Assembly: GCA_020346605.1 (NCBI GenBank) | Contig: CP070784.1 | Location: 262,236-326,235 of the forward strand | Source: Candidatus Bathyarchaeota archaeon | GTDB taxonomy: Archaea > Thermoproteota > Bathyarchaeia > TCS64 | Direction: 5' to 3' | DNA: 64,000 nt | Part shown: piece after piece, positions 1 through 64,000 of the stretch | How the letters are laid out: the number at the start of each line of letters is the position of its first letter | Numbering within the stretch: the first letter of the stretch is position 1 | Made by a program: the position numbers and the translations under genes | Notes under the pieces: model-generated | What the model was told of the DNA's origin: nothing | The model's input: the letters and a program-made list of their open reading frames with translations, nothing else | The model's database searches: none

Positions 1-934
1 CCTCTTTGGGGGACACCTCCATGGGCCCCCGGAAGAAGGTGATCTCGGAGCTTGCGTCGAACTTGGGGTCGATGTCCGAGATGGATGAAAGGAGCTCCCT
101 CAACTCGTCCTCGACATCCCCCAGTTTCTCGCCCGGTATCAGCCGCCGCTCCACCTGGAGCTTGCAGCTGTCGGGGTACGTGCTCAGCTCCCTTCCACCC
201 TCGATGATCGACGAGTGCACCGAGGGGGGCCCCACGAGCGCGTGCTGCTTCTTCATGAGCACCTCGTCCTGGAGCCGCTCGAGGCCGATCTGCACTTTCC
301 CCATCTTGGCTATGGCGTCGACGCCGAGCTGCCAGGCGCTACCGTGGGCCGCCACTCCGCGGGTCTCGATGTCTATCCAGGCGAAGCCCTTGTGGGCGAC
401 CTCTATGTCCAGATCCGTGGGCTCCCCCACAATGGCGGCGTCGGCTCTGTACCGGTCCACCACCCTCTCTGTGCCGATGCTGGCGTACTCCTCGTCGCAG
501 ACGGCGGCCATCACTAGGTCCCCCTTCAGCTCTAAACCCGAGTCGACCACGGATTTCACGGACGCAAGTATCGCAGCCAGTCCTCCCTTCATGTCGACTG
601 CGCCCCTGCCGTACATCAAGCCGTCCTTGATGACAGGGTTGAAGGGGTCTATCTCCATGTAGTCGGCCCCCACGGTGTCGGTATGGCCGTTCAGCATGAG
701 GGTCGGCCCTCCGCCTGAGCCGCTCATGACTGCGACGACGTTGGAGCGTCCAGGCTTGACCTCCTCAAGTTCTGGCTCGAGGCCTATTTCCTTCATGAAC
801 CCAGCGATGTACTCAGCTATCTCGTTCTCTCCGGGGGCACCTGGGACCAGGGAAGGGTTGACCGAGTTGATCCTGATCAGGTCCTGGAGGAGACGGATCG
901 TCCCGCTCTCGTGCACCTTTGAGTCGATTCCCAT
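1..934 (-). CDS. M20 family peptidase/deacylase (ArgE/DapE-like), 3' end cut off by window
   Basis: The reading frame is open from an ATG at 934 to the window edge, about 311 codons, so the C-terminus is missing. Visible M20 signatures in order are LNGHTDTV (first metal His and catalytic Asp), YGRGAVDMKGG (bridging metal Asp) and CDEEYASIG (catalytic Glu and metal Glu), followed by a dimerisation-lid region with HKGFAWIDIETRGVAAHGS. The family comprises zinc-dependent cytosolic hydrolases that deacylate amino acids or cleave short peptides; the substrate cannot be read from sequence. A TATA-like TATAAAA on this strand near 967-974 fits initiation just before the ATG. The downstream neighbour on the same strand is an M42 peptidase gene that has its own leader. 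Confidence 0.88.
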   Translation of the reverse strand, partial: MGIDSKVHESGTIRLLQDLIRINSVNPSLVPGAPGENEIAEYIAGFMKEIGLEPELEEVKPGRSNVVAVMSGSGGGPTLMLNGHTDTVGADYMEIDPFNPVIKDGLMYGRGAVDMKGGLAAILASVKSVVDSGLELKGDLVMAAVCDEEYASIGTERVVDRYRADAAIVGEPTDLDIEVAHKGFAWIDIETRGVAAHGSAWQLGVDAIAKMGKVQIGLERLQDEVLMKKQHALVGPPSVHSSIIEGGRELSTYPDSCKLQVERRLIPGEKLGDVEDELRELLSSISDIDPKFDASSEITFFRGPMEVSPKE

Positions 935-1012
935 TTGGGATCCTCAGAATAAATATTGGCTAGTGCTATAAAACTGGTCTCGGAAAACTTTAAGAAAAAA
1001 GGTGAACCAGGC

Positions 1013-2110
1013 TTAGGATCCCTTCCTGTAAACCTCTTCCGTGTGCTTCAGGTCGCTCTTGGCGAGGGCTTTGATGGTGGCCGCGAGGAGCTTGCCGATG
1101 TTCTCCAGATCGGTGAGGCTGATCACCTCGTTGGGGGAGTGCATGTACCTGTTGGGGACCGAGACCAGGCCGCTTATCGTTCCGCCTCTCAGCACCTGCA
1201 GTGCCCATGCGTCTGTGCCGCTCTGGGAGGGCACGCCCTTCCTCTGGTAGGGGATGCCGTTCGTCTTTGCCTGCTCTTCCATCATCTCCCAGAGGGCCCT
1301 GGTGAAGTTGGCCCCCAGGCCGATGACCGGGCCCTTCCCCAGCTGGACATCCCCCACCCTGGAGGCCTCGACCCCCGGAGCGACCGCGTGGGTCACGTCC
1401 ACCGCTATGGCGCACCAGGGGTTCAGGTTGTAGCCGGAGACGGTGGCGCCCCTCAGGCCGACCTCCTCCTGGACAGTGGCGACGGCGTGGACCTTGATCC
1501 CCTCCGGAGGGTCCTTCGAGAGCTCGTCCAGGGCCACAATGAAGGAGCCGACGGCGCAGACGTCGTCGAGGGCCGGGGCCATTATCAGGTCTCCCTCCCC
1601 CTTCCCCATGCGGGTGAGGGGGGGAGATGGGGTGACGGGGCAGCCTATCCTGACGCCCATCTTCTCCGCCTCCTCGGCGTCCTTGGCGCCGAAGTCGATG
1701 CGCATTTCCTCCCATTTGACGGCCTTCTCCCTCTCAGCGGCGTCGGTTAGGTGCGCAGCCTTGGTCCCTATAACTCCGACCACATAGGAGTCCGGCTCGT
1801 CGCCAACCCATATCCTGACCCTGGTGCTGTAGGCGACACGCGGGTCCCATCCGCCGACCCGGCTGAAGTGGGCGTAGCCCTTCTCGTCGACGTAGGTCAC
1901 CATGAACCCTAGCTGGTCGTAGTGCCCAGCGAACATCACCGACCTGTCGCCGTCCCCCAGAGTCCCTATGACGTTGCCGATGACGTCGACCGAGACGCTG
2001 TCGCAGTACTTCTTGTACTGCTCTATGATCCTCTTCCGCCGCTGCTCCTCGAACCCAGTCACCGCCGGGGCAGCCATCATGTCACTGAGGACCTCGTATA
2101 GATCAACCAT
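1013..2110 (-). CDS. M42 family aminopeptidase (TET/glutamyl aminopeptidase type)
   Basis: Dinuclear metal aminopeptidase of 365 residues. Metal and catalytic motifs are present in family order: AGHYDQLGF (metal His, catalytic Asp), ALDDVCAVG (bridging Asp), VQEEVGLRGA (catalytic Glu, metal Glu), VDVTHA (metal Asp) and YMHSPNEV (metal His). M42 enzymes in archaea usually form tetrahedral dodecamers that trim peptides in the cytosol. I chose the ATG at 2110 (MVDLYEVLSDMMAAP), which is the conserved N-terminus; the frame stays open further upstream without family similarity. It is divergent from the MFS gene across about 120 bases, which suggests a shared regulatory region. GHYDQLG instead of the common HMDE-type motif is a mild variation. 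Confidence 0.92.
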   Translation of the reverse strand: MVDLYEVLSDMMAAPAVTGFEEQRRKRIIEQYKKYCDSVSVDVIGNVIGTLGDGDRSVMFAGHYDQLGFMVTYVDEKGYAHFSRVGGWDPRVAYSTRVRIWVGDEPDSYVVGVIGTKAAHLTDAAEREKAVKWEEMRIDFGAKDAEEAEKMGVRIGCPVTPSPPLTRMGKGEGDLIMAPALDDVCAVGSFIVALDELSKDPPEGIKVHAVATVQEEVGLRGATVSGYNLNPWCAIAVDVTHAVAPGVEASRVGDVQLGKGPVIGLGANFTRALWEMMEEQAKTNGIPYQRKGVPSQSGTDAWALQVLRGGTISGLVSVPNRYMHSPNEVISLTDLENIGKLLAATIKALAKSDLKHTEEVYRKGS

Positions 2111-2189
2111 CGTTCTGCACCGCCATATGTGTGTGAGAAGTCTGCTTAAGAGTTGCCTAACCTCAACGTCTGTCGCCACCGGGGAACGA

Positions 2190-2197
2190 CTTATAAC
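2190..2197 (+). promoter_or_regulatory. TATA-like box for the MFS gene
   Basis: The motif CTTATAAC lies in the divergent M42/MFS spacer. Archaeal transcription starts about 25 bases downstream, near 2219, which favours the GTG at 2232 as the MFS start over more upstream in-frame codons. Confidence 0.5.
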
Positions 2198-2231
2198 GCA
2201 CCTTGGCAACGATAGCAGAGTTTCATACCAG

Positions 2232-3479
2232 GTGAATTTATTGCTGGTCCTCCAGGGCGCCCGCGACTTCCTGAAGCGGCAGAGCCACAACTATCGGATG
2301 CTGCTGGTGCGGGCCTCCGGGGCCAACTTCCTGATGAACCTCACCGTGGGCTACCAATCCATATACACGACGGAGCTTGGAGCCGACGCTGTGACTCTGG
2401 GCTCCATGAGCAGCGTCAGCAGCGCCATCAACATGGTCATCTCCATGCCCTCCGGCTGGGTCTCGGACCGCTACGACCTCAAGAAGGTGCTGGGCATCGG
2501 AATGGCGATACAGGTGCTCTCGATCGCCCTCTACGCCTTCGCCCGGGACTGGACGTGGATACTGGTGGCGATGGCTCTCAACCCCTTCACAATGGCGCTG
2601 ATGATGAGGAGCCAGAGCATACTGATCTCCCGGAGCCTCAGGGACGAGGACAGGGCCCAGGGGTTCGGCATCCGCCAGGTGGTCGCGTCGTCCGTGGGGA
2701 TAGTGGCGCCCATCCCAGCCGCCCTGCTCGTCGACTACCTGGGAGGGCTCACAGTGGAGGGGATCAGACCCCTCTACTATATACGCTTCATCGGCCTCGC
2801 ACTGGTCTACGCCTACGTCTATAGGAGGCTCGACAGCGTGCCGCTGGCACCGAGAAGCCCGGGCGATGGCGGGTCCTTCATCCAAGACTTCCGAGAGGTC
2901 TTCAACGAGGGGGAGGGGCTCAAGGCGTTTCTGGCGGTGAGCAGCCTCGGTTCCCTCATAATGGGGATGACTATGTCCTTCACCTTCCTCTACGCCAAGG
3001 AGATCAAGGGGGCGGACGCTCTCACCCTCGGCCTGCTCACCACGGCGTCCACGCTCTCCTCCATAGTCTTCTCACTGCCCATGAGCAGGCTGGCGGACAC
3101 GCGGGGGCGCAAGTTCGCCTTTCTTCTCACGAGGCCCGCCAGGTTCCTGTGGATGCTGATCCTGGTCTTCGCGCCGGACCCTAAATGGCTCATATTGGCA
3201 TGGGCGATGCGTGGGTTCAGTATGGCGGGGAACTCCTACCAGACCTGGATGCTGGAGCTGGTGCCCGCCGAGAAGAGGGGGCGCTGGCTGGGGATCACCA
3301 ACACCATAAACAGCATCATCAGGATCCCTGCTCCGATCATCGGGGGAATCATCTACCAGAGCGTCAACCCGGGCCTGCTGTTCCTGATACCCTTCCTCCT
3401 CGAGCTCCTCGTGAGAGTGCCCATCTGCTACCTCAGGGTGCCAGAGACGCTGAAGAAGAAGTCGGTCGTCCTGACTTGA
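2232..3479 (+). CDS. Major facilitator superfamily (MFS) transporter
   Basis: A polytopic membrane protein of about 415 residues, normal MFS length, with two bundles of hydrophobic segments. The motif-A loop between TM2 and TM3 reads GWVSDRYDLKKVLG, and the matching loop of the second half reads SRLADTRGRKFAF. Both are hallmarks of the fold. The substrate cannot be inferred; export of small metabolites or drugs and peptide or sugar uptake are all possible. I prefer the GTG at 2232 because it lies about 13 bases after the expected transcription start; an ATG at 2298 is the alternative. The gene is divergent from an M42 peptidase, so transport of peptide-derived products is conceivable but unproven. 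Confidence 0.85.
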   Translation: MNLLLVLQGARDFLKRQSHNYRMLLVRASGANFLMNLTVGYQSIYTTELGADAVTLGSMSSVSSAINMVISMPSGWVSDRYDLKKVLGIGMAIQVLSIALYAFARDWTWILVAMALNPFTMALMMRSQSILISRSLRDEDRAQGFGIRQVVASSVGIVAPIPAALLVDYLGGLTVEGIRPLYYIRFIGLALVYAYVYRRLDSVPLAPRSPGDGGSFIQDFREVFNEGEGLKAFLAVSSLGSLIMGMTMSFTFLYAKEIKGADALTLGLLTTASTLSSIVFSLPMSRLADTRGRKFAFLLTRPARFLWMLILVFAPDPKWLILAWAMRGFSMAGNSYQTWMLELVPAEKRGRWLGITNTINSIIRIPAPIIGGIIYQSVNPGLLFLIPFLLELLVRVPICYLRVPETLKKKSVVLT

Positions 3480-3480
3480 G

Positions 3481-3494
3481 AAAATAAAAAAAAA
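3481..3494 (-). terminator. T-run terminator after the DUF4438 pair
   Basis: Nine consecutive A residues on the plus strand, preceded by AAAAT, give a T-rich tract on the minus strand 10 bases past the stop of the downstream DUF4438 gene. Archaeal RNA polymerase terminates intrinsically at such tracts. Confidence 0.5.
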
Positions 3495-3503
3495 TGGAGG
3501 GGT

Positions 3504-4388
3504 CTACCAGTCCTTCTCCGGCCTGAGGCCGAGGTAGTACCCCACGTTTGCGTTTTCGTAGGTGGCGAGCTTGAGCCTCCCCGGCGGGCTGGAGATGATG
3601 GGGTTGACGCCGGGACCGTGCCCTGAGCTGAAACTCGCGCCGTGGGAGACGACGCCGATGGTGACGGCTCTAGGGCGGATCCCCCTGGCGTAGTGGGAGT
3701 ACATGTCCTTAATGCCGACGATGTCGCCGCTGCGTATCCCCGAGAGATCGTAGGTGCCTGTGAGCTCCGGGCAGGTGCTCTGGATATCGAAGTCCCCGAG
3801 GTCTGGGATGCCTCCGCTCCCTCCTCCCATGCCCGAGCCCATCATCCTCCCCTCCACGATCTTCGCGACGGGGACGACGAGCTGTGAGCCCTCCACCTCC
3901 ACGCCCATCTTCTCAAGGAGCAGAGGAGAGAGGCTCATGACCCGGACGTCGTCGAAACCCTCTATCGCCAAGCCTACGCCCCAGCCGGTGACCTGTATCT
4001 TGTCGCCTATGGCGAGCTTCTCCATGGCATCGGGCTGGAAGTCGACGAAGCTCTTCGTCCAGCCGTGCTTGCCGGTGACCGTCCCCTTCGCCCCCTTGGC
4101 GTCGCCCGTGGTCGCCCTGGCCTCGTTGCCTATGCAGCCTAGGGCGTTGAGGGCGGTGAACTGCCTAGGGGTGCCAAGGTTGACTATGCAGACCCCTGGC
4201 TCCAGGTGGTCGGCCATCCATCCGTAGGCGATGTCCCCGACGCGGAAGTTGAGCTTGACGCTGTCTCCGCCGGGGACCATCATCGCCTTGCCGTCGAAGG
4301 TCGTCCTGTAGCCCCTGCCCAGCCTCGGGTGGGTGATCTCGCCCATGACGTACTGCTTGACGAGCCGGTCCTTGTTGGTCTTCAACAT
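3504..4388 (-). CDS. DUF4438 family protein, downstream copy
   Basis: A 294-residue protein that begins MLKTNKDRLVKQYVMGEI and ends YYLGLRPEKDW. It is clearly paralogous to the gene 5 bases upstream: shared blocks include MLKTN, GDAKGA(K/R)G, LAIGDKI, G.GLAIEG.(D/E)DVRV, DIQS..PEL, GVVSHGAS/GVISHGAS and the terminal YLGLR. Both match the DUF4438 family, known from Thermotogales and archaea, whose biochemical role is not established. There is no signal peptide or membrane segment, so it is probably cytosolic. A glycine-rich insert near residue 195 distinguishes this copy. The start at the MLKTN Met is fixed by alignment to the paralogue. Confidence 0.85.
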   Translation of the reverse strand: MLKTNKDRLVKQYVMGEITHPRLGRGYRTTFDGKAMMVPGGDSVKLNFRVGDIAYGWMADHLEPGVCIVNLGTPRQFTALNALGCIGNEARATTGDAKGAKGTVTGKHGWTKSFVDFQPDAMEKLAIGDKIQVTGWGVGLAIEGFDDVRVMSLSPLLLEKMGVEVEGSQLVVPVAKIVEGRMMGSGMGGGSGGIPDLGDFDIQSTCPELTGTYDLSGIRSGDIVGIKDMYSHYARGIRPRAVTIGVVSHGASFSSGHGPGVNPIISSPPGRLKLATYENANVGYYLGLRPEKDW

Positions 4389-4393
4389 CCCAA

Positions 4394-5287
4394 TCACCAC
4401 TCCAGGTCCTTCCTCAACCCGAGGTAGTTGGCCACGTTGGCCTTGCCATCCAGTGTCGGCTCGATCTTGCCCTTCCGGGAGGAGAAGATCATCGCCAATC
4501 CCGGTCCGTGGCCCCCTATCTCGCTGGCGCCATGGGAGATGACGCCCACGATGGTCCCTCCCTCGAAGACGGTGTTGCCGTAGTCGGAGGAGACGTCCGT
4601 CACGGCGACGACGTCCCCAAACCTGAGGCTCTCCAAGCCGTGCTCCTCGTTGAGCTCTGGGCTGCAGGACTGGATGTCCCACGCCCCGGACTCGGAGGAG
4701 CCCCTGCCGACGCCTACTCCCATCAGGTATCCGGGTAGGACCTTGACCACGGGGACCACGAGTTTTCCGCCCTCGGCCTTGAGGCCCATCGCGTCGAACA
4801 GGTGTGGCGCCAACGAGAACACCCTCACGTCCTCGTGGCCTTCGATGGCGAGGCCCGTGCCGTAGCCCTCTACCTCTATCTTGTCCCCTATTGCGAGCTT
4901 CTTGAGGTGCTCCTCCTCGAAGTACACTATGACCCTGTTGGAGCGCCCCGCGAAGAAGTATGTCTTCCCTACGACGACCCCACGGGCTCCCTTCGCATCA
5001 CCTGTGAGGACCTTTGTCTTGTTCCCAATGCAGGAGAAGACGTTGAGCGCGGGCTGCTTCGAGGCGTCGAAGCTGGAGACCGCGACCCCGGCGTTGAGGT
5101 GGTCAGCGTACCAACCGAAGACCGGGTCCCCTACCTTGACGTTCTGGACGATGCCTCCGATCCCCACTGTAAGCTTCGGCTTCCCGTCCCACGTGGTAAC
5201 GTAGTTTCGCTCAACCCATAGCTCGGGGTGGATGATCTCCCCCTTGAGCTTCATCTTCACAAGTGAATCAACGTTTGTCTTCAACAT
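4394..5287 (-). CDS. DUF4438 family protein, upstream copy
   Basis: A 297-residue member of the same DUF4438 family as its downstream neighbour, with the same start (MLKTN) and end (NYLGLRKDLEW). Five bases separate its stop from the next ATG, so the two are certainly co-transcribed. The copies differ along their whole length, so the duplication is old and the proteins may form a heteromer; this is inference. A TATA-like TTTTATAT at 5319-5326 on this strand places the transcript start within about ten bases of the ATG. The function is unknown. Conserved Asp, His and Gly in SHGA..GGHGPG could bind a ligand or metal. Confidence 0.86.
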   Translation of the reverse strand: MLKTNVDSLVKMKLKGEIIHPELWVERNYVTTWDGKPKLTVGIGGIVQNVKVGDPVFGWYADHLNAGVAVSSFDASKQPALNVFSCIGNKTKVLTGDAKGARGVVVGKTYFFAGRSNRVIVYFEEEHLKKLAIGDKIEVEGYGTGLAIEGHEDVRVFSLAPHLFDAMGLKAEGGKLVVPVVKVLPGYLMGVGVGRGSSESGAWDIQSCSPELNEEHGLESLRFGDVVAVTDVSSDYGNTVFEGGTIVGVISHGASEIGGHGPGLAMIFSSRKGKIEPTLDGKANVANYLGLRKDLEW

Positions 5288-5318
5288 GTCATCACCGACC
5301 TAGAATACACACCTTTAG

Positions 5319-5326
5319 ATATAAAA
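5319..5326 (-). promoter_or_regulatory. TATA-like box of the DUF4438 operon
   Basis: TTTTATAT on the minus strand lies 32 to 39 bases before the ATG at 5287, giving a very short 5' leader. Confidence 0.5.
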
Positions 5327-5451
5327 CACAGTTGACACTGGCATTTTCGGCCCCTTCTTGCCAGTTAATGGGGCGGTGCAAGCTCCGTTGACGGCGGTGC
5401 ACCCACGCTCTGAGGGAAAGGTTATTGTTTAGACACTGCGATCCTGTACCT

Positions 5452-6147
5452 GTGATAGGTTTGCCTCACTGTCCTAGCTGTGGAAAAGAGATCGAGGAGG
5501 GCGCGACCTTCTGCCAGTACTGCGGCCAGAACCTCAGCGGTGAGGTCAGAAGACGCCCCAGGACCGGGGGCGGAAGGGGAGCCTCGGGCCACATCTCCCT
5601 CGGGTTCAACCTCGCCCTCGCAAAGCCGATGGTCTTCGCCCCGGCGCTGCTCGGAGGGGTCATCTCCTTCATAGTGGAGAGGTCTTGGCAGACGTTCGTC
5701 CTGGGCGTGTTCCTCTCGATCCTGGGGGTCATCATCACGTTCCTGCTCAACTTCGCCTCGCTGGACCTCTCTAGGGACGCCCTAGTTGGAGACCCCCTGG
5801 ACCTCGGGAAGAGCATGGACTACGTCATGAGCAGGATAGTGACATTCATGGTGGCCGCCGTGGTAGGAGGCCTTCTCTCCATCACGGTGATCCTCATCCC
5901 CGTAGCGATCCTGATGTTCGTGATCATCGTCATGGACGAGACGAACATCGGCGACGCCATCTCACAGGCCTTCGGAGTGATCTCCTACGACCTTGGAAAC
6001 ATATTAGTGATCTTCGTGTTCTCCATAATAGGGCACATAATCATCGCCTTCGTCCCCATCGGCAAGAGCCTGCTGAGTTCCCTATGGGACGTGATAGTGG
6101 GCCTCGCCATCATGGACCTGTACGACCAGTACAGGCGTGGCATGTAG
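5452..6147 (+). CDS. Zinc-ribbon membrane protein of unknown function
   Basis: About 231 residues. The N-terminus holds a short zinc ribbon, CPSC followed by CQYC about 16 residues later. Next come a basic, glycine-rich linker (RRRPRTGGGRGASG) and four or five hydrophobic segments with few charged residues. Proteins with a ribbon plus a multi-pass membrane region are common in archaea, and their roles are mostly unknown. I prefer the GTG at 5452 because a TATA-like TTATTGTTT at 5421-5430 puts the transcript start there; TTG codons at 5425 and 5461 are alternatives. It stands alone, convergent with the winged-helix/beta-helix gene. Confidence 0.7.
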   Translation: MIGLPHCPSCGKEIEEGATFCQYCGQNLSGEVRRRPRTGGGRGASGHISLGFNLALAKPMVFAPALLGGVISFIVERSWQTFVLGVFLSILGVIITFLLNFASLDLSRDALVGDPLDLGKSMDYVMSRIVTFMVAAVVGGLLSITVILIPVAILMFVIIVMDETNIGDAISQAFGVISYDLGNILVIFVFSIIGHIIIAFVPIGKSLLSSLWDVIVGLAIMDLYDQYRRGM

Positions 6148-6169
6148 CGCGCCCAGCCTCGGAGCCCCG

Positions 6170-8362
6170 CTACGGGGCCTCTAGGCGCTCGGTCCTGTTG
6201 CCTTCGCCTTCGTCGATCACGGTCTCTTCGGGTTTAACCTCCACGGAGTTGTCCCTGGAGTGGGTGTCCAGCCAGATGTTGGCCGTGGTGGATCCCTCCG
6301 GTGACCCCTTGAAAATCAACCCGTCTGCTTGGCTGTCGCTGTAGCTGTCTGGGTCCTTGATCTCCAGCCCATCCATGTCGTTGTCTTTGAACGCATTCCC
6401 CTCGGCGTACATGGTAACGTCGCCGGCGTAACCCCTCCCGTGGACCCTAAGACCGTAGTAGGCCCTGCCGGTGAGGACGTTGCCCGCTACCTTGACGTGG
6501 TCACTGCGCCCGACCTTGATGCCCACAGCCCCATTTTCGAGGTGGACGCTGTTCTCCTTCACGACGCCGCCTGTAAACTTGCCCGAGCCCTCTGGGGCGT
6601 TGAATGGGCCGGACACGTTGATGCCGCCGTAGAGTCTTTTCCTACATCTGATCTTGTTGCCTGAAACTTCGAACTCGAATCCGGATCTGTTCGGTCTCCC
6701 CTGAGCACTGTGCAGGGATATCCCGACCCCCGACTCGGGCCATCCAAGCGGATGAGCGCCGTAGATCTCCGAGACGATCTCGTTGCTGCGTATCTTCACG
6801 TTCGCGGACGTCATGCAGTCGGCGACGCTCACCCCGACGCTGTTCGTGTTCCTGACGGTATTGTCCTGAATGAGGACTTCGCCACCCACGTTGATGACCC
6901 CGATGCCCATTCCAATGTAGTACTCGTCGAACAAATCGGGTCGGTACTCAGGATCGTCCCAGATATTGCCCGGTGAAACATGCCCTCCCTGAAGATGAGA
7001 GAGCGCGAAGTCCAGGTGGTTCCCCTCAATTACGACTCCGCCGGGATAGCGGTTGTCGACCTGTCCGGAGCTCCGGTTGCTGACCCAGATCCCGATGATC
7101 ATGTCGCCGTAGGTCATCCTCAGTCCTAGTTTGACTCCCGTAGGGATAGTTATCCGATTGTTCCTGATCGTTAGTCGGTTCCCGCCGTAGCACGCCATGC
7201 ACCTGCCCTTGAATTCTGTGAAGTGGATGTTCTCGATGACGACCTCCGTGTCTCCTCCACTGCAGGTGATAAGGCTCTCGTTGGTCGTTGGGACCTGCCA
7301 ACAGTTGTTGTACACCTTCGTAAGTGGGATGCCGCAATCTATCCCCTCGCCCCTGAGAACGCAGCTTTTGGTAATGACTATGCCATCGAGGCCCAGGTTG
7401 AAATTTCCTCGAAGAACAACCTCATCGTAGTTGTCGACGGCGTCTTGGAGCGCTCTGAGATCGACCTTAGGGTCGTTCGCGCCCTCGAGTATTATCTTCC
7501 CAAGCGAAACGGGTTCAGGGGGCTTCGCGCTCGGCCTTCTGTACTCGATCACGGGTGCGTACGTCTTGGGCCTGGCCTGCTCCCAGTAGTGCAGGAATAG
7601 ATCACTGCACCATCGTATCGAGCGGCTGTCGGTCGCTGTGAAGCCCAAGTAATCGAATTTGCCAGATCCAGTGGGAAGAGCCACAGCGGCCATCTTCTCG
7701 GAGACGTAGAGGAAGACATCCACGGACTCCAAGGTCATTTTCATCAGTGACTGGGAAGTGGGGCGACTTACGATGGAGAGCTCCTTCGGACTGACGGTAA
7801 TGATACCCTCGCTGGGAGCGTAGTTCTCGGGCTCTATTATCCTGAACTCCACACCTCTGTCCAGCGCCTCCTCGATGAGAGGGAGGGTGCTCATGGTGTA
7901 CTCGTCGCATTGGAACCAGACGTACTCCTCGGCGTCCCTGATCAGGTTCTCCACGCTGTGCAGAAAGTTCATCACGTTCTGCACGCGCGTGCTGTCCACG
8001 AGGTCTCCTATCCTCTTCACGAACTCCGGGGGAAAGCTCCCGGTGGTGTGACCCGTGAAGTACTCGCTGTGCTCCGAGCTGAACTCCATCTCCCGTAGCT
8101 GCTTCAGGACGAGCTCGCCGAAGTGCGTGAGGTGGTGCTGGCCGTCGGAGTCCTTCCACATCAGCCCCACGTCTCCGAGCCGTGAGACGTGCCTGCTGGT
8201 CTCTGGGAGGCTGAGGTGAAGGGTCCTAGCGATCTGAGTGACGCTCATGGGTTCCTTTTCCAGCTGGAGGAGTATGCTATGCCTGTCCTCGTTTGAGACC
8301 TCAAATAACAGGTCGTAAAAATTGTCCAGTGGCACCGGAAACCGATCCTTACTTCGTTCCAT
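6170..8362 (-). CDS. Winged-helix regulator fused to a parallel beta-helix domain
   Basis: A 730-residue protein of unusual architecture. Residues about 20-90 are a winged helix-turn-helix (MSVTQIARTLHLSLPETSRH). Residues about 95-265 resemble the DUF1724/FilR1-type sensor domain of archaeal regulators (IRDAEEYVWFQCDEY, then a segment around FLYVSEKMAAVALP). From about 290 to 700 runs a series of beta-helix rungs of the PbH1/pectate-lyase-like type, with repeated I.NN/V.GN/I.DN turns (IRNNRITI, IEGNHLDF, IQDNTVRN, VSGNKIRC, VAGNVLTG). There is no signal peptide or membrane segment, so the beta-helix would be cytosolic and attached to a DNA-binding module. Such helices often bind polysaccharide, so a carbohydrate-sensing regulator is one hypothesis. 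The acidic tail is disordered-looking. Confidence 0.8.
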   Translation of the reverse strand: MERSKDRFPVPLDNFYDLLFEVSNEDRHSILLQLEKEPMSVTQIARTLHLSLPETSRHVSRLGDVGLMWKDSDGQHHLTHFGELVLKQLREMEFSSEHSEYFTGHTTGSFPPEFVKRIGDLVDSTRVQNVMNFLHSVENLIRDAEEYVWFQCDEYTMSTLPLIEEALDRGVEFRIIEPENYAPSEGIITVSPKELSIVSRPTSQSLMKMTLESVDVFLYVSEKMAAVALPTGSGKFDYLGFTATDSRSIRWCSDLFLHYWEQARPKTYAPVIEYRRPSAKPPEPVSLGKIILEGANDPKVDLRALQDAVDNYDEVVLRGNFNLGLDGIVITKSCVLRGEGIDCGIPLTKVYNNCWQVPTTNESLITCSGGDTEVVIENIHFTEFKGRCMACYGGNRLTIRNNRITIPTGVKLGLRMTYGDMIIGIWVSNRSSGQVDNRYPGGVVIEGNHLDFALSHLQGGHVSPGNIWDDPEYRPDLFDEYYIGMGIGVINVGGEVLIQDNTVRNTNSVGVSVADCMTSANVKIRSNEIVSEIYGAHPLGWPESGVGISLHSAQGRPNRSGFEFEVSGNKIRCRKRLYGGINVSGPFNAPEGSGKFTGGVVKENSVHLENGAVGIKVGRSDHVKVAGNVLTGRAYYGLRVHGRGYAGDVTMYAEGNAFKDNDMDGLEIKDPDSYSDSQADGLIFKGSPEGSTTANIWLDTHSRDNSVEVKPEETVIDEGEGNRTERLEAP

Positions 8363-8448
8363 TGATATTAATAACTAATCATCCGTCTTACGGAGTTCAA
8401 AAATAATGTAAATTGACCGTCCTCCCCCAAGGCGCGTCGTCGCTCTGA

Positions 8449-8691
8449 TTGGACGTGACAACGTTGGGACATGTGTTCTCGGTCGAGTTGAAGTCTAAGA
8501 CCCACGTGAGGAGCATCTCCATATCCAACGAGGCCCGCGACAGAGTGCTCTTCGAGGGCGAGCTGGAGGGAGTAGCCTTCATAGGAGGAAGCATGCTCGA
8601 GGTGAGGGGGATCAACGGGGTCCTCAGGGTGGAGCTGGGGCAGAGCGAGACACGGAAGCTGATGAACCAGATGAGTTCGATCCGCGCCTGA
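8449..8691 (+). CDS. Small hypothetical protein
   Basis: An 80-residue frame from a TTG at 8449 with a soluble, beta-rich pattern of alternating residues (HVFSVELKSKTHVRSISIS, RVLFEGELEGVAFIGG, MLEVRGINGVLRVEL). No family is recognised. Composition and codon use match the GC-rich neighbours, and the third-position bias supports coding. It is divergent from the winged-helix/beta-helix gene over about 85 bases containing AT-rich, TATA-like sequence, so it may share control with that regulator. No ribosome binding site is evident, consistent with a leaderless message. Confidence 0.55.
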   Translation: MDVTTLGHVFSVELKSKTHVRSISISNEARDRVLFEGELEGVAFIGGSMLEVRGINGVLRVELGQSETRKLMNQMSSIRA

Positions 8692-8741
8692 GCTCCGAGG
8701 TAGGTAGCTATACAAGTACCAATAAAAAAGGAGATGAGTAA

Positions 8742-9263
8742 ATGAGGCTGCTGAAAAGATCCAAACTGGCAATTGATCTCCTCTTATCTCTATACCTTCT
8801 GACACCAGCGTTCTCAGCATTTGCGAAGAAAAATCAGGACCCGATCATAATCCACACGGTTCCCGACTTCGATAACTTCGTGCTGTATGAAAACAGTGAG
8901 GAGCTGCCTAACGGCTTTATAAAAGTCGACGTTGGGTACAGATTTTTCTGGCTTGACGAGGAGTCCAACATGCTTGGATACGCTGAACAATATATTACAG
9001 GCATCCAGAGGATCCCTGATAAGGCAGACGGGATGGTTTCCTTGCACGGCTACGGCGTATTCACGAGCACGATCACTGAGAAGCCTGGGACTATAACCTA
9101 CACCATCGGTAACAACTGGTTACCTGCGACAAATGAGTACTTTGCGGGACGACTGTCAATAAAGGGCGGGACAGGTTATTTCGAGGGAATCAAAGGGCCA
9201 GGAGAGCTAAACTTCGAGACATTCGCCTTCGAACTGTACGTGAACTTCGACCCATGGGAGTAA
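8742..9263 (+). CDS. Secreted protein with allene-oxide-cyclase/dirigent-like barrel signature
   Basis: A 173-residue protein. The basic N-terminus MRLLKRSKLAIDLLLSLYLL followed by TPAFSAFA is a good Sec signal peptide with cleavage near residue 28. The mature part is beta-rich and ends with GGTGYFEGIKGPGEL, which resembles the G-T-G-x-F-x-G-x-x-G-x-G turn of allene oxide cyclase/dirigent-like barrels. The assignment is by motif only; no catalytic role can be claimed. A good ribosome binding site, GGAGATGA, lies 5 to 13 bases before the ATG. Base composition is lower in GC than the neighbours, suggesting separate ancestry. It is followed by a T-rich tract. Confidence 0.6.
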   Translation: MRLLKRSKLAIDLLLSLYLLTPAFSAFAKKNQDPIIIHTVPDFDNFVLYENSEELPNGFIKVDVGYRFFWLDEESNMLGYAEQYITGIQRIPDKADGMVSLHGYGVFTSTITEKPGTITYTIGNNWLPATNEYFAGRLSIKGGTGYFEGIKGPGELNFETFAFELYVNFDPWE

Positions 9264-9269
9264 AACGTT

Positions 9270-9279
9270 CCTATTTTTT
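9270..9279 (+). terminator. T-run terminator after the secreted barrel-like gene
   Basis: A run of seven T residues shortly after the stop at 9263, in the spacer convergent with htpX, fits archaeal intrinsic termination. Confidence 0.4.
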
Positions 9280-9337
9280 TAATAGCACACTCCACAAATC
9301 GAGAACCCACTGCTTTTTACGCGACGTAGTGGAACGA

Positions 9338-10258
9338 TCACATCGCCTTGAGTCGCTTAATCCGCTCATCTATGGGCGGATGCGTGGCGTAGAGGCTGTC
9401 TAGGGCGCTCCTGTTTGGATCCACAAAGAAGAGATGGCTCACCGCCTCGCTGACGTCCATCTCCCCCCTGTTGTGCCCCATGATCTTCTCCAGCGCCGAA
9501 GCCAGCCCCCCCGAGTAGCGGGTGAGCTCCACCCCCGAGGCGTCGGCGAGGTACTCCCTCTGCCGGGAGATGGCGAACTGGACCATGCGGGTGAGGAGGG
9601 GGGCGAAGATGGCAAGGAAGAACCCCAGTGCCAGGATGGTGGCCTCGATGCCGGCCCCCCTCTCCCTGTCTCGCCTGCCCCCCCTGCGCCCCCTGGATAC
9701 ACCCCTAAACCTGTAGGTCCTGCGTATGACGTGGCTGAGGATCGCCGCGAGGCCGACGAGGACGGCGACCAATGTCATGAAGCTGACGTCCCTGTTCCTG
9801 ATGTGGGAGAGCTCGTGAGCGAGCACCCCCTCCATCTCCTCCCTGTCCAGCACACTCATGAGCCCTGTCGTGACGGCGACGCTGGCGTGCTCCGGATCCC
9901 TTCCCGTGGCGAAGGCGTTCACCTCCTCGCTGGGGACGACGTAGACCTTGGGGGCGGGGACCCCCGCGGCGAGGCTCAGCCCCTCCACGGTGTCCCTGAG
10001 GAACAGGTGCTCCCTCTCATCCGCAGGCCTGGCCTTGGTGGCTGAGAGGACGACCTGGTCGCCGTACATGTAGGAGCCGTAGGAGTAGGCCAGCATGAAG
10101 ATCAGTGAGAGGAGGAGGACGACGATCAAGTACTCCGGTGCGAAGGTGTAGGAGATGGTGGCTGCAAGGACGACCACGATGAGGGTAAGGATGACGATCA
10201 GTAGGATTGAGCTCCGCCTGTTCCTGCCGATCTCGTCGTGGAAGCTGCGGCGCTCCAT
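9338..10258 (-). CDS. htpX: HtpX-like M48 family membrane metalloprotease
   Basis: A 306-residue integral membrane protease. Two N-terminal TM segments (about residues 18-64) precede the zinc motif HELSH in VLAHELSHIRNRD. Two more hydrophobic stretches flank an arginine-rich loop, and the third zinc ligand is the Glu in REYLADASG. HtpX enzymes degrade damaged membrane proteins under stress. The start codon overlaps the stop of the upstream lemA gene by one base (TGATG), so translation is coupled. The LemA-HtpX pairing is common in bacteria and archaea, which supports both calls. Confidence 0.93.
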   Translation of the reverse strand: MERRSFHDEIGRNRRSSILLIVILTLIVVVLAATISYTFAPEYLIVVLLLSLIFMLAYSYGSYMYGDQVVLSATKARPADEREHLFLRDTVEGLSLAAGVPAPKVYVVPSEEVNAFATGRDPEHASVAVTTGLMSVLDREEMEGVLAHELSHIRNRDVSFMTLVAVLVGLAAILSHVIRRTYRFRGVSRGRRGGRRDRERGAGIEATILALGFFLAIFAPLLTRMVQFAISRQREYLADASGVELTRYSGGLASALEKIMGHNRGEMDVSEAVSHLFFVDPNRSALDSLYATHPPIDERIKRLKAM

Positions 10259-10803
10259 CAGAACTCCACTTTCGGCGCCTCACGGCTCTCCTCGGGGATC
10301 TCGAGGAACTCGTGCTTCTGCCTTCCGCCGGCGAACCAGACCCCGGGTATCGTCGTTATCAGGTTGTTGAACTGGAGCACGCTGCTGTTGTAGAACTGGC
10401 GGGCGTAGGCGATCTTGTTCTCTATCCCCTCCAGCTGCTCCTGGAGCAGCTTGAAGTTCTCAGCGGCCTTGAGGTCAGGGTAGGCCTCGGCGACGGCGAA
10501 GAGCTGTCGAAGGGCGCCAGACAGGGCGTTGGAGGCAGCCATCCTATCCTGCGGGCTCCCGGTCACCATCCCGGCCCGGGCCGAGGCGATGCTCTCGAAG
10601 ATCCCTCTCTCGTGCGCGGCGTAGCCCTTCACCGTCTCCACTAGGTTAGGAACGAGGTCGTACCTCTTCTTCAGCTGGACGTCGATCTGCGCCCAGGCCT
10701 CCTCGATGCGGTTCCCGAGGACCCTGATGCGGTTGTAGTAGGATATGGAGAAAAAGACTAGGATTGCGATGACGATCCCTATGAGGAGGAGCCATTCGTA
10801 CAT
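10258..10803 (-). CDS. lemA: LemA family membrane protein
   Basis: About 181 residues: one N-terminal TM segment (WLLLIGIVIAILVFF) followed by a helical domain with the family signature YYNRIRVLGNRIEEAWAQID and KRYDLVPNLVETVKGY. LemA proteins have an outside-short, inside-long topology and unknown biochemical function, but they frequently sit beside htpX as here. I chose the ATG at 10803; a GTG at 10809 is equally possible, with AGGTG 4 bases before it. A TATA-like AT-rich block lies near 10839-10850 on this strand. The gene is translationally coupled to the downstream htpX. Confidence 0.9.
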   Translation of the reverse strand: MYEWLLLIGIVIAILVFFSISYYNRIRVLGNRIEEAWAQIDVQLKKRYDLVPNLVETVKGYAAHERGIFESIASARAGMVTGSPQDRMAASNALSGALRQLFAVAEAYPDLKAAENFKLLQEQLEGIENKIAYARQFYNSSVLQFNNLITTIPGVWFAGGRQKHEFLEIPEESREAPKVEF

Positions 10804-10877
10804 CTTCACACGACACCTAACACATGTTGTACATGATTTTTAATAAATCATTCCACGTATGTGAACGGTCGCGAACC

Positions 10878-11584
10878 TCATTTCAGAGTAAAATGTACCG
10901 TCCTGGTGCCTTTCTTGCCCACTTTCAGGAACATCTCGCTGATTCTCCCGATCTCCCCCGTGCTCCTGACGTGGGTGCCGAAGCAGAAGGTGAGCGCGTG
11001 GCCGGGGATCTCAACCATCCTGAGGCGGTCCAGAGCCCTGGGTATCTTGTCCAAGAAGCCCCTCTTTCTCTCGTCCTCCTCGTCCTCCTCGTCCTCCAGC
11101 TCCTCCCGGGAGGCGTAGTAGATGCTGAGGGGGATGTCCTCGCCGACGATGTCGTTGAACTCTGCCTCGACGCGGCGCACCGCTTCCTCAGTAATTTTAG
11201 AGGGCTTGAAGTCGAGCCTCGTCAGGTCGGAGTAGACCTTGGGACCGGCGTCAGCCATCTCGAAGAGCCCTGTGAGGAGGTGCTCGGCGCTGTGCCGCCT
11301 CATGTTGTAGTACCTGGGCTCCCAGTCGATGGCTCCGTGCACCGTTGCGTACATGGGCAGGTTCCCGTCGAGGTGGTGGAAGAGATCCCTGCCCCGCTTC
11401 ATCACTTTTAGGACGGCTACCTCCTGTTCATCGGTCCTGAGGACGCCCGTGTCGGTCGGTTGGCCCCCGGACTCCGGGTAGAAGACCGTCTTGTCCAGCA
11501 CCACGAATCGTGGTCCGGCCTTGATGATCTTCGCGTCGAACTCCCTGAGGTAGCTGTCATCGGCGTACAGAGGGACCGAGCTGA
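10878..11584 (-). CDS. alaX: Alanyl-tRNA editing protein AlaX, start codon uncertain
   Basis: Trans-editing enzyme that hydrolyses Ser- or Gly-tRNA(Ala). Editing-domain zinc ligands are visible: HSAEH in MRRHSAEHLLTGLF and CFGTH in the C-terminal part; FYPESGGQPTDTG is the usual N-terminal motif. An acidic stretch (EELEDEEDEEDERKR) is inserted before the second zinc motif. Family similarity continues upstream of the first canonical start (GTG at 11507/11504) through LYADDSYLREFDAKII. No ATG, GTG or TTG exists in frame between that segment and the preceding stop at about 11665. I therefore place the 5' end at a CTG (11584) as the most conservative boundary. A rare start, a sequencing error or a decayed start are all possible. 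Confidence 0.75.
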
Positions 11585-11667
11585 AATACTCGTTTGGACC
11601 TGTCCCAAGGTTGATTCCAGATGCCGTTGTTGATCCTCCTTCTAGTCTCCTCTGTCGTCCTGTTTAA

Positions 11668-12051
11668 TCACTTCTTCTCCAGCTGCTTCATAATCATGAA
11701 GACCACAAAGGAGATGATGAGGAAGTCCAGCAATGCGCCGAGGAAGTCGCCGACGGCCAGCCGGATCGGTCCGACCATCAACGCCGCCTCCCGCCAGCCT
11801 CCCTCTGGTATGAAGAATGTCAGTATCGGCATCAGTAAGTCGTTGACCAGCGCAGTCACCAGCTTGCTCGCGGCGCCACCCACTATCACGGCCAGGGCGA
11901 GGCCGATGACACCGCGCTTCTCCAGGAACGCCCTGAACTCTTCCCAGAAGCTCTTCGGTGGCGGGGGAGCCGCGGCGGGCTTGGGCTCCACGGCCTCCCT
12001 GATCCTCCTGAGCTCCTCCAGCACCTTATCCTGAGTCTCGTCGGAAGACAA
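11668..12051 (-). CDS. mscL: Large-conductance mechanosensitive channel MscL
   Basis: 127 residues, normal MscL length. After an unusually proline-rich N-terminal segment (EPKPAAAPPPPKSF), the channel core is clear: FLEKRGVIGLALAVIVGGA (TM1, pore lining) with LVNDLLMPI following it, a short periplasmic loop, then FLIISFVVFMIMKQLEKK (TM2 and cytosolic basic end). It releases osmolytes on hypo-osmotic shock. The long N-terminal extension before TM1 is not typical. The downstream alaX frame opens almost immediately, so the two could share a transcript. Confidence 0.9.
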   Translation of the reverse strand: MSSDETQDKVLEELRRIREAVEPKPAAAPPPPKSFWEEFRAFLEKRGVIGLALAVIVGGAASKLVTALVNDLLMPILTFFIPEGGWREAALMVGPIRLAVGDFLGALLDFLIISFVVFMIMKQLEKK

Positions 12052-12152
12052 GATCCGTCACGGGATAGGATTCTCACGATCATAAATGAAGTAATCGCAT
12101 CAGCCACCGCTCGCACCCATGAACATGAAAAAAGGGGGAGCCACAGCGACAT

Positions 12153-13229
12153 TCACGCGACGTGGCAGCGGAGCATCATCTTGCTGAAGACGTCACCTGA
12201 GCCGCAGAGGTCGCACGAGATGCAGTGGGCGCTCTCCTGCCCCGATTCCAGCCGCTTGACCAGGTCGGGCTCGCGTATGAAGGGCCTGCTCATCGAGATG
12301 AGGTCGGCCAGGTCCTTCTCGACTATTACCTCCATGCAGCTCAAGCTCCTGATCCCGTTGACGAGGGCCATGGGCGTGGGCCTGGTAGCGCCCCTGATCG
12401 TAGCTGCGTGACCCGCGAAGTTCGCCTCCCCAAGCGCGGGATCGTCCGACATCGCCCTCCTCCTGAGGGGCTCTTGTTTCCCCAAGCCTCCGCCGCTAAT
12501 CTCGACGGAGTCCAGCCCCCGTTTGCAGATGGCCTCGGCAACCCTCGCGCTTTCGTCGACTGTGAAGCCGTCAGGTGAGAAGTCGTCGCAGTTTATCTTC
12601 AGCATCACTGGAACGCGGTCGCCCACCCTTGCCCTCACCTCGTCGTAGACCTCGTTGAGGAGGCGCATCCTGTTCTCTAGGTTGCCCCCATACTCGTCTG
12701 TGCGATGGTTTGCGTGCTTCGAGAGGAACTGGGAGACGATGTAGCCGTGGGCGCCGTGGATCTGGACACCGTCGAACCCCGCCTCCATCGCCCGGTCAGA
12801 GGCGTCCCCGAATCGGGTCACGATCTCGTGGACCTCGTTAGCTGTGAGGGCCCGGGCCTCCCAGGTCTCGGCCCTGTACTCCGAGGGCCCCGCCCTGTCG
12901 ACGATGCTGTTGTACCCGGCGTGGTTGAGTTGGGTCACGATCTTCCCGCCGTGCTCGTGGACGGCGTCTGTGAGCTCCAGCAACTGTGGCACGTGGTAGT
13001 CGTGGCTGATACCCGCCATTCCCCTGTGAGCCTTCCCGGAGTCCATCACGTACTGGTGGCCCTTCACAATCAGCCCCACGCCGCCCTCAGCGAGCCCGCG
13101 GTAGAGTTCGATGATCTCGGGCCTCACGATCCCCCTCTCGTCTGACCAGTACGATGTGGTCGCCGACCTCATGAAGCGGTTCCTGATCTCCATGGAGCCT
13201 ATACGATATGGCTCGAAGAGCAATGACAT
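12153..13229 (-). CDS. NADH:flavin oxidoreductase, old yellow enzyme family
   Basis: A 358-residue TIM-barrel FMN enzyme. Family motifs include MSLLFEPYRIG..EIRNRFMRSATTS at the start, QLNHAG, GFDGVQIHGAHGYIVSQFLS (substrate-binding His) and HRTDEYGGNLENRMRL. The C-terminus has a compact cysteine group, HCISCDLCGSGD, then a further Cys at the end, reminiscent of the iron-sulfur segment of 2,4-dienoyl-CoA-reductase-type members but without their FAD/NADH domains. It probably reduces activated C=C bonds. I start at the ATG for MSLLF (13229). It is divergent from the CoA-disulfide-reductase gene. A T-rich tract lies after the stop near 12128. Confidence 0.88.
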   Translation of the reverse strand: MSLLFEPYRIGSMEIRNRFMRSATTSYWSDERGIVRPEIIELYRGLAEGGVGLIVKGHQYVMDSGKAHRGMAGISHDYHVPQLLELTDAVHEHGGKIVTQLNHAGYNSIVDRAGPSEYRAETWEARALTANEVHEIVTRFGDASDRAMEAGFDGVQIHGAHGYIVSQFLSKHANHRTDEYGGNLENRMRLLNEVYDEVRARVGDRVPVMLKINCDDFSPDGFTVDESARVAEAICKRGLDSVEISGGGLGKQEPLRRRAMSDDPALGEANFAGHAATIRGATRPTPMALVNGIRSLSCMEVIVEKDLADLISMSRPFIREPDLVKRLESGQESAHCISCDLCGSGDVFSKMMLRCHVA

Positions 13230-13336
13230 GGTAGATACCCACTGTCGCGGGAGATTTTGAAGATATCGAGCAAGCACGATGGCACATCGACGAGGCTAAA
13301 TATCTGTAAATGTGAGGAATTACGAGGATTCTCGCC

Positions 13337-15022
13337 ATGGGAAGGAAAATAGTCATCGTAGGAGGAGTCGCGACGGGCCCCAAGGCTGCGGCGCGCGCCA
13401 AGAGGCGAGACCCTGACGCCGAGATCACGATCGTAGAGCGGGGCGATGTCTACTCTTACGCGGGCTGTGGCATGCCTTTCTACATCGAGGGGCTCGTCGG
13501 GGACGTCGATGAGCTCCTGTGCACCGTCGGGGGGATCAGGCGGGACGAGGAGTACTTCAGGAGCGTGAAGGACGTCGAGATCCTCGGGAGGACCGAGGCC
13601 GTCAAGATCAACAGGGGCTCCAAGACGGTCACCGTCGGGGTGCTCGACGGAGGCGGGACCCGCGACATCCCCTACGACAAGCTGGTCCTGGCCACCGGCG
13701 CCAGCGCCCTCGTCCCCCGGATCGCTGGAATCGATCTGGAGAGCGTCTACCGCCTTTACAGCCCGAAGGACGCGGAGGCCATCAGGGAGAAGTTAGACTC
13801 TGGTGTGAGCAGGGTCGCCGTCATCGGGGGCGGATTGATCGGGATGGAGGTGTGCGGCCCCATCGCAGCCCGCGGGTGCCAGGTTATGGTCTTCGAGATG
13901 ATGGACAGGCTGGTTCCTGCACTCCTCGACACCGACATGTCCCTCCTCCTGGAGAAGTACCTCATAGAGCAAGGCGTCCACGTCCGCACAGGGAGCCGAG
14001 TGACCAGATTGATCGATGACGGATCCGGTCGATTATCCGGGGTCGTCGCGGAGGATGGCTCCGAGTTCAAGGCGGACGTGGCTCTGGTCGTGATCGGTGT
14101 GAGGCCAAACGTAGAGCTCGCACAAGGGGCGGGGCTGGCGATCGGGGAGACTGGGGCCATCGCCGTCAACGAGTTCCTCCAGACGAGCGACCCGGAGATC
14201 TACGCGGGAGGAGACTGCGTGGAGAACACTTGCCTCATCACGGGGCGCAAGGTCTACGTCCCGCTTGGCTCTACGGCCAACAAGCACGGCAGGGTCATCG
14301 GGGACAACGTCACGGGCGGGAAGACCACGTTCCCTGGGGTGGCCTCCACTGCGGTCTTCAAGGTGCTCGACTTCAACGTAGGCAAGACAGGCCTTAACTC
14401 GGCTCAGGCAGTGAAGGCGGGGTTCGACATCGTCATGTCAGTCGCCCCTAAGCAGGACTGTGCCCACTACTACCCAGGGGCAAAGCCATTCATCGTCAAG
14501 CTGATAGCTGAGAAGTACACTGGGAGGATCCTAGGAGCCCAGGTCGTGGGCTTCGGCCAAGGGATCAAGAGGATAGACGTCGTCGCCACGGCACTGAGAC
14601 ACGGTTGCGACTGCAAGGACCTAGCGGACATCGACCTCGGTTACGCGCCGCCCTACTCGACAGCGATAGACCCTCTGGCCCACGCCGCGAACATCGTCCG
14701 CAACAAGATCGAGGGGCTGGCCCATGGTATCTCCGCCACTGAGCTTAAGTCGAAGCTGGAGGGGGACGGCGACTTCATACTTCTGGACGTGAGATCCAGG
14801 GAGGAGGTGGAGGAAAAGCCGTTCCCGGACGTTCGCGTTAGGGTCATACCGAGCATTGAGCTCCGAGAGAGGCTGGGGGAGCTACCCCCGGATGAGGAGA
14901 TCGTCGTCTTCTGCAGGACAAGCGTCCGGGCCTACGAGGCGCAGAGGCTCATGAGCCACAGGGGCTTCAGGGACGTGAAGTTCCTAGACGGGAGCCTCGA
15001 CGCCTGGCCCTACCCGTTATAA
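13337..15022 (+). CDS. CoA-disulfide reductase/NADH oxidase-like flavoprotein with C-terminal rhodanese domain
   Basis: 561 residues. The N-terminal FAD-binding motif (VIVGGVATGPKAAARAKRR), the redox-active single Cys in YAGCGMPFYI, the NAD(P) motif (VAVIGGGLIGMEVCG) and YAGGDCVE in the second FAD-binding region define the CoA-disulfide reductase group. From about residue 465 there is a rhodanese domain with the active-site loop VVFCRTSVRAYEA. Known fusions of this type reduce CoA disulfide or persulfides, so roles in thiol redox balance or sulfur metabolism are likely. A TATA-like CTAAATAT lies near 13294. The 3' end overlaps the convergent HIT gene by 6 bases. Confidence 0.92.
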   Translation: MGRKIVIVGGVATGPKAAARAKRRDPDAEITIVERGDVYSYAGCGMPFYIEGLVGDVDELLCTVGGIRRDEEYFRSVKDVEILGRTEAVKINRGSKTVTVGVLDGGGTRDIPYDKLVLATGASALVPRIAGIDLESVYRLYSPKDAEAIREKLDSGVSRVAVIGGGLIGMEVCGPIAARGCQVMVFEMMDRLVPALLDTDMSLLLEKYLIEQGVHVRTGSRVTRLIDDGSGRLSGVVAEDGSEFKADVALVVIGVRPNVELAQGAGLAIGETGAIAVNEFLQTSDPEIYAGGDCVENTCLITGRKVYVPLGSTANKHGRVIGDNVTGGKTTFPGVASTAVFKVLDFNVGKTGLNSAQAVKAGFDIVMSVAPKQDCAHYYPGAKPFIVKLIAEKYTGRILGAQVVGFGQGIKRIDVVATALRHGCDCKDLADIDLGYAPPYSTAIDPLAHAANIVRNKIEGLAHGISATELKSKLEGDGDFILLDVRSREEVEEKPFPDVRVRVIPSIELRERLGELPPDEEIVVFCRTSVRAYEAQRLMSHRGFRDVKFLDGSLDAWPYPL

Positions 15023-15469
15023 GGGTCGCACATCCGGTGAGGCAAGCTCCCGTATCTTGGCCGCCGTCTCTGCTATCTCGTGCCTCTGAGGCCGCCCCGT
15101 CCTCGTCACACCCTGTATGATACCGCCATGGTCTCCCCTTGAGCGGGGGATGACGTGTACGTGCACGTGAGGTATCTCCTGGCCGCTCTCGGGACCGTTG
15201 TTTATGCCGATGGTGCAGGCGGGGGCCTCTACAGCCCTCTGTATGGGCTCCACGAGGCGGTGGAGGGCACTGAAAAGAGAGATTGCGTCCTCCTCCTGCA
15301 GGTCCTCGACCCTGGCGACGTGGGCCTTGGGGATGATCAGCGTGTGCCCCGGGGCAGAGGGGTTGATGTCCAAGAAGGCGAGGGCCCTCCCGTCCTCGTA
15401 AACCTTGTAGGAAGATGTCTCTCCGCGTATTATCCGGCAGAACACGCATCTATCGGACAACTCATCCAC
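15017..15469 (-). CDS. HIT family nucleotide hydrolase/transferase
   Basis: 150 residues with the diagnostic histidine triad HVHVHVIPR, plus the N-terminal CVFCRIIRGE zinc-type Cys pair and the family phrase APGHTLIIPKAHVA. HIT proteins hydrolyse nucleoside phosphoramidates or dinucleoside polyphosphates; the exact substrate is unknown. Eight bases overlap with the DUF362 gene upstream on the same strand, so the two are probably co-translated. The 3' end overlaps the convergent CoA-disulfide-reductase gene. Confidence 0.93.
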   Translation of the reverse strand: MDELSDRCVFCRIIRGETSSYKVYEDGRALAFLDINPSAPGHTLIIPKAHVARVEDLQEEDAISLFSALHRLVEPIQRAVEAPACTIGINNGPESGQEIPHVHVHVIPRSRGDHGGIIQGVTRTGRPQRHEIAETAAKIRELASPDVRPL

Positions 15470-16547
15470 CTCTCACGACGCTGAGGGCGCCCTTGGGGCA
15501 GAGCTCCATGCAGCAGAAGCACTGGATGCACCTGTCGTCTCGGAACTCCGGGACCCCGGCTATCACGATGGCGTCGCCGGGGCAGACCTTAGCGCAGATG
15601 CCGCAGCCCTCACAGACGTCTGGGTCGCAGACGATGGGCATCCTCGCGTCGATGAACATCTGGCCGTCCGAGTGGGTCACCGGCCTCCTGAAGGGGCGTG
15701 CAACGTCCTTGATGGCCTCCCCCAGCACCTCGACGTCGTCGAGGGATGTCGGCCCAAGGCCCCTCTCCGCCGCGATGAAGTTGGTGCCCACGCCAAGGGG
15801 CTCCCAGCCCATCAATTTCGTCGCCACCATGTCGACTGCTAAGGCGTCCTCACCGGCGATGACTAAGCCCAGGTCCACGGGGTTTCCCGTCGTGGGCCCC
15901 TCCCCCTCCATCGCAACGACGGCGTCAACTACGTTGAGCGCTACCTGCGGCCTGATGCACTGGTAGAGGTCGACAAGGAGCCTGCTGAACATCTCCGCGT
16001 CGTTCCCAGTCCTGACGTGGTGGTGGGACTTGGAGCCCCCCTGCTGGAGCCCGAACAGGTTCTTGATGGCGTTGGTGAGCTGGGTGAGCGTGTGGGTCTT
16101 CAGCTTGGGGACGTTGACGACGCCGTCGCACTCCAGTGCGAACTCGGGGAACCAGAACTCCTTGACGACCTCCGCATCCGGGTACTCCACGAGCACCGGG
16201 GGCTCTCTGTCCAAGACGTTGAACTCGACCCCGGACTCCCGGCAGATCCGCTTCACGTCGAGGCCGTCGAAGGCCAAGTCGGGCCTCGCGTAGGAGGCGG
16301 AGGCTGGACACTCACCGATCACAGGCACAGCGCCAAGCTCCTTCAGCATCTCGGCCACTGTCATGTAGATTCTGGAGTCCGTTGTTGCCCCCTGCTCGGC
16401 GGTCCGCGCAGTGAACAGGTTCGGCTTCACCAAGTAGGTCCCGCCCTCTTTGGCGAACCGCTCCATGCCCCCGAGGAGATCAACTGCCTCCCTCACGGCT
16501 CTCCCGATGTCCTCAGCGGTCCTTACGACAGAGACGCGATGTTTCAT
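15462..16547 (-). CDS. DUF362 protein with C-terminal 2x[4Fe-4S] ferredoxin domain
   Basis: 361 residues. The DUF362 part contains YLVKPNLF, VVNVPKLKTHTLTQLTNAIKNLFG and a central DM.AT..MG motif. The C-terminal ferredoxin domain has two clusters: CDPDVCEGCGICAKVCP and CIQCFCCMELCPKGAL. The family is widespread in anaerobes and presumed to be redox-linked, but no reaction is firmly established across it. The gene lies upstream of, and overlaps, the HIT gene. It is soluble, with no signal peptide. Confidence 0.9.
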   Translation of the reverse strand: MKHRVSVVRTAEDIGRAVREAVDLLGGMERFAKEGGTYLVKPNLFTARTAEQGATTDSRIYMTVAEMLKELGAVPVIGECPASASYARPDLAFDGLDVKRICRESGVEFNVLDREPPVLVEYPDAEVVKEFWFPEFALECDGVVNVPKLKTHTLTQLTNAIKNLFGLQQGGSKSHHHVRTGNDAEMFSRLLVDLYQCIRPQVALNVVDAVVAMEGEGPTTGNPVDLGLVIAGEDALAVDMVATKLMGWEPLGVGTNFIAAERGLGPTSLDDVEVLGEAIKDVARPFRRPVTHSDGQMFIDARMPIVCDPDVCEGCGICAKVCPGDAIVIAGVPEFRDDRCIQCFCCMELCPKGALSVVRGG

Positions 16548-16647
16548 AGTCTAGGGTGATCTCGTCGTTGGAAATAAAAGGGATGTTTTCCGCCGCGCGA
16601 CGCAGTCTCGGTAGAGTCATTGAAAAAGAAGGGAAATTTGGTTCTGG

Positions 16648-17496
16648 CTATTCCTTGTAGGCCGGGGGGATGGGTATCGTCTTCCAGAGCTTGATGAAGT
16701 CCTCGAAGAACTTTATCCTCTCCTCGAAGCGCTTCCTGTACTCCTCGGGATCCGCGTCCCGGGGGTCGTTGAGGCCGTAGATTCCGTCGGCGGAGAAGTC
16801 GTCGGTGTCGGGCTGCCCGCTCGCCGCCCTGACCTGGCTGACTAGCTCGTAGTCCTCCCTTTCGGTGTCGAAGTACTCCATGAGCTGGGGGTCGATGCTC
16901 AGTGAGGGCTTCCAGTCCTCTGGGATCCTCCACATCTCCACGAACTCCTTAAACATGTAGAGGGCGCCCGAGGTCTCGTTCACCCCGGAGTGGACGTCCC
17001 AGTACTTCCTGGAGCGCTCCCCCTGTATCTTCGCCAGCTCGGTGTCGCTGGGGCCCCTGGGGGCGGTGACCATGACGCCGTGGTACCTCTTCGCCATCTG
17101 GATAGCGAGGCTGAAGATGTTGCTGTTCCCACCGTGGTGGTTTGTCAGGACGAAGCGCTTAACGCCGTGGTCGGCGAGGCTGCCGATGCAGTCCATCAGT
17201 ACGTTGAGGAGCGTGTCCTCGCTAAGGGTGACCGTCCCCCTGAAGCCCATGTGGTGGGGCGAGTAGCCGGGCCAGACGGGGTGGAAGGCGACGCTGTTGG
17301 TCCTGCTCGCGACCTCGTGGATGAAGTACCTGGCCCCGAGGGAGTCCATCCCCAGAGGGAGGTGGGGGCCGTGCTGCTCGATGGAGCCGATCCCTAAGAC
17401 CACCACGGGCGCGGGCTCGTTGTCGAGCCAGTCCTCGAAGGCGGGTCGGGTCAGCTCCCAGAGCCAGAACTTGCTCAGCTTACCGTTCTCGGACAT
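16648..17496 (-). CDS. Creatininase family amidohydrolase, intact copy
   Basis: 282 residues. The metal-site motifs of the creatininase/MftE/ArfB superfamily are visible: SIEQHGPHLPLGMDSLGA (Glu, His, Asp ligands), YSPHHMGFRGTVTLS and NHHGGNSNIF. The family includes creatininase, FAPy-type deformylases and the MftE peptidase, so a small amidase role is likely without a substrate call. A TATA-like CGTTATAACAT near 17523-17532 on this strand fits a short leader before the ATG at 17496. Seventy-three bases upstream lies a close paralogue that is frameshifted. This copy therefore gives the reference reading frame. Confidence 0.9.
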   Translation of the reverse strand: MSENGKLSKFWLWELTRPAFEDWLDNEPAPVVVLGIGSIEQHGPHLPLGMDSLGARYFIHEVASRTNSVAFHPVWPGYSPHHMGFRGTVTLSEDTLLNVLMDCIGSLADHGVKRFVLTNHHGGNSNIFSLAIQMAKRYHGVMVTAPRGPSDTELAKIQGERSRKYWDVHSGVNETSGALYMFKEFVEMWRIPEDWKPSLSIDPQLMEYFDTEREDYELVSQVRAASGQPDTDDFSADGIYGLNDPRDADPEEYRKRFEERIKFFEDFIKLWKTIPIPPAYKE

Positions 17497-17569
17497 AATT
17501 ACCCGAGTTCAGTCTGTCATGTAATGTTATAACGTATTCCATGATCCGACACCAGGGAGATGGAAGAGG

Positions 17570-18414
17570 TTAGCCCCGGAAGACCATGGGCACCGGAATC
17601 GTCTTCCAGAGCTCGATGAAGTCGACGTAGAACTGCACCCTCTCCTCGAACCGCTTCCTGTAGAACTCCGGGTCTGCCTCCCTCGGGTCGTTGATCCCGG
17701 CGATACCATCCGACGTGTAGTCGTCGAGGTCTGGCTCACTGGAAGCTGCGCGGATCTGCCTGACCAGTTCGTAGTCCGGTCTGTCGGGGTCCATGAACTC
17801 CCTGAGCTTCGGGTCGATGCTGAACTTCGGGGTCCAGCCCTCTAGGCGCCACATCTCGGCCAGCTCCGGGTTGTGGAGCAGTATCATCGCCGTCTCGATG
17901 GGCCCAGAGTGGATGTCGTTGTACTTCGCAGAGAGCTCCGCCATCTTCCTCGCGGTCTCCGATCCGCTTGGGCCCCACGGGTAGAACGTCATCACGTTGT
18001 GGTGGCTCTTCGCCATCTGCATCGCCAGATTCAGTATGTTACTGTTACCGCCGTGACCGCTGTAGAAGACGAACCTCTTCACTCCGTGCTCCGCTAGGCT
18101 GCCGATGGTGTCCATGAGTATTCCGAGCAGCGTCTCCTCGCTGAGGGTGACTGTCCCCTGAATGCCATGTGGTGGGGTGAGTAGCCCACCCAGGTCGGGA
18201 GCACGCAGACGCTGTTGCTCCTCCTCGCTACCTCGTGGATCAGTGCCATCGCGTCTAGGGAGTCGGTCCCCAGCGGGAGGTGGGGACCGTGCTGCTCGAT
18301 CGCGCCGAGGCCGATGACCACCACGGGGGCCGGGTCGTTCTCGACCCAGTCCTCGAACGCCGGCCTCGTCAGCTCGTGGAGCCAGAATCGCTCCAGCTTG
18401 CCGTTTTCGGACAT
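17570..18414 (-). pseudogene. Creatininase family gene, second copy, interrupted by a 1-base frameshift
   Basis: Paralogue of the 16648-17496 gene. The first part reads from the ATG at 18414 (MSENGKLERFWLHELTRPAF, IEQHGPHLPLGTDSLDA) to HHMAFRG. The second part continues in another frame with GTVTLSEETLLGILMDTIG through HGGNSNIL to the end. The break is at 18155-18158, where a run of four C replaces five in the paralogue. Restoring one base rejoins the frames exactly. All metal motifs are otherwise intact, so this is either a very recent mutation or an assembly/sequencing error in a homopolymer; the true product would be about 281 residues. Confidence 0.85.
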
Positions 18415-18513
18415 TGAGATCAACAGAGAGAGGGTCCGTGAGGAATTTAACGGATTTCACGGAGTTGAAAGAGTCTGTAGTTTTTAGTATGAATAAGCGT
18501 TTGATCAACTGGA

Positions 18514-19155
18514 ATGGTTCACGTGAAGTGGCACGGGCACTCGTGCTTCGAGTTCGGAGACGGCGCAACGGTGTTGGTGGACCCCCACGACGGGGCCTCA
18601 CTGGGCTTCCCAGCCCCCGACGCGAGGCCGGACATCGTCCTGATATCCCACGGCCACGACGACCACGCCAACGGGAGGCACCTCTTCGAAAGCCCCGGCG
18701 TCCTCGTCCTTGACGAACCCTGCGAGCTGGAGCACAAGGGCGTCGAGATACGTGGGGTCAAGACCTACCACGACGACGTGGAGGGAAGCCGCCTGGGCCC
18801 GAACGTGGTCTTCGTCTTCGAGATTGAAGGTGTCCGCTTCGCCCACCTGGGCGATCTGGGCCACGCCCTGGACAGGTCTCATCTGGAGGAGATGGGAAGG
18901 GTGGACGTACTTATCACGGGGATCGGTAGAGGCTCCCAGCTTCCGGAGGACAACATCGATAGGGTCGATCCCCAGGTCGTGATACCGATGCACTACCACG
19001 TTGAGGGCATCATCTTCCCTTACTTCAGGATGATGGAGGTCACTGAGTTCACGGAGGGCAGAGCCCACGTCCGTTGGTTGGAGAGCCCTGAGTCCAACTA
19101 TGAGCTCAGCTCCCTGCCTGAGGAGCGGGAGATCCATGTCTTCAGGCTACGATGA
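18514..19155 (+). CDS. Metallo-beta-lactamase-fold hydrolase (UlaG-like)
   Basis: 213 residues. The motif HGHDDHANG is the H-x-H-x-D-H zinc site of the MBL fold; WHGHSCFEF at the N-terminus and HLGDLGHALD later are typical of the UlaG/UPF0173 branch. Its members act on diverse substrates such as lactones and phosphodiesters, so the reaction is unknown. Divergent from the second creatininase gene. A TATA-like segment (TAGTTTTTAGTATG) sits about 35 bases before the ATG. Cytosolic; no signal peptide. Confidence 0.87.
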   Translation: MVHVKWHGHSCFEFGDGATVLVDPHDGASLGFPAPDARPDIVLISHGHDDHANGRHLFESPGVLVLDEPCELEHKGVEIRGVKTYHDDVEGSRLGPNVVFVFEIEGVRFAHLGDLGHALDRSHLEEMGRVDVLITGIGRGSQLPEDNIDRVDPQVVIPMHYHVEGIIFPYFRMMEVTEFTEGRAHVRWLESPESNYELSSLPEEREIHVFRLR

Positions 19156-19176
19156 CCGCTGTTACACCTGAAAAAC

Positions 19177-19183
19177 GTTATAC
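19177..19183 (+). promoter_or_regulatory. TATA-like box of the gcvPA operon
   Basis: GTTATAC lies about 37 bases before the TTG start, and a GGAG ribosome binding site lies at about 19206, 8 bases before the TTG. Both support the TTG at 19217 as the start of gcvPA. Confidence 0.5.
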
Positions 19184-19216
19184 TCGCATCCCACCTAGAA
19201 CCTTACGGAGATCAGC

Positions 19217-20620
19217 TTGAAGGACAAGCCCTACGTCCACCCCTACATCCCCAACTCCGTGCCCGAGATCAAGGAGGCGATGCTCGAGGAGATCGGCGCC
19301 GCTGACGCCGGGGAGCTCTACGCCCAGATGATCCCGGAGAGGCTCCTTCTCAAGGTCCCGATGCAGCTACCCGAGCCTTTGCTGGCTGAGCTGGACCTGA
19401 GGAGGCACGTCGAGGGGATACTGGCGGGTGACTCTGACTGCGAGGAGTACCTCAGCTTCCTCGGCGGGGGGTGCTGGCAGCACTACGTCCCAGAGGTCTG
19501 CGACGTCATCGCTTCGCGGTCCGAGTTCCTCACTGCCTACGCGGGCGGAATCTACTCCGACTTGGGAAGGTACCAGGCGATGTTCGAGTTCCAGAGCCTC
19601 ATCGGCGAGCTCGTGGACATGGACGTCTCCTGCGTCCCCACCTACGACTGGGGGGCCGCCGCAGGGAACGCAGTCCGAATGGCATCCAGGATCACGGGCC
19701 GGATGGAGATACTGGCTCCCAAGACTATCAGCCCGGCGAGGTTATCCATCATAAGCAACTTCTGCGACTCGGCTCACATGCCCGGCAGGATAGACATCAG
19801 GCTCGTCGACTACGACGCCGAGACGGGCTCCTTGGACATGGGAGACCTGGAGGACAAGATATCGGAGAGTACGGCGGGGGTCTACTTCGAGAACCCCTCC
19901 TACCTGGGGGTCGTCGAGCCCCGCTGCGAGGAGATCTCTAACATGGCCCACGACCACGGGGCGGTTGCCATTGCGGGGGTGGATCCGACCTCCCTAGGGG
20001 TCCTCGCGCCACCCGGGGAGTACGACGCAGACATCTGCTGCGGCGAAGCCCAACCACTGGGGATACACATGTACGCCGGCGGAGGTTCCTGCGGCTTCCT
20101 GGCGTCCAAGGACGAGGAGAGGCTCATCGGCGAGTACCCGGCACGGATGCTGGGCATAACAGGCACCGGAGTGGAGGGGGAGTACGGTTTCGGGCAGTGC
20201 GTCTACGAGAGGACCAGCTACATGGCTCGCGAGAGCGCCAAGGACTGGGTGGGGACGACCACCGGGCTCTGGGCCATCGTCTCCGCAGTCTACATGAGCC
20301 TGATGGGACCACGGGGGATGAGGGAGCTGGGAGAGGCAATCCTGCTGAAGTCCCACTACGCGGCGGAGCTCCTTGAGGAGATCGACGGCGTGTCCGTGCC
20401 CTTCAGGAGTATTTTCAAGGAGTTCCCCGTCAACTTCGACACCACGGGCAGGAGGGTCTCCGAGGTCAACGGGACACTCATGGAACGCGGGATATTCGGA
20501 GGCAAGGACATATCCCGGGAGTTCCCGGAACTGGGCCAGAGCAGCCTGTACTGCGTCACCGAGGTACACACGAGGGCGGACCTGGTGAGGCTCGCAGGAG
20601 CCCTGAGGGAGGTGCTCTAG
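19217..20620 (+). CDS. gcvPA: Glycine dehydrogenase (decarboxylating) subunit 1
   Basis: 467 residues; N-terminal half of the split P-protein. Recognisable family segments are HPYIPNSVPEIKEAMLEEIG at the start, FLGGGCWQHYVPEVCDVIASRSEFLTAYAG (written here in two parts of one block), and QALSLIG-equivalent FQSLIGELVDMDV. With subunit 2 it decarboxylates glycine using PLP and passes the aminomethyl group to lipoyl-GcvH. It starts at TTG 19217, supported by GGAG. The stop abuts the TTG of gcvPB without any gap. GcvT, GcvH and GcvL genes are not in the window, so the partners must lie elsewhere or be absent. Confidence 0.93.
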   Translation: MKDKPYVHPYIPNSVPEIKEAMLEEIGAADAGELYAQMIPERLLLKVPMQLPEPLLAELDLRRHVEGILAGDSDCEEYLSFLGGGCWQHYVPEVCDVIASRSEFLTAYAGGIYSDLGRYQAMFEFQSLIGELVDMDVSCVPTYDWGAAAGNAVRMASRITGRMEILAPKTISPARLSIISNFCDSAHMPGRIDIRLVDYDAETGSLDMGDLEDKISESTAGVYFENPSYLGVVEPRCEEISNMAHDHGAVAIAGVDPTSLGVLAPPGEYDADICCGEAQPLGIHMYAGGGSCGFLASKDEERLIGEYPARMLGITGTGVEGEYGFGQCVYERTSYMARESAKDWVGTTTGLWAIVSAVYMSLMGPRGMRELGEAILLKSHYAAELLEEIDGVSVPFRSIFKEFPVNFDTTGRRVSEVNGTLMERGIFGGKDISREFPELGQSSLYCVTEVHTRADLVRLAGALREVL

Positions 20621-22171
20621 TTGAGTGGGGAGGCGCCGGGGAGGTACCACGCTCCGGTCTGGAGCGAGCCCATAATCATGGAGCTGACCAGCCCCGGTGA
20701 GCGGGGGATCCTGCCCCCCACCGTCGAGGAGGAGATAAGGGAATCCTTCGGGGATGCGACTTCACTGGTACCCGCCTCCGCTAGGCGGGAGATCCCTCCC
20801 GGGCTACCGGAGCTCTCCCAGGCCCAGGTGCTCAGGCACTACCTCAGGCTATCCCAGATGACTCTGGGCATGGAGCTTGACATCGACATCGGAGTCGGCA
20901 CGTGCACCATGAAGTACAGCCCCAAGGTGAACGAGAGGCTCGTCGCCGGGATCGCCGAGGTCCACCCCCTGCAGGACGAGGGGACGATGCAGGGCATCCT
21001 CGAGATAGCGTACAAGTTCGGCCACGTCTTCCTCAGGGAGATCAGTGGCATGGACGCCTTCTCCTTCCAGCCGCCCGGGGGCTCGGCCGCGGCCTACAAC
21101 AACGCCGCCATCATGAGGAAGTACCATGAGGTCAACGGGGAGCTCGACCAGAGGAACGAGATCATCACCACCATCTTCAGCCATCCTTGCGACGCCGCGT
21201 GCCCGGCCACCGCGGGCTTCAAGCTGGTCACTATCCACCCGGACCCCGAGACCGGCCTGCCAGACACCGAGGCGCTGAAGGCCGCGGTCTCAGGGAACAC
21301 GGCGGGGCTCTTCATCACGAACCCCGAGGACACGGGCATCTTCAACCCGGAGATCGACGAGTGGACCAAGATAGTCCACGAGGTCGGCGGCCTCTGCAGC
21401 TACGACCAGGCGAACGCCAACGCCATCATGGGCGTGACCAGGGCCAGGGAGGCGGGGTTCGACATGTGCTTCTTCAACCTGCACAAGACCTTCAGCAGCC
21501 CTCACGGCTCCTCTGGCCCTGGGTGTGGGGGAGTCGGCGTAGTAGAGAAGTTGGAGGAGTTCCTTCCGGTCCCCGTGGTGGTGCACCGGGACGGCAAGTA
21601 CTTCCTCGACTACGACAGGCCGAACAGCATCGGCAAGATCAGGGACTTCATGGGGAACATCCAGGTAGTCCTCCGGTCCTATGCGTGGTGCATGGCCATG
21701 GGTGCAAGGGGCCTCAGGGAGGCCGCAGAGGTCTCGATGATCAACAACCAGTACCTGGAGAAGAAGCTGCTGGGGGTGAGGGGCGTCACGAAGCCCTACA
21801 GCACGGAGAAACGGGTCGACCAGATCCGCTTCAGCCTGGAGGGGATGAGGGACGAGACCGGAGTGGGCGTCGGCGACTTCAACAGGCGTGTGATAGATTA
21901 CGGCGTCCAGAGCTTCTTCACGAGCCACCACCCCTGGATTGTTCCAGAGCCCTTCACCCCGGAGCCTTGCGAGACATACTCAAAGGCCGACATCGACCAC
22001 TGGGTCTCAGTGGTCAGGAAGGTCTCGGATGAGGCCTACAGCGACCCCGAGCTGGTGAAGACCGCACCTCACAACGCCGCGATACACACCATCGACCCGT
22101 CGCCGTTCAACGACCCCGAGAGGTGTGCGATGACCTGGAGGGCTTACCTGAAGAAGGGGGATAGGAGATGA
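20621..22171 (+). CDS. gcvPB: Glycine dehydrogenase (decarboxylating) subunit 2
   Basis: 516 residues; the PLP-bearing half of the split P-protein. The cofactor lysine lies in FFNLHKTFSSPHGSSGPG. Other conserved blocks are GTCTMKYSPKVNE, PPGGSAAAYNNAAIMR and the C-terminal SHHPWIVPEPFTPEP. It forms a heterotetramer with GcvPA. The TTG at 20621 follows the gcvPA stop directly. The 3' end overlaps the SDR gene by 4 bases (ATGA), making a three-gene operon. Confidence 0.94.
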   Translation: MSGEAPGRYHAPVWSEPIIMELTSPGERGILPPTVEEEIRESFGDATSLVPASARREIPPGLPELSQAQVLRHYLRLSQMTLGMELDIDIGVGTCTMKYSPKVNERLVAGIAEVHPLQDEGTMQGILEIAYKFGHVFLREISGMDAFSFQPPGGSAAAYNNAAIMRKYHEVNGELDQRNEIITTIFSHPCDAACPATAGFKLVTIHPDPETGLPDTEALKAAVSGNTAGLFITNPEDTGIFNPEIDEWTKIVHEVGGLCSYDQANANAIMGVTRAREAGFDMCFFNLHKTFSSPHGSSGPGCGGVGVVEKLEEFLPVPVVVHRDGKYFLDYDRPNSIGKIRDFMGNIQVVLRSYAWCMAMGARGLREAAEVSMINNQYLEKKLLGVRGVTKPYSTEKRVDQIRFSLEGMRDETGVGVGDFNRRVIDYGVQSFFTSHHPWIVPEPFTPEPCETYSKADIDHWVSVVRKVSDEAYSDPELVKTAPHNAAIHTIDPSPFNDPERCAMTWRAYLKKGDRR

Positions 22172-22974
22172 GCCGATTGGAAGGGAGGGTGGCGATTGTC
22201 ACGGGGGCGGCGCAGGGCATAGGCGCCGGCATCTCGAGGGTCCTCGCAGGTCAGGGCGCCAAGGTCATGCTGACGGACATCTCGGAGAAGGTGGAGGCGA
22301 CGGCTGAGGAGATACGCAGGGAGGGGTTCCATGCTGAATATTTCTTGATGGACGTCACCAACGCGGAGCAGGTGGAGAGCGTCGTGAAAGGCGTCATCGA
22401 GGGGCACGGCAGGGTCGACGTGCTCGTCAACAACGCGGGGATCTATCCGAGGAAGAGGCTCGTGGAGATGCCCGAGGAGTTCCTGATGAGGATGTTCGAC
22501 GTCAACGTCTTCGGCATGTTCCGCTGCGCCAGAGCCGTCCTGCCCTCGATGAGGGAGAGGCGGTACGGCAAGATAGTCAACATCTCCAGCGTCACCGGCC
22601 CCATGGTGGGCTCACCAGCCGGCGGTCAGACGGCGTACGCCTCCACGAAGTCCGCGGTCCAAGGGTTCACGGTCGGCCTCGCCCTTGAGGTCGCCCAGTA
22701 CGGCATCAACGTGAACAGCGTCATGCCGGGCTACATCTACTCCCCCAGCGCCTTCGGGACCCGGGGATCCGGGGACGCGGAGGACGCCGATGAGGCGATG
22801 AGGGAGTTCGGCCTCAGGATACCCATGTGCAGGCAGGGGACGCCCGAGGACGTGGGCAACGTGGTGCTCTTCCTCGCCTCGGACGAGTCCAGCTACATCA
22901 CAGGTACGTACATCGTCGTCGACGGCGGTAACATCCTCCAAGAGGAGTTCCTAGGACCCTATGAGCCCAAGTAA
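22168..22974 (+). CDS. Short-chain dehydrogenase/reductase
   Basis: 268 residues with the classical SDR motifs: TGAAQGIGAG (cofactor glycine motif), NNAG, a catalytic Ser in NISSVTG and YASTK (catalytic Tyr and Lys), ending GTYIVVDGGN. The Asp at the end of the second strand (LTDIS) predicts preference for NAD(H). The substrate is unknown. Its ATG overlaps the gcvPB stop, so it is translated with the glycine decarboxylase genes. This is an unusual operon partner and suggests oxidation of an alcohol or hydroxy acid feeding the same pathway (inference). Confidence 0.92.
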   Translation: MSRLEGRVAIVTGAAQGIGAGISRVLAGQGAKVMLTDISEKVEATAEEIRREGFHAEYFLMDVTNAEQVESVVKGVIEGHGRVDVLVNNAGIYPRKRLVEMPEEFLMRMFDVNVFGMFRCARAVLPSMRERRYGKIVNISSVTGPMVGSPAGGQTAYASTKSAVQGFTVGLALEVAQYGINVNSVMPGYIYSPSAFGTRGSGDAEDADEAMREFGLRIPMCRQGTPEDVGNVVLFLASDESSYITGTYIVVDGGNILQEEFLGPYEPK

Positions 22975-23034
22975 GCAGCCTGCCTTCACTCTCCAGAGAC
23001 CCAGCGGAAGCCAGAGGACCGCTTGTTGACCTCT

Positions 23035-24285
23035 CTAACCAAGGAACCTCACAATAGCCAGTGCTAGAGTCCTCACAGTCGTTTCGAGATCATCTATAGG
23101 CACGTACTCGTCGGGGCCGTGGGCGACCCTGACGTCGCCGGGGCCGAACACCGTCGTCGGCGTCTCAGCCACGTTGATGAGGTGCCTCACGTCGGAGGCG
23201 TACGTCATGCCCTCCATCACAGGCTCCCTGCCCGTGGCGTCCTTGAAAGCCTCCCTAAGCATCTGGACCACGGGGTGTCCAACCGGAATCGAGGACGGGG
23301 CGAAGCTGTACCCATCCCAGTCCACCACAGGGCGGTTCTCCCTGAGCCAGGGGTCCCGCTCTGAGACCTCTCTGACCTTACTCTCCAGCGCCTCCTTTGC
23401 GTGTTCCCTCGACTCCCCGACGGAGGCGCCGATGCGCCCCTCGAAGGTCACGCTCTCCGGCACCGTCCCAGCCCACTGTCCGCCGCTGATCTTGCCCACG
23501 TTTATGGCGAAGGGGGTCCCGTACCTCGCGTAGAGGGGGTTGTCAACCTCACTGTTGCGCTCCCTTTCCAGCTCCCTGAGCCCCTCGTGGAGGAGGATGA
23601 ACTTGTCGATGGCGCTGACACCCTCCTCCCTCACGCAGGCGTGCACCGATCTCCCCGGCACGGTCACCGTGAAGCTCATCGCCCCTGCAACATGCGGGGC
23701 CAGCTTGGCCTCGCTGGGCTCCATCACTATACCGGCATCGCCCCCGTATCCCCTGAGGCAGGCGGCCAGGGTACCGCAGCCCCCGTCCTCCTCGCCCACC
23801 ACGCTCTCGAAGATCAAATCGCCCTTCAAGGCCACGCCGGAGTCGACGATCGCCTTGACCGCGTACAGGCCGCATGAGAGCCCCCCCTTCATGTCGCAGG
23901 CCCCCCTCCCGTAGACCCGTCCGTCCTGCACCGTCCCATCGAAGGGATCGTGGGACCAGTTCGCCTCGTCGCCCGGCGTGACCGTGTCGACGTGCCCGTT
24001 GAGGACGAGGCTCCGGCCCGATCCCTCCCCTCTGAGCACGCCGACGACACCGAGGGGCTTCTCCCTTTCGATAGACATGCTGAAGTCCGGGTGCCCTCGG
24101 AGCTCCTCGATGTCAATATCCCATCTGTCCACCTGGAAGCCAAGGGAGCCGAGTTTGGCTGCAACGTTCTCCTGGGCCTCGGTCTCGTCGCCCCCGTGGC
24201 TCTGGACGGATATTAGTTCGCACAGGTACTCGATCATGCCATCCATGTCCACGTTCTCCAGCACGCGGCGCTCGATCTCGTTCAT
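23035..24285 (-). CDS. M20 family peptidase/deacylase (ArgE/DapE/CPG2-like)
   Basis: About 416 residues from the ATG at 24285 (MNEIERRVLENV). Motifs: LNGHVDTV (metal His, catalytic Asp), VYGRGACDMKGG (bridging Asp), VVGEEDGGCG (catalytic and metal Glu), and a lid domain with SVHACVREEGVSAIDKF. The C-terminal metal His is in FGPGDVRVAHGPDEYV. It is related to, but distinct from, the M20 gene at the window start. Probably a cytosolic amidohydrolase on acyl-amino acids or dipeptides. Convergent with the gcv-SDR operon and divergent from the alcohol dehydrogenase. Confidence 0.9.
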   Translation of the reverse strand: MNEIERRVLENVDMDGMIEYLCELISVQSHGGDETEAQENVAAKLGSLGFQVDRWDIDIEELRGHPDFSMSIEREKPLGVVGVLRGEGSGRSLVLNGHVDTVTPGDEANWSHDPFDGTVQDGRVYGRGACDMKGGLSCGLYAVKAIVDSGVALKGDLIFESVVGEEDGGCGTLAACLRGYGGDAGIVMEPSEAKLAPHVAGAMSFTVTVPGRSVHACVREEGVSAIDKFILLHEGLRELERERNSEVDNPLYARYGTPFAINVGKISGGQWAGTVPESVTFEGRIGASVGESREHAKEALESKVREVSERDPWLRENRPVVDWDGYSFAPSSIPVGHPVVQMLREAFKDATGREPVMEGMTYASDVRHLINVAETPTTVFGPGDVRVAHGPDEYVPIDDLETTVRTLALAIVRFLG

Positions 24286-24376
24286 GACGCAGTACACTTC
24301 TCCGGCTGACCTGATATGGTCTTCGCCCCGGGAAAGGGTTAAGGCTTCGGGCACGGGTTAGGGGTCTGGTGAGGCT

Positions 24377-25405
24377 TTGAAGGCCGTCATAAAGCGGAGG
24401 CCGGAGCCCGGTGTTGAGGTCTTCGACGTACCCGTTCCCGATGTGGGGGCCGGCGAGGTCCTCATTCGTGTGAGGGCGGCAGCGATCTGCGGTAGCGACC
24501 TCGGCATCTTCAAGTACACGCCGGCCTACTCGAAGATGAAGCTTCCCGTGGTCCTGGGCCACGAGTTCGCCGGTGAGATCGTGGAGGTGGGAGAGGGAGT
24601 CGTCGGCTTCGATGTCGGGGACAGGGTTCTCAGCGAGTCGGTGAAGGCCTGCGGCTCCTGCAGGTTCTGTCGTGAGGGAATGACCAACCTCTGCGAGGAT
24701 TCGACGCTCTTCGGCATCCACACAGACGGAGGATTCTCAGAGTATGTCGCTGTGCCCCACACGTTACTGCATGATATTCCTGAGGGGATGACCTTCGAGG
24801 TGGCCGCCGTCGTGGAGCCCCTGAGCAACGCACTCCACTTCGTGAAGGACATCACCCCCATCGGGAGGGGGGACTTCGTCGTGGTCCACGGGATAGGGCC
24901 CATCGGGCTCTTCTCGGCCCAGCTCTTCCGGATCTCAGAGGCTCGGGTGCTCATCACCGGCATAGGCGTCGACACCGAGCGGTTCAAGATAGCCGAGAGG
25001 CTGGGCTTCGAGTCGGTGAACGTTGAGGGTGAGGACCTGATAGAAAGGGTGATGGACATGACGGATGGTGGAGGCGCCGACATTGCTTTCGTGGCCGTGG
25101 GAGCCGGGTCGGCATTACATCAGGCGCTACAGGTGGTTAGGAAGAAGGGGCACGTGACTGTAGTCGGTATCTTCCCCGGGATGGTTGAACTCCCGATCAC
25201 AGACATGGTGAGGAGGGAGATCACCCTCGCTGGAGCCTACGACGCGAAGCCCATCAACTTCGAGGAGTCCATAGAACTGCTAATGAGCGGAGCCATCAAC
25301 GCCGAGGAGATCATCACCCACAGGTTCAGCCTAGACGAGGCCGAGGAGGCCTTCCGAGTCGCCGACTCGAAGAGGGGGGGCAAGATCCTCTTCGTGAACG
25401 ACTGA
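24377..25405 (+). CDS. Zinc-dependent alcohol/threonine dehydrogenase family protein
   Basis: 342-residue MDR-family dehydrogenase. Catalytic zinc ligands are in AAICGSD (Cys) and LGHEFAGE (His-Glu). The structural zinc loop is complete, CGSCRFCREGMTNLC. The nucleotide motif is VVHGIGPIGLF. Members oxidise sorbitol, threonine or other secondary alcohols; no choice can be made here. It starts at TTG 24377 with GGTGAGG just upstream. Its neighbours are an M20 peptidase (divergent) and a GNAT gene (convergent). Confidence 0.9.
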   Translation: MKAVIKRRPEPGVEVFDVPVPDVGAGEVLIRVRAAAICGSDLGIFKYTPAYSKMKLPVVLGHEFAGEIVEVGEGVVGFDVGDRVLSESVKACGSCRFCREGMTNLCEDSTLFGIHTDGGFSEYVAVPHTLLHDIPEGMTFEVAAVVEPLSNALHFVKDITPIGRGDFVVVHGIGPIGLFSAQLFRISEARVLITGIGVDTERFKIAERLGFESVNVEGEDLIERVMDMTDGGGADIAFVAVGAGSALHQALQVVRKKGHVTVVGIFPGMVELPITDMVRREITLAGAYDAKPINFEESIELLMSGAINAEEIITHRFSLDEAEEAFRVADSKRGGKILFVND

Positions 25406-25411
25406 TGAGGA

Positions 25412-25921
25412 TCAGGTCTTCCTCTCTGCTAGCTTCTTGATCTCCGGGGGGAGCATCCTGTACGTGGTCCACTCGTCCATGGGGAAGGCCCCCAGGGACT
25501 TGTAGAACTCGATGGAGGGCTCGTTCCAGTCCAGCACCGTCCACTCCATCCTCCCGCATCCCTTCTCTAAAGCTATCTTGGCGAGTTCGATCAGCATGCT
25601 AGTGCCTATTCCGCGCCCCCTGTACTCCTCCAGTACAAAGGCGTCCTCGAGCCACAGAGTTGGTCTGCCTGTGAAGGTGGAGTACGTGTAGTAGTAGAGG
25701 GCCATCCCGTAGTAGTCGGGGCCTTCATCACCCGTGTTCTCCGCGATGAGGGCGTCGAAGATTGCGTCGTCGCTGAACCCGTACCTCCTGTAGACCTCGA
25801 TGGAGCCCTCGAAGATGTCGAGGAGCTTCTCGTACTCCGCCAGCTTTTTGATCAGCTCGTAGAGGTGGGGGAGGTCCTCCTCCTCGGCGGGGCGTACCTT
25901 GTAAGAAAACTCACCGCTCAT
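25412..25921 (-). CDS. GNAT family N-acetyltransferase (SAT1-like)
   Basis: 169 residues. The acetyl-CoA loop is EEYRGRGIGTSMLIELAKIA. The segments KVRPAEEEDLPHLYELIKKLAEYEKL, WLEDAFV and NEPSIEFYKSLGA resemble the diamine/spermidine acetyltransferase (SAT1) subgroup, so a polyamine or thialysine-like substrate is plausible. The gene ends 6 bases from the convergent alcohol dehydrogenase stop. Confidence 0.85.
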   Translation of the reverse strand: MSGEFSYKVRPAEEEDLPHLYELIKKLAEYEKLLDIFEGSIEVYRRYGFSDDAIFDALIAENTGDEGPDYYGMALYYYTYSTFTGRPTLWLEDAFVLEEYRGRGIGTSMLIELAKIALEKGCGRMEWTVLDWNEPSIEFYKSLGAFPMDEWTTYRMLPPEIKKLAERKT

Positions 25922-25983
25922 GACGAAGGGTCTTTTTCACTGCGTATTAAAGGCTTCTTGAAGAGAGAAGAGGCCTTGTTGCC

Positions 25984-27096
25984 CTATCCTAGCATGTCCG
26001 CCACTGTGCCCCTCATCATTTCGCGCTGGGCCTGATGTTCCAAAAGGAACCCTTCGACCCGTTCAGAGAGCACCGCCTTGCACTCGTGGCATCGGCGAGC
26101 ACCGGAACCGCAGCTCTCGGCGAGCTCCCTCAACCGGTCGTCGGATTCCTCGAAGAGGAAGAAGAAGTAATTGTACACGGAGCACGCTGCGGGCTTGCGA
26201 CCCTTCCCAGAGCGGACGCCGCCCGCCTCGCCCGTGTACGCGTCCATTATCTTCTTCTCAGCCTCCTCCGGTGGGTCGGTGGTGTAGATCGCTGTCTCCG
26301 GCCTCGACGACGACATCTTGGCTCCTCCACCCAGCCCGGAGAGCATCCTGCAGTGGAGCTGGGCTGGCTTGGGGTACCTGAGCTTCCCAGCTACGTCCCG
26401 GGTCAGTCGCCAGAAGGGATCCTGATCGATCCCTGCCGGGATGAGGCAGGGAACCCTCTCGCCGCTCCGGGCCGAGGCGAGGAAGCAGGGGGCGGCCTGC
26501 ATCGCCGGGAAGAACATGGTGCCTATGTTGGCGTCGTCGCCGTGGCCAAAGATGGCCCTCACCGTTGAGCCCGTGACCCTCTTCGCCACCTTCAGCGCGG
26601 TCTCGTAGAGCTTCGGGACGTGCCTGATGTTCGCTATGAGCTCCGTGTTCTCGGGGTCCAAGCCCAGGGCCATGAGGTCGAGGGCGTTCTCGAAGGCCCA
26701 GTGCCTCACGATGCCTTCGTCGAACTCGCTGCGCATCAAGAACCGTTCGTCCTCGGTTATCTGGAAGAAGAGCTTCGAACCGAACACGTCCTGGAGGTGC
26801 TTCGTGAAGACCCATGAGACCATGTGCCCTAAATGGGTCGGCCCAGAGGGCCCCCTGCCTGTGTACAGGACGAAGGGGAGACCTGCGTCGTGCCAGTCGA
26901 GGATGCGGTCCATGTCTCTGTGGGAGAAGACGACGCCCCTCCTGAGCTGCAGGTGGAGGCCTCCGCTGTGATCTCCTATGCGGTCTAAGATCTCCTCGGT
27001 GAGGGGTTGGGTCCCGAACCTCTGTATCAGCTTGTCGTAGTCGATGTCGCCAGAGAATTCCCAGGGGGTGACGACCATTTCGTCTTTTTCGGCCAC
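25984..27096 (-). CDS. trpS: Tryptophanyl-tRNA synthetase, second paralogue
   Basis: 370 residues, class I aminoacyl-tRNA synthetase of the archaeal/eukaryotic TrpRS type. The HIGH-equivalent is GPSGPTHLGHM and the KMSKS-equivalent is GGAKMSSSRPETAIYTTD. It lies 26 bases downstream of another full TrpRS gene. Both copies keep the ATP-binding motifs and most core blocks (IDQDPFWRLTRDVA; PAMQAAPCF) but differ throughout. This copy has several departures from the upstream one, such as ITEDERFLMRSEFDEG versus MTDDEKFLLHDHLTLDE, so it may be specialised or a transferred variant. A C-terminal CHECKA cysteine pair occurs as CGDCKA in the other copy. Confidence 0.9.
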   Translation of the reverse strand: MAEKDEMVVTPWEFSGDIDYDKLIQRFGTQPLTEEILDRIGDHSGGLHLQLRRGVVFSHRDMDRILDWHDAGLPFVLYTGRGPSGPTHLGHMVSWVFTKHLQDVFGSKLFFQITEDERFLMRSEFDEGIVRHWAFENALDLMALGLDPENTELIANIRHVPKLYETALKVAKRVTGSTVRAIFGHGDDANIGTMFFPAMQAAPCFLASARSGERVPCLIPAGIDQDPFWRLTRDVAGKLRYPKPAQLHCRMLSGLGGGAKMSSSRPETAIYTTDPPEEAEKKIMDAYTGEAGGVRSGKGRKPAACSVYNYFFFLFEESDDRLRELAESCGSGARRCHECKAVLSERVEGFLLEHQAQREMMRGTVADMLG

Positions 27097-27122
27097 AATA
27101 ATCCGTCATACCTCCCCGGGGC

Positions 27123-28253
27123 CTATTTGATCAGGTACTCCTCGAGGCGGTCCTTCGCCTTCTCCCTCTTCCTCTGGAAGTCGACGAGGAAGCTGCTGAC
27201 TACCTTCCCGAGCCTGGCCTTGCAGTCGCCGCAGACCATGGCACCGGACCGGCATTCGTTCTCCAGCTCCACGAGCTTGGCGTCGTCCTCCTCTAAGAGG
27301 AAGAAGTAGTAGGCGTAGATGCTGCAGACCTCCGGGTTGCCCCCCTTCTCCCTCTGCTCCCTGACGGTGGGCTGGCCGCCTGTGAACGCCCCCATGATCT
27401 TCTCCTCCGCCAGCTCTGGCGGGTCGATGGTGAAGATCGCGGTCTCGGGCTGCGAGGCGGACATCTTCCCGCCCTTGCCCAGCCCCGGTAGGAACTTGGC
27501 GTGCATCTGCGCCGGCTTGTAGTAGCCCAGCCTCTCTGCGACGTCCCTGGTCATCCTCCAGTATGGATCCTGGTCGATGGCGGCGGGGATCAGCACGGCG
27601 ACCTTCCTGCCCTCGCGCGCGGACTGGATGAAGCAGGGCACCGCCTGGATCGCTGGGTAGAAGATGATGCCTATGTTGTCGCTGTCGTTGAGGCCGAACA
27701 CCGCCTTTATCGTGGAGTAGGTGACCTTCTTCGCCACCTCGAGGCCGATGCGATAGAGGTGGTCGATGTTGTCGGTGTCGGAGATGATGTGGGTCTTCTC
27801 CGCGTCGAGTCCCACGGCGATAAGGTCGAGGGCGTTGTCGTAGGTGTAGCCGATGGTTTCGTCCAGGGTAAGGTGGTCGTGGAGCAGGAACTTCTCGTCG
27901 TCGGTCATCTGGAAGTAGAGGTCGGCGTCGTAGACGTCCTGCAGGTGCTTGGTGAAGAACCAGGGCAGCAGGTGGCCGAGGTGGACGGGTCCTGAGGGGC
28001 CGCGGCCGGTGTAGAGGCCGACGGGCTCCCCCCTGTCGTATGTGTCGAGCCACCAGTCTATGTCTCTGTGGCTGAAGAAGACCCTCCTCCTGAGCTGCGT
28101 GTGCAGGAAACCGGCTTTCTTCTCCATCCTGTCAAGTATGTCCTGGGTCACATGCTTGGTGCCGAACTGCTCGACGAGCTTGTTGTAGTCGATCTCGCCG
28201 GAGACCTTCCAGGCGGTTACGACCATCTCTTCTTTCTCTTTTTTCTCACCCAT
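27123..28253 (-). CDS. trpS: Tryptophanyl-tRNA synthetase, first paralogue
   Basis: 376 residues. The HIGH-equivalent GPSGPVHLGHL and the KMSKS-equivalent GGKMSASQPETAIFTID are intact, and KAVFGLNDSDNIGI and PAIQAVPCF match archaeal TrpRS. The start is the ATG at 28253 (MGEKKEKEEMVV), with AGAGGTG about 8 bases upstream; the frame stays open upstream but without family similarity. The KMSAS form is the commoner one in archaeal and eukaryotic TrpRS, so I take this as the housekeeping copy (inference). The second TrpRS gene follows at once. Confidence 0.92.
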   Translation of the reverse strand: MGEKKEKEEMVVTAWKVSGEIDYNKLVEQFGTKHVTQDILDRMEKKAGFLHTQLRRRVFFSHRDIDWWLDTYDRGEPVGLYTGRGPSGPVHLGHLLPWFFTKHLQDVYDADLYFQMTDDEKFLLHDHLTLDETIGYTYDNALDLIAVGLDAEKTHIISDTDNIDHLYRIGLEVAKKVTYSTIKAVFGLNDSDNIGIIFYPAIQAVPCFIQSAREGRKVAVLIPAAIDQDPYWRMTRDVAERLGYYKPAQMHAKFLPGLGKGGKMSASQPETAIFTIDPPELAEEKIMGAFTGGQPTVREQREKGGNPEVCSIYAYYFFLLEEDDAKLVELENECRSGAMVCGDCKARLGKVVSSFLVDFQRKREKAKDRLEEYLIK

Positions 28254-28483
28254 ATAGATACACCTCTGAAGGTGGTGCTGGCGTGTCCATCGCGCCCACG
28301 ATACGGAGACAAGTGCGGCTCTGTAGGGCACAACAACTGTGGTCAGAACTAGGGGCTGCGGGCTCTGTCAGTGGGACTCTGCCCAGTCCGAGTGATACAC
28401 ACTCATGCCTCCTAGGCGCACTGATTATTCGGGAACAGGTTTTAAAAAGATTACCTATCAGGGCTCTGTGGTTCCGGTGCTCT

Positions 28484-29041
28484 TCAGGCGATCTCCTTGA
28501 CCATCAAAACGACGTCGATGTACTCCCCGTTCTTGACGGCGCCCTTTGGGAGACACCCCAACTCGCGGTATCCCACCTTCCCGTAGACGTGGCGGGCCCT
28601 CTCGTTGGTGGCGTAGACGTCCAGGGTCATGATCTCCAGGCCGAGGCGCACGGCCTGGGACTCAGCCTCCTTCATCATCTCCGTTCCGATCCCCACCTCA
28701 CGGAAGCCATCCAGTATGGCGATGCCGAGGACTCCCACGTGGCTCGATCTTCCACTCTTGGGGTTAACCTCGACGTGGCCTATGAACCTGCCGTCCACGT
28801 CGGCGACTACCGATACCATCTTGTCTCTTTCGAGCCGGGATAGCAGGCTGGCCACCCAGTCTATTTCGTCATCCCGGTTTACTTTGTCGATGGCCGTGAT
28901 CTCGGCGCCCTCGTCAACTAGAGAGTTTATGAAGAACAGCATGTCGTCCAGGTCGGACCACTTGGGCGCCCTGAGCACGACCTCCCTGCCGTCCTTCGCA
29001 GTGAAGCTCCTTATGTAAGTGCCCTCCTTCAAGGGTCTCAC
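28484..29041 (-). CDS. GNAT family N-acetyltransferase
   Basis: 185 residues. The acetyl-CoA binding loop is GFREVGIGTEMMKEAESQAV, followed by LDVYATNERARHVYGKVGYRELG. These are typical of the RimI/PhnO-like GNAT groups. The substrate is unknown. It is a monocistronic-looking gene. About 230 bases separate it from the trpS start with no gene in between. Confidence 0.87.
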   Translation of the reverse strand: MRPLKEGTYIRSFTAKDGREVVLRAPKWSDLDDMLFFINSLVDEGAEITAIDKVNRDDEIDWVASLLSRLERDKMVSVVADVDGRFIGHVEVNPKSGRSSHVGVLGIAILDGFREVGIGTEMMKEAESQAVRLGLEIMTLDVYATNERARHVYGKVGYRELGCLPKGAVKNGEYIDVVLMVKEIA

Positions 29042-29115
29042 CTAGGATTTTACTCAATGTCAGCTATTTGAACGTAGCTGGCTGTTCTGTGTCGTAAAAT
29101 TTGACTTGGAGGTAT

Positions 29116-29589
29116 TCAGGATGTCCTCAGTATGTCGAGGAGAGCAGTTTCCAGGGTCTTGCCCTCTGGGGGGTTCTCTACTATCTCCCCTATCTTCTCC
29201 CCTTCGTTGTTTAGCACGGTGATCAGAGGTATCCTGACGACGTCGAACTCCTTCACCTCTTCCGGCGACGGCGGGATGTGCCATCTACTCTTGGGATCCT
29301 TGACGTCCCTCATGAGGTGCCCGAAGACGAGGACCTCTATGCCCGTTGCCTCCCTGATGACGTCGAGGACGGGGACGTTCCTGAAGCAGTCTGGGCACCA
29401 CTCCGCCGAGAAAACGATGATGACCGCTCTACTGGCGTGCTCCTTCAACTCGCTGAGGACGCCCTCGTCGGGGGAATACTCCTCCCTGCGCCTTGCGAAG
29501 GCTGAACTGGTGCCGGAGACGGAATCCAGGTAGCGGGAAACGGGTTCCGCTTTCTCCCTCAGCTTCTCCAGCTCGAAAGTTTGTACCAT
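29116..29589 (-). CDS. Thioredoxin-like protein
   Basis: 157 residues. The active-site motif is FSAEWCPDCFRNVPVL, a WCPDC variant of the thioredoxin CxxC, and the cis-Pro region is VRIPLITVLN. It belongs to the thioredoxin-like group often annotated as thioredoxin_9. There is no signal peptide, so it acts in the cytosol as a disulfide reductase or peroxide-linked thiol carrier. The WCPDC motif is also found in TRP14-type proteins. It is divergent from the PhoU-like regulator over about 200 AT-rich bases. Confidence 0.85.
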   Translation of the reverse strand: MVQTFELEKLREKAEPVSRYLDSVSGTSSAFARRREEYSPDEGVLSELKEHASRAVIIVFSAEWCPDCFRNVPVLDVIREATGIEVLVFGHLMRDVKDPKSRWHIPPSPEEVKEFDVVRIPLITVLNNEGEKIGEIVENPPEGKTLETALLDILRTS

Positions 29590-29743
29590 TTCAGCAGTCG
29601 AGTTAAGGGGATATCCGTCGCTTATATCTTGTTCTTTGACGGTGAGCGTTCCACGGGTTGTTCTAACTGTTATGGGGATAAGCCGTTGAATTTTGCCAAT
29701 TCCGAAGGGTTTTTTATAAATAGTTTGTCCCTGAAATATATAG

Positions 29744-29759
29744 ACTATAAAATTTATTT
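29744..29759 (+). promoter_or_regulatory. TATA-rich promoter of the PhoU-like gene
   Basis: The stretch contains CTATAAAA followed by TTTATTTA. Its position 33 to 48 bases before the ATG at 29792 gives a short leader. Confidence 0.5.
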
Positions 29760-29791
29760 ATCCGGACCAGGCGTTATGTATCGGAAGGGCG

Positions 29792-30844
29792 ATGAACTTG
29801 GAGTCTTTTAAGGAGGAGATGCGCAAGATCCAGCTGACGGGAGGGTCCACGTACATCGTCTCCCTCCCGAAGGATTGGGTCAAGCAGATGGGGCTCGAGC
29901 GTGGGAGCTTGGTGAGCATCACGAAGCTGGATGACCTCTCGCTCCGCCTGCAGCCGAAGGCCGCGGAGAAGGGGGACAGGCCCAAGAGGGCGATCATCGG
30001 TGTCTCGGATGCGGACACTCCGGCGAGCGTGGTACGGCGGGTGGTCTCAGCGTACCTTCTGGGCTACAACATTATCCAGATCAGGGCGCCTAAGAGTAGG
30101 ATGGACTCTGCGTACAGGTTTGCGGTGAAGGACTTCACCAGGAAGAAGCTGGTGGGGACGGAGATCCTGTCCGACCTTCCGCAGGAGCTGACGCTGCAGG
30201 TGCTGCTGAGCTACTCGGATCTCTCGGTGAAGGACGCGCTGCAGCGGATGGGGATCATCGCTGCTTCCATGCACAGGGAGGCCTTGGCGACCATCGGCGC
30301 GGACGACTCGCGGCTAGCGAGGGAGGTGATCTCCATGGACGACGAGGTGGACAGGTTCAGCTTCTATATCATCAGGCTGCTGAAGATCGCGGTCTCCGAC
30401 AGCGCGGTGTTGAGGGAGAGCGGGCTGAAGTCGCCGCGTGAGTGCCTGGGGTACAGGCTGATCACGAAGTCGGTGGAGAGGATGGCTGACCACGCGGTAA
30501 ACATCGCGACGAACAGCCTGGCGATGACGCTTTCGAACCTGAACGAGGAGCTGCTGGAGGAGCTTAGGGGGATGAGCGAGTCGGCGCTCCGTGTGTTCGA
30601 GGACTCGGTGGAGGCGCTGTTCGGAGGGGACTATGGGATGGCGGACACGGTGTTCGAGATGGCGGAGGGGACCAGGGAGATGGAGGCGGTGGCGATCCAG
30701 AAGATCATAAAGTTCGCCGCCCCCGGGGACGTGCCTGCGCTGAGGCTGATCGTGGAGAGCATCATTAGGACGGCGGAGTATGGTGCGGACATCGCCGAGG
30801 TGGTGCTGAATATGACGATCAGGGACGAGATCCGTGAGGAGTGA
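29792..30844 (+). CDS. AbrB-PhoU family phosphate uptake regulator
   Basis: 350 residues. The N-terminus is a SpoVT/AbrB-type swapped-hairpin domain (IQLTGGSTYIVSLPKDWVKQMGL), which binds DNA or mediates dimerisation. Two PhoU helical repeats follow, with SMDDEVDRFSFYIIRLLKIA and the matching E..R..EY..DIAE motif near the C-terminus (RTAEYGADIAEVVL). Archaeal proteins of this build are linked to phosphate transport control. No pst genes are in the window. tRNA-Pro follows 47 bases downstream. Confidence 0.9.
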   Translation: MNLESFKEEMRKIQLTGGSTYIVSLPKDWVKQMGLERGSLVSITKLDDLSLRLQPKAAEKGDRPKRAIIGVSDADTPASVVRRVVSAYLLGYNIIQIRAPKSRMDSAYRFAVKDFTRKKLVGTEILSDLPQELTLQVLLSYSDLSVKDALQRMGIIAASMHREALATIGADDSRLAREVISMDDEVDRFSFYIIRLLKIAVSDSAVLRESGLKSPRECLGYRLITKSVERMADHAVNIATNSLAMTLSNLNEELLEELRGMSESALRVFEDSVEALFGGDYGMADTVFEMAEGTREMEAVAIQKIIKFAAPGDVPALRLIVESIIRTAEYGADIAEVVLNMTIRDEIREE

Positions 30845-30891
30845 CCCAGAATCCTTTTTAGGCCAGAGTCCGCGGTGATATCTCTGTCCAC

Positions 30892-30967
30892 GGGGTCGTG
30901 GTCCAGCTTGGTCTAAGATTCGCGGCTCGGGTCCGCGAGATCCCCGGTTCGAATCCGGGCGACCCCA
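30892..30967 (+). tRNA. tRNA-Pro (anticodon CGG)
   Basis: A 76-base cloverleaf. The acceptor stem GGGGTCG pairs with CGACCCC, with discriminator A at 30967. The anticodon stem CGCGG/CCGCG encloses the loop CTCGGGT, so the anticodon is CGG (codon CCG). The T-arm is CCCGG-TTCGAAT-CCGGG. The D-stem is short, GTC with GAT. No intron is seen and CCA is not encoded. Confidence 0.95.
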
Positions 30968-31172
30968 CTTTTCGCGAATGCGGCTGGCATAGGATAAGCG
31001 TCTGTTGGCTGTGAACGATAGCTTATGAAAAGGTGTTTATTATTTCTGTGTTTCCTTATGCTGGTTTGGCATTGTATTAAAAGTATGAAGGCGTAATGGC
31101 GTGGTTAGAGGTTGTTCTCGGATTTAATTGAAACCCGGTTTTTAACTAATGGATTGTTTTTGATCTCTTGTG

Positions 31173-31595
31173 TTAGTGAGTTCTCCTGGTCACCACGGGG
31201 ATCTCGTTGAAGTCACTGTCGAAGCTGAATATCTCCTCCACTCCCATCTTCCTCATGACGAGGTACGCCAGCGTATCATTGAAGCCCAGCCCTAGGCGCT
31301 GAGACAGCGCCACCGCGGCTTTCACGTGATCCCCGGTGAGCGGATGGACCTTCAACGCGCTGAGACCCACAATCGCCTGGAGGATCGTAACAGCGAAGGG
31401 GTGGCTGACCCTTGCCTCAAGGATGTTCGCAACCTCAGATATATGCGCGGGGGTCGTCGCCACGGGCTCTCCGTCCTCGACCATCTGAAGTATCGACTGG
31501 GCTGCCCGCTTGATCTCCAGCTCGTGGCTCTGCAGCTTACGTCGAGGCTTAAGAATCGCGTAGATGAAGACGTTGCTGTCTATGAAGCAGGCTAC
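31173..31595 (-). pseudogene. PIN-domain (VapC-like) toxin lacking a recognisable start codon
   Basis: The frame encodes a complete PIN domain of about 140 residues: ACFIDSNVFIYAIL (first Asp), ISEVANILEAR (Glu), GFNDTLAYLVM (Asp) and IFSFDSDFNEIP (final Asp). All four metal-binding acidic residues are present. In frame, the sequence between the preceding TGA and the first domain residues offers only GTA where a GTG would be expected, at 31595. The gene overlaps the stop of the upstream antitoxin-like gene, the usual VapBC layout. The first internal start, at 31484, would remove the first catalytic Asp, so the toxin may be disabled, or the base call may be wrong. Confidence 0.7.
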
Positions 31596-31888
31596 CCCTC
31601 GTCACCTTTCAGCAGCTCTCGCTTTACCCGCTCCCAGTCGTCGAGGTCCGATTCCACATCCACAGGGACGGCGTCGAAGACTTTGCTGATCTTCAGAGTC
31701 TTGATGGGCTTGATGATAATCTCCTCTCCGTTCTGGATGACGGTGACCCTCCCCTCATGGTCCAGGTGTCGCCGCGCGCGCTCACCGAAGAGGACAAGGC
31801 CCTCCTCGCAGAGATGGAGGATCGTCGGTTTCTGCGTCTCTTGGCTTCTGTGGTTTCCAGGTATCTGCCCAAGTCTCTCCTTTTCCAC
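31592..31888 (-). CDS. Antitoxin-like protein (VapB/AbrB type)
   Basis: 98 residues. The middle section, LEEGLVLFGERARRHLDHEGRVTVI in outline, is followed by GEEIIIKPIKTLKISKVFDA and an acidic, helical tail DVESDLDDWERVKRELL. That tail pattern is typical of antitoxins whose C-terminus clamps a PIN toxin. Its stop codon overlaps the PIN frame directly downstream, supporting a toxin-antitoxin pair. The N-terminal 25 residues look unrelated to the family, so a downstream start is possible. Confidence 0.65.
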   Translation of the reverse strand: MEKERLGQIPGNHRSQETQKPTILHLCEEGLVLFGERARRHLDHEGRVTVIQNGEEIIIKPIKTLKISKVFDAVPVDVESDLDDWERVKRELLKGDEG

Positions 31889-31940
31889 CTATAATCGAGG
31901 AGTGCCCTTTGATTTCTAAACTTCCTAGCGCGAGTTATGA

Positions 31941-31950
31941 AAATTTAAAT
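31941..31950 (+). promoter_or_regulatory. TATA box of the 2-hydroxyacid dehydrogenase gene
   Basis: AAATTTAAAT is centred 25 bases before the ATG at 31971, which predicts a leaderless transcript. Confidence 0.6.
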
Positions 31951-31970
31951 AGACTTCTTGGATGTAATAA

Positions 31971-33008
31971 ATGCGAACTAAAATGAAGGTGCTATTTATA
32001 GGAGGCCGATGGGTCCGCCATCTAGAGCAGTCAGAGAAACTGAAGGAGCTTAAAAAATACGCCGAGATCGAAATAACCGCTGAAACCGACCAGGAAGCGC
32101 TGGCGGAAAAAGCCAAGGACGTTGATGTAATCAGTACAGGCGCGCCAGTTACAGCCACAATCATAGAAGCGGCGGAGAAGCTGATTCTAATACAGACCAC
32201 GACTGTAGGATACAACCGAATAGACTTGGCATCCGTTATAGAGAACGGGATAACCATCTGCAACGTCGCCGAAGCAAACGCAAACAGCGTCGCAGAACTC
32301 GTCTTCGGCCTGATCATAAGTGTGGCCCGACGCATCTCTGCACACGACCACCACATGAAATCGGGGAATTGGGGGCGCGTTGACTACGAGAGACAGGTCC
32401 AGATCCGCCACAAAACTCTGGGCATCGTTGGGCTAGGAGCAATAGGGAGTCGGGTCGCTCAGATAGGCAAAAATGCATTCGACATGGAGATCCTGGCCTG
32501 TGATCCTTACATTATACACGAGAGGGCCGACCAGTTCGGTGGCAAGCTGGTGGATCTGCACACGCTAATGACGGAATCAGATGTGGTCACTGTTCACGTA
32601 CCACTCAACGAAGAGACCAAGCAGATGATCGATATGGAGGAGCTGAAACTTCTCAAGCCATCGGCGATATTCATCAACACCTCGAGGGGTCCTGTCGTAA
32701 ACGAAGAGGCCCTGATAACGATCCTCAAGGAAAAGAGAATCAGCGGGGCCGGATTGGATGTGTTCGAGAACGAGCCTCTGCCCAAAGACAGCCCCCTCAG
32801 AGCCCTGGACAACGTCGTGTTGGTCCCCCATATAGGATCAGCCTTTGACGCCTCAAAGCGTATGGTCGAGGTCGCGATGGAGAATGTGCTCCGGGTAGCG
32901 AAGGGCTTGGAACCATTTAGGATTAAGACGCCGGAGACCTACTACACCAGCCCCAGATGGAAAAAGTGGTTATCATCTCGCGCGAAGGAATTAAGTGCAC
33001 ACTCCTGA
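31971..33008 (+). CDS. D-isomer-specific 2-hydroxyacid dehydrogenase (SerA/glyoxylate reductase type)
   Basis: 345 residues. The NAD motif is GIVGLGAIGSRVAQ. Catalytic residues lie in INTSRGPVVNE (Arg), GLDVFENEPL (Glu) and VPHIGSA (His). It interconverts a 2-hydroxy acid and a 2-oxo acid with NAD(H). The start is at ATG 31971, matched by a TATA box 25 bases upstream; ATG 31983 is an alternative. There is no ACT domain, so it is not the classic regulated SerA. It lies next to the aldehyde oxidoreductase/TPP block, which suggests a shared catabolic role. Slightly lower GC than the genes to its left. Confidence 0.9.
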   Translation: MRTKMKVLFIGGRWVRHLEQSEKLKELKKYAEIEITAETDQEALAEKAKDVDVISTGAPVTATIIEAAEKLILIQTTTVGYNRIDLASVIENGITICNVAEANANSVAELVFGLIISVARRISAHDHHMKSGNWGRVDYERQVQIRHKTLGIVGLGAIGSRVAQIGKNAFDMEILACDPYIIHERADQFGGKLVDLHTLMTESDVVTVHVPLNEETKQMIDMEELKLLKPSAIFINTSRGPVVNEEALITILKEKRISGAGLDVFENEPLPKDSPLRALDNVVLVPHIGSAFDASKRMVEVAMENVLRVAKGLEPFRIKTPETYYTSPRWKKWLSSRAKELSAHS

Positions 33009-33209
33009 CGGAACTCGGAACCCATCACTCTTTTCCAACAACCCATAATCTTCCTTTCCGCGCCCGCGAGGAACGGAAACGCGTTCAATGACTTAATGAA
33101 TTTTTCCGGCTTTATACAGTCCTCTCTTGGATGATTACAAACATCTAATCGTTGTACCTGAAAATCGGGATTCAAGGTTCGTAGACTAATTTAAAAGAAA
33201 AGAGGGGTC

Positions 33210-35066
33210 CTACTTTCTGAGTTGGGCTAGTGCGGCATCTACATCTTCTAGGCCAAGATTCTTGAGCTCCTCTGATGTGGGGATACCTCTGTCATCCCAG
33301 CCGAAATTGGCATACGCTGCCTTCCTCTGATCCATCAACTCGTCCCTGTCAGGCGCACGGCCCTTGAAGGGTCCACTGGGCAGAGGCTCGTACCACCTAT
33401 CTGGATTGTCATCGTCCTTCACCGGATCCCAGACAACATCGGGACCACCAAGTAGCAGGAGCGCCCTCTGGATTTGGATGATTCGTCTTCCGTTGACGTT
33501 TATCCACTCCTCCTGGGATATGTCCCATCCGGTAATGGCCTTCAGATATCTCCAGTTCAGGTTTTCGACACCCCGGATCTGGCCCATGGTGCATATGACC
33601 AGCGTGTCCCCTATGGTGCTCCCTGCCTCACTGAGCGGTGGTCTCGGCCTCGATGTGTGATCCCCACCAGAGACGGAAAGGGCGTAGCCCAGGTAGGGGC
33701 CATGTTCCCCCGTCCTTATACCGTGGGCGCCAACCTCTATTCCCTTGAAGTGGATAGCATACTTCATCACGTCGACACCCTTCATCTCAGAGATTGCCTT
33801 AGCCGCCCGGTAAGTTCCCTCAGCCAGTACGTCGCCTATCGCCCGTCTCTCGGCAATGAGCGTGGCAAGGTCACCCATCGCCTTTGCGTCCCCCCAAACC
33901 GGTTCAATGCCATCAAAATCCTCCTTTGTAAGGATGCCTCTCTGATAGAGCTCCGCAGCGAAGGCCATGGTGTTGGGGCCATTGATGCCGGAATGGCCGA
34001 GTTCGTCGATCACAGTTGCGACGTATATCACACCATCTGGGTCGTAGATGCCTAGGTTCGGCCCACAATATGCCCCCAATTCATAATCCGGGTTGTCTGT
34101 TATTGCTCCTTTCAGAGGACCCGTCTTAACGCAGGCAAGCTTCATGCAAGCCCTCGTGCATCCGAAGTCGCTCCAGTGTCTCTTCACCCAGTTCCTGGTC
34201 TCCAAATTTACGACGCCGATGCTCTTCTCATCATGCCACTCCTCCTGCCAGTTCCTCACGGGCTCAGCCGAAGCTTCGGCGCCAGTTGAGTAAGCTCCTG
34301 CACCGGTTCCCCACAGGTTCCTCTGCTTGTTGGCGAAAGCAGAATCGTAACCTAGCTCCATGAGCGCGGCCAGCTCCTTCGGATCAGCGACCTCTGGTAG
34401 AGGCCCCGTCCCTTTGGCAACTATGGCTTTAAGATTCTTAGAACCCATTACAGCGCCGTATCCACCAAATCCACAGGCATGTGACCACTTACCCATCACC
34501 GCCGCATTCCTTACCATGTTCTCGCCCGCTGGACCGATGTACAACAAACCAGGCTCCTTCCACAATCCGAAGCTTGCATCCCTTTCCGTTAGGAGGTCCC
34601 TGACATCCTTGTTTATGGCCTTGATGGTCTCCTTCCCCTGCAAGCCCCAGACGTTCTTAGCGTCCATGATCTCAATTTGATTGTCTGTTATCAGAAGGTA
34701 GACGGGTGAATCGGCTTTACCCTTGAGAATCACGCCGTCGAAGCCGGCGCACCTCATTTCGATGGGGAACTCGTGGCTACTCGTGGAGCCCACTGTGCCG
34801 TTAGAGAGAGGGGACTTTCCAGAGACGCATATCCTAACCCCGGTGTGATATCCCGTGAGGGGGCCAGTGAGGACTGTTAGAAGATTCTCCGGGCCCAAAG
34901 GGTCCACGCTCGCCCATTTACTCCCTAGTCTATCGAAGAGAATTTTCGCTGCCAGACCCCTCCCACCAATGTATTTCTTAAGAGTTTCCACATCAGGGTG
35001 TGAAGTTGAAACTTTGCCTTTGGTGAGGTCCACCTCAGCGATCTTGTCGTTATAACCAGGGATCAT
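33210..35066 (-). CDS. Tungsten-containing aldehyde:ferredoxin oxidoreductase (AOR family)
   Basis: 618 residues. The start (YNDKIAEVDLTKGKVS) and IGGRGLAAKILFDRL are the AOR N-terminal domain that binds the tungstopterin. [4Fe-4S] ligands are in GCTRACMKLAC and a later Cys in TLVICTMGQ. The FGGYGAVMGSKNLKAIVAKG block is characteristic. The enzyme would oxidise an aldehyde to the acid and reduce ferredoxin. Its ATG overlaps the stop of the upstream ferredoxin-like gene by 4 bases, so they form a unit. A MoaD/ThiS gene for pterin cofactor synthesis lies just beyond the ferredoxin. A T-rich tract follows the stop. Confidence 0.92.
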   Translation of the reverse strand: MIPGYNDKIAEVDLTKGKVSTSHPDVETLKKYIGGRGLAAKILFDRLGSKWASVDPLGPENLLTVLTGPLTGYHTGVRICVSGKSPLSNGTVGSTSSHEFPIEMRCAGFDGVILKGKADSPVYLLITDNQIEIMDAKNVWGLQGKETIKAINKDVRDLLTERDASFGLWKEPGLLYIGPAGENMVRNAAVMGKWSHACGFGGYGAVMGSKNLKAIVAKGTGPLPEVADPKELAALMELGYDSAFANKQRNLWGTGAGAYSTGAEASAEPVRNWQEEWHDEKSIGVVNLETRNWVKRHWSDFGCTRACMKLACVKTGPLKGAITDNPDYELGAYCGPNLGIYDPDGVIYVATVIDELGHSGINGPNTMAFAAELYQRGILTKEDFDGIEPVWGDAKAMGDLATLIAERRAIGDVLAEGTYRAAKAISEMKGVDVMKYAIHFKGIEVGAHGIRTGEHGPYLGYALSVSGGDHTSRPRPPLSEAGSTIGDTLVICTMGQIRGVENLNWRYLKAITGWDISQEEWINVNGRRIIQIQRALLLLGGPDVVWDPVKDDDNPDRWYEPLPSGPFKGRAPDRDELMDQRKAAYANFGWDDRGIPTSEELKNLGLEDVDAALAQLRK

Positions 35067-35602
35067 TCGAATAATTCCTCCCCTTTCTCACCGTAGAGGT
35101 TAATTACGAGATTTTTTGTGATTACCTCCGGTTTAATGGCGTACAGATCATAGTTTATAGAGGTCGTTCGGGTTCCTCTAAACAGTGCTCCGTAACCAGC
35201 CCGCTCACAGATCTTAGCGCACTCGGGGTCTCCACCGCAGAGGTCGCAGATGAGGGCGTGCCTCTTCTCGGGATGGAGGTGGGGCACCTGGCCGGGGCAT
35301 GCCTTAATGCAGGCCCCGCACGAGGTGCACTTCTCCTCGTCGACGATGACGGCGCCTGTATCGTCGTTCACCGAGAGTGCGTCGGCGGGGCAACTCGAGA
35401 CGCAGGGGTACTCGCTGCATTGAGCGCAGAGGTGGGGAACCTCGGCGCCGGGCACGAGCATGAATACCCTTATCCTGGAGGCCTCGGGCCAGATTCGACC
35501 CTCGTGCTTCATTGTGCAGGCGACCTCGCATAGCCTGCAGCCGCTACATCTGATGTAGTCCCTCACGACCCAGGGTTTCGTTACTCTAATAGGTCTGCTC
35601 AT
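35063..35602 (-). CDS. Four-cluster [4Fe-4S] ferredoxin subunit (HycB/DmsB type)
   Basis: 179 residues with four cysteine groups: CSGCRLCEVAC, CAQCSEYPCVSSCP, CTSCGACIKACP and CDLCGGDPECAKIC. This is the polyferredoxin pattern of the electron-transfer subunits of molybdo/tungsto-enzymes. It is encoded directly upstream of the AOR gene with a 4-base overlap, so it is very probably the electron acceptor or relay of that enzyme. It has no signal peptide, consistent with a cytosolic AOR. The C-terminal 40 residues are unique. Confidence 0.92.
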   Translation of the reverse strand: MSRPIRVTKPWVVRDYIRCSGCRLCEVACTMKHEGRIWPEASRIRVFMLVPGAEVPHLCAQCSEYPCVSSCPADALSVNDDTGAVIVDEEKCTSCGACIKACPGQVPHLHPEKRHALICDLCGGDPECAKICERAGYGALFRGTRTTSINYDLYAIKPEVITKNLVINLYGEKGEELFE

Positions 35603-35754
35603 ACAGAATAAACCTCCTACCTTGCATCTCTCTGTTTAAATAAATTATTTTCTATGTGTTGTGATAGGTAATGTCTAATAATCGGAGGGATGAGTTTACC
35701 CGTTAGATCAAATCAACGGGAGTCCAGCAACTGAGTTACAAGGAGTTAGTGGCC

Positions 35755-35997
35755 ATGATCACGGTGGAGGTCAAGCTGTACGCGTCGTTGAGGAGCTATT
35801 TTCCCAAGGGAAAACGAGACGAAGCCTTGGCTATAAGCTTGAGTGATGACGTATCCCTGGAGCAGCTTTATGCGTACCTCAACATTCCATTAGAGGAGGT
35901 TGTGGTGGCCCTCGTAAACGGCCTTGCTAGGGCTGATAATTATGTGCTGCAGAACTCGGATAAAATCGACGTCTTCCCTTCGATAGCCGGAGGTTAG
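35755..35997 (+). CDS. MoaD/ThiS family sulfur-carrier protein
   Basis: 80 residues, a beta-grasp fold ending in the required Gly-Gly (FPSIAGG). Sequence features such as VKLYASLRSYFPKG and SLEQLYAYLNIP match the MoaD/tungsten-cofactor group more than ThiS. The C-terminal glycine would be adenylated and thiocarboxylated to donate sulfur to molybdopterin. I use the ATG at 35755, with AGGAG 9 bases upstream (a GTG at 35749 is too close to it). Its position beside the AOR-ferredoxin pair, divergently transcribed, fits a tungstopterin role. Confidence 0.85.
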   Translation: MITVEVKLYASLRSYFPKGKRDEALAISLSDDVSLEQLYAYLNIPLEEVVVALVNGLARADNYVLQNSDKIDVFPSIAGG

Positions 35998-36253
35998 AGG
36001 AGTTCAGCAGCACAACTTCATGATACTCTCATAGATAACTTGCCTCTCGAACTTGTCTCCCCCTTTTGAAACAGGAAGGGCACGCGCCTATGCGCACACC
36101 GCACGGGCAACATGGCTCCGCTACCAGGCTCCCTCAATCGTGCGGACACCCACACCCATAGCGTGGCAGCGCAGCCACGAGGAAACTCTTCTGGGCCCAA
36201 CCGTGAACCGGGTTAAAATGTGGCAGGGTTCCCTATCTTGTTGCTGACACGTA

Positions 36254-37900
36254 TCATGCAGGTATGCGACTACTTATGCGGTCCACCTCGAAACTAGTTA
36301 TTACCTCAATCAGGGCTGGTCTGCCTGCCTTTACCTCCTTGATTCCTCTTTTCAGAGCGGGTATGATTTCGTCTGGTTCAATGACTCTCTCACCATAGCA
36401 CCCTAAGGACTCTGCCATGGCAGCATAGCTGATGACTGAGCTCGGCGATACGACCTTCTTGTTGATCGCCTCTGGTAGCCTAGACGTTTCCCTTGTGCTG
36501 TACACAGCATACCCTGAGTTGTTGCTCACGACGGTCAATATTGGTAGATTCTCCCTTAAAGCGGTCTCAATCTCCACGGAGTTGTGCCCCATGGCGGCGT
36601 CCCCGACCCAGTTCACGCACAGTTTCTTGGGCCACATTAGTTTAGCGGCCATGGTGGCACCCCAAGAGAAGCCAAGATTCGTCGTGTGCCCCCAACCCAG
36701 ATAGCTACCTGGAACTATTGACTCCCAGATGGCTGTAAGCTGTTCGCGCGGATTGCCGGATTCGTGTGTTATGAACAGGTTTTTCCTATCGAATGTCTGC
36801 ATCATGTCCCAAATGACCCTGTACGGGTTGATGGGCATCTCGCTGGAGGTGAGTTTGGGCATCCACTCGTTTAGCTGAAGCTCCTTCTCTCTCGCAATTT
36901 CTTCTTCGAGCTTTTCGTTTATCTTACGCCCGCTACCATTGGTCTGGTTCTTCACCTCTTCGATCAGTTGTCTAAGAACGAGCTTGGCGTCCCCTAGGAC
37001 GGCGTGTTTCACTTTGTGGTAAAGGTTTACGTCATATTCCCCTATGTTACACAGGATGATATTTTTCCCTGGTGGCACGGGTGCGCTGAAAGATCCAGAC
37101 AGACTCGTGCCGATACCAAAAACTAGATCGGCCCTGCCAAGACACATCCACTGGGCTCTCCCCCTCATCCCAGCGGACAGGTGATGATTTTCTGGAAACG
37201 CGCTTTTCCCCTTGATACTCGTGATTACTGGCACTTTGACGAGCTCGACGAACTCCATCAGCTCACTGGCCGCATCGGCTCTGAGAACACCGTCGCCTAT
37301 GTAAAGGACGGGCGCCTTCGCACGGAGAAGAGCGCGAGCGGCGATCTCAATGTCGCGAGGATCTGCTTGGTATTTCCAGCCCACAACAGGCTCGTAGCTG
37401 AAATCCGAGTCAGGGAGCTCCCCCGATAGGACGTTGCCCATCAGCTCAAGGAGAACCGGTGAAGGTCTACCCGTCCTCAACCTAGTGTATGCGATCCGCA
37501 TGAGAGCGGAGACACGTTCTACGCTGTCAAGGCGAGCGCTCCATTTGGTGGTACATTCAAAATTCTTCGTTGAATCCCACACCCTCTTATCTAATTGTCT
37601 CATCCGGTGTCCGCAAGGAATCATGAGCATTGGCGAGAGATCGTCAAAGGCTTGCCCTAGAGCTCCAAGAATGTTGTGTGCCCCCCACCCCGACTGACAC
37701 ATAGCGACCCCATTCTTATGTCCCATGGACAACCTCGTATAGGCATCCGCCATTGCGACGGCCGTTCTCTCGTGTCTCGTCGTTATTACCCTTATGCCCT
37801 CATCCAGCAGTTCCCCTGTGACGGGGACAAAGGGGTAATGCGCAACGAAATCAGTACCTTCCATCTTCAATATTTTAGCTAGAACTTGTCCGCCCTTCAA
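36254..37900 (-). CDS. Thiamine-diphosphate-dependent enzyme (acetolactate synthase/2-oxoacid decarboxylase family)
   Basis: 548 residues. The cofactor-activating Glu lies in ITTRHERTAVAMADAYTR. The TPP/Mg motif is VNWVGDAAMGHNSVE, ending in VVSNNSGY. Three domains (Pyr, central, PP) have normal order and length. Members include acetolactate synthase, oxalyl-CoA and benzoylformate decarboxylases and sulfoacetaldehyde acetyltransferase; the active-site outline does not settle which. It starts at TTG 37900 (MKGGQVLAKILK). It is near AOR, 2-hydroxyacid dehydrogenase and a D-amino-acid lyase-like gene; a decarboxylase producing an aldehyde for AOR is an attractive inference. Confidence 0.88.
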   Translation of the reverse strand: MKGGQVLAKILKMEGTDFVAHYPFVPVTGELLDEGIRVITTRHERTAVAMADAYTRLSMGHKNGVAMCQSGWGAHNILGALGQAFDDLSPMLMIPCGHRMRQLDKRVWDSTKNFECTTKWSARLDSVERVSALMRIAYTRLRTGRPSPVLLELMGNVLSGELPDSDFSYEPVVGWKYQADPRDIEIAARALLRAKAPVLYIGDGVLRADAASELMEFVELVKVPVITSIKGKSAFPENHHLSAGMRGRAQWMCLGRADLVFGIGTSLSGSFSAPVPPGKNIILCNIGEYDVNLYHKVKHAVLGDAKLVLRQLIEEVKNQTNGSGRKINEKLEEEIAREKELQLNEWMPKLTSSEMPINPYRVIWDMMQTFDRKNLFITHESGNPREQLTAIWESIVPGSYLGWGHTTNLGFSWGATMAAKLMWPKKLCVNWVGDAAMGHNSVEIETALRENLPILTVVSNNSGYAVYSTRETSRLPEAINKKVVSPSSVISYAAMAESLGCYGERVIEPDEIIPALKRGIKEVKAGRPALIEVITSFEVDRISSRIPA

Positions 37901-38216
37901 AATTTGTCACACATCCAACCGTTTTTTAGTATAAATAATTTTACGCGCACGTGCGCCAATTATTGAAGCAACCTGAACGTAAGGGTGTAATCCACTATCA
38001 CGCGACTTGAGTGTCGCACGTATGCAATTTTCTTGACCACGTCCAAGGACCAGCACCAGACAAAATCAACTCCATGAGAACCTCTGAGTACCTATCCTCC
38101 GAAGGCAAGGAATCTTCTATCGACAACAGTAGTAAACAAACACACCGCCACCACATAATCAGTGGGCTCAGTCAGACATGCGTAATAAAAAATAAGATGT
38201 GTGTAGGAGATGTTTT
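37901..38216. other. Intergenic stretch without a supported gene
   Basis: About 316 bases between the TPP-enzyme start and the stop of the PLP lyase-like gene. It begins AT-rich with TATA-like text (TTTTTTAGTATAAATAA), which could serve the TPP gene. Short frames in it have no family similarity or coding bias. I see no structured RNA or repeat. Confidence 0.5.
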
Positions 38217-39356
38217 TTAATAATACTTCCCTCTAGCCGTGATCGGCCAGATTGCAGCTACTTTTTCATCTTTGACGACGTACAAGTTGTCATGTTGATT
38301 TACGCATGTGCAGCAGTGGCTTGGTATAAATTCAATTTTCTGACCCCATCTCAACGTTTTTCTAACACTGTTATTCGGGGTAAACCTAATTGTTCCATGT
38401 TCCTCGGATAGCCCAACGTTTTCGTATTCATCAAGGTTCAGCATTTCGCCATCTATTCTTACTTTTACACGGGGTGTTGCGCGCGCGTTACCTGCGGACA
38501 TGACTTTCAAACCCGCGTCAGTGACTACTCTGTCGGAAAAGTTTGCACCGATTATTTGTGTGAGCACCGATAGAGATGACTTAAAGAACACGTCGTTTAC
38601 TGCTCTCCAGGCATATCCCGAGCCCTCCTCACCTGCACCGAATACGAATGACCCTGGTTCGATTTCTGTGATTCCTGGATAGGTCCCTGTTACTTCATAT
38701 GTTCCTGTGGATCCCGCGCTGACTATCTCAACCTCTATACCAACATCTCGAATCATGTTGGCTGTGTCGACTGTTAGTTTGTTTCTTTCGAGCGCAGTTT
38801 CTCTAGGAACGGGGTTCTCGTACCCATAAATCCCCCTGAATTTGAGGTTTTTTAAGGATACAACTTTTTTAGCTAAATCGACCACAGGTTTACCTGGGGC
38901 AACGCCGCATCTTCCTTGCGTCATCTCTATAATAACATGCTGCGTTACACCCCAATTTGAGGCAGTTTTTGACAGAAGCTCGGCCTGCTCAACATTTTCA
39001 ATAGCAGTGAGAACCTTGCCTTCGCCCATCGCAACATTTAAACCGACTAGCTTTTCTGTTTTCGCAGGATCGGCGATCTCCTGGCTGATCAGTATATTCT
39101 TGTCTCCATACAGAATCCCGGAATTTAGTAGAACCTCGGCCTCGCCAAGTTTCTGAGTCATGATTCCGATAGCTCCAGCATCCAACACCTTGTTGCATAT
39201 GGCTGCGGCCTTGAACGTCTTTGCGTGAGGTCTTACATTGACACCTGACTCCTTTGCGAATTTGAACATCTTGTCTATGTTCCACTGGAATTTGTCCAAG
39301 TCGAGAAGTAAAGCTGGTGTCTCCAACTCATAGATAGATTTTCCTATTTGATACAT
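38217..39356 (-). CDS. D-threonine aldolase/D-serine dehydratase-like PLP enzyme (alanine-racemase fold)
   Basis: 379 residues. The PLP lysine is in NVRPHAKTFKAAAI, at the start of an alanine-racemase-type barrel, and ETPALLLDLDKFQWNIDKM is the usual N-terminus. The C-terminal beta domain carries the metal-binding His/Cys pair, FIPSHCCTCVNQHD, that defines the DSD1/D-threonine-aldolase group. It would cleave a D-3-hydroxy amino acid to an aldehyde plus glycine, or dehydrate D-serine to pyruvate. Both outputs connect to neighbouring genes. The gene is notably AT-richer than those before it, and marks the left edge of the AT-rich island. Confidence 0.88.
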   Translation of the reverse strand: MYQIGKSIYELETPALLLDLDKFQWNIDKMFKFAKESGVNVRPHAKTFKAAAICNKVLDAGAIGIMTQKLGEAEVLLNSGILYGDKNILISQEIADPAKTEKLVGLNVAMGEGKVLTAIENVEQAELLSKTASNWGVTQHVIIEMTQGRCGVAPGKPVVDLAKKVVSLKNLKFRGIYGYENPVPRETALERNKLTVDTANMIRDVGIEVEIVSAGSTGTYEVTGTYPGITEIEPGSFVFGAGEEGSGYAWRAVNDVFFKSSLSVLTQIIGANFSDRVVTDAGLKVMSAGNARATPRVKVRIDGEMLNLDEYENVGLSEEHGTIRFTPNNSVRKTLRWGQKIEFIPSHCCTCVNQHDNLYVVKDEKVAAIWPITARGKYY

Positions 39357-39497
39357 TGTGACCTTCAGATGTTTAGTTTTATTCTTTATAATTTTATCGC
39401 TAAGATCATATTTAATTAAAAGTTTTAATTATTATTTGGTTTCGGCGTCCTAAAATACTTAATTAAAGTTATTGATCAACAGGCCACGTAGACAAAA

Positions 39498-39614
39498 ATG
39501 ACCGCCCTCAGGGACTACATGTTCAGAAAAGCCCAAGAATATCGGGAGGAACGGAGCAAGTTTATCCGTTTCTACGACTTCAAAGTCGTTGAAGCCTTCA
39601 GACCCATCATTTGA
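39498..39614 (+). pseudogene. Possible transposase fragment
   Basis: A 38-codon frame starting MTALRDYMFRKAQEYREE and ending DFKVVEAFRPII. The charged, helical sequence followed by FYDFK..EAFRP resembles the start of some archaeal IS transposases, but similarity is by eye only. No inverted repeats of an IS were found around it. Its GC content is above that of its surroundings. Confidence 0.3.
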
Positions 39615-39647
39615 CCAATCTGCCACAACATTACACTACGGAGAGAG

Positions 39648-39667
39648 AGGCGCGCGTAATCGCGCCT
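39648..39667. repeat. Perfect 7-bp inverted repeat (hairpin)
   Basis: AGGCGCG and CGCGCCT flank a 6-base loop. It lies downstream of the possible transposase fragment and could be an IS end, a terminator stem or a regulatory hairpin. It is followed by an A-run rather than a T-run on the plus strand, so a terminator on that strand is not supported. Confidence 0.4.
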
Positions 39668-39777
39668 GCTACAAGAAAAAAAAAGTAAATCTGAATCCTA
39701 GATAATTTTTTAAACTTATGCAAATAATTATCCAAACCATTGCGCGAGGGAAAAACTCTAAATCGCGCACGGCGTAA

Positions 39778-39788
39778 AATGATAAATT
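39778..39788 (+). promoter_or_regulatory. TATA-like box of the mutL operon
   Basis: AATGATAAATT is centred about 24 bases before the ATG at 39807, predicting a leaderless mutL transcript. Confidence 0.5.
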
Positions 39789-39806
39789 CGATCATGGGAT
39801 GGTTTT

Positions 39807-41642
39807 ATGAACGTCGAAAAGATGGAGATAATATTAGCCACTGATTGTGGAAGTACAACTACTAAGGCCCGTCTGTTTAGAAAGATCGGTGACGAATACC
39901 GATTTGTGTTCTCAGGCGAAGCACCGACCACTGTAGAAGCCCCGTATGAAGATGTTACAATGGGCGTACGAAACGCTGTTCGTGAGATAGAAGAACTTTC
40001 AGGCATTAAAATCCTGAGCGAAGATGGGATAATAAAACGTAAGACATCAGAGGAAGCTGGAATCGACCTCTATGTCACTACAAGCTCAGCAGGGGGCGGG
40101 CTACAGATGATGGTCTTTGGGGCAACTCAGAGCATCACTGGAGAGAGTGCACATCGCGCAGCCCTGGGAGGCGGTGCTATTGTAATGGATGTAATCTCTG
40201 TCGACGACGGAGTCCCAATTTATAAGAAGGTGAGACGTACACGCCATCTAAGACCAGACATAGTGCTGATGGCCGGAGGCACAGATGGGGGCGCTTCTCG
40301 CCCGGTCATCCAAACCGCTGAAATTCTCAGAATAGCTGAGCCTAAAGCCAGGTTTGGCGCAGACTATGAGCTGCCTGTAATTTTCGCAGGAAATAAGAAT
40401 GTTCGAGAGCAGGTGGAAAAAATTCTTGACAAGTTTGCTTTGTCCATCGTAGATAATCTTCGCCCTGTAGTCGAACTCGAGAATACAGATCCTGCCAGAA
40501 ACGCTATTCAACTTCTATTTATGGAGCACGTAATGTCCCACGCACCAGGATATGACAAATTAATGAAGTGGACTGAAGTGCCGATCATGCCAACCCCAAT
40601 GGGTGAGGGCATGATGTTCCAGACGATGGCGGATATGTGGAAAATCAATGTAATTGGTGTTGGTTTAGGCGGCGCAACAACGAACATCTATTCAATTTTC
40701 GATGAGAGATTTGTAAGGACTGTGAGCGCCAACCTAGGAATGAGCTATAGCATTTGTAACGTCCTTCGAGAAACGGGCATGAAGAACATTCTTCGATGGA
40801 TGCCGTTCGATGTTGATGAAGATACACTAGGAGACATACTGACTGACAAGATGATTCGTCCAACAAGCCTCCCTCAGACATTGGAGGAACTTATCATCGA
40901 ACATTCTGTAGCAAGAGAGGCCCTGCGATTGGGCATGATTCACCACAAGTTTCTAGCCAAGGGATTGAGGGGAGTGAGGCCACCAGATTCATTAGATAAC
41001 ATACTTGAGCGTACGGTGGAAGGGGCAGAGAGCTACATTGACATGTTGAGAATTCATCTCGTAGGTGGCACAGGAGGGCTTCTGTCCCATGCACCCAGAA
41101 GGGTTCAGAGCGCATTAATTCTTATGGATGGTTTTCAACCAGAGGGCATTACAACGCTTGTGCAAGACAGCGTCTTCATGATGCCTCATCTTGGCGTCCT
41201 GTCAACAGTACATAAAAAGGCTGTAATGAACATCTTTGAAAAGGACTGTTTGGTTCGACTAGGAACGTGCATTGCGCCTAAAGGCCTACCATCGAGACAG
41301 GAAAAAGAAGTTATGACCGTCGATATGGTCATGCCCGATGGTAGTAATAGATCAGAAACCCTTGACCTTGGAGACTTGATCAGGGTTCCACTGGATGTAG
41401 GCGAGATCGCTACTGTAAAGATTACACCCAGTAAAGACTGTGATGTGGGAGCGGGCATGGGACATACTTTAGAATCAAAAGTTGAGGGAGGAATCGCTGG
41501 GATCCTTTTGGACGCTCGAGGTAGGCCTGTTCAAACACCAGAAGATAGAACTGAAATGAAGAAACTTCTTCTCAAATGGTTCAAATCAGTGGATATGTAT
41601 TCACTGGATGTTCTGAGTAACATCGAAGGGAGTGTGATGTAA
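39807..41642 (+). CDS. MutL/GlmL-type ASKHA ATPase, large form
   Basis: 611 residues. Actin-like ATPase motifs are clear: phosphate-1 ATDCGSTTTKARLF near residue 11, phosphate-2 VGVGLGGATTNIYSIFDERF in the middle, and the adenosine motif LVGGTGGLLSHAPRR. These match MutL/GlmL, the protein encoded with B12-dependent glutamate mutase and thought to protect or activate it. The protein is longer than classic GlmL, about 460 residues, with a beta-rich C-terminal extension (RVPLDVGEIATVKITPSKDCDVG). No glutamate mutase gene (GlmS/GlmE) is in the window. It heads an operon with a barrel/KOW protein, so it more likely serves the membrane proteins opposite. AT-rich codon use. Confidence 0.88.
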   Translation: MNVEKMEIILATDCGSTTTKARLFRKIGDEYRFVFSGEAPTTVEAPYEDVTMGVRNAVREIEELSGIKILSEDGIIKRKTSEEAGIDLYVTTSSAGGGLQMMVFGATQSITGESAHRAALGGGAIVMDVISVDDGVPIYKKVRRTRHLRPDIVLMAGGTDGGASRPVIQTAEILRIAEPKARFGADYELPVIFAGNKNVREQVEKILDKFALSIVDNLRPVVELENTDPARNAIQLLFMEHVMSHAPGYDKLMKWTEVPIMPTPMGEGMMFQTMADMWKINVIGVGLGGATTNIYSIFDERFVRTVSANLGMSYSICNVLRETGMKNILRWMPFDVDEDTLGDILTDKMIRPTSLPQTLEELIIEHSVAREALRLGMIHHKFLAKGLRGVRPPDSLDNILERTVEGAESYIDMLRIHLVGGTGGLLSHAPRRVQSALILMDGFQPEGITTLVQDSVFMMPHLGVLSTVHKKAVMNIFEKDCLVRLGTCIAPKGLPSRQEKEVMTVDMVMPDGSNRSETLDLGDLIRVPLDVGEIATVKITPSKDCDVGAGMGHTLESKVEGGIAGILLDARGRPVQTPEDRTEMKKLLLKWFKSVDMYSLDVLSNIEGSVM

Positions 41643-41666
41643 ATTTCATACGCATATACCCCTGGT

Positions 41667-42773
41667 TTGAAGGTAAAAAAGGATACATTAGTTACTAAAA
41701 GGAGATTGCTGCCCATTGCTGGAGAAGTATTAGTCCAAGAAAATGAGGAAGTAGTCCACGATACCATAATTGCTAGAACATTTGTTCCAGGGGATATCGA
41801 AATGATACCTCTTTTCTACATATTGGGAGTCGAGCCCTATTCATTGCCTGACGCTGTATTGAAGAAAGAGGGGGACATCATTAATGAAGGAGAATTACTC
41901 GCCATTTCGAAGTCCTTTTTTGGTCTTTTTAAAACAGAATATGTTTCAGAAATTACAGGTACTATAGAACTTATCTCGGACGCAACCGGGATGGTAGGTA
42001 TAAGACACCTTCCTATTCCAATTAACTTGGATGCTTACATATCTGGAAAAGTCACCGAAATCATCCCTAAACAAGGTGTTGAAATCGCACACATGCATGC
42101 AACTTTCGTGCAGGGAATTTTTGGAGTTGGTGGCGAAAACCATGGTGAAATATTGATTATAGCTGAACCAGAGGAAGAATTGACTTTACGGCATATAGGT
42201 AATGACTGTAATGGAAAAATAATCGTTGGTGGATCACAGGTTACAGCTGAAGTCCTTAACAAAGCTCAGGAAGAAAACACTAAGGGTATTGTAACAGGCG
42301 GCATTAGGCGTGTAGATTTGACTAAATTCCTAGGATATGAGATGGGTGTAGCAATCACAGGACACGAAGAGATCGACATAACATGCTTAATTACTGAAGG
42401 CTTTGGTAAAATGGCAATGGCTAAACATACTTACGAACTCCTCAAATCTTGTGAGGGAAAACTTGCTTCCATCAACGGTGCGACACAAATAAGGGCAGGC
42501 GTCATAAGACCAGAGATAATTATCCCAATGGAGAAATCCGAGATAGACAGCTCCAAGGTGGAAGATGACGTCCTTGCTGATGGCATGTATCCTGGGACAA
42601 GGGTGAGAATTATTCGTAGGCCATACTTTGGGGCGATAGGAACCATCAAAAATCTACCTCCTGAGTTACAAAAAATAGAGACGGAATCTTTAGTACGAGT
42701 GATGACCATACAATTAGACGATAATCGCGTGGTTACTGTTCCTAGAGCAAACGTAGAGATTATGGAGGAGTGA
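41667..42773 (+). CDS. Barrel-sandwich/KOW-like protein associated with MutL
   Basis: 368 residues, starting at TTG 41667, 24 bases after the mutL stop. Residues about 50-130 have repeated short beta patterns (VLKKEGDIINEGELLAIS, GLFKTEYVSEITGTIELIS, AYISGKVTEIIPKQGVEI) like lipoyl/biotinyl barrel-sandwich domains. A middle alpha/beta part reads GKIIVGGSQVTAEVLNKA and GIVTGGI. The C-terminus has a KOW/SH3-like turn, YPGTRVRIIRRPYFGAIGTI. No known family name is certain. No signal peptide or TM helix. Its position immediately after mutL and its AT-rich codons tie it to the same system. An adaptor or complex-assembly role is inference. Confidence 0.7.
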   Translation: MKVKKDTLVTKRRLLPIAGEVLVQENEEVVHDTIIARTFVPGDIEMIPLFYILGVEPYSLPDAVLKKEGDIINEGELLAISKSFFGLFKTEYVSEITGTIELISDATGMVGIRHLPIPINLDAYISGKVTEIIPKQGVEIAHMHATFVQGIFGVGGENHGEILIIAEPEEELTLRHIGNDCNGKIIVGGSQVTAEVLNKAQEENTKGIVTGGIRRVDLTKFLGYEMGVAITGHEEIDITCLITEGFGKMAMAKHTYELLKSCEGKLASINGATQIRAGVIRPEIIIPMEKSEIDSSKVEDDVLADGMYPGTRVRIIRRPYFGAIGTIKNLPPELQKIETESLVRVMTIQLDDNRVVTVPRANVEIMEE

Positions 42774-42787
42774 AACAGGGTAATCAA

Positions 42788-43150
42788 ATGTCTCAACCAA
42801 ATACCATTTTCTCACGGATAAGAGAATTCTTCAACAATCTATTTGATGATTCTCCTATCGAAATATCCTCTGAAAGGGAAGAGGAAATTATAAACAAAGT
42901 CGTTAATTCAGTTACACGATTTGACTTAGAACTTCCATTTTTATTAGTTGGTAGACCTTTCATACCTACATCTACATTAATTAGTGAAGTTATAATAGCA
43001 CCATTTGCTGGTTTTCTAGAGATGTTCGGTGTAAATGGTTTCGAGTTGGTGGCCTTTCTAAACAAGAAAGATAATCTTAGACGTTTAATGAATAAGATAG
43101 AAGAGATTAAAGAAGCTAAAGAAACTGATGTGCATTTGAAAAAGTCATAG
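42788..43150 (+). CDS. Small protein of the MutL operon
   Basis: 120 residues from the ATG at 42788 (MSQPNTIFSRIREFF), with AGGG 7 bases upstream; a GTG at 42770 overlapping the previous stop is an alternative. An amphipathic N-terminal helix is followed by an acidic region, a hydrophobic stretch (LPFLLVGRPFIPTSTLISEV) and a charged helical tail. It looks membrane-associated rather than spanning. No family is recognised. Very AT-rich codon use. The gene ends about 90 bases before the stop of the convergent membrane-protein operon. Confidence 0.65.
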   Translation: MSQPNTIFSRIREFFNNLFDDSPIEISSEREEEIINKVVNSVTRFDLELPFLLVGRPFIPTSTLISEVIIAPFAGFLEMFGVNGFELVAFLNKKDNLRRLMNKIEEIKEAKETDVHLKKS

Positions 43151-43239
43151 GAAAAAAGATACCATTTCTTTCATTGATCTATGATGTGCGAATCTATTTT
43201 GGATAATAGAAAAAGGGTTGGGTTAATTGTGCTTTTATT

Positions 43240-43875
43240 TTATCCGTAAAAGCCTTGAAGTGCACGAACGGTTCTTAGGACTATTGTTATGATTGTACTG
43301 CTGAGCGCGTCTATTCCTTCTGCTACGAAGGTTGAGGCGTACAGATAACCGAAGCCAGCAAACAGGACAAGACGCCCTATTTTTGCGATAAATCCGAAAG
43401 TACCTACATGGACAGGGTCTGAATATTTAGCTGAGTAAGTGAAGTAGAACAGGACAGCGATACAGCCCAATAGAGATATTACAGCCGATACCGGGTCTGG
43501 AGTGAATGAAACGAAATCAGTTATTATTCGCTGCACTCCAGCGATGATTTGACCTCTAATTGTAGATCCAACTGTAACCCCGAGACCAACGCCAGACAAT
43601 ACTGCGACAGGGTAGCGGGCAAGCCATCTATACTTGGTCCACCTGGAGAATGCCATTAATCCTATGATTACTGGCAGTATCATTAGATATCCTGTACTGA
43701 CCCAAGACCCTTGTAAGCTTCGTAGTATTGCGAATAGTCCTACAGCAATGCCTCCGCCAATGAAAATAGCCTCACTTGTGGCGAACCAGTAAGTTTCTCC
43801 GATAAAGGCATAGCTGAATGTACCTAAAGACAAGAACACTCCAAGTAACATTACTATTGTTTCAAACGGCGTCAT
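43240..43875 (-). CDS. Multi-pass membrane protein (last gene of four-gene membrane operon)
   Basis: 211 residues with about five or six hydrophobic segments (TIVMLLGVFLSLGTFSYAFI, IFIGGGIAVGLFAIL, LMILPVIIGLMAF, VISLLGCIAVLFYF, LVLFAGFGYLYAST). It lacks motifs of known transporters or enzymes. The start overlaps the stop of the preceding gene by 4 bases. The protein ends with short loops and no large soluble domain. It is probably a core component of the membrane complex encoded by this operon. Confidence 0.75.
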   Translation of the reverse strand: MTPFETIVMLLGVFLSLGTFSYAFIGETYWFATSEAIFIGGGIAVGLFAILRSLQGSWVSTGYLMILPVIIGLMAFSRWTKYRWLARYPVAVLSGVGLGVTVGSTIRGQIIAGVQRIITDFVSFTPDPVSAVISLLGCIAVLFYFTYSAKYSDPVHVGTFGFIAKIGRLVLFAGFGYLYASTFVAEGIDALSSTIITIVLRTVRALQGFYG

Positions 43876-44714
43876 GCTCTCACACCCGTCATTTCTCTTT
43901 CCTCCTTTCTCTTACTGTAATGTGCAAGGTTTCCAAGAATTACAGTAATGAAGACTAAGGCTGCTCCGATGTTCCTGAACTGGAATCGTAGTATTGACTC
44001 GCCTTGAAACCCCGTCAAATACATGAACTCGGCTACTCCTCTTGTTCGGTCAAGCACACCTTGGACATATATTCCGTAGTATATCGCAATTTGTTGGAAG
44101 CCGTAATTGTTCACCATGGGCATTTCATGTCTTATGGCCCATTGCCTGACATACATTGGTTGCCAGCTAAAGCCTCCTCCATCGCACATGGTAAGCTGAG
44201 CATCTGAGATGACGTGAATATTCTCGTAGATCGGGATTTCTGAGATCGGTGTCCCGAACATATCTGTTCCAGGATACCACATGTCGTCGCCGACCATGGC
44301 TATAACTGACTCCTCACCAGCGAGGAATGGTGTGACAACCCAGTCGACTCCGTACACATAGCCATAGTCTTCTGATTTCGCATAGTCAGTCATGAATTTG
44401 TAAAAGTTCGATGGAGATGCTGGACCAAATGATATCATTATGATCTTCAACTGTCTTTCCATTAGGTATTGCATTATGGCTGTGGTTTTAGTTAGACCGG
44501 CTCGTGCACGGGCTATAGTAGCCATATTATGGCCCCAAACGACCACATCGCCCGGCTCTAACTTGTCAATCTGAGCTACATAGTCGTAGGTCCATGAACT
44601 GACTTTCATGGGCATTGTTACTGGAAATAGCATGTATGCAATAGTCAAGATTGTATAGAAGACTGCCAACTTTTTCGGGGTGAACTGGTCCACTAGTTTC
44701 TGTAAAGCACTCAT
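43872..44714 (-). CDS. Membrane-anchored protein with a large extracytoplasmic-looking domain
   Basis: 280 residues. One N-terminal hydrophobic segment (LAVFYTILTIAYMLFPVTMP) and one near the C-terminus (NIGAALVFITVILGNLAHY) enclose a soluble domain of about 200 residues. That domain has alpha/beta text, LEPGDVVVWGHNM, QLKIIMISFGPASPS and ESVIAMVGDDMWYPGTDMFG, with conserved-looking His, Asp and Gly. With both termini positive, the domain is predicted to face outside. It overlaps both neighbours by 4 bases. No family is recognised; the fold might be Rossmann-like (inference). Confidence 0.75.
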   Translation of the reverse strand: MSALQKLVDQFTPKKLAVFYTILTIAYMLFPVTMPMKVSSWTYDYVAQIDKLEPGDVVVWGHNMATIARARAGLTKTTAIMQYLMERQLKIIMISFGPASPSNFYKFMTDYAKSEDYGYVYGVDWVVTPFLAGEESVIAMVGDDMWYPGTDMFGTPISEIPIYENIHVISDAQLTMCDGGGFSWQPMYVRQWAIRHEMPMVNNYGFQQIAIYYGIYVQGVLDRTRGVAEFMYLTGFQGESILRFQFRNIGAALVFITVILGNLAHYSKRKEEREMTGVRA

Positions 44715-45382
44715 TTGGTTGCCTCCATTTCTATCAATCCTGGCTCCTTCCCAACCAGTGCTCGAATGGCCAAGATCACAATGCCTATACCAGCTGCTAT
44801 CATTACCCCACGGTTAGATGCCATGTACGGTGTTTTCATTATCCAGTCTCCGATGACTTCGATTTGTGGGAAGAACACAACCATAGTAGCCATTTCTCTC
44901 AAGACGATGAAAAACCAGACTGCTAGCATTACAAATGACTCTGGACTAGTTATTTTGAACATTCTTGCAGGCGATGAATAGTGACTGATCCATTCTAGTA
45001 CTGTGCCGACTCCAGCCATAGCTATAATATTGGAATACCAGAATATGAACATTGGTCCTGCGTTTCCTTTGCCTTCGTAAAGTCCTATCGCCAACATTGC
45101 GACAAACGTAGCCATCACGATGACACTCTTGTAAATAAGGCGGTTGTACCCTTCTGATCTGTACTGAGAAATTCGTCGTACGTGCATCCGCATTAGGGTC
45201 AGATAACCAAAAAGCAACTGGAGTATTGCGATTATAGCTCCCCAAGATAGAAATTGTGAAGAGAGGTCTGTTATAACCGGAGTTTTGACAGCATAGTATT
45301 CTATCAATAGAACAGCCATGAAGAAAGAGACAACGAGAATCGGTATCTGTCTCCGATAGATTGATGCAGACATGTTTATCAT
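44711..45382 (-). CDS. Multi-pass membrane protein
   Basis: 223 residues with about five or six TM segments (IPILVVSFFMAVLLIEYY, WGAIIAILQLLFGYLTLM, IVMATFVAMLAIGLY, SFVMLAVWFFIVLREMATM, GVMIAAGIGIVILAIRALV). A cytosolic loop RMHVRRISQYRSEGYNRL is highly basic. It has a 4-base overlap with the downstream gene and a single-base gap to the upstream one. No family is recognised from motifs. Confidence 0.75.
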   Translation of the reverse strand: MINMSASIYRRQIPILVVSFFMAVLLIEYYAVKTPVITDLSSQFLSWGAIIAILQLLFGYLTLMRMHVRRISQYRSEGYNRLIYKSVIVMATFVAMLAIGLYEGKGNAGPMFIFWYSNIIAMAGVGTVLEWISHYSSPARMFKITSPESFVMLAVWFFIVLREMATMVVFFPQIEVIGDWIMKTPYMASNRGVMIAAGIGIVILAIRALVGKEPGLIEMEATK

Positions 45383-45383
45383 C

Positions 45384-46163
45384 TCATAGGTTCAACCAAT
45401 CTAGGACGGGGAAGCCAGCTAGAGCCATTATTCCCCCGATGACTGTGACCAGTACAATGATCCATTTGGCAACGTCCCCGCCAATTAGAGTCGATTCTAC
45501 CATGGGGTCTCCTGAAACAAGAGCACCAGCAGAATAGACATCGTCCATTGACAAGAAATAATCGGAGAACATGGCGAATGTACCATTCATCCCCCATCTT
45601 GCTGTGCCCGTGAGGGTTATCGCCCCCTGCATCCGTGCTAGTCCCGACGGACCAGAGACTGAGCTCTGATTTGCACCCACGGCAACCCATAGAGCGCATC
45701 CGTGAGACCCGAGCACTCCTAAGCTGCCAAGGGAATATGCTGACTCGTTGTTACCGCTGTAGATTATGTCATCTCGTCTGTATGCTTCTGGCTTTCCTTC
45801 TGTTACACACACTTCCCTGAATATACCGTCCATTAGAGATATGACTTCAGGAAGTTGTGGTACAAGTCCAAAGATGCGTGCACCTCTGCGAACGGCTAAA
45901 GTGGCTGTATACCTGAAGATGTTCATGCCTGCAATTGTCATTGGAGCATACATACCTGAAAGGTATGCAATGTTACCTGCACTGGCAATTACGGGCAATC
46001 CCATCTCAACAGCTCTGTCAACGCCTTCCGAGATAGCTTCTAACTGAGGCAAAGACCGTAGTTTCATCCGTTTACCTTGAAGAGCCCAATTCAGATAGTA
46101 TAATGCAGGTATTGCAGTGGCAAGTAGAGTTAGTAAATCGACTATTTTTCCTTCAGCGATCAA
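45384..46163 (-). CDS. DUF6754-like membrane protein (first gene of four-gene membrane operon)
   Basis: 259 residues. An N-terminal hydrophobic helix is followed by a cytosolic-looking alpha/beta domain (LPQLEAISEGVDRAVEMGLP, MNIFRYTATLAVRRGARIFG, SLGVLGSHGCALWVAVGA) and a C-terminal TM segment (WIIVLVTVIGGIMALAGF). The LPQLEAI.EG...A.EMG.P phrase recalls the DUF6754 family, which has no known function; I recall this from memory and could not search. The start TTG at 46163 is preceded by a strong GGAGG, and a TATA-like AATATAAAT lies near 46201-46209. Confidence 0.75.
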   Translation of the reverse strand: MIAEGKIVDLLTLLATAIPALYYLNWALQGKRMKLRSLPQLEAISEGVDRAVEMGLPVIASAGNIAYLSGMYAPMTIAGMNIFRYTATLAVRRGARIFGLVPQLPEVISLMDGIFREVCVTEGKPEAYRRDDIIYSGNNESAYSLGSLGVLGSHGCALWVAVGANQSSVSGPSGLARMQGAITLTGTARWGMNGTFAMFSDYFLSMDDVYSAGALVSGDPMVESTLIGGDVAKWIIVLVTVIGGIMALAGFPVLDWLNL

Positions 46164-46775
46164 TTTTTTCTTTCCTCCGCATCCAAAAATCTTTTATCTT
46201 ATTTATATTATTTAACAATTTCGTGATATTACGCTGAAATGTCATAAAAAATTAATAATATACTATAAATAAATGTTAAAAAAAATAATATTATAAAGTT
46301 ATGCATGTAATTCTGAGAAAAGAGCCTCTTAACCTGTGGCACCCTTCTAGTCACAGGAGGTGAATCCGTACCCAGACTGGACGAACACGAGATCCTTGAA
46401 ATCCTCTTCCAGAACACAGAGTTAGGCCTTGCCGAGAGAATGTACCTAGGATGCTACCAAACCACATGCCCCTACAGGCCACTCCGGAATCCCCCGGACT
46501 TTCTCCGGGCCTTCACGGTAATGAGCATATAGGTGATTACAACTAGTACAGCAGCGGGAGGATGAGGAGACAGGTTGACAATGCGAAGGTCCTCGGCATG
46601 GCGAATCAGAGGCGGCGTATTGATGTGTTGCTGGTGGACAGGGAGTTCAGGATCAACGTGCCAGAAGATAAGAGGATGAAGTACCATGTGCATCTTGTGG
46701 AGGGGGGGCGCAACTTCATCACCACGTGTGAATATATACTGATAGCGGAATGATATTCCACCAGGAGGATCGGAC
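46164..46775. other. Intergenic stretch: promoter of the membrane operon plus possible mobile-element debris
   Basis: About 612 bases. The left part is very AT-rich and holds the TATA-like box and GGAGG of the minus-strand membrane operon. From about 46320 it becomes GC-richer. A startless frame at 46318-46533 (containing LDEHEILEILFQNTELGLAERM) and a 63-codon frame at 46562-46753 look like gene fragments. No intact gene is present. Confidence 0.5.
46562..46753 (+). pseudogene. Possible DDE transposase fragment
   Basis: A 63-codon frame with RIDVLLVDREFRINVPED, whose LLVDREF resembles the second Asp motif of some archaeal DDE transposases. No upstream or downstream catalytic motifs and no terminal repeats were found. 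It would be a decayed remnant on the right edge of the AT-rich island. Confidence 0.3.
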
Positions 46776-47597
46776 ATGAAGGTATTCATATCGGTGGATA
46801 TGGAGGGAATCAGCGGCATCGTGGACGGCACCATGGTGGGCCGGACCCAGGGCGACTACGAGAAAGGCAGATCCCTCATGGCCCAAGACGTGAACGCGGC
46901 GATAGACGGTATCTTGTCGGTGGGTCCCGCCGAGATCACCGTCTGCGACGCCCACGGCGGGATGAACAATATCCTGCCGGAGGCCATCCGAAGGGAGGCA
47001 GTGCTCGTCAGGGGCCGCCCCAAGCCCCAGAGCCAGATGGCGGGGATAGACCCGTCCTACGACGCCTGCGTCTTCATCGGCTACCACGCCAAGAAGGGCA
47101 CCAGGGACGGCATGCTCAGCCACACCTACAGCGGTGGCAGCATCGAGAGCCTGCACATAAACGGGGTGGAGGTGGGGGAGACCGCCATGAACGCCGGTAT
47201 CGCCGGCTACCACGGGGTGCCCCTCGTCTTCGTCTCAGGCGACGTCGCCGTCACCAGGGAGGCCCTGGAGGTCAACGGGGACATCGAGGTGGTCGCGGTC
47301 AAGGAGGCGATTAGTAGGGTCGCCGCAAAGTGCATCCACCCAGAGGTGGCCCGTGAAATGATAATGGAGGGCGTCGCCAGGGCCATCCGGAAGCATGCGA
47401 CTATCGCGCCCCACCGCGTCACGCTGCCTGTGACCTTCGACATAAGGTTCACAGACGCCAAGAGGGCCGACGCAGCCGCCTTCATCCCCTCGGCGGAGCG
47501 GCTGGACGGCAAGGCGATACGCATATCCCACGGGGACTACGTCAAGGTGTACCACGGTTTCCTCGCAGCTGTCGCATGCGCCACTGCGTTCTCCTAA
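46776..47597 (+). CDS. dppA: M55 family D-aminopeptidase (DppA-like)
   Basis: 273 residues. The start MKVFISVDMEGISGI carries the first metal Asp and Glu, followed by VCDAHGGMNNI and FIGYHAKKGTRDGMLSHTYSG with further His ligands. M55 enzymes are self-compartmentalising zinc peptidases that release D-amino acids from short peptides. GGAGG lies 7 bases before the ATG. D-amino acids could feed the D-amino-acid lyase-like enzyme at 38.2-39.4 kb; this is inference. High GC, unlike the island to the left. Confidence 0.92.
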   Translation: MKVFISVDMEGISGIVDGTMVGRTQGDYEKGRSLMAQDVNAAIDGILSVGPAEITVCDAHGGMNNILPEAIRREAVLVRGRPKPQSQMAGIDPSYDACVFIGYHAKKGTRDGMLSHTYSGGSIESLHINGVEVGETAMNAGIAGYHGVPLVFVSGDVAVTREALEVNGDIEVVAVKEAISRVAAKCIHPEVAREMIMEGVARAIRKHATIAPHRVTLPVTFDIRFTDAKRADAAAFIPSAERLDGKAIRISHGDYVKVYHGFLAAVACATAFS

Positions 47598-47783
47598 CCC
47601 TTTTTCTTGAAATCGATGTGGCGTTCGCGGATAATATTTTCCTGTGTGATGATCCAGCGCGTTTGAACACATCATTGCTTGAGGACTGCAACAGGCACTC
47701 AATCGGTGCGAAAAAGGGCAATCTGTGACCATTCACTTCAAATTGATGAGCATCCTAGTATCGTCGAGCAAGGTGAAAGAAGT

Positions 47784-48770
47784 ATGGAGTTCGGCGTATC
47801 GGTGCCCCACGGGAAGCCCGGGCAACACACGGACTACGGGATGATAAGAGAGGCCGCCCTCGAGTGCGAGAGGCTGGGCTTCGACTCCATCTACCTATCG
47901 GATCACGTTGTCCCCCGCCCCAACACGCCTTACCCGGAGAGGGACGAGTACGACCTCGACGTCCCCTACCTGGAGTGCTGGACCCTTCTCTCCGCGCTGG
48001 CCGCGGAAACCAATAGCGTGAAGCTGGGGACGTTCACCCTGTGCAACTCCTTCAGGCAGCCCCCGTCGCTCCTCGCCAAGATGGCGGCGACGCTGGACCA
48101 CATCTCAGGCGGCAGGCTGATCTTCGGCATCGGCGCCGGCTACAACGAGCTGGAGTACAACATGTACGGCGTCCCGTATCCGAAGCCCTCCGTCCGGCTG
48201 CGCCAGCTAGGAGAGGCGCTGCACGTGATCAAGAAGATGTGGACGGAGGATAGGCCCACCTTCACGGGCAGGTACTACAGCATCAGCGAGGCGATCTGCA
48301 ATCCTAAGCCCGTTCAGAAGCCACACCCCCCGATCCTCATCGGCGGCAGGGGGCGCCGGATTACGCTCAAGCTGGTGGCGGAGCACGCGGACGCCTGGAA
48401 CTGGCCGCCCGCGGTGCCCTGCACCCCCGAAGTGTACAAGGAGTACTGCGAGATCCTGGAGAGGAACTGCGATGCCTTAGGGACGGATCCCGAAAGGATA
48501 GTCAGGTCCCTGGGGGACATCTGCCACATCTCGCGCGACGAGGGGGAGCTCAGGAGGGAGGTGGCGAGGTTCAAGCCCGACGAGCTGGCGATGGATGACT
48601 ACATGTTCCACCTCATCGGCATCCCCGAGGAGTGCATTGAGAAACTCAACGTGTACAGGGACCTCGGTATCTCTGAGCTTGTGCTGCAGTTCCCGAGCCT
48701 GGGGACGGGAGACCTGGAGGGGATACGGCTGTTCGCAGAGAGCGTGATCCCGGCCTTCAAAGGCAATTAG
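47784..48770 (+). CDS. LLM class flavin/F420-dependent oxidoreductase
   Basis: 328 residues, luciferase-like TIM barrel. MEFGVSVPHGK, LGFDSIYLSDHV, LAKMAATLDHISGGRLIFGIGAG (one block) and HPPILIGGRGRRITLKLVAEHADAWN are typical of F420- or FMN-dependent members. The ATG at 47784 follows AGGTGAAAG at the right distance; the frame is open further upstream without similarity. The substrate is unknown. In archaea, F420-dependent members such as methylene-H4MPT reductase-like or alcohol-dehydrogenase-like proteins are common. Confidence 0.9.
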   Translation: MEFGVSVPHGKPGQHTDYGMIREAALECERLGFDSIYLSDHVVPRPNTPYPERDEYDLDVPYLECWTLLSALAAETNSVKLGTFTLCNSFRQPPSLLAKMAATLDHISGGRLIFGIGAGYNELEYNMYGVPYPKPSVRLRQLGEALHVIKKMWTEDRPTFTGRYYSISEAICNPKPVQKPHPPILIGGRGRRITLKLVAEHADAWNWPPAVPCTPEVYKEYCEILERNCDALGTDPERIVRSLGDICHISRDEGELRREVARFKPDELAMDDYMFHLIGIPEECIEKLNVYRDLGISELVLQFPSLGTGDLEGIRLFAESVIPAFKGN

Positions 48771-48918
48771 GCATATTATCTGCTGTGTCCTCGTCTCTTC
48801 TTCACCCCCATACTCTTTTCTTCACTTCCACCTAATCCTAGACGGTGAGTTGACCCTGATCTCAAGACTTAGGCTGCATGCAAGCGTCATCCAGAAGGGT
48901 TGTAATCACACGCGCAAC

Positions 48919-48925
48919 CGTTATA
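48919..48925 (+). promoter_or_regulatory. TATA-like box of the M28 peptidase gene
   Basis: TTATACA lies about 29 bases before the TTG at 48951, giving a leaderless start there or at the ATG at 48957. Confidence 0.5.
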
Positions 48926-48956
48926 CAACCATATCCCCCCTTTCATCTGATTGTCA

Positions 48957-50753
48957 ATGATCTGGCTCACCGAAGAGGACGCCAAGCTCCTCGCGGAGAT
49001 GGAGGCCGAGATCTCCAAGCCCATTATGAAGGAGAACTGGGAGCGGTTCATGGAGTACACCCCCATCCACTCCGGCAGCGAGGAGGAGGTGGAGGCCATC
49101 GGCTTCCTGAGGGCGAAGCTGGAGGAGTACGGCCTAGAGCCCGAGGTCCTCCACTACCAAGCCTACATCTCGGACCCAAAGTGGGCGAAGCTGGAGCTTC
49201 TGGAGCCCCTTGCGATGGAGGTGAAGTGCACCCCATACCGCCAGGTCGGCACCACGGGCCCCGACGGGATAGAGGGAGAGGTGATCTACATCGCTCCCGA
49301 GAACATCGGCGTAGCGGACTGTCGTGGCAAGATCGTCCTGGCGGACCAGAAGATGGCCGGCGACTGGATGGGGCTCAGGGACGGGCTGCTCCTCAGGCTC
49401 CAAGAGATGGGGCTCAAGGCGCTCATCGTCATAGAGCAGGACAGCTACAAGCCCGACGTCGTCCACCAGAGGGCCGACTTCAGCGTCTCCGGCAACCCCA
49501 CCAGCGACAACATCCAACTGGTCCAGACTATCCCCGCAATAATTCACGTCACGTACAAGGACGGTGAGCCCCTCAGGGCGCTGGTGAAGCAGGGCGGCGT
49601 AAGGGCTAGGGTCACCTCAATAGTGGAGACCGGCTGGAAGACCCTCCCCCTCCTCGTCGCCGAGATCAGGGGTGCCAGGGACCCCGACAAGTTCATCCTG
49701 GTCAACGGTCACGTCGACACGCCCCCCTTCTCCCACGGCGTCGTGGACAACGCCACGGGCGACTTCGCCATCCTCGAGCTGGCCCGCATCCTGAACGGGC
49801 ACAGGTACAGGCTCAACAGGAGCATCCGCATCGCCTTCTGGACCGGCCACGAGATAGGGCGCTACGCGGGATCCACCTACTACAACGACGCCTTCTGGCA
49901 CGACCTCAGGTACGGCTGCGTCGGCTCCTACAACATCGACTCCCCCGGCTCCGAGGGGGCGGACACCTTCAGGGCTTGCCCCATCAGCGAGGTCCAGGAG
50001 GTCACCGTGGAGAGCATCAGGTCAGGCGCCGGCGTCGAGGTGGAGAACTTCCGCTGGCCCACCCGCGCCGGGGACGGCAGCTTCTGGGGCACCGGCATCC
50101 CCCACGTCAGCCTCACCTCCTCTAGGCCCAAGGAGCTCTACGACCCCCACGTCAACTACTCTGGCGGGGGCTGGTGGTGGCACACTTCCCAGGCCACCAT
50201 GGAGCACGGCGACGTCGACGTCCTCGCCATGGACGTCAGGGTGGAGCTCAACTATATCTTCAGGATGGCCAACTGCCCCATCCTGCCGCTGAACTTCGTC
50301 CCCTACGCAGACCACCTCCTCAAGATGCTCCACGGCATGCAGGAGCAGTCCGAGAACGTGAGATCCCACTTCACCCTGGAGCCGGTGCTCAAGCGAGCCC
50401 AGGAGTTCCGCAGGCTGGCGTGGAGGCTGGAGCAGACCACCGATGCGGTGGTCCAGAGAAAGGCCTCCAGGGAGGTCATCGAGGTGCTGAACCAGTGCTA
50501 CATGTGGGTCGGAAGGTGCATCAACCCCATCGCCCACACCAACGCGGGCCCCACAGAGCAGGTCTCCATGGAGGCATTCGGCGCCACGCCCTTCCCGCGG
50601 ATCCACGAGACCTACAGGCTGGCCGACATGGACCCAGGGACCCCGGAGTTCTGGTTCCTCCGCACCAAGCTGCTCAGGCAGAGGAACGCCGTCGAGGACG
50701 GCTTCTACCAAGCAAACGAGCTGATCAAGAACACCATCAGGAAGATAGAGTAA
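48957..50753 (+). CDS. M28 family zinc peptidase with PA domain
   Basis: 598 residues from the ATG at 48957. A PA-like insert (residues about 90-230, IEGEVIYIAPENIGVADCRGKIVLAD) precedes the catalytic domain. Metal motifs: NGHVDTPPFSHGVVDNATG (His, bridging Asp), WTGHEIGRYAGS (catalytic Glu region), YNIDSPGSEG (Asp) and GGGWWWHTS (His). A helical C-terminal domain of about 150 residues resembles the dimerisation region of glutamate carboxypeptidase II-type members. There is no signal peptide, so it is cytosolic despite the PA domain. A radical SAM gene starts 23 bases after the stop. Confidence 0.9.
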   Translation: MIWLTEEDAKLLAEMEAEISKPIMKENWERFMEYTPIHSGSEEEVEAIGFLRAKLEEYGLEPEVLHYQAYISDPKWAKLELLEPLAMEVKCTPYRQVGTTGPDGIEGEVIYIAPENIGVADCRGKIVLADQKMAGDWMGLRDGLLLRLQEMGLKALIVIEQDSYKPDVVHQRADFSVSGNPTSDNIQLVQTIPAIIHVTYKDGEPLRALVKQGGVRARVTSIVETGWKTLPLLVAEIRGARDPDKFILVNGHVDTPPFSHGVVDNATGDFAILELARILNGHRYRLNRSIRIAFWTGHEIGRYAGSTYYNDAFWHDLRYGCVGSYNIDSPGSEGADTFRACPISEVQEVTVESIRSGAGVEVENFRWPTRAGDGSFWGTGIPHVSLTSSRPKELYDPHVNYSGGGWWWHTSQATMEHGDVDVLAMDVRVELNYIFRMANCPILPLNFVPYADHLLKMLHGMQEQSENVRSHFTLEPVLKRAQEFRRLAWRLEQTTDAVVQRKASREVIEVLNQCYMWVGRCINPIAHTNAGPTEQVSMEAFGATPFPRIHETYRLADMDPGTPEFWFLRTKLLRQRNAVEDGFYQANELIKNTIRKIE

Positions 50754-50776
50754 GACCTCGGACGGGTTAACGGACG

Positions 50777-51691
50777 TTGGCGGACACATTCCGTGTTGGG
50801 CTGATACTCACCGAGCGCTGCAACATTGAGTGCGCCCACTGCTGGCTGGAGTCTGGGCCCCAAAGGCGCAGCTCCATGGACCCCGAGGACGCCCGGGGCT
50901 ATATAGACCAAGCCCTTGAGATACCCACACTGGATTGGGTGAGCTTCACCGGCGGAGAGCCCTTCCTGATGCCGGAGACCCTCGCCAGCCTCGTATCCTA
51001 CGCCTCCGGGAGCGGGCTGAGGACGGAGTGCGTCACCAACTGCTTCTGGGCTGAAACTGAGGCGAAAGCAGGGGAGAAGTTGGGAACGCTGGTCGACGCT
51101 GGATTAGACGTCATCAACATCAGCTCAGACGACTTCCACCAGAGGCACATACCCTTCGAGAGAGTTAAGAACGCCTACGAGGCAGCCAAGAAGCTCGGTC
51201 TCAAGATCGTCATAATGACGGCGTCGGCGGCGTCCAGCGAACTCAGGATCAGGGAGATCGCAAGGAGGCTGGGAGAGAAAGACATCCACATCGTCGGGGA
51301 CGGCGAACCTAGGACGAACCTGTCGGCTCTAGCCGTGGAGACGGGGTTCATTCCAGTGGGGCGTGGCGGACAGCTACCAGAGGAGGAGTGGCTGGTTGAC
51401 CACGGCCCCGTGAAGGGCCCCTGCAGGGACGTCCTTCGGGACGTCGGAATCTCGCCAACAGGGAGAGTGCTTCCATGCTGCTCCGCCGCGGGCCACCTGC
51501 AACAGGCATCGCTGGGAAACGCCAAGGAGGAAAGGCTGTCGGCGCTCATCGAGAGAGCCGAAGAAAATGCCGTCTACAGAACCCTCTCAACAGTTGGGCC
51601 CTTTGAACTGGCAGAGAGAACGGGCTTCCAGAAGAGGCAGGGGTACATCAACAGGTGCCATCTGTGCTACGAGATCCTCAGAAGCGCATAA
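50777..51691 (+). CDS. Radical SAM protein with SPASM-like C-terminal cysteines
   Basis: 304 residues. The cluster motif is TERCNIECAHCW (C-x3-C-x2-C), followed by WVSFTGGEPF (SAM-binding GGE motif). In the C-terminal part, GPCRDV, RVLPCCSAAG and RCHLCYEI form a cysteine group like the auxiliary-cluster SPASM/twitch domain. Such enzymes modify peptides or act as maturases. No obvious precursor peptide or partner gene is adjacent. It starts at TTG 50777, soon after the M28 peptidase stop, so the two may share a message. Confidence 0.88.
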   Translation: MADTFRVGLILTERCNIECAHCWLESGPQRRSSMDPEDARGYIDQALEIPTLDWVSFTGGEPFLMPETLASLVSYASGSGLRTECVTNCFWAETEAKAGEKLGTLVDAGLDVINISSDDFHQRHIPFERVKNAYEAAKKLGLKIVIMTASAASSELRIREIARRLGEKDIHIVGDGEPRTNLSALAVETGFIPVGRGGQLPEEEWLVDHGPVKGPCRDVLRDVGISPTGRVLPCCSAAGHLQQASLGNAKEERLSALIERAEENAVYRTLSTVGPFELAERTGFQKRQGYINRCHLCYEILRSA

Positions 51692-51722
51692 CCTCAAGCT
51701 TCCTTTGAAACATATCCGGCCC

Positions 51723-52556
51723 CTATGAAAGGGTACGCAGAAAGTCCACCCGCCCTAGGAAGGTCCCGTCGAGCAGGTATACGTCGAAGTCATCCACCTC
51801 TATCGCCCCCGACCTGAACAGGGGGCCGAGTAGGCTCTTCGGCGTCTCCGAGTTGACGGGGAGCCCGCCCATAAGGTCGTTGAACGTAGGCATGATCACC
51901 ACCTGCGGCTTCCCAACGCGCACATCGTACTCCTCCTGGAACGCCTTGACTGCGCCCCCTTCGAACTTGACGCCGTCCTGCCCCAGGATGGCCGAGGCGA
52001 CCCTCTCAGGGTCCAGTTTCCCCCTCACCCAGGCCCTCTGCGTCACCCGCACACCCAAGGGCGTGTTCAGCCTCACCGTCGGATGGTTGTGCCCCATGAC
52101 CAGCAGGTCCGCGTTAAGTAGAGCGGGGTAGGGCCACGCGTGGCCGTGGAGCACCCCGACCTTGAACGCCCCTCCGACAATGAAGCCCTTGGAGGGGTGT
52201 ATCTCGACCTCCTCCGGGGCGAGGTTCTGGATGTTGCTGTCGTGGTTGCCACGAGCCACTTCGACGCGGTCCACCTCGTCCAGCAGAGCGTTGAAGAGCC
52301 GGGGTATCTCCCTCTTCTCCTGGAAGGAGGTGATGGGCACCCCGTGCTTCACGTCCCCCGCCAAGATCACCCTGTCCGGCCTGTGCTCCCTCACGAGTCC
52401 CAGCAGCTCTTCCATGTACCGCTCCGTCTGATAGGGGATGTTGATGCCCATCTTCGCCAGCTCGTACTCGATGCCCAGGTGGAAGTCCGACGCCATGAGG
52501 ATCCTCTCCCCGGCCTCCACCAGCATCGCCGGCCACGGCGTCAGCAACCTTATCAA
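51723..52556 (-). CDS. Archaeal metallophosphoesterase (SbcD/Lhr-associated type)
   Basis: About 277 residues. Calcineurin-like motifs: MASDFHLGIEYE (D-x-H), VILAGDVKHG (GD-x-x-H), ARGNHDSN (GNHD), VLHGHAWPYP and VMGHNHPTV (GH-x-H). The tail KPQVVIMPTFNDLMGGLPVN is typical of the archaeal group annotated as helicase-associated phosphoesterases, so a nuclease or phosphodiesterase role in DNA repair is plausible. I choose TTG 52556, downstream of a TATA-like TTTAAA at about 52591-52599; TTG 52547 and ATG 52526 are alternatives. Divergent from the SWIM gene. Confidence 0.85.
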   Translation of the reverse strand: MIRLLTPWPAMLVEAGERILMASDFHLGIEYELAKMGINIPYQTERYMEELLGLVREHRPDRVILAGDVKHGVPITSFQEKREIPRLFNALLDEVDRVEVARGNHDSNIQNLAPEEVEIHPSKGFIVGGAFKVGVLHGHAWPYPALLNADLLVMGHNHPTVRLNTPLGVRVTQRAWVRGKLDPERVASAILGQDGVKFEGGAVKAFQEEYDVRVGKPQVVIMPTFNDLMGGLPVNSETPKSLLGPLFRSGAIEVDDFDVYLLDGTFLGRVDFLRTLS

Positions 52557-52653
52557 CGGAATCCCCTTACGGATTAACGGATGCCCCGCATTTAAAAAAG
52601 ACTCACGTACGGTGGGGATCCCGAACATTCGGACTGAAGCAAGCTGAAACGAG

Positions 52654-53088
52654 ATGGCGACTGAGGAGCGCAGGATTCTGGAGGCCGTGTGCGACGAGCT
52701 CAGCTCATCACGGGAGCTGACCCAGGCCCAGTGGGACCGCCTTAGATCCGCCCTCGGCGACCGGTTCGCCAAGGCCTGGCAGCTCGTGGAGCAGAGGCGG
52801 GTGAAACGGTACGCCTTCGAGCCCTCCGGGCGGGTCGTCTGGATCGCCGTGGGGCGGGGGAGCGAGTACCAGGTGCTCCCCACCTCGGGGTACTGCGACT
52901 GCAACGACTTCTACTTCAGGGTCGTCGACGGCGAGGCGGGGCTCTGCTACCACCTCCTAGGGCAGAGGCTAGCGGAGGCCCTGGACGCCTACGACGGGGT
53001 GAAGGAGAGCGATGAATTCTACAACGAGCTGATGGCAGAGTGGCGCCACCTCTCTTCGGAGCAGGCAGAGGACGGCACCGACGGGTGA
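52654..53088 (+). CDS. SWIM zinc-finger protein
   Basis: 144 residues. The SWIM motif is GYCDCNDFYFRVVDGEAGLCYHLLGQRL, i.e. C-x-C-x(n)-C-x-H, with a helical N-terminal segment and an acidic tail. Archaeal SWIM proteins of this size are predicted to bind DNA or act in recombination (by analogy with Sws1), but none is well characterised. It sits between a phosphoesterase and RPA, a context of DNA processing. The start is at ATG 52654. Confidence 0.82.
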   Translation: MATEERRILEAVCDELSSSRELTQAQWDRLRSALGDRFAKAWQLVEQRRVKRYAFEPSGRVVWIAVGRGSEYQVLPTSGYCDCNDFYFRVVDGEAGLCYHLLGQRLAEALDAYDGVKESDEFYNELMAEWRHLSSEQAEDGTDG

Positions 53089-53090
53089 TA

Positions 53091-53098
53091 GCTTAAAT
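53091..53098 (+). promoter_or_regulatory. TATA box before the small membrane protein
   Basis: CTTAAATA lies directly after the SWIM stop. Initiation 25 bases downstream would fall close to the ATG at 53125. Confidence 0.5.
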
Positions 53099-53124
53099 AT
53101 CCGCCGCGTTTGATGATCAACAAC

Positions 53125-53241
53125 ATGAGCGTCGCCGCATTCTTCGACCTCCTCTTCCAGATAGGCATATTGCTGGCGATCGTCACCTTCGGGCTCGGCT
53201 TCCTCTACATGTACCACGCTTCTGAAGGGGGCGAGGAGTAG
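53125..53241 (+). CDS. Small single-pass membrane protein (38 residues)
   Basis: MSVAAFFDLLFQIGILLAIVTFGLGF is nearly all one TM helix, followed by LYMYHASEGGEE. The TATA box 27 bases upstream supports a leaderless start at ATG 53125; an in-frame ATG at 53113 would give 42 residues. Its own promoter and strong helix support a real gene. It precedes RPA by 46 bases. No family is recognised. Confidence 0.55.
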   Translation: MSVAAFFDLLFQIGILLAIVTFGLGFLYMYHASEGGEE

Positions 53242-53287
53242 CAGAGCAGTTTTTTAACTTTGAGCCGCAGATCCCTTAGGGGTCATC

Positions 53288-54799
53288 ATGTCGAGCACCG
53301 AGGACATCATCAAGCGCATCCTGGCGCTGAAGAGCAACCTGACCAGGGAGGCCGTGGAGAGGCTCATAGACGAGGAGCGGGCCAAGGCCGGGGGGCTGCT
53401 CACCGAGGAGGCCGCCGGACACCTCGTTGCGTCGAACCTAGGCTTGGACGGCGCAGGGGAGCGCATCGAGGCCAAGCTCCGTATCGGGGACCTCACGCCG
53501 GGGCTCAGCGACGTCTCCATCACCGCCCGGGTCATCCACGTCTTCCCGCCCCACACGTTCTCCCGCAGCGACGGCCGCGAGGGGAAGGTCCTCAGGATGC
53601 TCGTCGGTGACTCAACCGGCTCGGTCGCAGCGGTCTTCTGGGACGAGAAGGCCGACCAGATCGCAGCCGCCAAGATCACCCCCGGCAAGATAGTGAGGAT
53701 ACTCCACGGCTACAGCCGGGAGAGGCGGGGCGAAGTGGAGATAAACATCGGCAACAGGGGCTCGATCTACATGGAGCCCATGGACGCCGTCGAGGAGAAC
53801 TTCCCCGAGATCGACAGCTTCTACAAGACGCCGGGTGACATCCACGTCCCGGGCACGGTCAACCTTATAGGTGTGGTAGTCGACTCCTCACCGATTTCGA
53901 CCTTCAACAGGGCGGACGGAAGCGAGGGAAAGGTCTCACGCCTAACCCTCGAGGAGGGGGGCGCCAGGATAAACTTGGTGCTATGGGGCGAACGAGCGGA
54001 CGAGTACGGTGGAACCGAACGAGGGACGAAGCTGCGCGTCGTAGGCGGCTCCGCAAGGAAGAGAGAGGACGGCAGCATCGAGATCCACACGAACTACGGC
54101 ACCGTATTCGAGGTCCTAGAGGAGGGCGTAGAGCCAACGGAGCCCGTGTCCCACTGGACGAAGTTGGCGGACCTGAGGACGAGCATGTTCAACGTCAACG
54201 TGGCCGCAAGGGTCGCCCAGTTCGGCGGCGAGAGGGAGTTTACCAGGCGGGACGGCACCACGGGGAGGGTCGCCTCAGTCCTCCTGGGGGACGAGACAGG
54301 GACCATCAGGCTCAGCCTCTGGGACGACGACGTCGAGCTGCTCAAGGAGCTCCAGACCGGCGTCGTGCTGGCGATCGAGAACGGCTACACCAGAGAGAGC
54401 CTCGGAGCCGTAGGGCTGAACGCCGGGAGGAACAGCAGCATAACCATCAATCCCGAAGGGGTCGAGGTCGCGGAGATCAGAGCGGAGGAGAAGCTCGTCG
54501 AGATAAAAGACCTGAGGGAGGGGCAGTCCAACGTGATCATCCGCGGGAGAGTCCTAGAGCCCCCGATGGTCAGGGAGGTGGAGACCGCCAGGGGCCCAGC
54601 CACAGTCGCCTCCTTCAGGCTCGACGACACCACGAGCGAGGCCCGGGTCTCCCTCTGGAGGGACCTGGTGAACCAAGTGGAGGGGCTGAACCCGGGAGCC
54701 CTAGTGCGCGTGGAAAACGTGCACGTCCGGCCTCCTTTCGAGGGGATAATCCAGGTCTCCTCCGGGATGTTTACCAAGATCGTCGTAGAGGAGAAGTAG
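53288..54799 (+). CDS. rpa: Replication protein A, four OB-fold single-stranded DNA-binding protein
   Basis: 503 residues. A helical N-terminal segment (STEDIIKRILALKSNLTREAV) is followed by four OB-fold repeats. Each begins with a phrase like IGDLTPGLSDVSITARVIH, and each carries a D.TG.....LW/FW strand (LVGDSTGSVAAVFW, LLGDETGTIRLSLW, LDDTTSEARVSLW). No zinc finger is visible at the C-terminus. RPA coats ssDNA in replication and repair. A TATA-like TTTTTTAACTT near 53250 serves it. Its context (SWIM protein, phosphoesterase, nearby SSB and DP2) is coherent. Confidence 0.93.
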   Translation: MSSTEDIIKRILALKSNLTREAVERLIDEERAKAGGLLTEEAAGHLVASNLGLDGAGERIEAKLRIGDLTPGLSDVSITARVIHVFPPHTFSRSDGREGKVLRMLVGDSTGSVAAVFWDEKADQIAAAKITPGKIVRILHGYSRERRGEVEINIGNRGSIYMEPMDAVEENFPEIDSFYKTPGDIHVPGTVNLIGVVVDSSPISTFNRADGSEGKVSRLTLEEGGARINLVLWGERADEYGGTERGTKLRVVGGSARKREDGSIEIHTNYGTVFEVLEEGVEPTEPVSHWTKLADLRTSMFNVNVAARVAQFGGEREFTRRDGTTGRVASVLLGDETGTIRLSLWDDDVELLKELQTGVVLAIENGYTRESLGAVGLNAGRNSSITINPEGVEVAEIRAEEKLVEIKDLREGQSNVIIRGRVLEPPMVREVETARGPATVASFRLDDTTSEARVSLWRDLVNQVEGLNPGALVRVENVHVRPPFEGIIQVSSGMFTKIVVEEK

Positions 54800-54961
54800 G
54801 GGAGAGGTAAGACTCCCATCTCGGCGAGGCGCTCCCCAAAGATCAACAGCGATCTTTCGACGATCTCCTCGGCCATTAGATCAGTCAGATTACAACAATC
54901 TTGGGATAACCTGTCCCTCTACACCTGTGAGAACCTGCTTTTAGAGCGTCAGAAGATTAAG

Positions 54962-55255
54962 CTATGGCTGGGTTAGGTACAGCTCTATCGTGGAGACACT
55001 GGTTTCCCTGCCGTTGGCGATGATGTGCGTCTCCGTACCTATCTTTATATCGTTGACGATGAGGTCCTTCAGGAAGACGCGCCTGAGCATCTCCACGACG
55101 TCAACGGCCTTGCTGATGTTGCGCCCCCTCGCCCGCACTCTGATCAGGTCCATGCCGGAGTTGAAGAGGGTCATGCATGCCACGACGTAGTTCATGATCG
55201 GCTTGGCTCCGACGATGACGTGGTCCCTGGAAGCTCTAGGTGCCGCCTCGCTCAT
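54962..55255 (-). CDS. albA: Alba DNA/RNA-binding protein
   Basis: 97 residues. The core HVIVGAKPIMNYVVACMTLF and the loop VRARGRNISKAVDVVEML are the Alba signatures, including the lysine that is acetylated in Sulfolobus (in VGAKPIMNY). Alba compacts chromatin and binds RNA. The ATG at 55255 (MSEAAPRAS) is placed 30 bases after a TATA box, so I reject the seven-codon longer start. Confidence 0.95.
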   Translation of the reverse strand: MSEAAPRASRDHVIVGAKPIMNYVVACMTLFNSGMDLIRVRARGRNISKAVDVVEMLRRVFLKDLIVNDIKIGTETHIIANGRETSVSTIELYLTQP

Positions 55256-55284
55256 CTCAGACCATCCCAAAGGCATATCATCGG

Positions 55285-55294
55285 TATTATAAAA
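55285..55294 (-). promoter_or_regulatory. TATA box of the Alba gene
   Basis: TTTTATAATA on the minus strand lies 30 to 39 bases before the ATG at 55255. It is the best TATA match in the window. Confidence 0.65.
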
Positions 55295-55366
55295 TGGTTA
55301 ATGATCCCTTGAAAAGACCTAGGTAGCCATGATATATGTGATCCAGTTCCAAAGGGTCCGGGAGTT

Positions 55367-55537
55367 CTAAGGGATAAACATTCGTGCAAGTATAACTGTC
55401 ATGATCAGGGTCACAGCGCCGGCGATGACGATCTCGGGCCTGACCTTGACGCCGTAGGCCTCGTCCTGGAAGAACCTTATGAGACCCGCGCTCGAGGCCG
55501 GCATTCCCGGATTGCTATCCTTCCTTTTCCTGCTCAT
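55367..55537 (-). CDS. secG: Protein translocase subunit Sec61-beta
   Basis: 56 residues. The signature PASSAGLIRFFQDEAYGVKV precedes a single TM helix, IVIAGAVTLIMTVILARMF. This is the archaeal Sec61-beta subunit of the SecYE-beta channel. The ATG at 55537 (MSRKRKDSN) has GGAG 8 bases upstream; an upstream ATG at 55561 would add eight residues that are not family-like. Confidence 0.93.
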   Translation of the reverse strand: MSRKRKDSNPGMPASSAGLIRFFQDEAYGVKVRPEIVIAGAVTLIMTVILARMFIP

Positions 55538-55655
55538 GTCCTTGGTCTCCAATACTTTCATGATAAGCTTAGAAAAAAATGTTTGCCCTTAGTGGCAGAC
55601 TCCACCCTGTCGTGCTAGGAAATGGAAATAAAGGGTTGAACAAAGGTACAGTTCT

Positions 55656-56090
55656 CTAGTAGCGTGTCCGGCCTCTTCCGCCGAAGCGATCTCGGCCCCT
55701 CTGGGGCCTCTCATACTGCCTGCTGGACAGGTTGTTGTCCAGGTTAACCTCGTCGAACGGCGCCTCGTCGATCACTTCGTAGCTGCCGTACCGACCGATT
55801 TTGAGGCGCATAGATCCCCTGAACAGGTTCACGTAGCCGTTGCTGATGGACAGGACCTGATCCTCCGTCACCTCGTCGATGGTCTCATCCCAGAGGCTCA
55901 TGTAGACGGTGCCAGTCTCGTCCCCCACGAGAGCCTCGCAGACCCTGTGCTGAGAGCCGTCAGACCTCGATGTTACCTCCCTAGGCTCCGTCTTGGAGAC
56001 CACCTTCACAGTGGTATTCACACCGCGGGAGTACGTCGTCAGGTCGCCTATCTTGATGGGCTCTTCGCTTCTATCGTCACGTGTGGACAT
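55656..56090 (-). CDS. ssb: OB-fold single-stranded DNA-binding protein (SSB/SOSS-B type)
   Basis: 144 residues. One OB fold (IKIGDLTTYSRGVNTTVKVV, ALVGDETGTVYMSLW, VLSISNGYVNLFRGSMRLKIG) is followed by an acidic linker and an RG-rich tail (RGRDRFGGRGRTRY). This is the simple SSB form found in many archaea next to the larger RPA. A TATA-like CTTATATCC near 56139-56147 lies in the short spacer after the DP2 stop, so the gene has its own promoter. Confidence 0.9.
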   Translation of the reverse strand: MSTRDDRSEEPIKIGDLTTYSRGVNTTVKVVSKTEPREVTSRSDGSQHRVCEALVGDETGTVYMSLWDETIDEVTEDQVLSISNGYVNLFRGSMRLKIGRYGSYEVIDEAPFDEVNLDNNLSSRQYERPQRGRDRFGGRGRTRY

Positions 56091-56152
56091 AGTTTACTCT
56101 CTTCTTTTCTTGGGTGGCAGATCAGCGGGAGGAGGCGGATATAAGAGTTGTG

Positions 56153-59100
56153 CTAGGCCCGATCCTTCCTCATGAAGTCGGTTAGGCTGAACTGTTTGTC
56201 CTCAGGTTCAACCTGTTTTTCCTCCTCCGGGAAGAGTGAGAATATTTCGTCCTTGACAAGACCGAGCCTGTCGGCGTAGTACTCGTCGAGTTCGTAGCGT
56301 TTGACGAGGTCCAGTGCCGGATTCAGGTACTTCTCGATCCCCCCCTTGTGAACCGTCATGGCCAGGTTGCCCCCGCACCTGACGCAGATCCCTTTCAAGG
56401 GGGGCCTCCTGTACTTCCGGTTGCACTTGATGCATCGGAACCTCTGGCGGGTGAACGCCCTGAGGTTTCCGACGATGTCCTTCAAGAAGTGGCTTGTGAG
56501 CACCTTCTGCGCCACCTCCTCGGCGTCCACGGCGAAGATCCTCTCGGAGAGCTCCAGCTGGCTCTCCAGCTTTTCCAGCATCGTCTTCAGCGTGTTGTAC
56601 GCTCCCAGGTGGGAGCACAGGTTGATATTCGAGCACTCCTCCGTGTAGCTGAACCCCTGGAACTGGGCCTCGGTGCCCAGCCTGCTGCCGATGGTGTCGA
56701 TGAGGGGCCCGTAGTCGGAGGGGCTTGCACCGCGCCCGCACATCCTGTAGAACTCGGGCGGGTACGAGGGCATCACGTCAACGTTGTGGGCCTCCCCGTC
56801 CACCTCGCTTGGGTTGAGGACGGGCGTGACGTAGAGTGGGGCGTCCATGAGGCCTCCGCTCTGCTCCGGAAGGAACTCCCTTGAGAAGTTCAGCAAGGGA
56901 TCGAGGCCAAGCATGATCGCATCCTCGTCGCCGTCGCAGTTCCGGCGTTTCGCGGCGTGCCAGAGGGGATGGGCGTAGCAGTTCCGCGTCGTGGTGTAGC
57001 CGATCACCCGCCCTATGATCGTCGCTGAGGTGTGGGGGGCGAGGCCATGGACCAGTTGACCCACGACCCCCATGCGGTCCTTGATTCGATAGTATCGCTC
57101 GAGGCCGTAATGCAGCTCCAGTAGGTCGTCGATGAAGCGGGACGCCTTCACCAGATAGTCACCACAGTCCTCGGGGATGATGACGTCTTGGACTTTAAGC
57201 TCGAGCATCTGGTCGCCGGAGGTGAGTGGAACGCCTCTCATGTCGACCGTGTAGCCCAGCTCCCTGAGCCTCTCGAAGGATACGCTGACCTCCGCCGGGC
57301 TGAAGTGGGTGAGGGGGACGTCGGTGAGGTCGAACCTGAGGGTGCCGTCCTTGAATACGCTCAGGTCGTACCTGGCCCTGAGGAGGCCCTTCTCCAGGGG
57401 CTCGGGCACCCTGTTACGGTTCATGAGGCCCTTGACGCATTTTACCCTGCCTGGGAGCTGCCCTCCTATCCTCTTCCACACGGCGTCGAAGACGCCCCTG
57501 ATGTCGATGTCGACGGTGTGATCACCCACCGCCTTGACCCGGCAGGCGGGGCACGAGTCCATCTCAAGGGACCTCCCGCACCTGGGGCACCTATACTTGA
57601 CCACGGTCGATTCACCGCATTCTGAGCAGATGGCGCTGAAGCACAGGGCTCCGCATCGAGGGCAACGCCTGTTAGCCAGTTGGACCGATGTAGGCGTCCC
57701 TTTCTTTACCTTCAGCAGGTTCCTCTGGGGGCCTCCCGCGTTGCCCACGGGGAAGAGGCCGTGGACGTACGGGGACATCTTCCTCTCCTTCGCCTTCTCC
57801 GGCCGGCCCATGCGAGCGCCCACATAGACAGACGCGCGATCTCTGATGTCCAGGCCAGAGAGAGCCCTGACTGTCTCAAGAGGATCACCCTCCTCTTCCT
57901 CCACGTAGAGCTGCCCCAGTGCAAGGCACCTCTCCAGCACGGGCGCTGCCTCGTCCAGGTTTACCCTGCCGTCGCTCACCGTATGGGGCACCAGAAGCCT
58001 CTCCAAGGTCTCCTTGTCCTGGGCGTTCAATTCGACCTCGTACGGTCCGGAAGCGTGCCACGAGTCCACTAGGTTCTTTCTGAGCATCCGAAGTGCGTCG
58101 CCGCTCACGTGGGTCCAGTTGTAGTTGTACCTTGGGTGCAGTGGGACGCCGTCTTCCGCGAGGGTCAGCGCCTCAGTGACGGTGGGGACGTTTGTCGGAT
58201 GAGTTAGGGTTTCAAGGCGATCCTTGGTGATGTCTGTTCTCTTGGTCACGGCTTCCAGACCCTCGTTTTTGAGGGCTTTCCTCAGGTCTTGGACCCACTG
58301 GTTCTCGTCGTACCCGGCCCTCAGGAGGCTCTTGTTGCTCTGGATGAAGTCCCCTGCGTTGATGAGCACGTCGCCGAGGGAGAGTATGATCTCAACGGAG
58401 CCCTCGAGCTGAATCGCCTCCTCGGCGGACTCCACCCTTCTGACGCTGCCGTCCCTCAGTTTGACCACAGGCGGCTCGATTGAGTCCACCGGCATCACCA
58501 CCGCCGACTTCCCGGGGAGCTCTATCCTGAGCTGGACTCCGGTGGTCAGGAACCTGTTGAGAATGATCTTGGTCGCGGGGTGGACCCCCACCGCGGCGAG
58601 GCCCGTGTTCCTAGCCCTACCGTACCTCAGACGGAAGCCCCCAGTCCTGCCAGGGAAGGAGAACACAGGGCGGCCAACGATGACCTCCTCCATGAAGCTG
58701 GCGGTTGGCTTTGCGTCCTCGTCGTTCGAGTGCCCTATCTTCGAGAGCCAGCTCCAGCCTTCGAGGCCCAGCTTGTCGCAGTGGCCCTTGAGCTTCCCGG
58801 CCCTGCCCACGATGCCGTCGACGACGACGATGAGTGGGCCGCCCCTCACTCTGTTGGTCTCTATGCCCGGGATGTCCCTGAAGTTGGAGACTTCATACGG
58901 ATCGGTAGAGACCCCCGTGGCCTCGACCGTGAGGTTGCTCAGGGCGAGCTCCAAGTCCTCGTCGGTGACGTGGTACTGGAACCTCCTCACAGAGCCCTCG
59001 TATAGGCGGACCTCCTCGATGAACCGGTCGATAGCCTCCCGGGAGGGCTGATACCTGCTCATGCCTAGCTTCCTGCGGACAAAGTCGGCGACGACTAGGG

Positions 59101-59569
59101 TGAGGGCCTGCGCAGTGCCCCCGGCCGGCCTGATGGGGCCCGCGAAGTAGACGGCGAGATAGGACGATCGGTCGGGGTTCTGCTTGATTCTGATCTCCGG
59201 GATGCCCTCTATGGGGGCGATCGTGACGCCCTCGGTCATGATCGCGAGGGCGGTGCGGATGGCCTGGTCCGCGGCCTCCAGCTTTTCGAGGTTCCCGAAG
59301 CGCCCGAGGGCGATCTCCTCCGCGACCTTGAACGCCATCTCTCGGCGGTCCATCCCATCGAGTTCGCGCATCCTGTCCCCGATGCCTTCCGGACCGATGA
59401 GCTTCTCGATGCGCTCCGCTATGTCGTGGGTTATCTGGGGCTCCGGCTCCATTACGGTATCAAGGCCCTTCGCCCGCGCCTGCTTGGCTATCTCGTAGAG
59501 CTCGTTGACGCCGTCCTCCAGCGCCTTAAAATATTCCCTGTACCCGTTCGACATCGGGAGTTCTGTCAC
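56153..59569 (-). CDS. polC: DNA polymerase D large subunit DP2
   Basis: 1138 residues, no intein. The N-terminus YREYFKALEDGVNELYEIAKQ and YFAGPIRPAGGTAQAL are family hallmarks. The catalytic carboxylates lie in RRNCDGDEDAIMLGLD near residues 873-883. Two zinc ribbons occur in the middle (CPRCG..C..C and CPRCG..CPAC), and one lies near the end (CIKC..CVRCG). A PCNA-binding PIP box, QFSLTDFMRK, closes the protein. It pairs with DP1, which is not in the window. The gene is the last of a minus-strand run with a small zinc protein 13 bases upstream. Confidence 0.96.
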   Translation of the reverse strand: MTELPMSNGYREYFKALEDGVNELYEIAKQARAKGLDTVMEPEPQITHDIAERIEKLIGPEGIGDRMRELDGMDRREMAFKVAEEIALGRFGNLEKLEAADQAIRTALAIMTEGVTIAPIEGIPEIRIKQNPDRSSYLAVYFAGPIRPAGGTAQALTLVVADFVRRKLGMSRYQPSREAIDRFIEEVRLYEGSVRRFQYHVTDEDLELALSNLTVEATGVSTDPYEVSNFRDIPGIETNRVRGGPLIVVVDGIVGRAGKLKGHCDKLGLEGWSWLSKIGHSNDEDAKPTASFMEEVIVGRPVFSFPGRTGGFRLRYGRARNTGLAAVGVHPATKIILNRFLTTGVQLRIELPGKSAVVMPVDSIEPPVVKLRDGSVRRVESAEEAIQLEGSVEIILSLGDVLINAGDFIQSNKSLLRAGYDENQWVQDLRKALKNEGLEAVTKRTDITKDRLETLTHPTNVPTVTEALTLAEDGVPLHPRYNYNWTHVSGDALRMLRKNLVDSWHASGPYEVELNAQDKETLERLLVPHTVSDGRVNLDEAAPVLERCLALGQLYVEEEEGDPLETVRALSGLDIRDRASVYVGARMGRPEKAKERKMSPYVHGLFPVGNAGGPQRNLLKVKKGTPTSVQLANRRCPRCGALCFSAICSECGESTVVKYRCPRCGRSLEMDSCPACRVKAVGDHTVDIDIRGVFDAVWKRIGGQLPGRVKCVKGLMNRNRVPEPLEKGLLRARYDLSVFKDGTLRFDLTDVPLTHFSPAEVSVSFERLRELGYTVDMRGVPLTSGDQMLELKVQDVIIPEDCGDYLVKASRFIDDLLELHYGLERYYRIKDRMGVVGQLVHGLAPHTSATIIGRVIGYTTTRNCYAHPLWHAAKRRNCDGDEDAIMLGLDPLLNFSREFLPEQSGGLMDAPLYVTPVLNPSEVDGEAHNVDVMPSYPPEFYRMCGRGASPSDYGPLIDTIGSRLGTEAQFQGFSYTEECSNINLCSHLGAYNTLKTMLEKLESQLELSERIFAVDAEEVAQKVLTSHFLKDIVGNLRAFTRQRFRCIKCNRKYRRPPLKGICVRCGGNLAMTVHKGGIEKYLNPALDLVKRYELDEYYADRLGLVKDEIFSLFPEEEKQVEPEDKQFSLTDFMRKDRA

Positions 59570-59582
59570 GTCAGTGTCTCCG

Positions 59583-59897
59583 CTAGTCCGGGCTGTGGAT
59601 CCTGCAGAGCATGACTGTGGGCCACTTCTCCATCGCCTTGCCCGTGGCGGCGCTGTAGGCCTCTGAGGCTATGCTGCTCCTCTTCCTCACGCACTCGTCG
59701 CAGCGGCTGTGCCTCATGTCCGAGGGCCCGTCGCACTCGCCGCAGTTGAGGAGCAGAGTCTCGTCTAGGCCTCTGAGGGTCGTCCATGAGTACTCGTTCT
59801 CGTCGTAGACGGGCTCGAAGTCGGGCCAGATGTCGTAGAGCCTAGGCTTCATCAGCGCCTTCTTGAGGGCGTTGAAGAAGCTCTCGAAGGAGGTCAT
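59583..59897 (-). CDS. Small zinc-binding protein of unknown function between GGGPS and DP2
   Basis: 104 residues. Two cysteine pairs, CGEC and CDEC about 14 residues apart with an intervening His (MRHSRCDEC), suggest one zinc site. The N-terminus is helical (MTSFESFFNALKKALMKP), followed by WPDFEPVYDENEYSW. No family is recognised. It lies 12 bases from the GGGPS gene and 13 bases from DP2, so it is transcribed with both. A role in replication cannot be claimed from position alone. Confidence 0.7.
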   Translation of the reverse strand: MTSFESFFNALKKALMKPRLYDIWPDFEPVYDENEYSWTTLRGLDETLLLNCGECDGPSDMRHSRCDECVRKRSSIASEAYSAATGKAMEKWPTVMLCRIHSPD

Positions 59898-59909
59898 TTC
59901 TTACATTTC

Positions 59910-60656
59910 CTATGTTTCAATACTGGAGACTATCTCTCGAATGCTTTCCCTCACCCTTTCGGTCTCCTCGACGAGGGTCCCGGTCACGATGATGTCGGCT
60001 CCTGCCTTCACTGCGACCTTCGCTGACTCACCGCTCCTCACGCCGCCGCCGACGATCAGTGGAACATCCAGATATTTCTTTACCAGCGCTATCATCTTCG
60101 GAGGGACCGGTGCCTTCGCGCCCGATCCGGCCTCAAGGTATACGAAGCGCATGCCTAATATCTCGGCGGCTAGGCTGTAGCCGAGGGCCAGCTCCGGGTG
60201 GTCGTAGGGTATTCCCCTGGCTTGCCCGATGTATCCTGCCGCTCCTCCGTCGCCGATGATGATGTAGCCCATCGGCAAAGTCTCGATCCCAAGGCGCTTG
60301 ACCAGTGGGGCCGTCAGTGCCTGGACGTCGAAGTGGTAGTACGAGCTGCCGGAGTTGAGCAGTGTCATGAACCAGATGGCGTCCGCGTATCTGCTCACGC
60401 CGGAGACGTTGTTGGGGAATAGGATCACGGGGACTTCGACCTTCTCCTTTATGTCCCTGACGACATCGTCAAGGTCAGAGTTGGAGGCCAGTGTCGATCC
60501 GCCCACCATGATCGCTGAGGTGCCGGCTTTCTCCGCCTCGACGGCGATGGCCGTGCATTCCCCCACCTCAGTCTTCTGGGGGTCGATGAGGGTCATCTGG
60601 ATGGCGCCCTTCTTCTGCAGCAGGTCGTGGATGTACTTCTCTACGTCTCTAGCCAA
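59910..60656 (-). CDS. Geranylgeranylglyceryl phosphate synthase
   Basis: 248 residues, TIM barrel. MTLIDPQKT (substrate Asp), IMVGGSTLASNSDLDDVV, PVILFPNNVSGVSRYADAIWF, YLEAGSGAKAPVP and LIVGGGVRSGESA are the GGGPS motifs, giving the phosphate-binding glycines. It joins geranylgeranyl-PP to sn-glycerol-1-phosphate, the first ether bond of archaeal lipids. It starts at TTG 60656, overlapping the end of the elf1 gene by 8 bases. Confidence 0.95.
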   Translation of the reverse strand: MARDVEKYIHDLLQKKGAIQMTLIDPQKTEVGECTAIAVEAEKAGTSAIMVGGSTLASNSDLDDVVRDIKEKVEVPVILFPNNVSGVSRYADAIWFMTLLNSGSSYYHFDVQALTAPLVKRLGIETLPMGYIIIGDGGAAGYIGQARGIPYDHPELALGYSLAAEILGMRFVYLEAGSGAKAPVPPKMIALVKKYLDVPLIVGGGVRSGESAKVAVKAGADIIVTGTLVEETERVRESIREIVSSIET

Positions 60657-60906
60657 CCACAGGCTCCTCCCGGGCCTCCAAGCCGTAAAAGTTGTCTACG
60701 AAGAGGCAGTAGGCGTCCACCTCGTTCATGTTGGGGTTCGATGGGAAGGTGGCTTTCAGGTTGCAGTCGCTGCAGATCACGATGGCGCGCTCCCTCTTCT
60801 TGTTAATCGTCGCCTTCACGGTGTTCTTGCCGCATCTCGGGCAGAGGTAGAGCGTCGGGAGCGTCCTTCTCACGATCTTTACGACCTGCTTGCGCCTTCT
60901 CCCCAT
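60649..60906 (-). CDS. elf1: Elf1-like transcription elongation factor
   Basis: 85 residues. The basic start MGRRRKQVVKIVRRTLPTLY is followed by a zinc ribbon, CPRCGKNTVKATINKKRERAIVICSDC (two CxxC pairs), and a DAYCLFVDNFYG tail, all as in Elf1. In eukaryotes and several archaea it contacts RNA polymerase during elongation. The ATG at 60906 has GGTG about 9 bases before; a GTG at 60912 is the alternative. The 3' end overlaps the GGGPS start. Confidence 0.92.
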   Translation of the reverse strand: MGRRRKQVVKIVRRTLPTLYLCPRCGKNTVKATINKKRERAIVICSDCNLKATFPSNPNMNEVDAYCLFVDNFYGLEAREEPVVG

Positions 60907-60936
60907 GTTCACAGCACCTAGTTTTCCAAGTTCATA

Positions 60937-61743
60937 TCATCCTGACGCGGTCCTAAGTCTTAAGATTAGTGGAAGTCGCCTCTTGTGCTCGTTACCCCTC
61001 ACGCGAGACCTGATGCTCTCTACGAGGCTGGTGTCGACGTTTAGCTCACTTGCGATGGCGGCATCGGTCATTTTCTCCTCCATCCCGTGGAGTATCAGGT
61101 CCAGGGTGTCATAGTCGACGCCCAGTTCCCCCTCATCGGTCTGCCCGGGCCAGAACCCAGCGGACGGAGCCTTATTTACTATGCTCTCCGGGATTTCCAG
61201 GTAGTTGGCCAGTTGCCTGATCTGGTTCTTGTAGAGGTCTGCGAAGGGCATCAGGTCGACCCCTCCGTCTCCGTGCTTGGTGAAGTAGCCCGTCATCCAC
61301 TCCGTTCTGTTGGAGGAACATATCACCATGTAGCCAAGGGAGTTGGCGTAGTGGTACCAGATGACCATCCTCACCCTCGCCTTAACGTTCCCTAAGGCCA
61401 CCAGGTTTGAGGGGTCGTAAAGAGGGAGGACCCTTTGCATCACAGCCATCACGGGCGTGATATTCACGGTGTCACATGTAACGCCGAGCGACCTCACAAG
61501 GCGCATCACATCTGCGATATCACGCTCTGGTGTGATATCACGCTCTGGGAGAGTCAGGGCCCTGACACTCTCTGGCCCGAGGGCTCTAACTGAAATTACC
61601 AGCGCAACGGCGGAATCTATACCCCCACTGACTGGAACGAGAGCGCCTCTCAAGCTGGATCTCTCTACTTCTTCGCGTATGAATGACGCTAATTTATAGG
61701 ATACATCCTCCGCATTGAGCCTTAGAAACGCGATGTTTAGCAT
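60937..61743 (-). CDS. nadE: NH3-dependent NAD+ synthetase
   Basis: 268 residues. The PP-loop is VPVSGGIDSAVAL; RMVIWYHYANSLGYMVICSSN and EWMTGYFTKHGDGGVDLMPFADLYKNQIRQL (same block) bind ATP and deamido-NAD. There is no glutaminase domain, so ammonia is used directly. The residues PERDI occur twice in tandem (LPERDITPERDI), made by an 18-base direct repeat at 61516-61548. A TATA box at 61766-61775 suggests a leaderless message starting at the ATG at 61743. It lies upstream of elf1, GGGPS, the zinc protein and DP2 on the same strand. Confidence 0.94.
   Translation of the reverse strand: MLNIAFLRLNAEDVSYKLASFIREEVERSSLRGALVPVSGGIDSAVALVISVRALGPESVRALTLPERDITPERDIADVMRLVRSLGVTCDTVNITPVMAVMQRVLPLYDPSNLVALGNVKARVRMVIWYHYANSLGYMVICSSNRTEWMTGYFTKHGDGGVDLMPFADLYKNQIRQLANYLEIPESIVNKAPSAGFWPGQTDEGELGVDYDTLDLILHGMEEKMTDAAIASELNVDTSLVESIRSRVRGNEHKRRLPLILRLRTASG
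61516..61548. repeat. 18-bp-period tandem direct repeat inside nadE
   Basis: GATATCACGCTCTGG occurs at 61516-61530 and 61534-61548. The unit is a multiple of three, so the duplication keeps the frame and doubles PERDI in the protein. The second copy is preceded by TGT, making TGTGATATCAC, the same motif as the operator-like palindromes after 62.4 kb. Confidence 0.75.
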
Positions 61744-61765
61744 GGTATACTTAGAAATACTCGCA

Positions 61766-61775
61766 GATATATCGA
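61766..61775 (-). promoter_or_regulatory. TATA box of the nadE-led gene run
   Basis: TCGATATATC on the minus strand is centred about 27 bases before the nadE ATG. Confidence 0.55.
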
Positions 61776-61961
61776 TTTAGTCTCGTTCTATTGCATAATT
61801 ATATAAATTATTTTGATTTTCCATGAAGGTTTTTAAATTATTATGATTTCAATAGGCTTCATGGGTGTGAATGAGATACAGTAATTGTTATTTCCTACAG
61901 CATACAAATTTGTCTACAAGGCACTGAAAATTTAAGTTAGGCCGTGAGTGAGGAGCGTCCG

Positions 61962-62423
61962 ATGTCGGAATCTGTAGACCTTCAGAATATGATTGATAGA
62001 GCATATAAGGACCCAATAGTAGGCATTCTCCTAAAAAACAGCAATATAACCGTTACACAATACGAAACACTCATTATAGATTATATTACAAAAATTGCTT
62101 CTGATATAGAGATATCATTTGAAAACAAGACCCATTTCAGGTCTAAAAAAGTTAGCAGAGGTTCATTTAGCCGTACTTTATCACAGGCCAGAGGCAACAT
62201 CATTTCATCGATCTACACCATTCTTCTTCTGGCCTATATAGGGATCTTTGACACGGTCCCCTTTGACGAATACAAAAACTTAGCCGAGAAAGTGAGTGAA
62301 TACCGCCAACTGATAGAGGCATCGACAGAACAGGAGAGATCGTCATTCCTAAGACGTATTGAACGAGAATTGCTGGATGGTATTAGAATTTTAACCGAAC
62401 CAAGAAGCCTTTCTGATTTGTGA
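61962..62423 (+). CDS. Hypothetical protein, AT-rich gene
   Basis: 153 residues from the ATG at 61962 (MSESVDLQNMIDRAYKDP), with AGGAG 6 bases upstream; a GTG at 61944 would give six more residues but would put AGGAG inside the gene. The sequence is helical: a central amphipathic to hydrophobic segment (GNIISSIYTILLLAYIGIF) followed by charged helices (EYRQLIEASTEQERSSFLRR). No family is recognised. Its stop codon lies inside a perfect TGTGATATCACA palindrome. GC content is much lower than the informational genes to the left. Confidence 0.7.
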   Translation: MSESVDLQNMIDRAYKDPIVGILLKNSNITVTQYETLIIDYITKIASDIEISFENKTHFRSKKVSRGSFSRTLSQARGNIISSIYTILLLAYIGIFDTVPFDEYKNLAEKVSEYRQLIEASTEQERSSFLRRIERELLDGIRILTEPRSLSDL

Positions 62424-63180
62424 TATCACAACATATCACAGAGATATTGTTCAATTATTATTTAAATTTTAATAAATAATTTCATTAGATCGTTGAGAAT
62501 GAGAGCTTCAAATATTCCAAATAATGGTTTTATCATACTGAAACTAAGTTTATAATGATTATTTTTTTAATATAAGCAATAATAATGGTTATTACACAAA
62601 ATAAAAGAATATAATCTTATTATAATTTAAAAATCCCGTAATTACAGACTATAAATTTGAAAATAACATAGCTCAATTAGATTGAATAAGTTTTACATTA
62701 TTGATTATTATAACAAGCGTAAATTATGGAAGTTAACCGAAGCCGTTCTTATTAATTAAGTTGTGACAGACTGTGACATCACACAATTACTTTACTTTTT
62801 TTCATGAAAATGTGTTCATTGATGGATTGAAGTTTGATGAAATGGACCCCATCAACGGAGTGAGTGGTTATTCTGAAAAAAAGGCCTTAAAAAGAGATTA
62901 TATATCAAAAAAAGGGTAATTTATCCTTTTTTTTCACTCCTCTGGAGTGTATTGAACATTTACTCGAGTGCGAATACCAATCATCGGCGTCATCTTCAAC
63001 CAGCCTTAAATGGAAAAAAGATATATGTGTGATATGTCACATCACACCTGTGATATCATGTTACGTCCTATGATGTCACAGCCCATCACAAACATGTTAC
63101 ATGTGACCTTGGGTTCTGAGACGTGTGACATCCACGATTCACGTTCCACATCACATCAAACGAGCGGGAGCCTCTGAGCG
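62424..63180. promoter_or_regulatory. AT-rich intergenic region with a cluster of TGTGAYATCACA-like palindromes
   Basis: No gene is supported in these 757 bases. Palindromic sites: TGTGATATCACA at 62419-62430, TGTGACATCACA at 62772-62783, TGTGATATGTCACA at 63028-63041, TGTGATATCA at 63049-63058, TGATGTCACA at 63071-63080, ACATGTTACATGT at 63092-63104, TGTGACATC at 63124-63132 and CACATCACATC at 63147-63157. The density rises toward the start of the winged-helix gene at 63181. This strongly resembles an array of binding sites for a dimeric regulator, possibly the downstream gene's own product. Confidence 0.65.
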
Positions 63181-63849
63181 ATGGAGTTCCTCTTCGCAAC
63201 CATCTCCTTCTTCATAGTCACCACAGCAGCCTCCTTTATCTACATCAGCCGTATCAAAGAAGCTCAGGCCGAGTACGAGAACTCCAAAGACGTCGTTAGG
63301 AGCATAACCTTCGGGTTCTCCAGTCAGCTCAAGAAAGTCGTTGACATGATTAGTTCCGCTGAGAGAAGCGCAACAGAGGCAAGTTACGTCGCTTCAGAGG
63401 CAATGAAGACGAGTACGGAGGCAACCGGCGCCGTCAGGGAGAACTCTGAGAAAGTTTCACAGCTCTCGGACAAGCAACACGAGACAGAGAAGGCGATAAC
63501 CTCCCTCAGGGAAGAGATCCAGAACCTTGCCACTCGCAGACCCGTCGTAGCGGCTGGACCATCTGTGGATGCCCCCATTCCATTGAGGCGGGATGCCGTG
63601 CTCGATCAGCTCACGCCAACGGAGATGGAGTTCCTGATGCTTATCGAGGAGGTTGGGGAGGCCTCCGGGCCCGCGATCAGGGAGAGAGTGAACAAGACCA
63701 GGGAGCACACGGCCCGGCTGCTCAAGAAGCTCTTCGACAGTGGTTTCATAGACAGGAACACCAGCGGGATGCCCTACAGGTACAGCGTCCGCAAGGAGAT
63801 CAGGGAGCTCATCCAGCAGCAGAAGGAGAGCGCGCAAACGTACGCGTGA
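63181..63849 (+). CDS. Membrane-anchored winged-helix protein with coiled coil
   Basis: 222 residues. An N-terminal TM helix (LFATISFFIVTTAASFIYI) is followed by about 90 residues of coiled coil (SSAERSATEASYVASEAMK, VSQLSDKQHETEKAITSLRE), then a short linker. A C-terminal winged helix comes next (LTPTEMEFLMLIEEVGEASG, ERVNKTREHTARLLKKLFDSGF). This places a MarR/ArsR-like DNA-binding domain on the cytosolic side of the membrane. GGGAG lies about 9 bases before the ATG. The upstream array of palindromes suggests autoregulation. GC content returns to the normal high level. Confidence 0.82.
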   Translation: MEFLFATISFFIVTTAASFIYISRIKEAQAEYENSKDVVRSITFGFSSQLKKVVDMISSAERSATEASYVASEAMKTSTEATGAVRENSEKVSQLSDKQHETEKAITSLREEIQNLATRRPVVAAGPSVDAPIPLRRDAVLDQLTPTEMEFLMLIEEVGEASGPAIRERVNKTREHTARLLKKLFDSGFIDRNTSGMPYRYSVRKEIRELIQQQKESAQTYA

Positions 63850-64000
63850 GTGAGTTGACTTAGTGTCTTAACACTTGTCATGTTCTTGCCCCAGTTTACT
63901 TTCCTTTTTCCACGATGATGGTTCCATTCACTATGGTGCGCGCACGCGAAAATCTCTCAATGTGCAAACAGTTTATTTAGATTTAAAAGAGGAGTCAATT

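Follow-up and report, generated by a model that had tools for sequence, protein, structure and literature searches.

A widespread membrane system of archaea and bacteria that joins a long MutL-type ATPase and a barrel/KOW protein to DUF6754 cassettes, and its possible role as an ATP-driven importer

What might a MutL-type ATPase do opposite an operon of four membrane proteins? The question is raised by a 64,000-nucleotide stretch of DNA (the window) from a bathyarchaeal genome, which is a single contig of 2.3 Mb. Seven open reading frames, here called A to G, were confirmed between positions 39807 and 46163. Genes A (39807..41642), B (41643..42773) and C (42770..43150) lie on the plus strand, and D (43240..43875), E (43872..44714), F (44711..45382) and G (45384..46163) lie on the minus strand. 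B and C overlap by 4 bases. The junctions of 4, 4 and 1 bases given for the minus-strand operon in a preliminary description of the window were found to be two 4-base overlaps (D/E and E/F) and a 1-base gap (F/G). Pfam names only two of the seven window proteins, A (MutL) and G (DUF6754); C, D, E and F match no Pfam family and B matches nothing over threshold.

It is close to certain that A to G represent a conserved, widespread membrane system, and the association of the seven genes is far beyond chance. F, E and D come directly after G, in that order, for 98 of the 111 G genes collected, with median junctions of 11.5, 2.5 and 0 bases, and MutL is followed by B for 71 of 73 MutL genes. B runs into G in 20 loci, and complete C-A-B-G-F-E-D operons are present in Fermentibacteria, Zixibacteria, Acidobacteria and others. 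Of 61 Bathyarchaeia genomes, 30 encode DUF6754, with as many as 15 copies, 32 encode B, counting one weak fragment, and 31 encode MutL, counting one weak match below the cut-off. These are essentially the same genomes, belonging to one order plus one outlier: G and B are both present in 28, both absent from 28 and discordant in five (Fisher p 9e-12), and B and MutL are both present in 30, both absent from 30 and discordant in one.

With B as the query, 84,980 genomes yielded at least 554 relatives. The archaeal relatives are from Bathyarchaeota and Culexarchaeum. The bacterial ones are from Zixibacteria, WOR-3/Stahlbacteria, Fermentibacteria, Eisenbacteria, Hydrothermota, Bacillota, Armatimonadota, Acidobacteria, Marinimicrobia, Latescibacterota, Planctomycetota and CSSED10-310. 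Of 50 further genomes picked out by their B gene, 49 contain MutL and 47 contain G; the three with B and without G are two Armatimonadota MAGs and one Bacillota MAG, which may be incomplete. The system is ancient and occurs in at least a dozen bacterial phyla as well as in a single order of Bathyarchaeia. From the conserved order and the co-occurrence it follows that the seven genes are a genuine functional unit, as the preliminary description had supposed. The convergence of the two halves, which it had also emphasised, holds in the window but is local, because the genes run in one direction in bacteria and in the other copies of this genome. No paper on DUF6754, PF13941, PF20539 or an ASKHA-driven transporter was found in the literature searched, which omitted most subscription journals and preprints, and the system appears undescribed there.

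The product of gene A is a 611-residue ASKHA ATPase that matches the MutL family (PF13941) over residues 9–481 with 355 bits, against a cut-off of 27. Its nucleotide motifs are D13-C-GSTTTK20, GGATT (288–292) and GTGG (421–424), and such motifs are intact in nearly all of the 68 long MutLs aligned. The same alignment shows that the long extra C-terminus remarked on earlier, residues 482–611, is conserved and specific to the system, and that only two cysteines, C14 and C481, are commonly conserved. A shares the ASKHA core with the GlmL and Or-4 MutL proteins but differs from them in being about 150 residues longer, and it falls far below both NCBIfam equivalog cut-offs (179.2 of 475 bits for GlmL, 178.8 of 600 for ornithine Or-4). 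With a long-MutL profile short MutLs score about 155–167 bits and full-length members of the system roughly 750–1100. Long and short MutLs form separate clades with support of 100 in a quick tree with long branches, on which the deep placement rests.

The two types also keep different company. The short MutLs of Bacillota genomes (451–495 residues) are flanked by OraE-like and ornithine-racemase-like genes and the GlmL/Or-4 type is partnered with OraE/GlmE, whereas A is partnered with B and the membrane cassette; some Bacillota genomes have both a long system MutL and a short one. GlmE (PF06368) was not found over cut-off in the window's own genome or in 60 relatives, system-bearing ones included. 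The own genome does encode other B12-binding proteins, far from the locus. A glutamate-mutase accessory role for A was therefore rejected, since GlmE is missing from all system-bearing relatives. The system is independent of glutamate mutase, as first proposed, and a constant pairing of this MutL with a cobalamin mutase, which would have spoken against that proposal, is not seen at the genome level.

Protein B consists of an N-terminal barrel-sandwich domain (RnfC_N/lipoyl-like), a central alpha/beta region and a C-terminal KOW domain, as judged from alignment, Pfam matches of its relatives and translation across the stop codon of A. The barrel-sandwich domain is matched in seven of ten relatives (best E 1.1e-5) and an SPT5 KOW domain in one of the ten. 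The listed reading frame begins with TTG at 41667, which cuts off the conserved N-terminal motif AYTPGLK. Since this motif is encoded in frame directly after the stop codon of A, the rare codon ATT at 41643, abutting A, is more likely to be the real start. C is a small protein of 126 amino acids with one hydrophobic stretch in its hydropathy profile. Its homologues, found in other loci by phmmer and hmmsearch, lie before A, after B or after D.

The membrane cassette begins with G, which matches PF20539 (DUF6754) with 90.9 bits, against a cut-off of 27. This family has no assigned function; here its member opens a four-gene cassette and has a predicted topology and partners. G comprises an alpha/beta domain between two transmembrane helices. 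In bacterial homologues of G the first helix is preceded by what resembles a signal peptide and by an FN3 domain (PDB profile match 3.8e-12), so the N-terminus of G is predicted to be outside and the DUF6754 domain cytoplasmic. E likewise has an alpha/beta domain, of about 200 amino acids, between two transmembrane helices. Positively charged ends flank these helices and the domain is therefore predicted to be extracytoplasmic, in agreement with the preliminary description. F and D, the conserved second and last genes of the cassette, encode multi-pass membrane proteins with 6 and about 6 transmembrane helices. Within a genome the cassette proteins are only about 26–45% identical to one another; E shows the lowest paralogue identity in two of five genome sets and the joint lowest in a third. 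Its topology, AlphaFold2 model and paralogue identity mark E as the predicted substrate-facing subunit.

The AlphaFold2 models of E (pLDDT 83.8, pTM 0.81) and G (pLDDT 87.9, pTM 0.85) have the same order of elements, a transmembrane helix, alternating helix and six strands, and a second transmembrane helix, on opposite sides of the membrane. This is a suggestion only of a shared fold, and profile comparison of E with G, and of F with D, gave no sequence similarity. A fold search with both models against solved structures returned generic alpha/beta matches, none with E <= 0.001, so no substrate-binding fold is recognised and these matches are left out of the functional argument. When PDB sequences were searched with profiles of A, B, D, E and F, no relative turned up; in such searches only the FN3 part of bacterial G was matched.

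The number of cassettes per genome ranges from 1 to 27, and that of MutL-B pairs is usually 1–2. Cassettes outnumber MutL in most genomes, with G/MutL counts of 6/1, 5/1, 9/2, 7/1 and 27/7, and one or two MutL-B copies may accompany up to nine cassettes. The highest count, 27, is from one Bacillota MAG. The genome of the window has five MutL copies, one of which has lost its P-loop, and five cassettes. Archaeal copies of A and B are mostly 50–62% identical to those of the window. Most cassettes are not adjacent to a MutL gene, yet at the level of genomes they do not occur without MutL in most cases, and the co-occurrence of the MutL-B pair with the membrane genes proposed at the outset is borne out at that level. 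We infer that one MutL-B pair usually serves several cassettes.

Amidohydrolases are found among the operon neighbours of cassettes in 10 of 82 cases, against at most one of 93 genes drawn at random from part of the same genomes (p = 0.003), an enrichment which is supportive rather than conclusive because genes were called mechanically, the control is small and the loci depend on one another. Operon neighbours also include M20, M19, M28 and S58 peptidases and DUF885. Creatininase, MlrC-like proteins, aminotransferases, LarA-like proteins, keto-acid ferredoxin oxidoreductase and hydantoinase recur by eye, and some neighbours have no amide link (CO dehydrogenase/ACS, glycine cleavage, AOR). In the window the seven genes lie between those for a DSD1/3-hydroxy-D-aspartate-aldolase-like enzyme and an M55 D-aminopeptidase, which fits the pattern of amide and amino-acid neighbours.

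The best-supported reading, to which we give about even chances, is that the system is a multi-paralogue ATP-driven importer of amino-acid and amide compounds. Three observations lead to nutrient uptake: the cassettes are multi-copy and divergent while MutL-B is conserved and in few copies; the operon neighbours are enriched in amidohydrolases, with peptidases among them; and the list of parts, with domains facing outward and inward, two multi-pass proteins, a cytoplasmic ATPase and a coupler, resembles that of a primary active importer. Different cassettes would take up different small organic substrates, such as amino acids, peptides, N-acyl amino acids or other amides, and organic acids. 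Substrate would be captured by the extracytoplasmic domain of E, D and F would form the path through the membrane, and B and MutL would dock on the cytoplasmic domain of G. ATP binding and hydrolysis by MutL, an ASKHA clamp motion, would be relayed by B to drive the conformational cycle, and a single MutL-B motor would serve several cassettes. The fuller statement, that this is a new class of primary active transporter in archaea and bacteria, in which a MutL-type ATPase and a barrel/KOW coupler power interchangeable four-subunit modules importing amides, peptides and amino acids, is put forward tentatively, at somewhat short of even chances.

Several findings count against an importer. No substrate-binding fold is recognised in the models of E and G, three genomes have B and no G, the numbers of MutL and cassettes are equal in the genome of the window, and some neighbours have nothing to do with amides. 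Displacement of peptide ABC importers by cassettes was also considered and was not supported; the anticorrelation it predicts between cassette count and peptide ABC binding proteins was not seen (rho -0.13, p 0.47).

The copy numbers would fit an arrangement like that of the group II ECF transporters, with one ATPase module shared by many substrate-specific membrane modules scattered in the genome. One report describes the group II ECF transporters as sharing A/T modules (PMC3246461). The present system differs in having a four-gene cassette and an ASKHA ATPase, with no recognised EcfT or S-component family. No ABC ATPase family was matched by the seven window proteins or the relatives of B, D, E and F, and, unlike ABC and ECF transporters, the system includes no ABC protein.

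In prokaryotes, ATP-driven uptake is generally ascribed almost wholly to ABC-type ATPases. If the importer reading is true, a large family of multi-paralogue importers run by a second, unrelated ATPase fold would be a basic addition to membrane biology, and the ATPase family concerned is one with no known role in driving transport. It would explain how sediment lineages that degrade peptides and amino acids are fed, and would give DUF6754 and five unnamed families a function. The copy numbers reached in Bathyarchaeia (15) and in the Bacillota MAG (27) mean that a substantial share of the membrane proteins of these cells still lacks annotation. Predictions of substrate can be tested directly through the linked enzymes.

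The G-F-E-D cassette may instead be an ion-gradient transporter, with MutL-B an ATPase for its assembly, repair or gating rather than its motor, the kind of action ascribed to short MutL proteins on B12 mutases. The MutL relatives with a known role serve such mutases as accessory proteins, and one MutL-B pair per several cassettes would also fit a chaperone. We consider this unlikely, though a serious alternative: that MutL has a barrel/KOW partner and a conserved C-terminal extension, and shares operons with cassettes in many phyla, suggests a stoichiometric component, and no ion-binding motif was identified, albeit without a systematic search. Copy numbers and catabolic neighbourhoods favour a shared transport motor over a dedicated assembly factor. 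Of the alternatives this one is closest to the preliminary description, which had the ATPase assembling or gating a membrane complex.

It is improbable that the system is an export, secretion or envelope-building machine for lipid, glycan or protein, with paralogues for each cargo. Four membrane proteins, an extracytoplasmic domain and the FN3 domain of bacterial G would suit such a machine, but the operon neighbours are mostly catabolic hydrolases and not envelope or glycosylation genes, and up to 27 paralogues per genome is a better match to nutrient uptake.

ASKHA relatives drive low-potential electron transfer, and an ATP-driven membrane redox complex was considered in which MutL is archerase-like (cf. 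BcrA/RACo) and B is RnfC-like. In addition to this known role of its ASKHA relatives, the N-terminal region of B weakly matches the RnfC_N and NqrA_N barrel-sandwich domains. Unlike RnfC and NqrA, B ends in a KOW domain and has no conserved cysteine in the alignment of its homologues, and MutL has only C14 and C481, so that conserved cysteine pairs and Fe-S motifs are absent. The locus is without Rnf or Nqr membrane subunits, and members of the D, E and F families match no Rnf/Nqr family and have no convincing match to any redox family. A redox complex is accordingly very improbable.

A membrane sensor controlling the catabolic genes that the paralogues adjoin is more doubtful still, as none of the seven families has a kinase, cyclase or DNA-binding output domain, and four membrane subunits and an ATPase would be excessive for sensing. 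That the seven genes have unrelated functions and lie together by chance, as the two convergent halves on opposite strands of the window could suggest, is already refuted by the co-occurrence data, with the same parts sharing operons in two domains of life.

An integrative element at the tRNA-Pro gene was also considered and rejected, there being no repeat of 12 bases or more joining the tRNA region (30861–31060) to elsewhere in the window. Rfam gave no match between 31 and 48 kb of the window, and B was not found on plasmids. The seven genes had been described as AT-rich, unlike the genes on either side. With GC3 values of 0.27–0.50 for A to G this holds for the right flank, where the values are 0.76–0.92, but not for the left, which is also low down to about 31 kb: the adjoining DSD1-type gene has a GC3 of 0.46 and the four genes preceding it have values of 0.60–0.70.

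The seven genes encoding the long MutL-type ATPase (A), the barrel/KOW protein (B) and their neighbours (39807-46163 in the window) are found in an AT-rich island defined by GC3 (31000-46400). GC3 is 0.27-0.70 within the island, 0.76-0.92 on its right side and 0.89 in the gene immediately to the left; the left edge falls directly past a tRNA-Pro (30892-30968). The island also encodes a 2-hydroxyacid dehydrogenase, AOR, a ferredoxin, a TPP enzyme and a DSD1-type enzyme. It looks to have been acquired horizontally, but a repeat search within the window found no att-like repeat for it.

The conserved N-terminus of B, AYTPGLK, is in frame and immediately 3' of the MutL TAA codon (41640-41670). The sole plausible start codon for a B protein containing this motif is ATT. 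This could mean that B starts at a rare codon, or that the MutL stop codon is read through to give an A-B fusion.

Among the membrane proteins of the cassette (G-F-E-D), the predicted models of E (43872-44714) and G (DUF6754, 45384-46163) have their secondary-structure elements in identical order, with opposite predicted membrane orientations, hinting that the two may be an inverted pair. Beside the G genes of loci L217, L225 and L226, from two bacterial genomes, F-E-D neighbours were undetected.

Two further families recur near these genes. An unnamed family of about 300 amino acids with the motif LGLRxxxxIxxPAELP is present 3' of cassettes or MutL-B pairs at eight loci in archaea and Bacillota (including L046:2817-3698, L058:15030-15911, L066:9304-10248 and L110:10248-11258), and is a possible eighth component of the system. 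Small DYMAGAMLANGFIWIW-like membrane proteins of about 130-170 amino acids, some of which fall in one cluster, repeatedly adjoin archaeal cassettes (L047:960-1373, L046:7436-7909, L062:12643-13035, L053:8126-8641).

MutL-B pairs occur in tandem at Bacillota loci L071, L074, L089, L110, L119 and L130, where the standard pair is adjoined by A-prime, from a second MutL clade, and a longer B of about 450 amino acids. By analogy with EcfA/EcfA-prime, these may possibly form a heteromeric motor.

In the source genome, a fifth MutL-B pair lies at 649 kb on contig C1 (L037:9179-11861) and has no cassette. In this pair MutL no longer carries the DxGST P-loop, and B is without the KOW domain. Many relatives also have B copies truncated at the same point, which suggests a conserved subfamily, degenerate or repurposed, adjoining an amidase.
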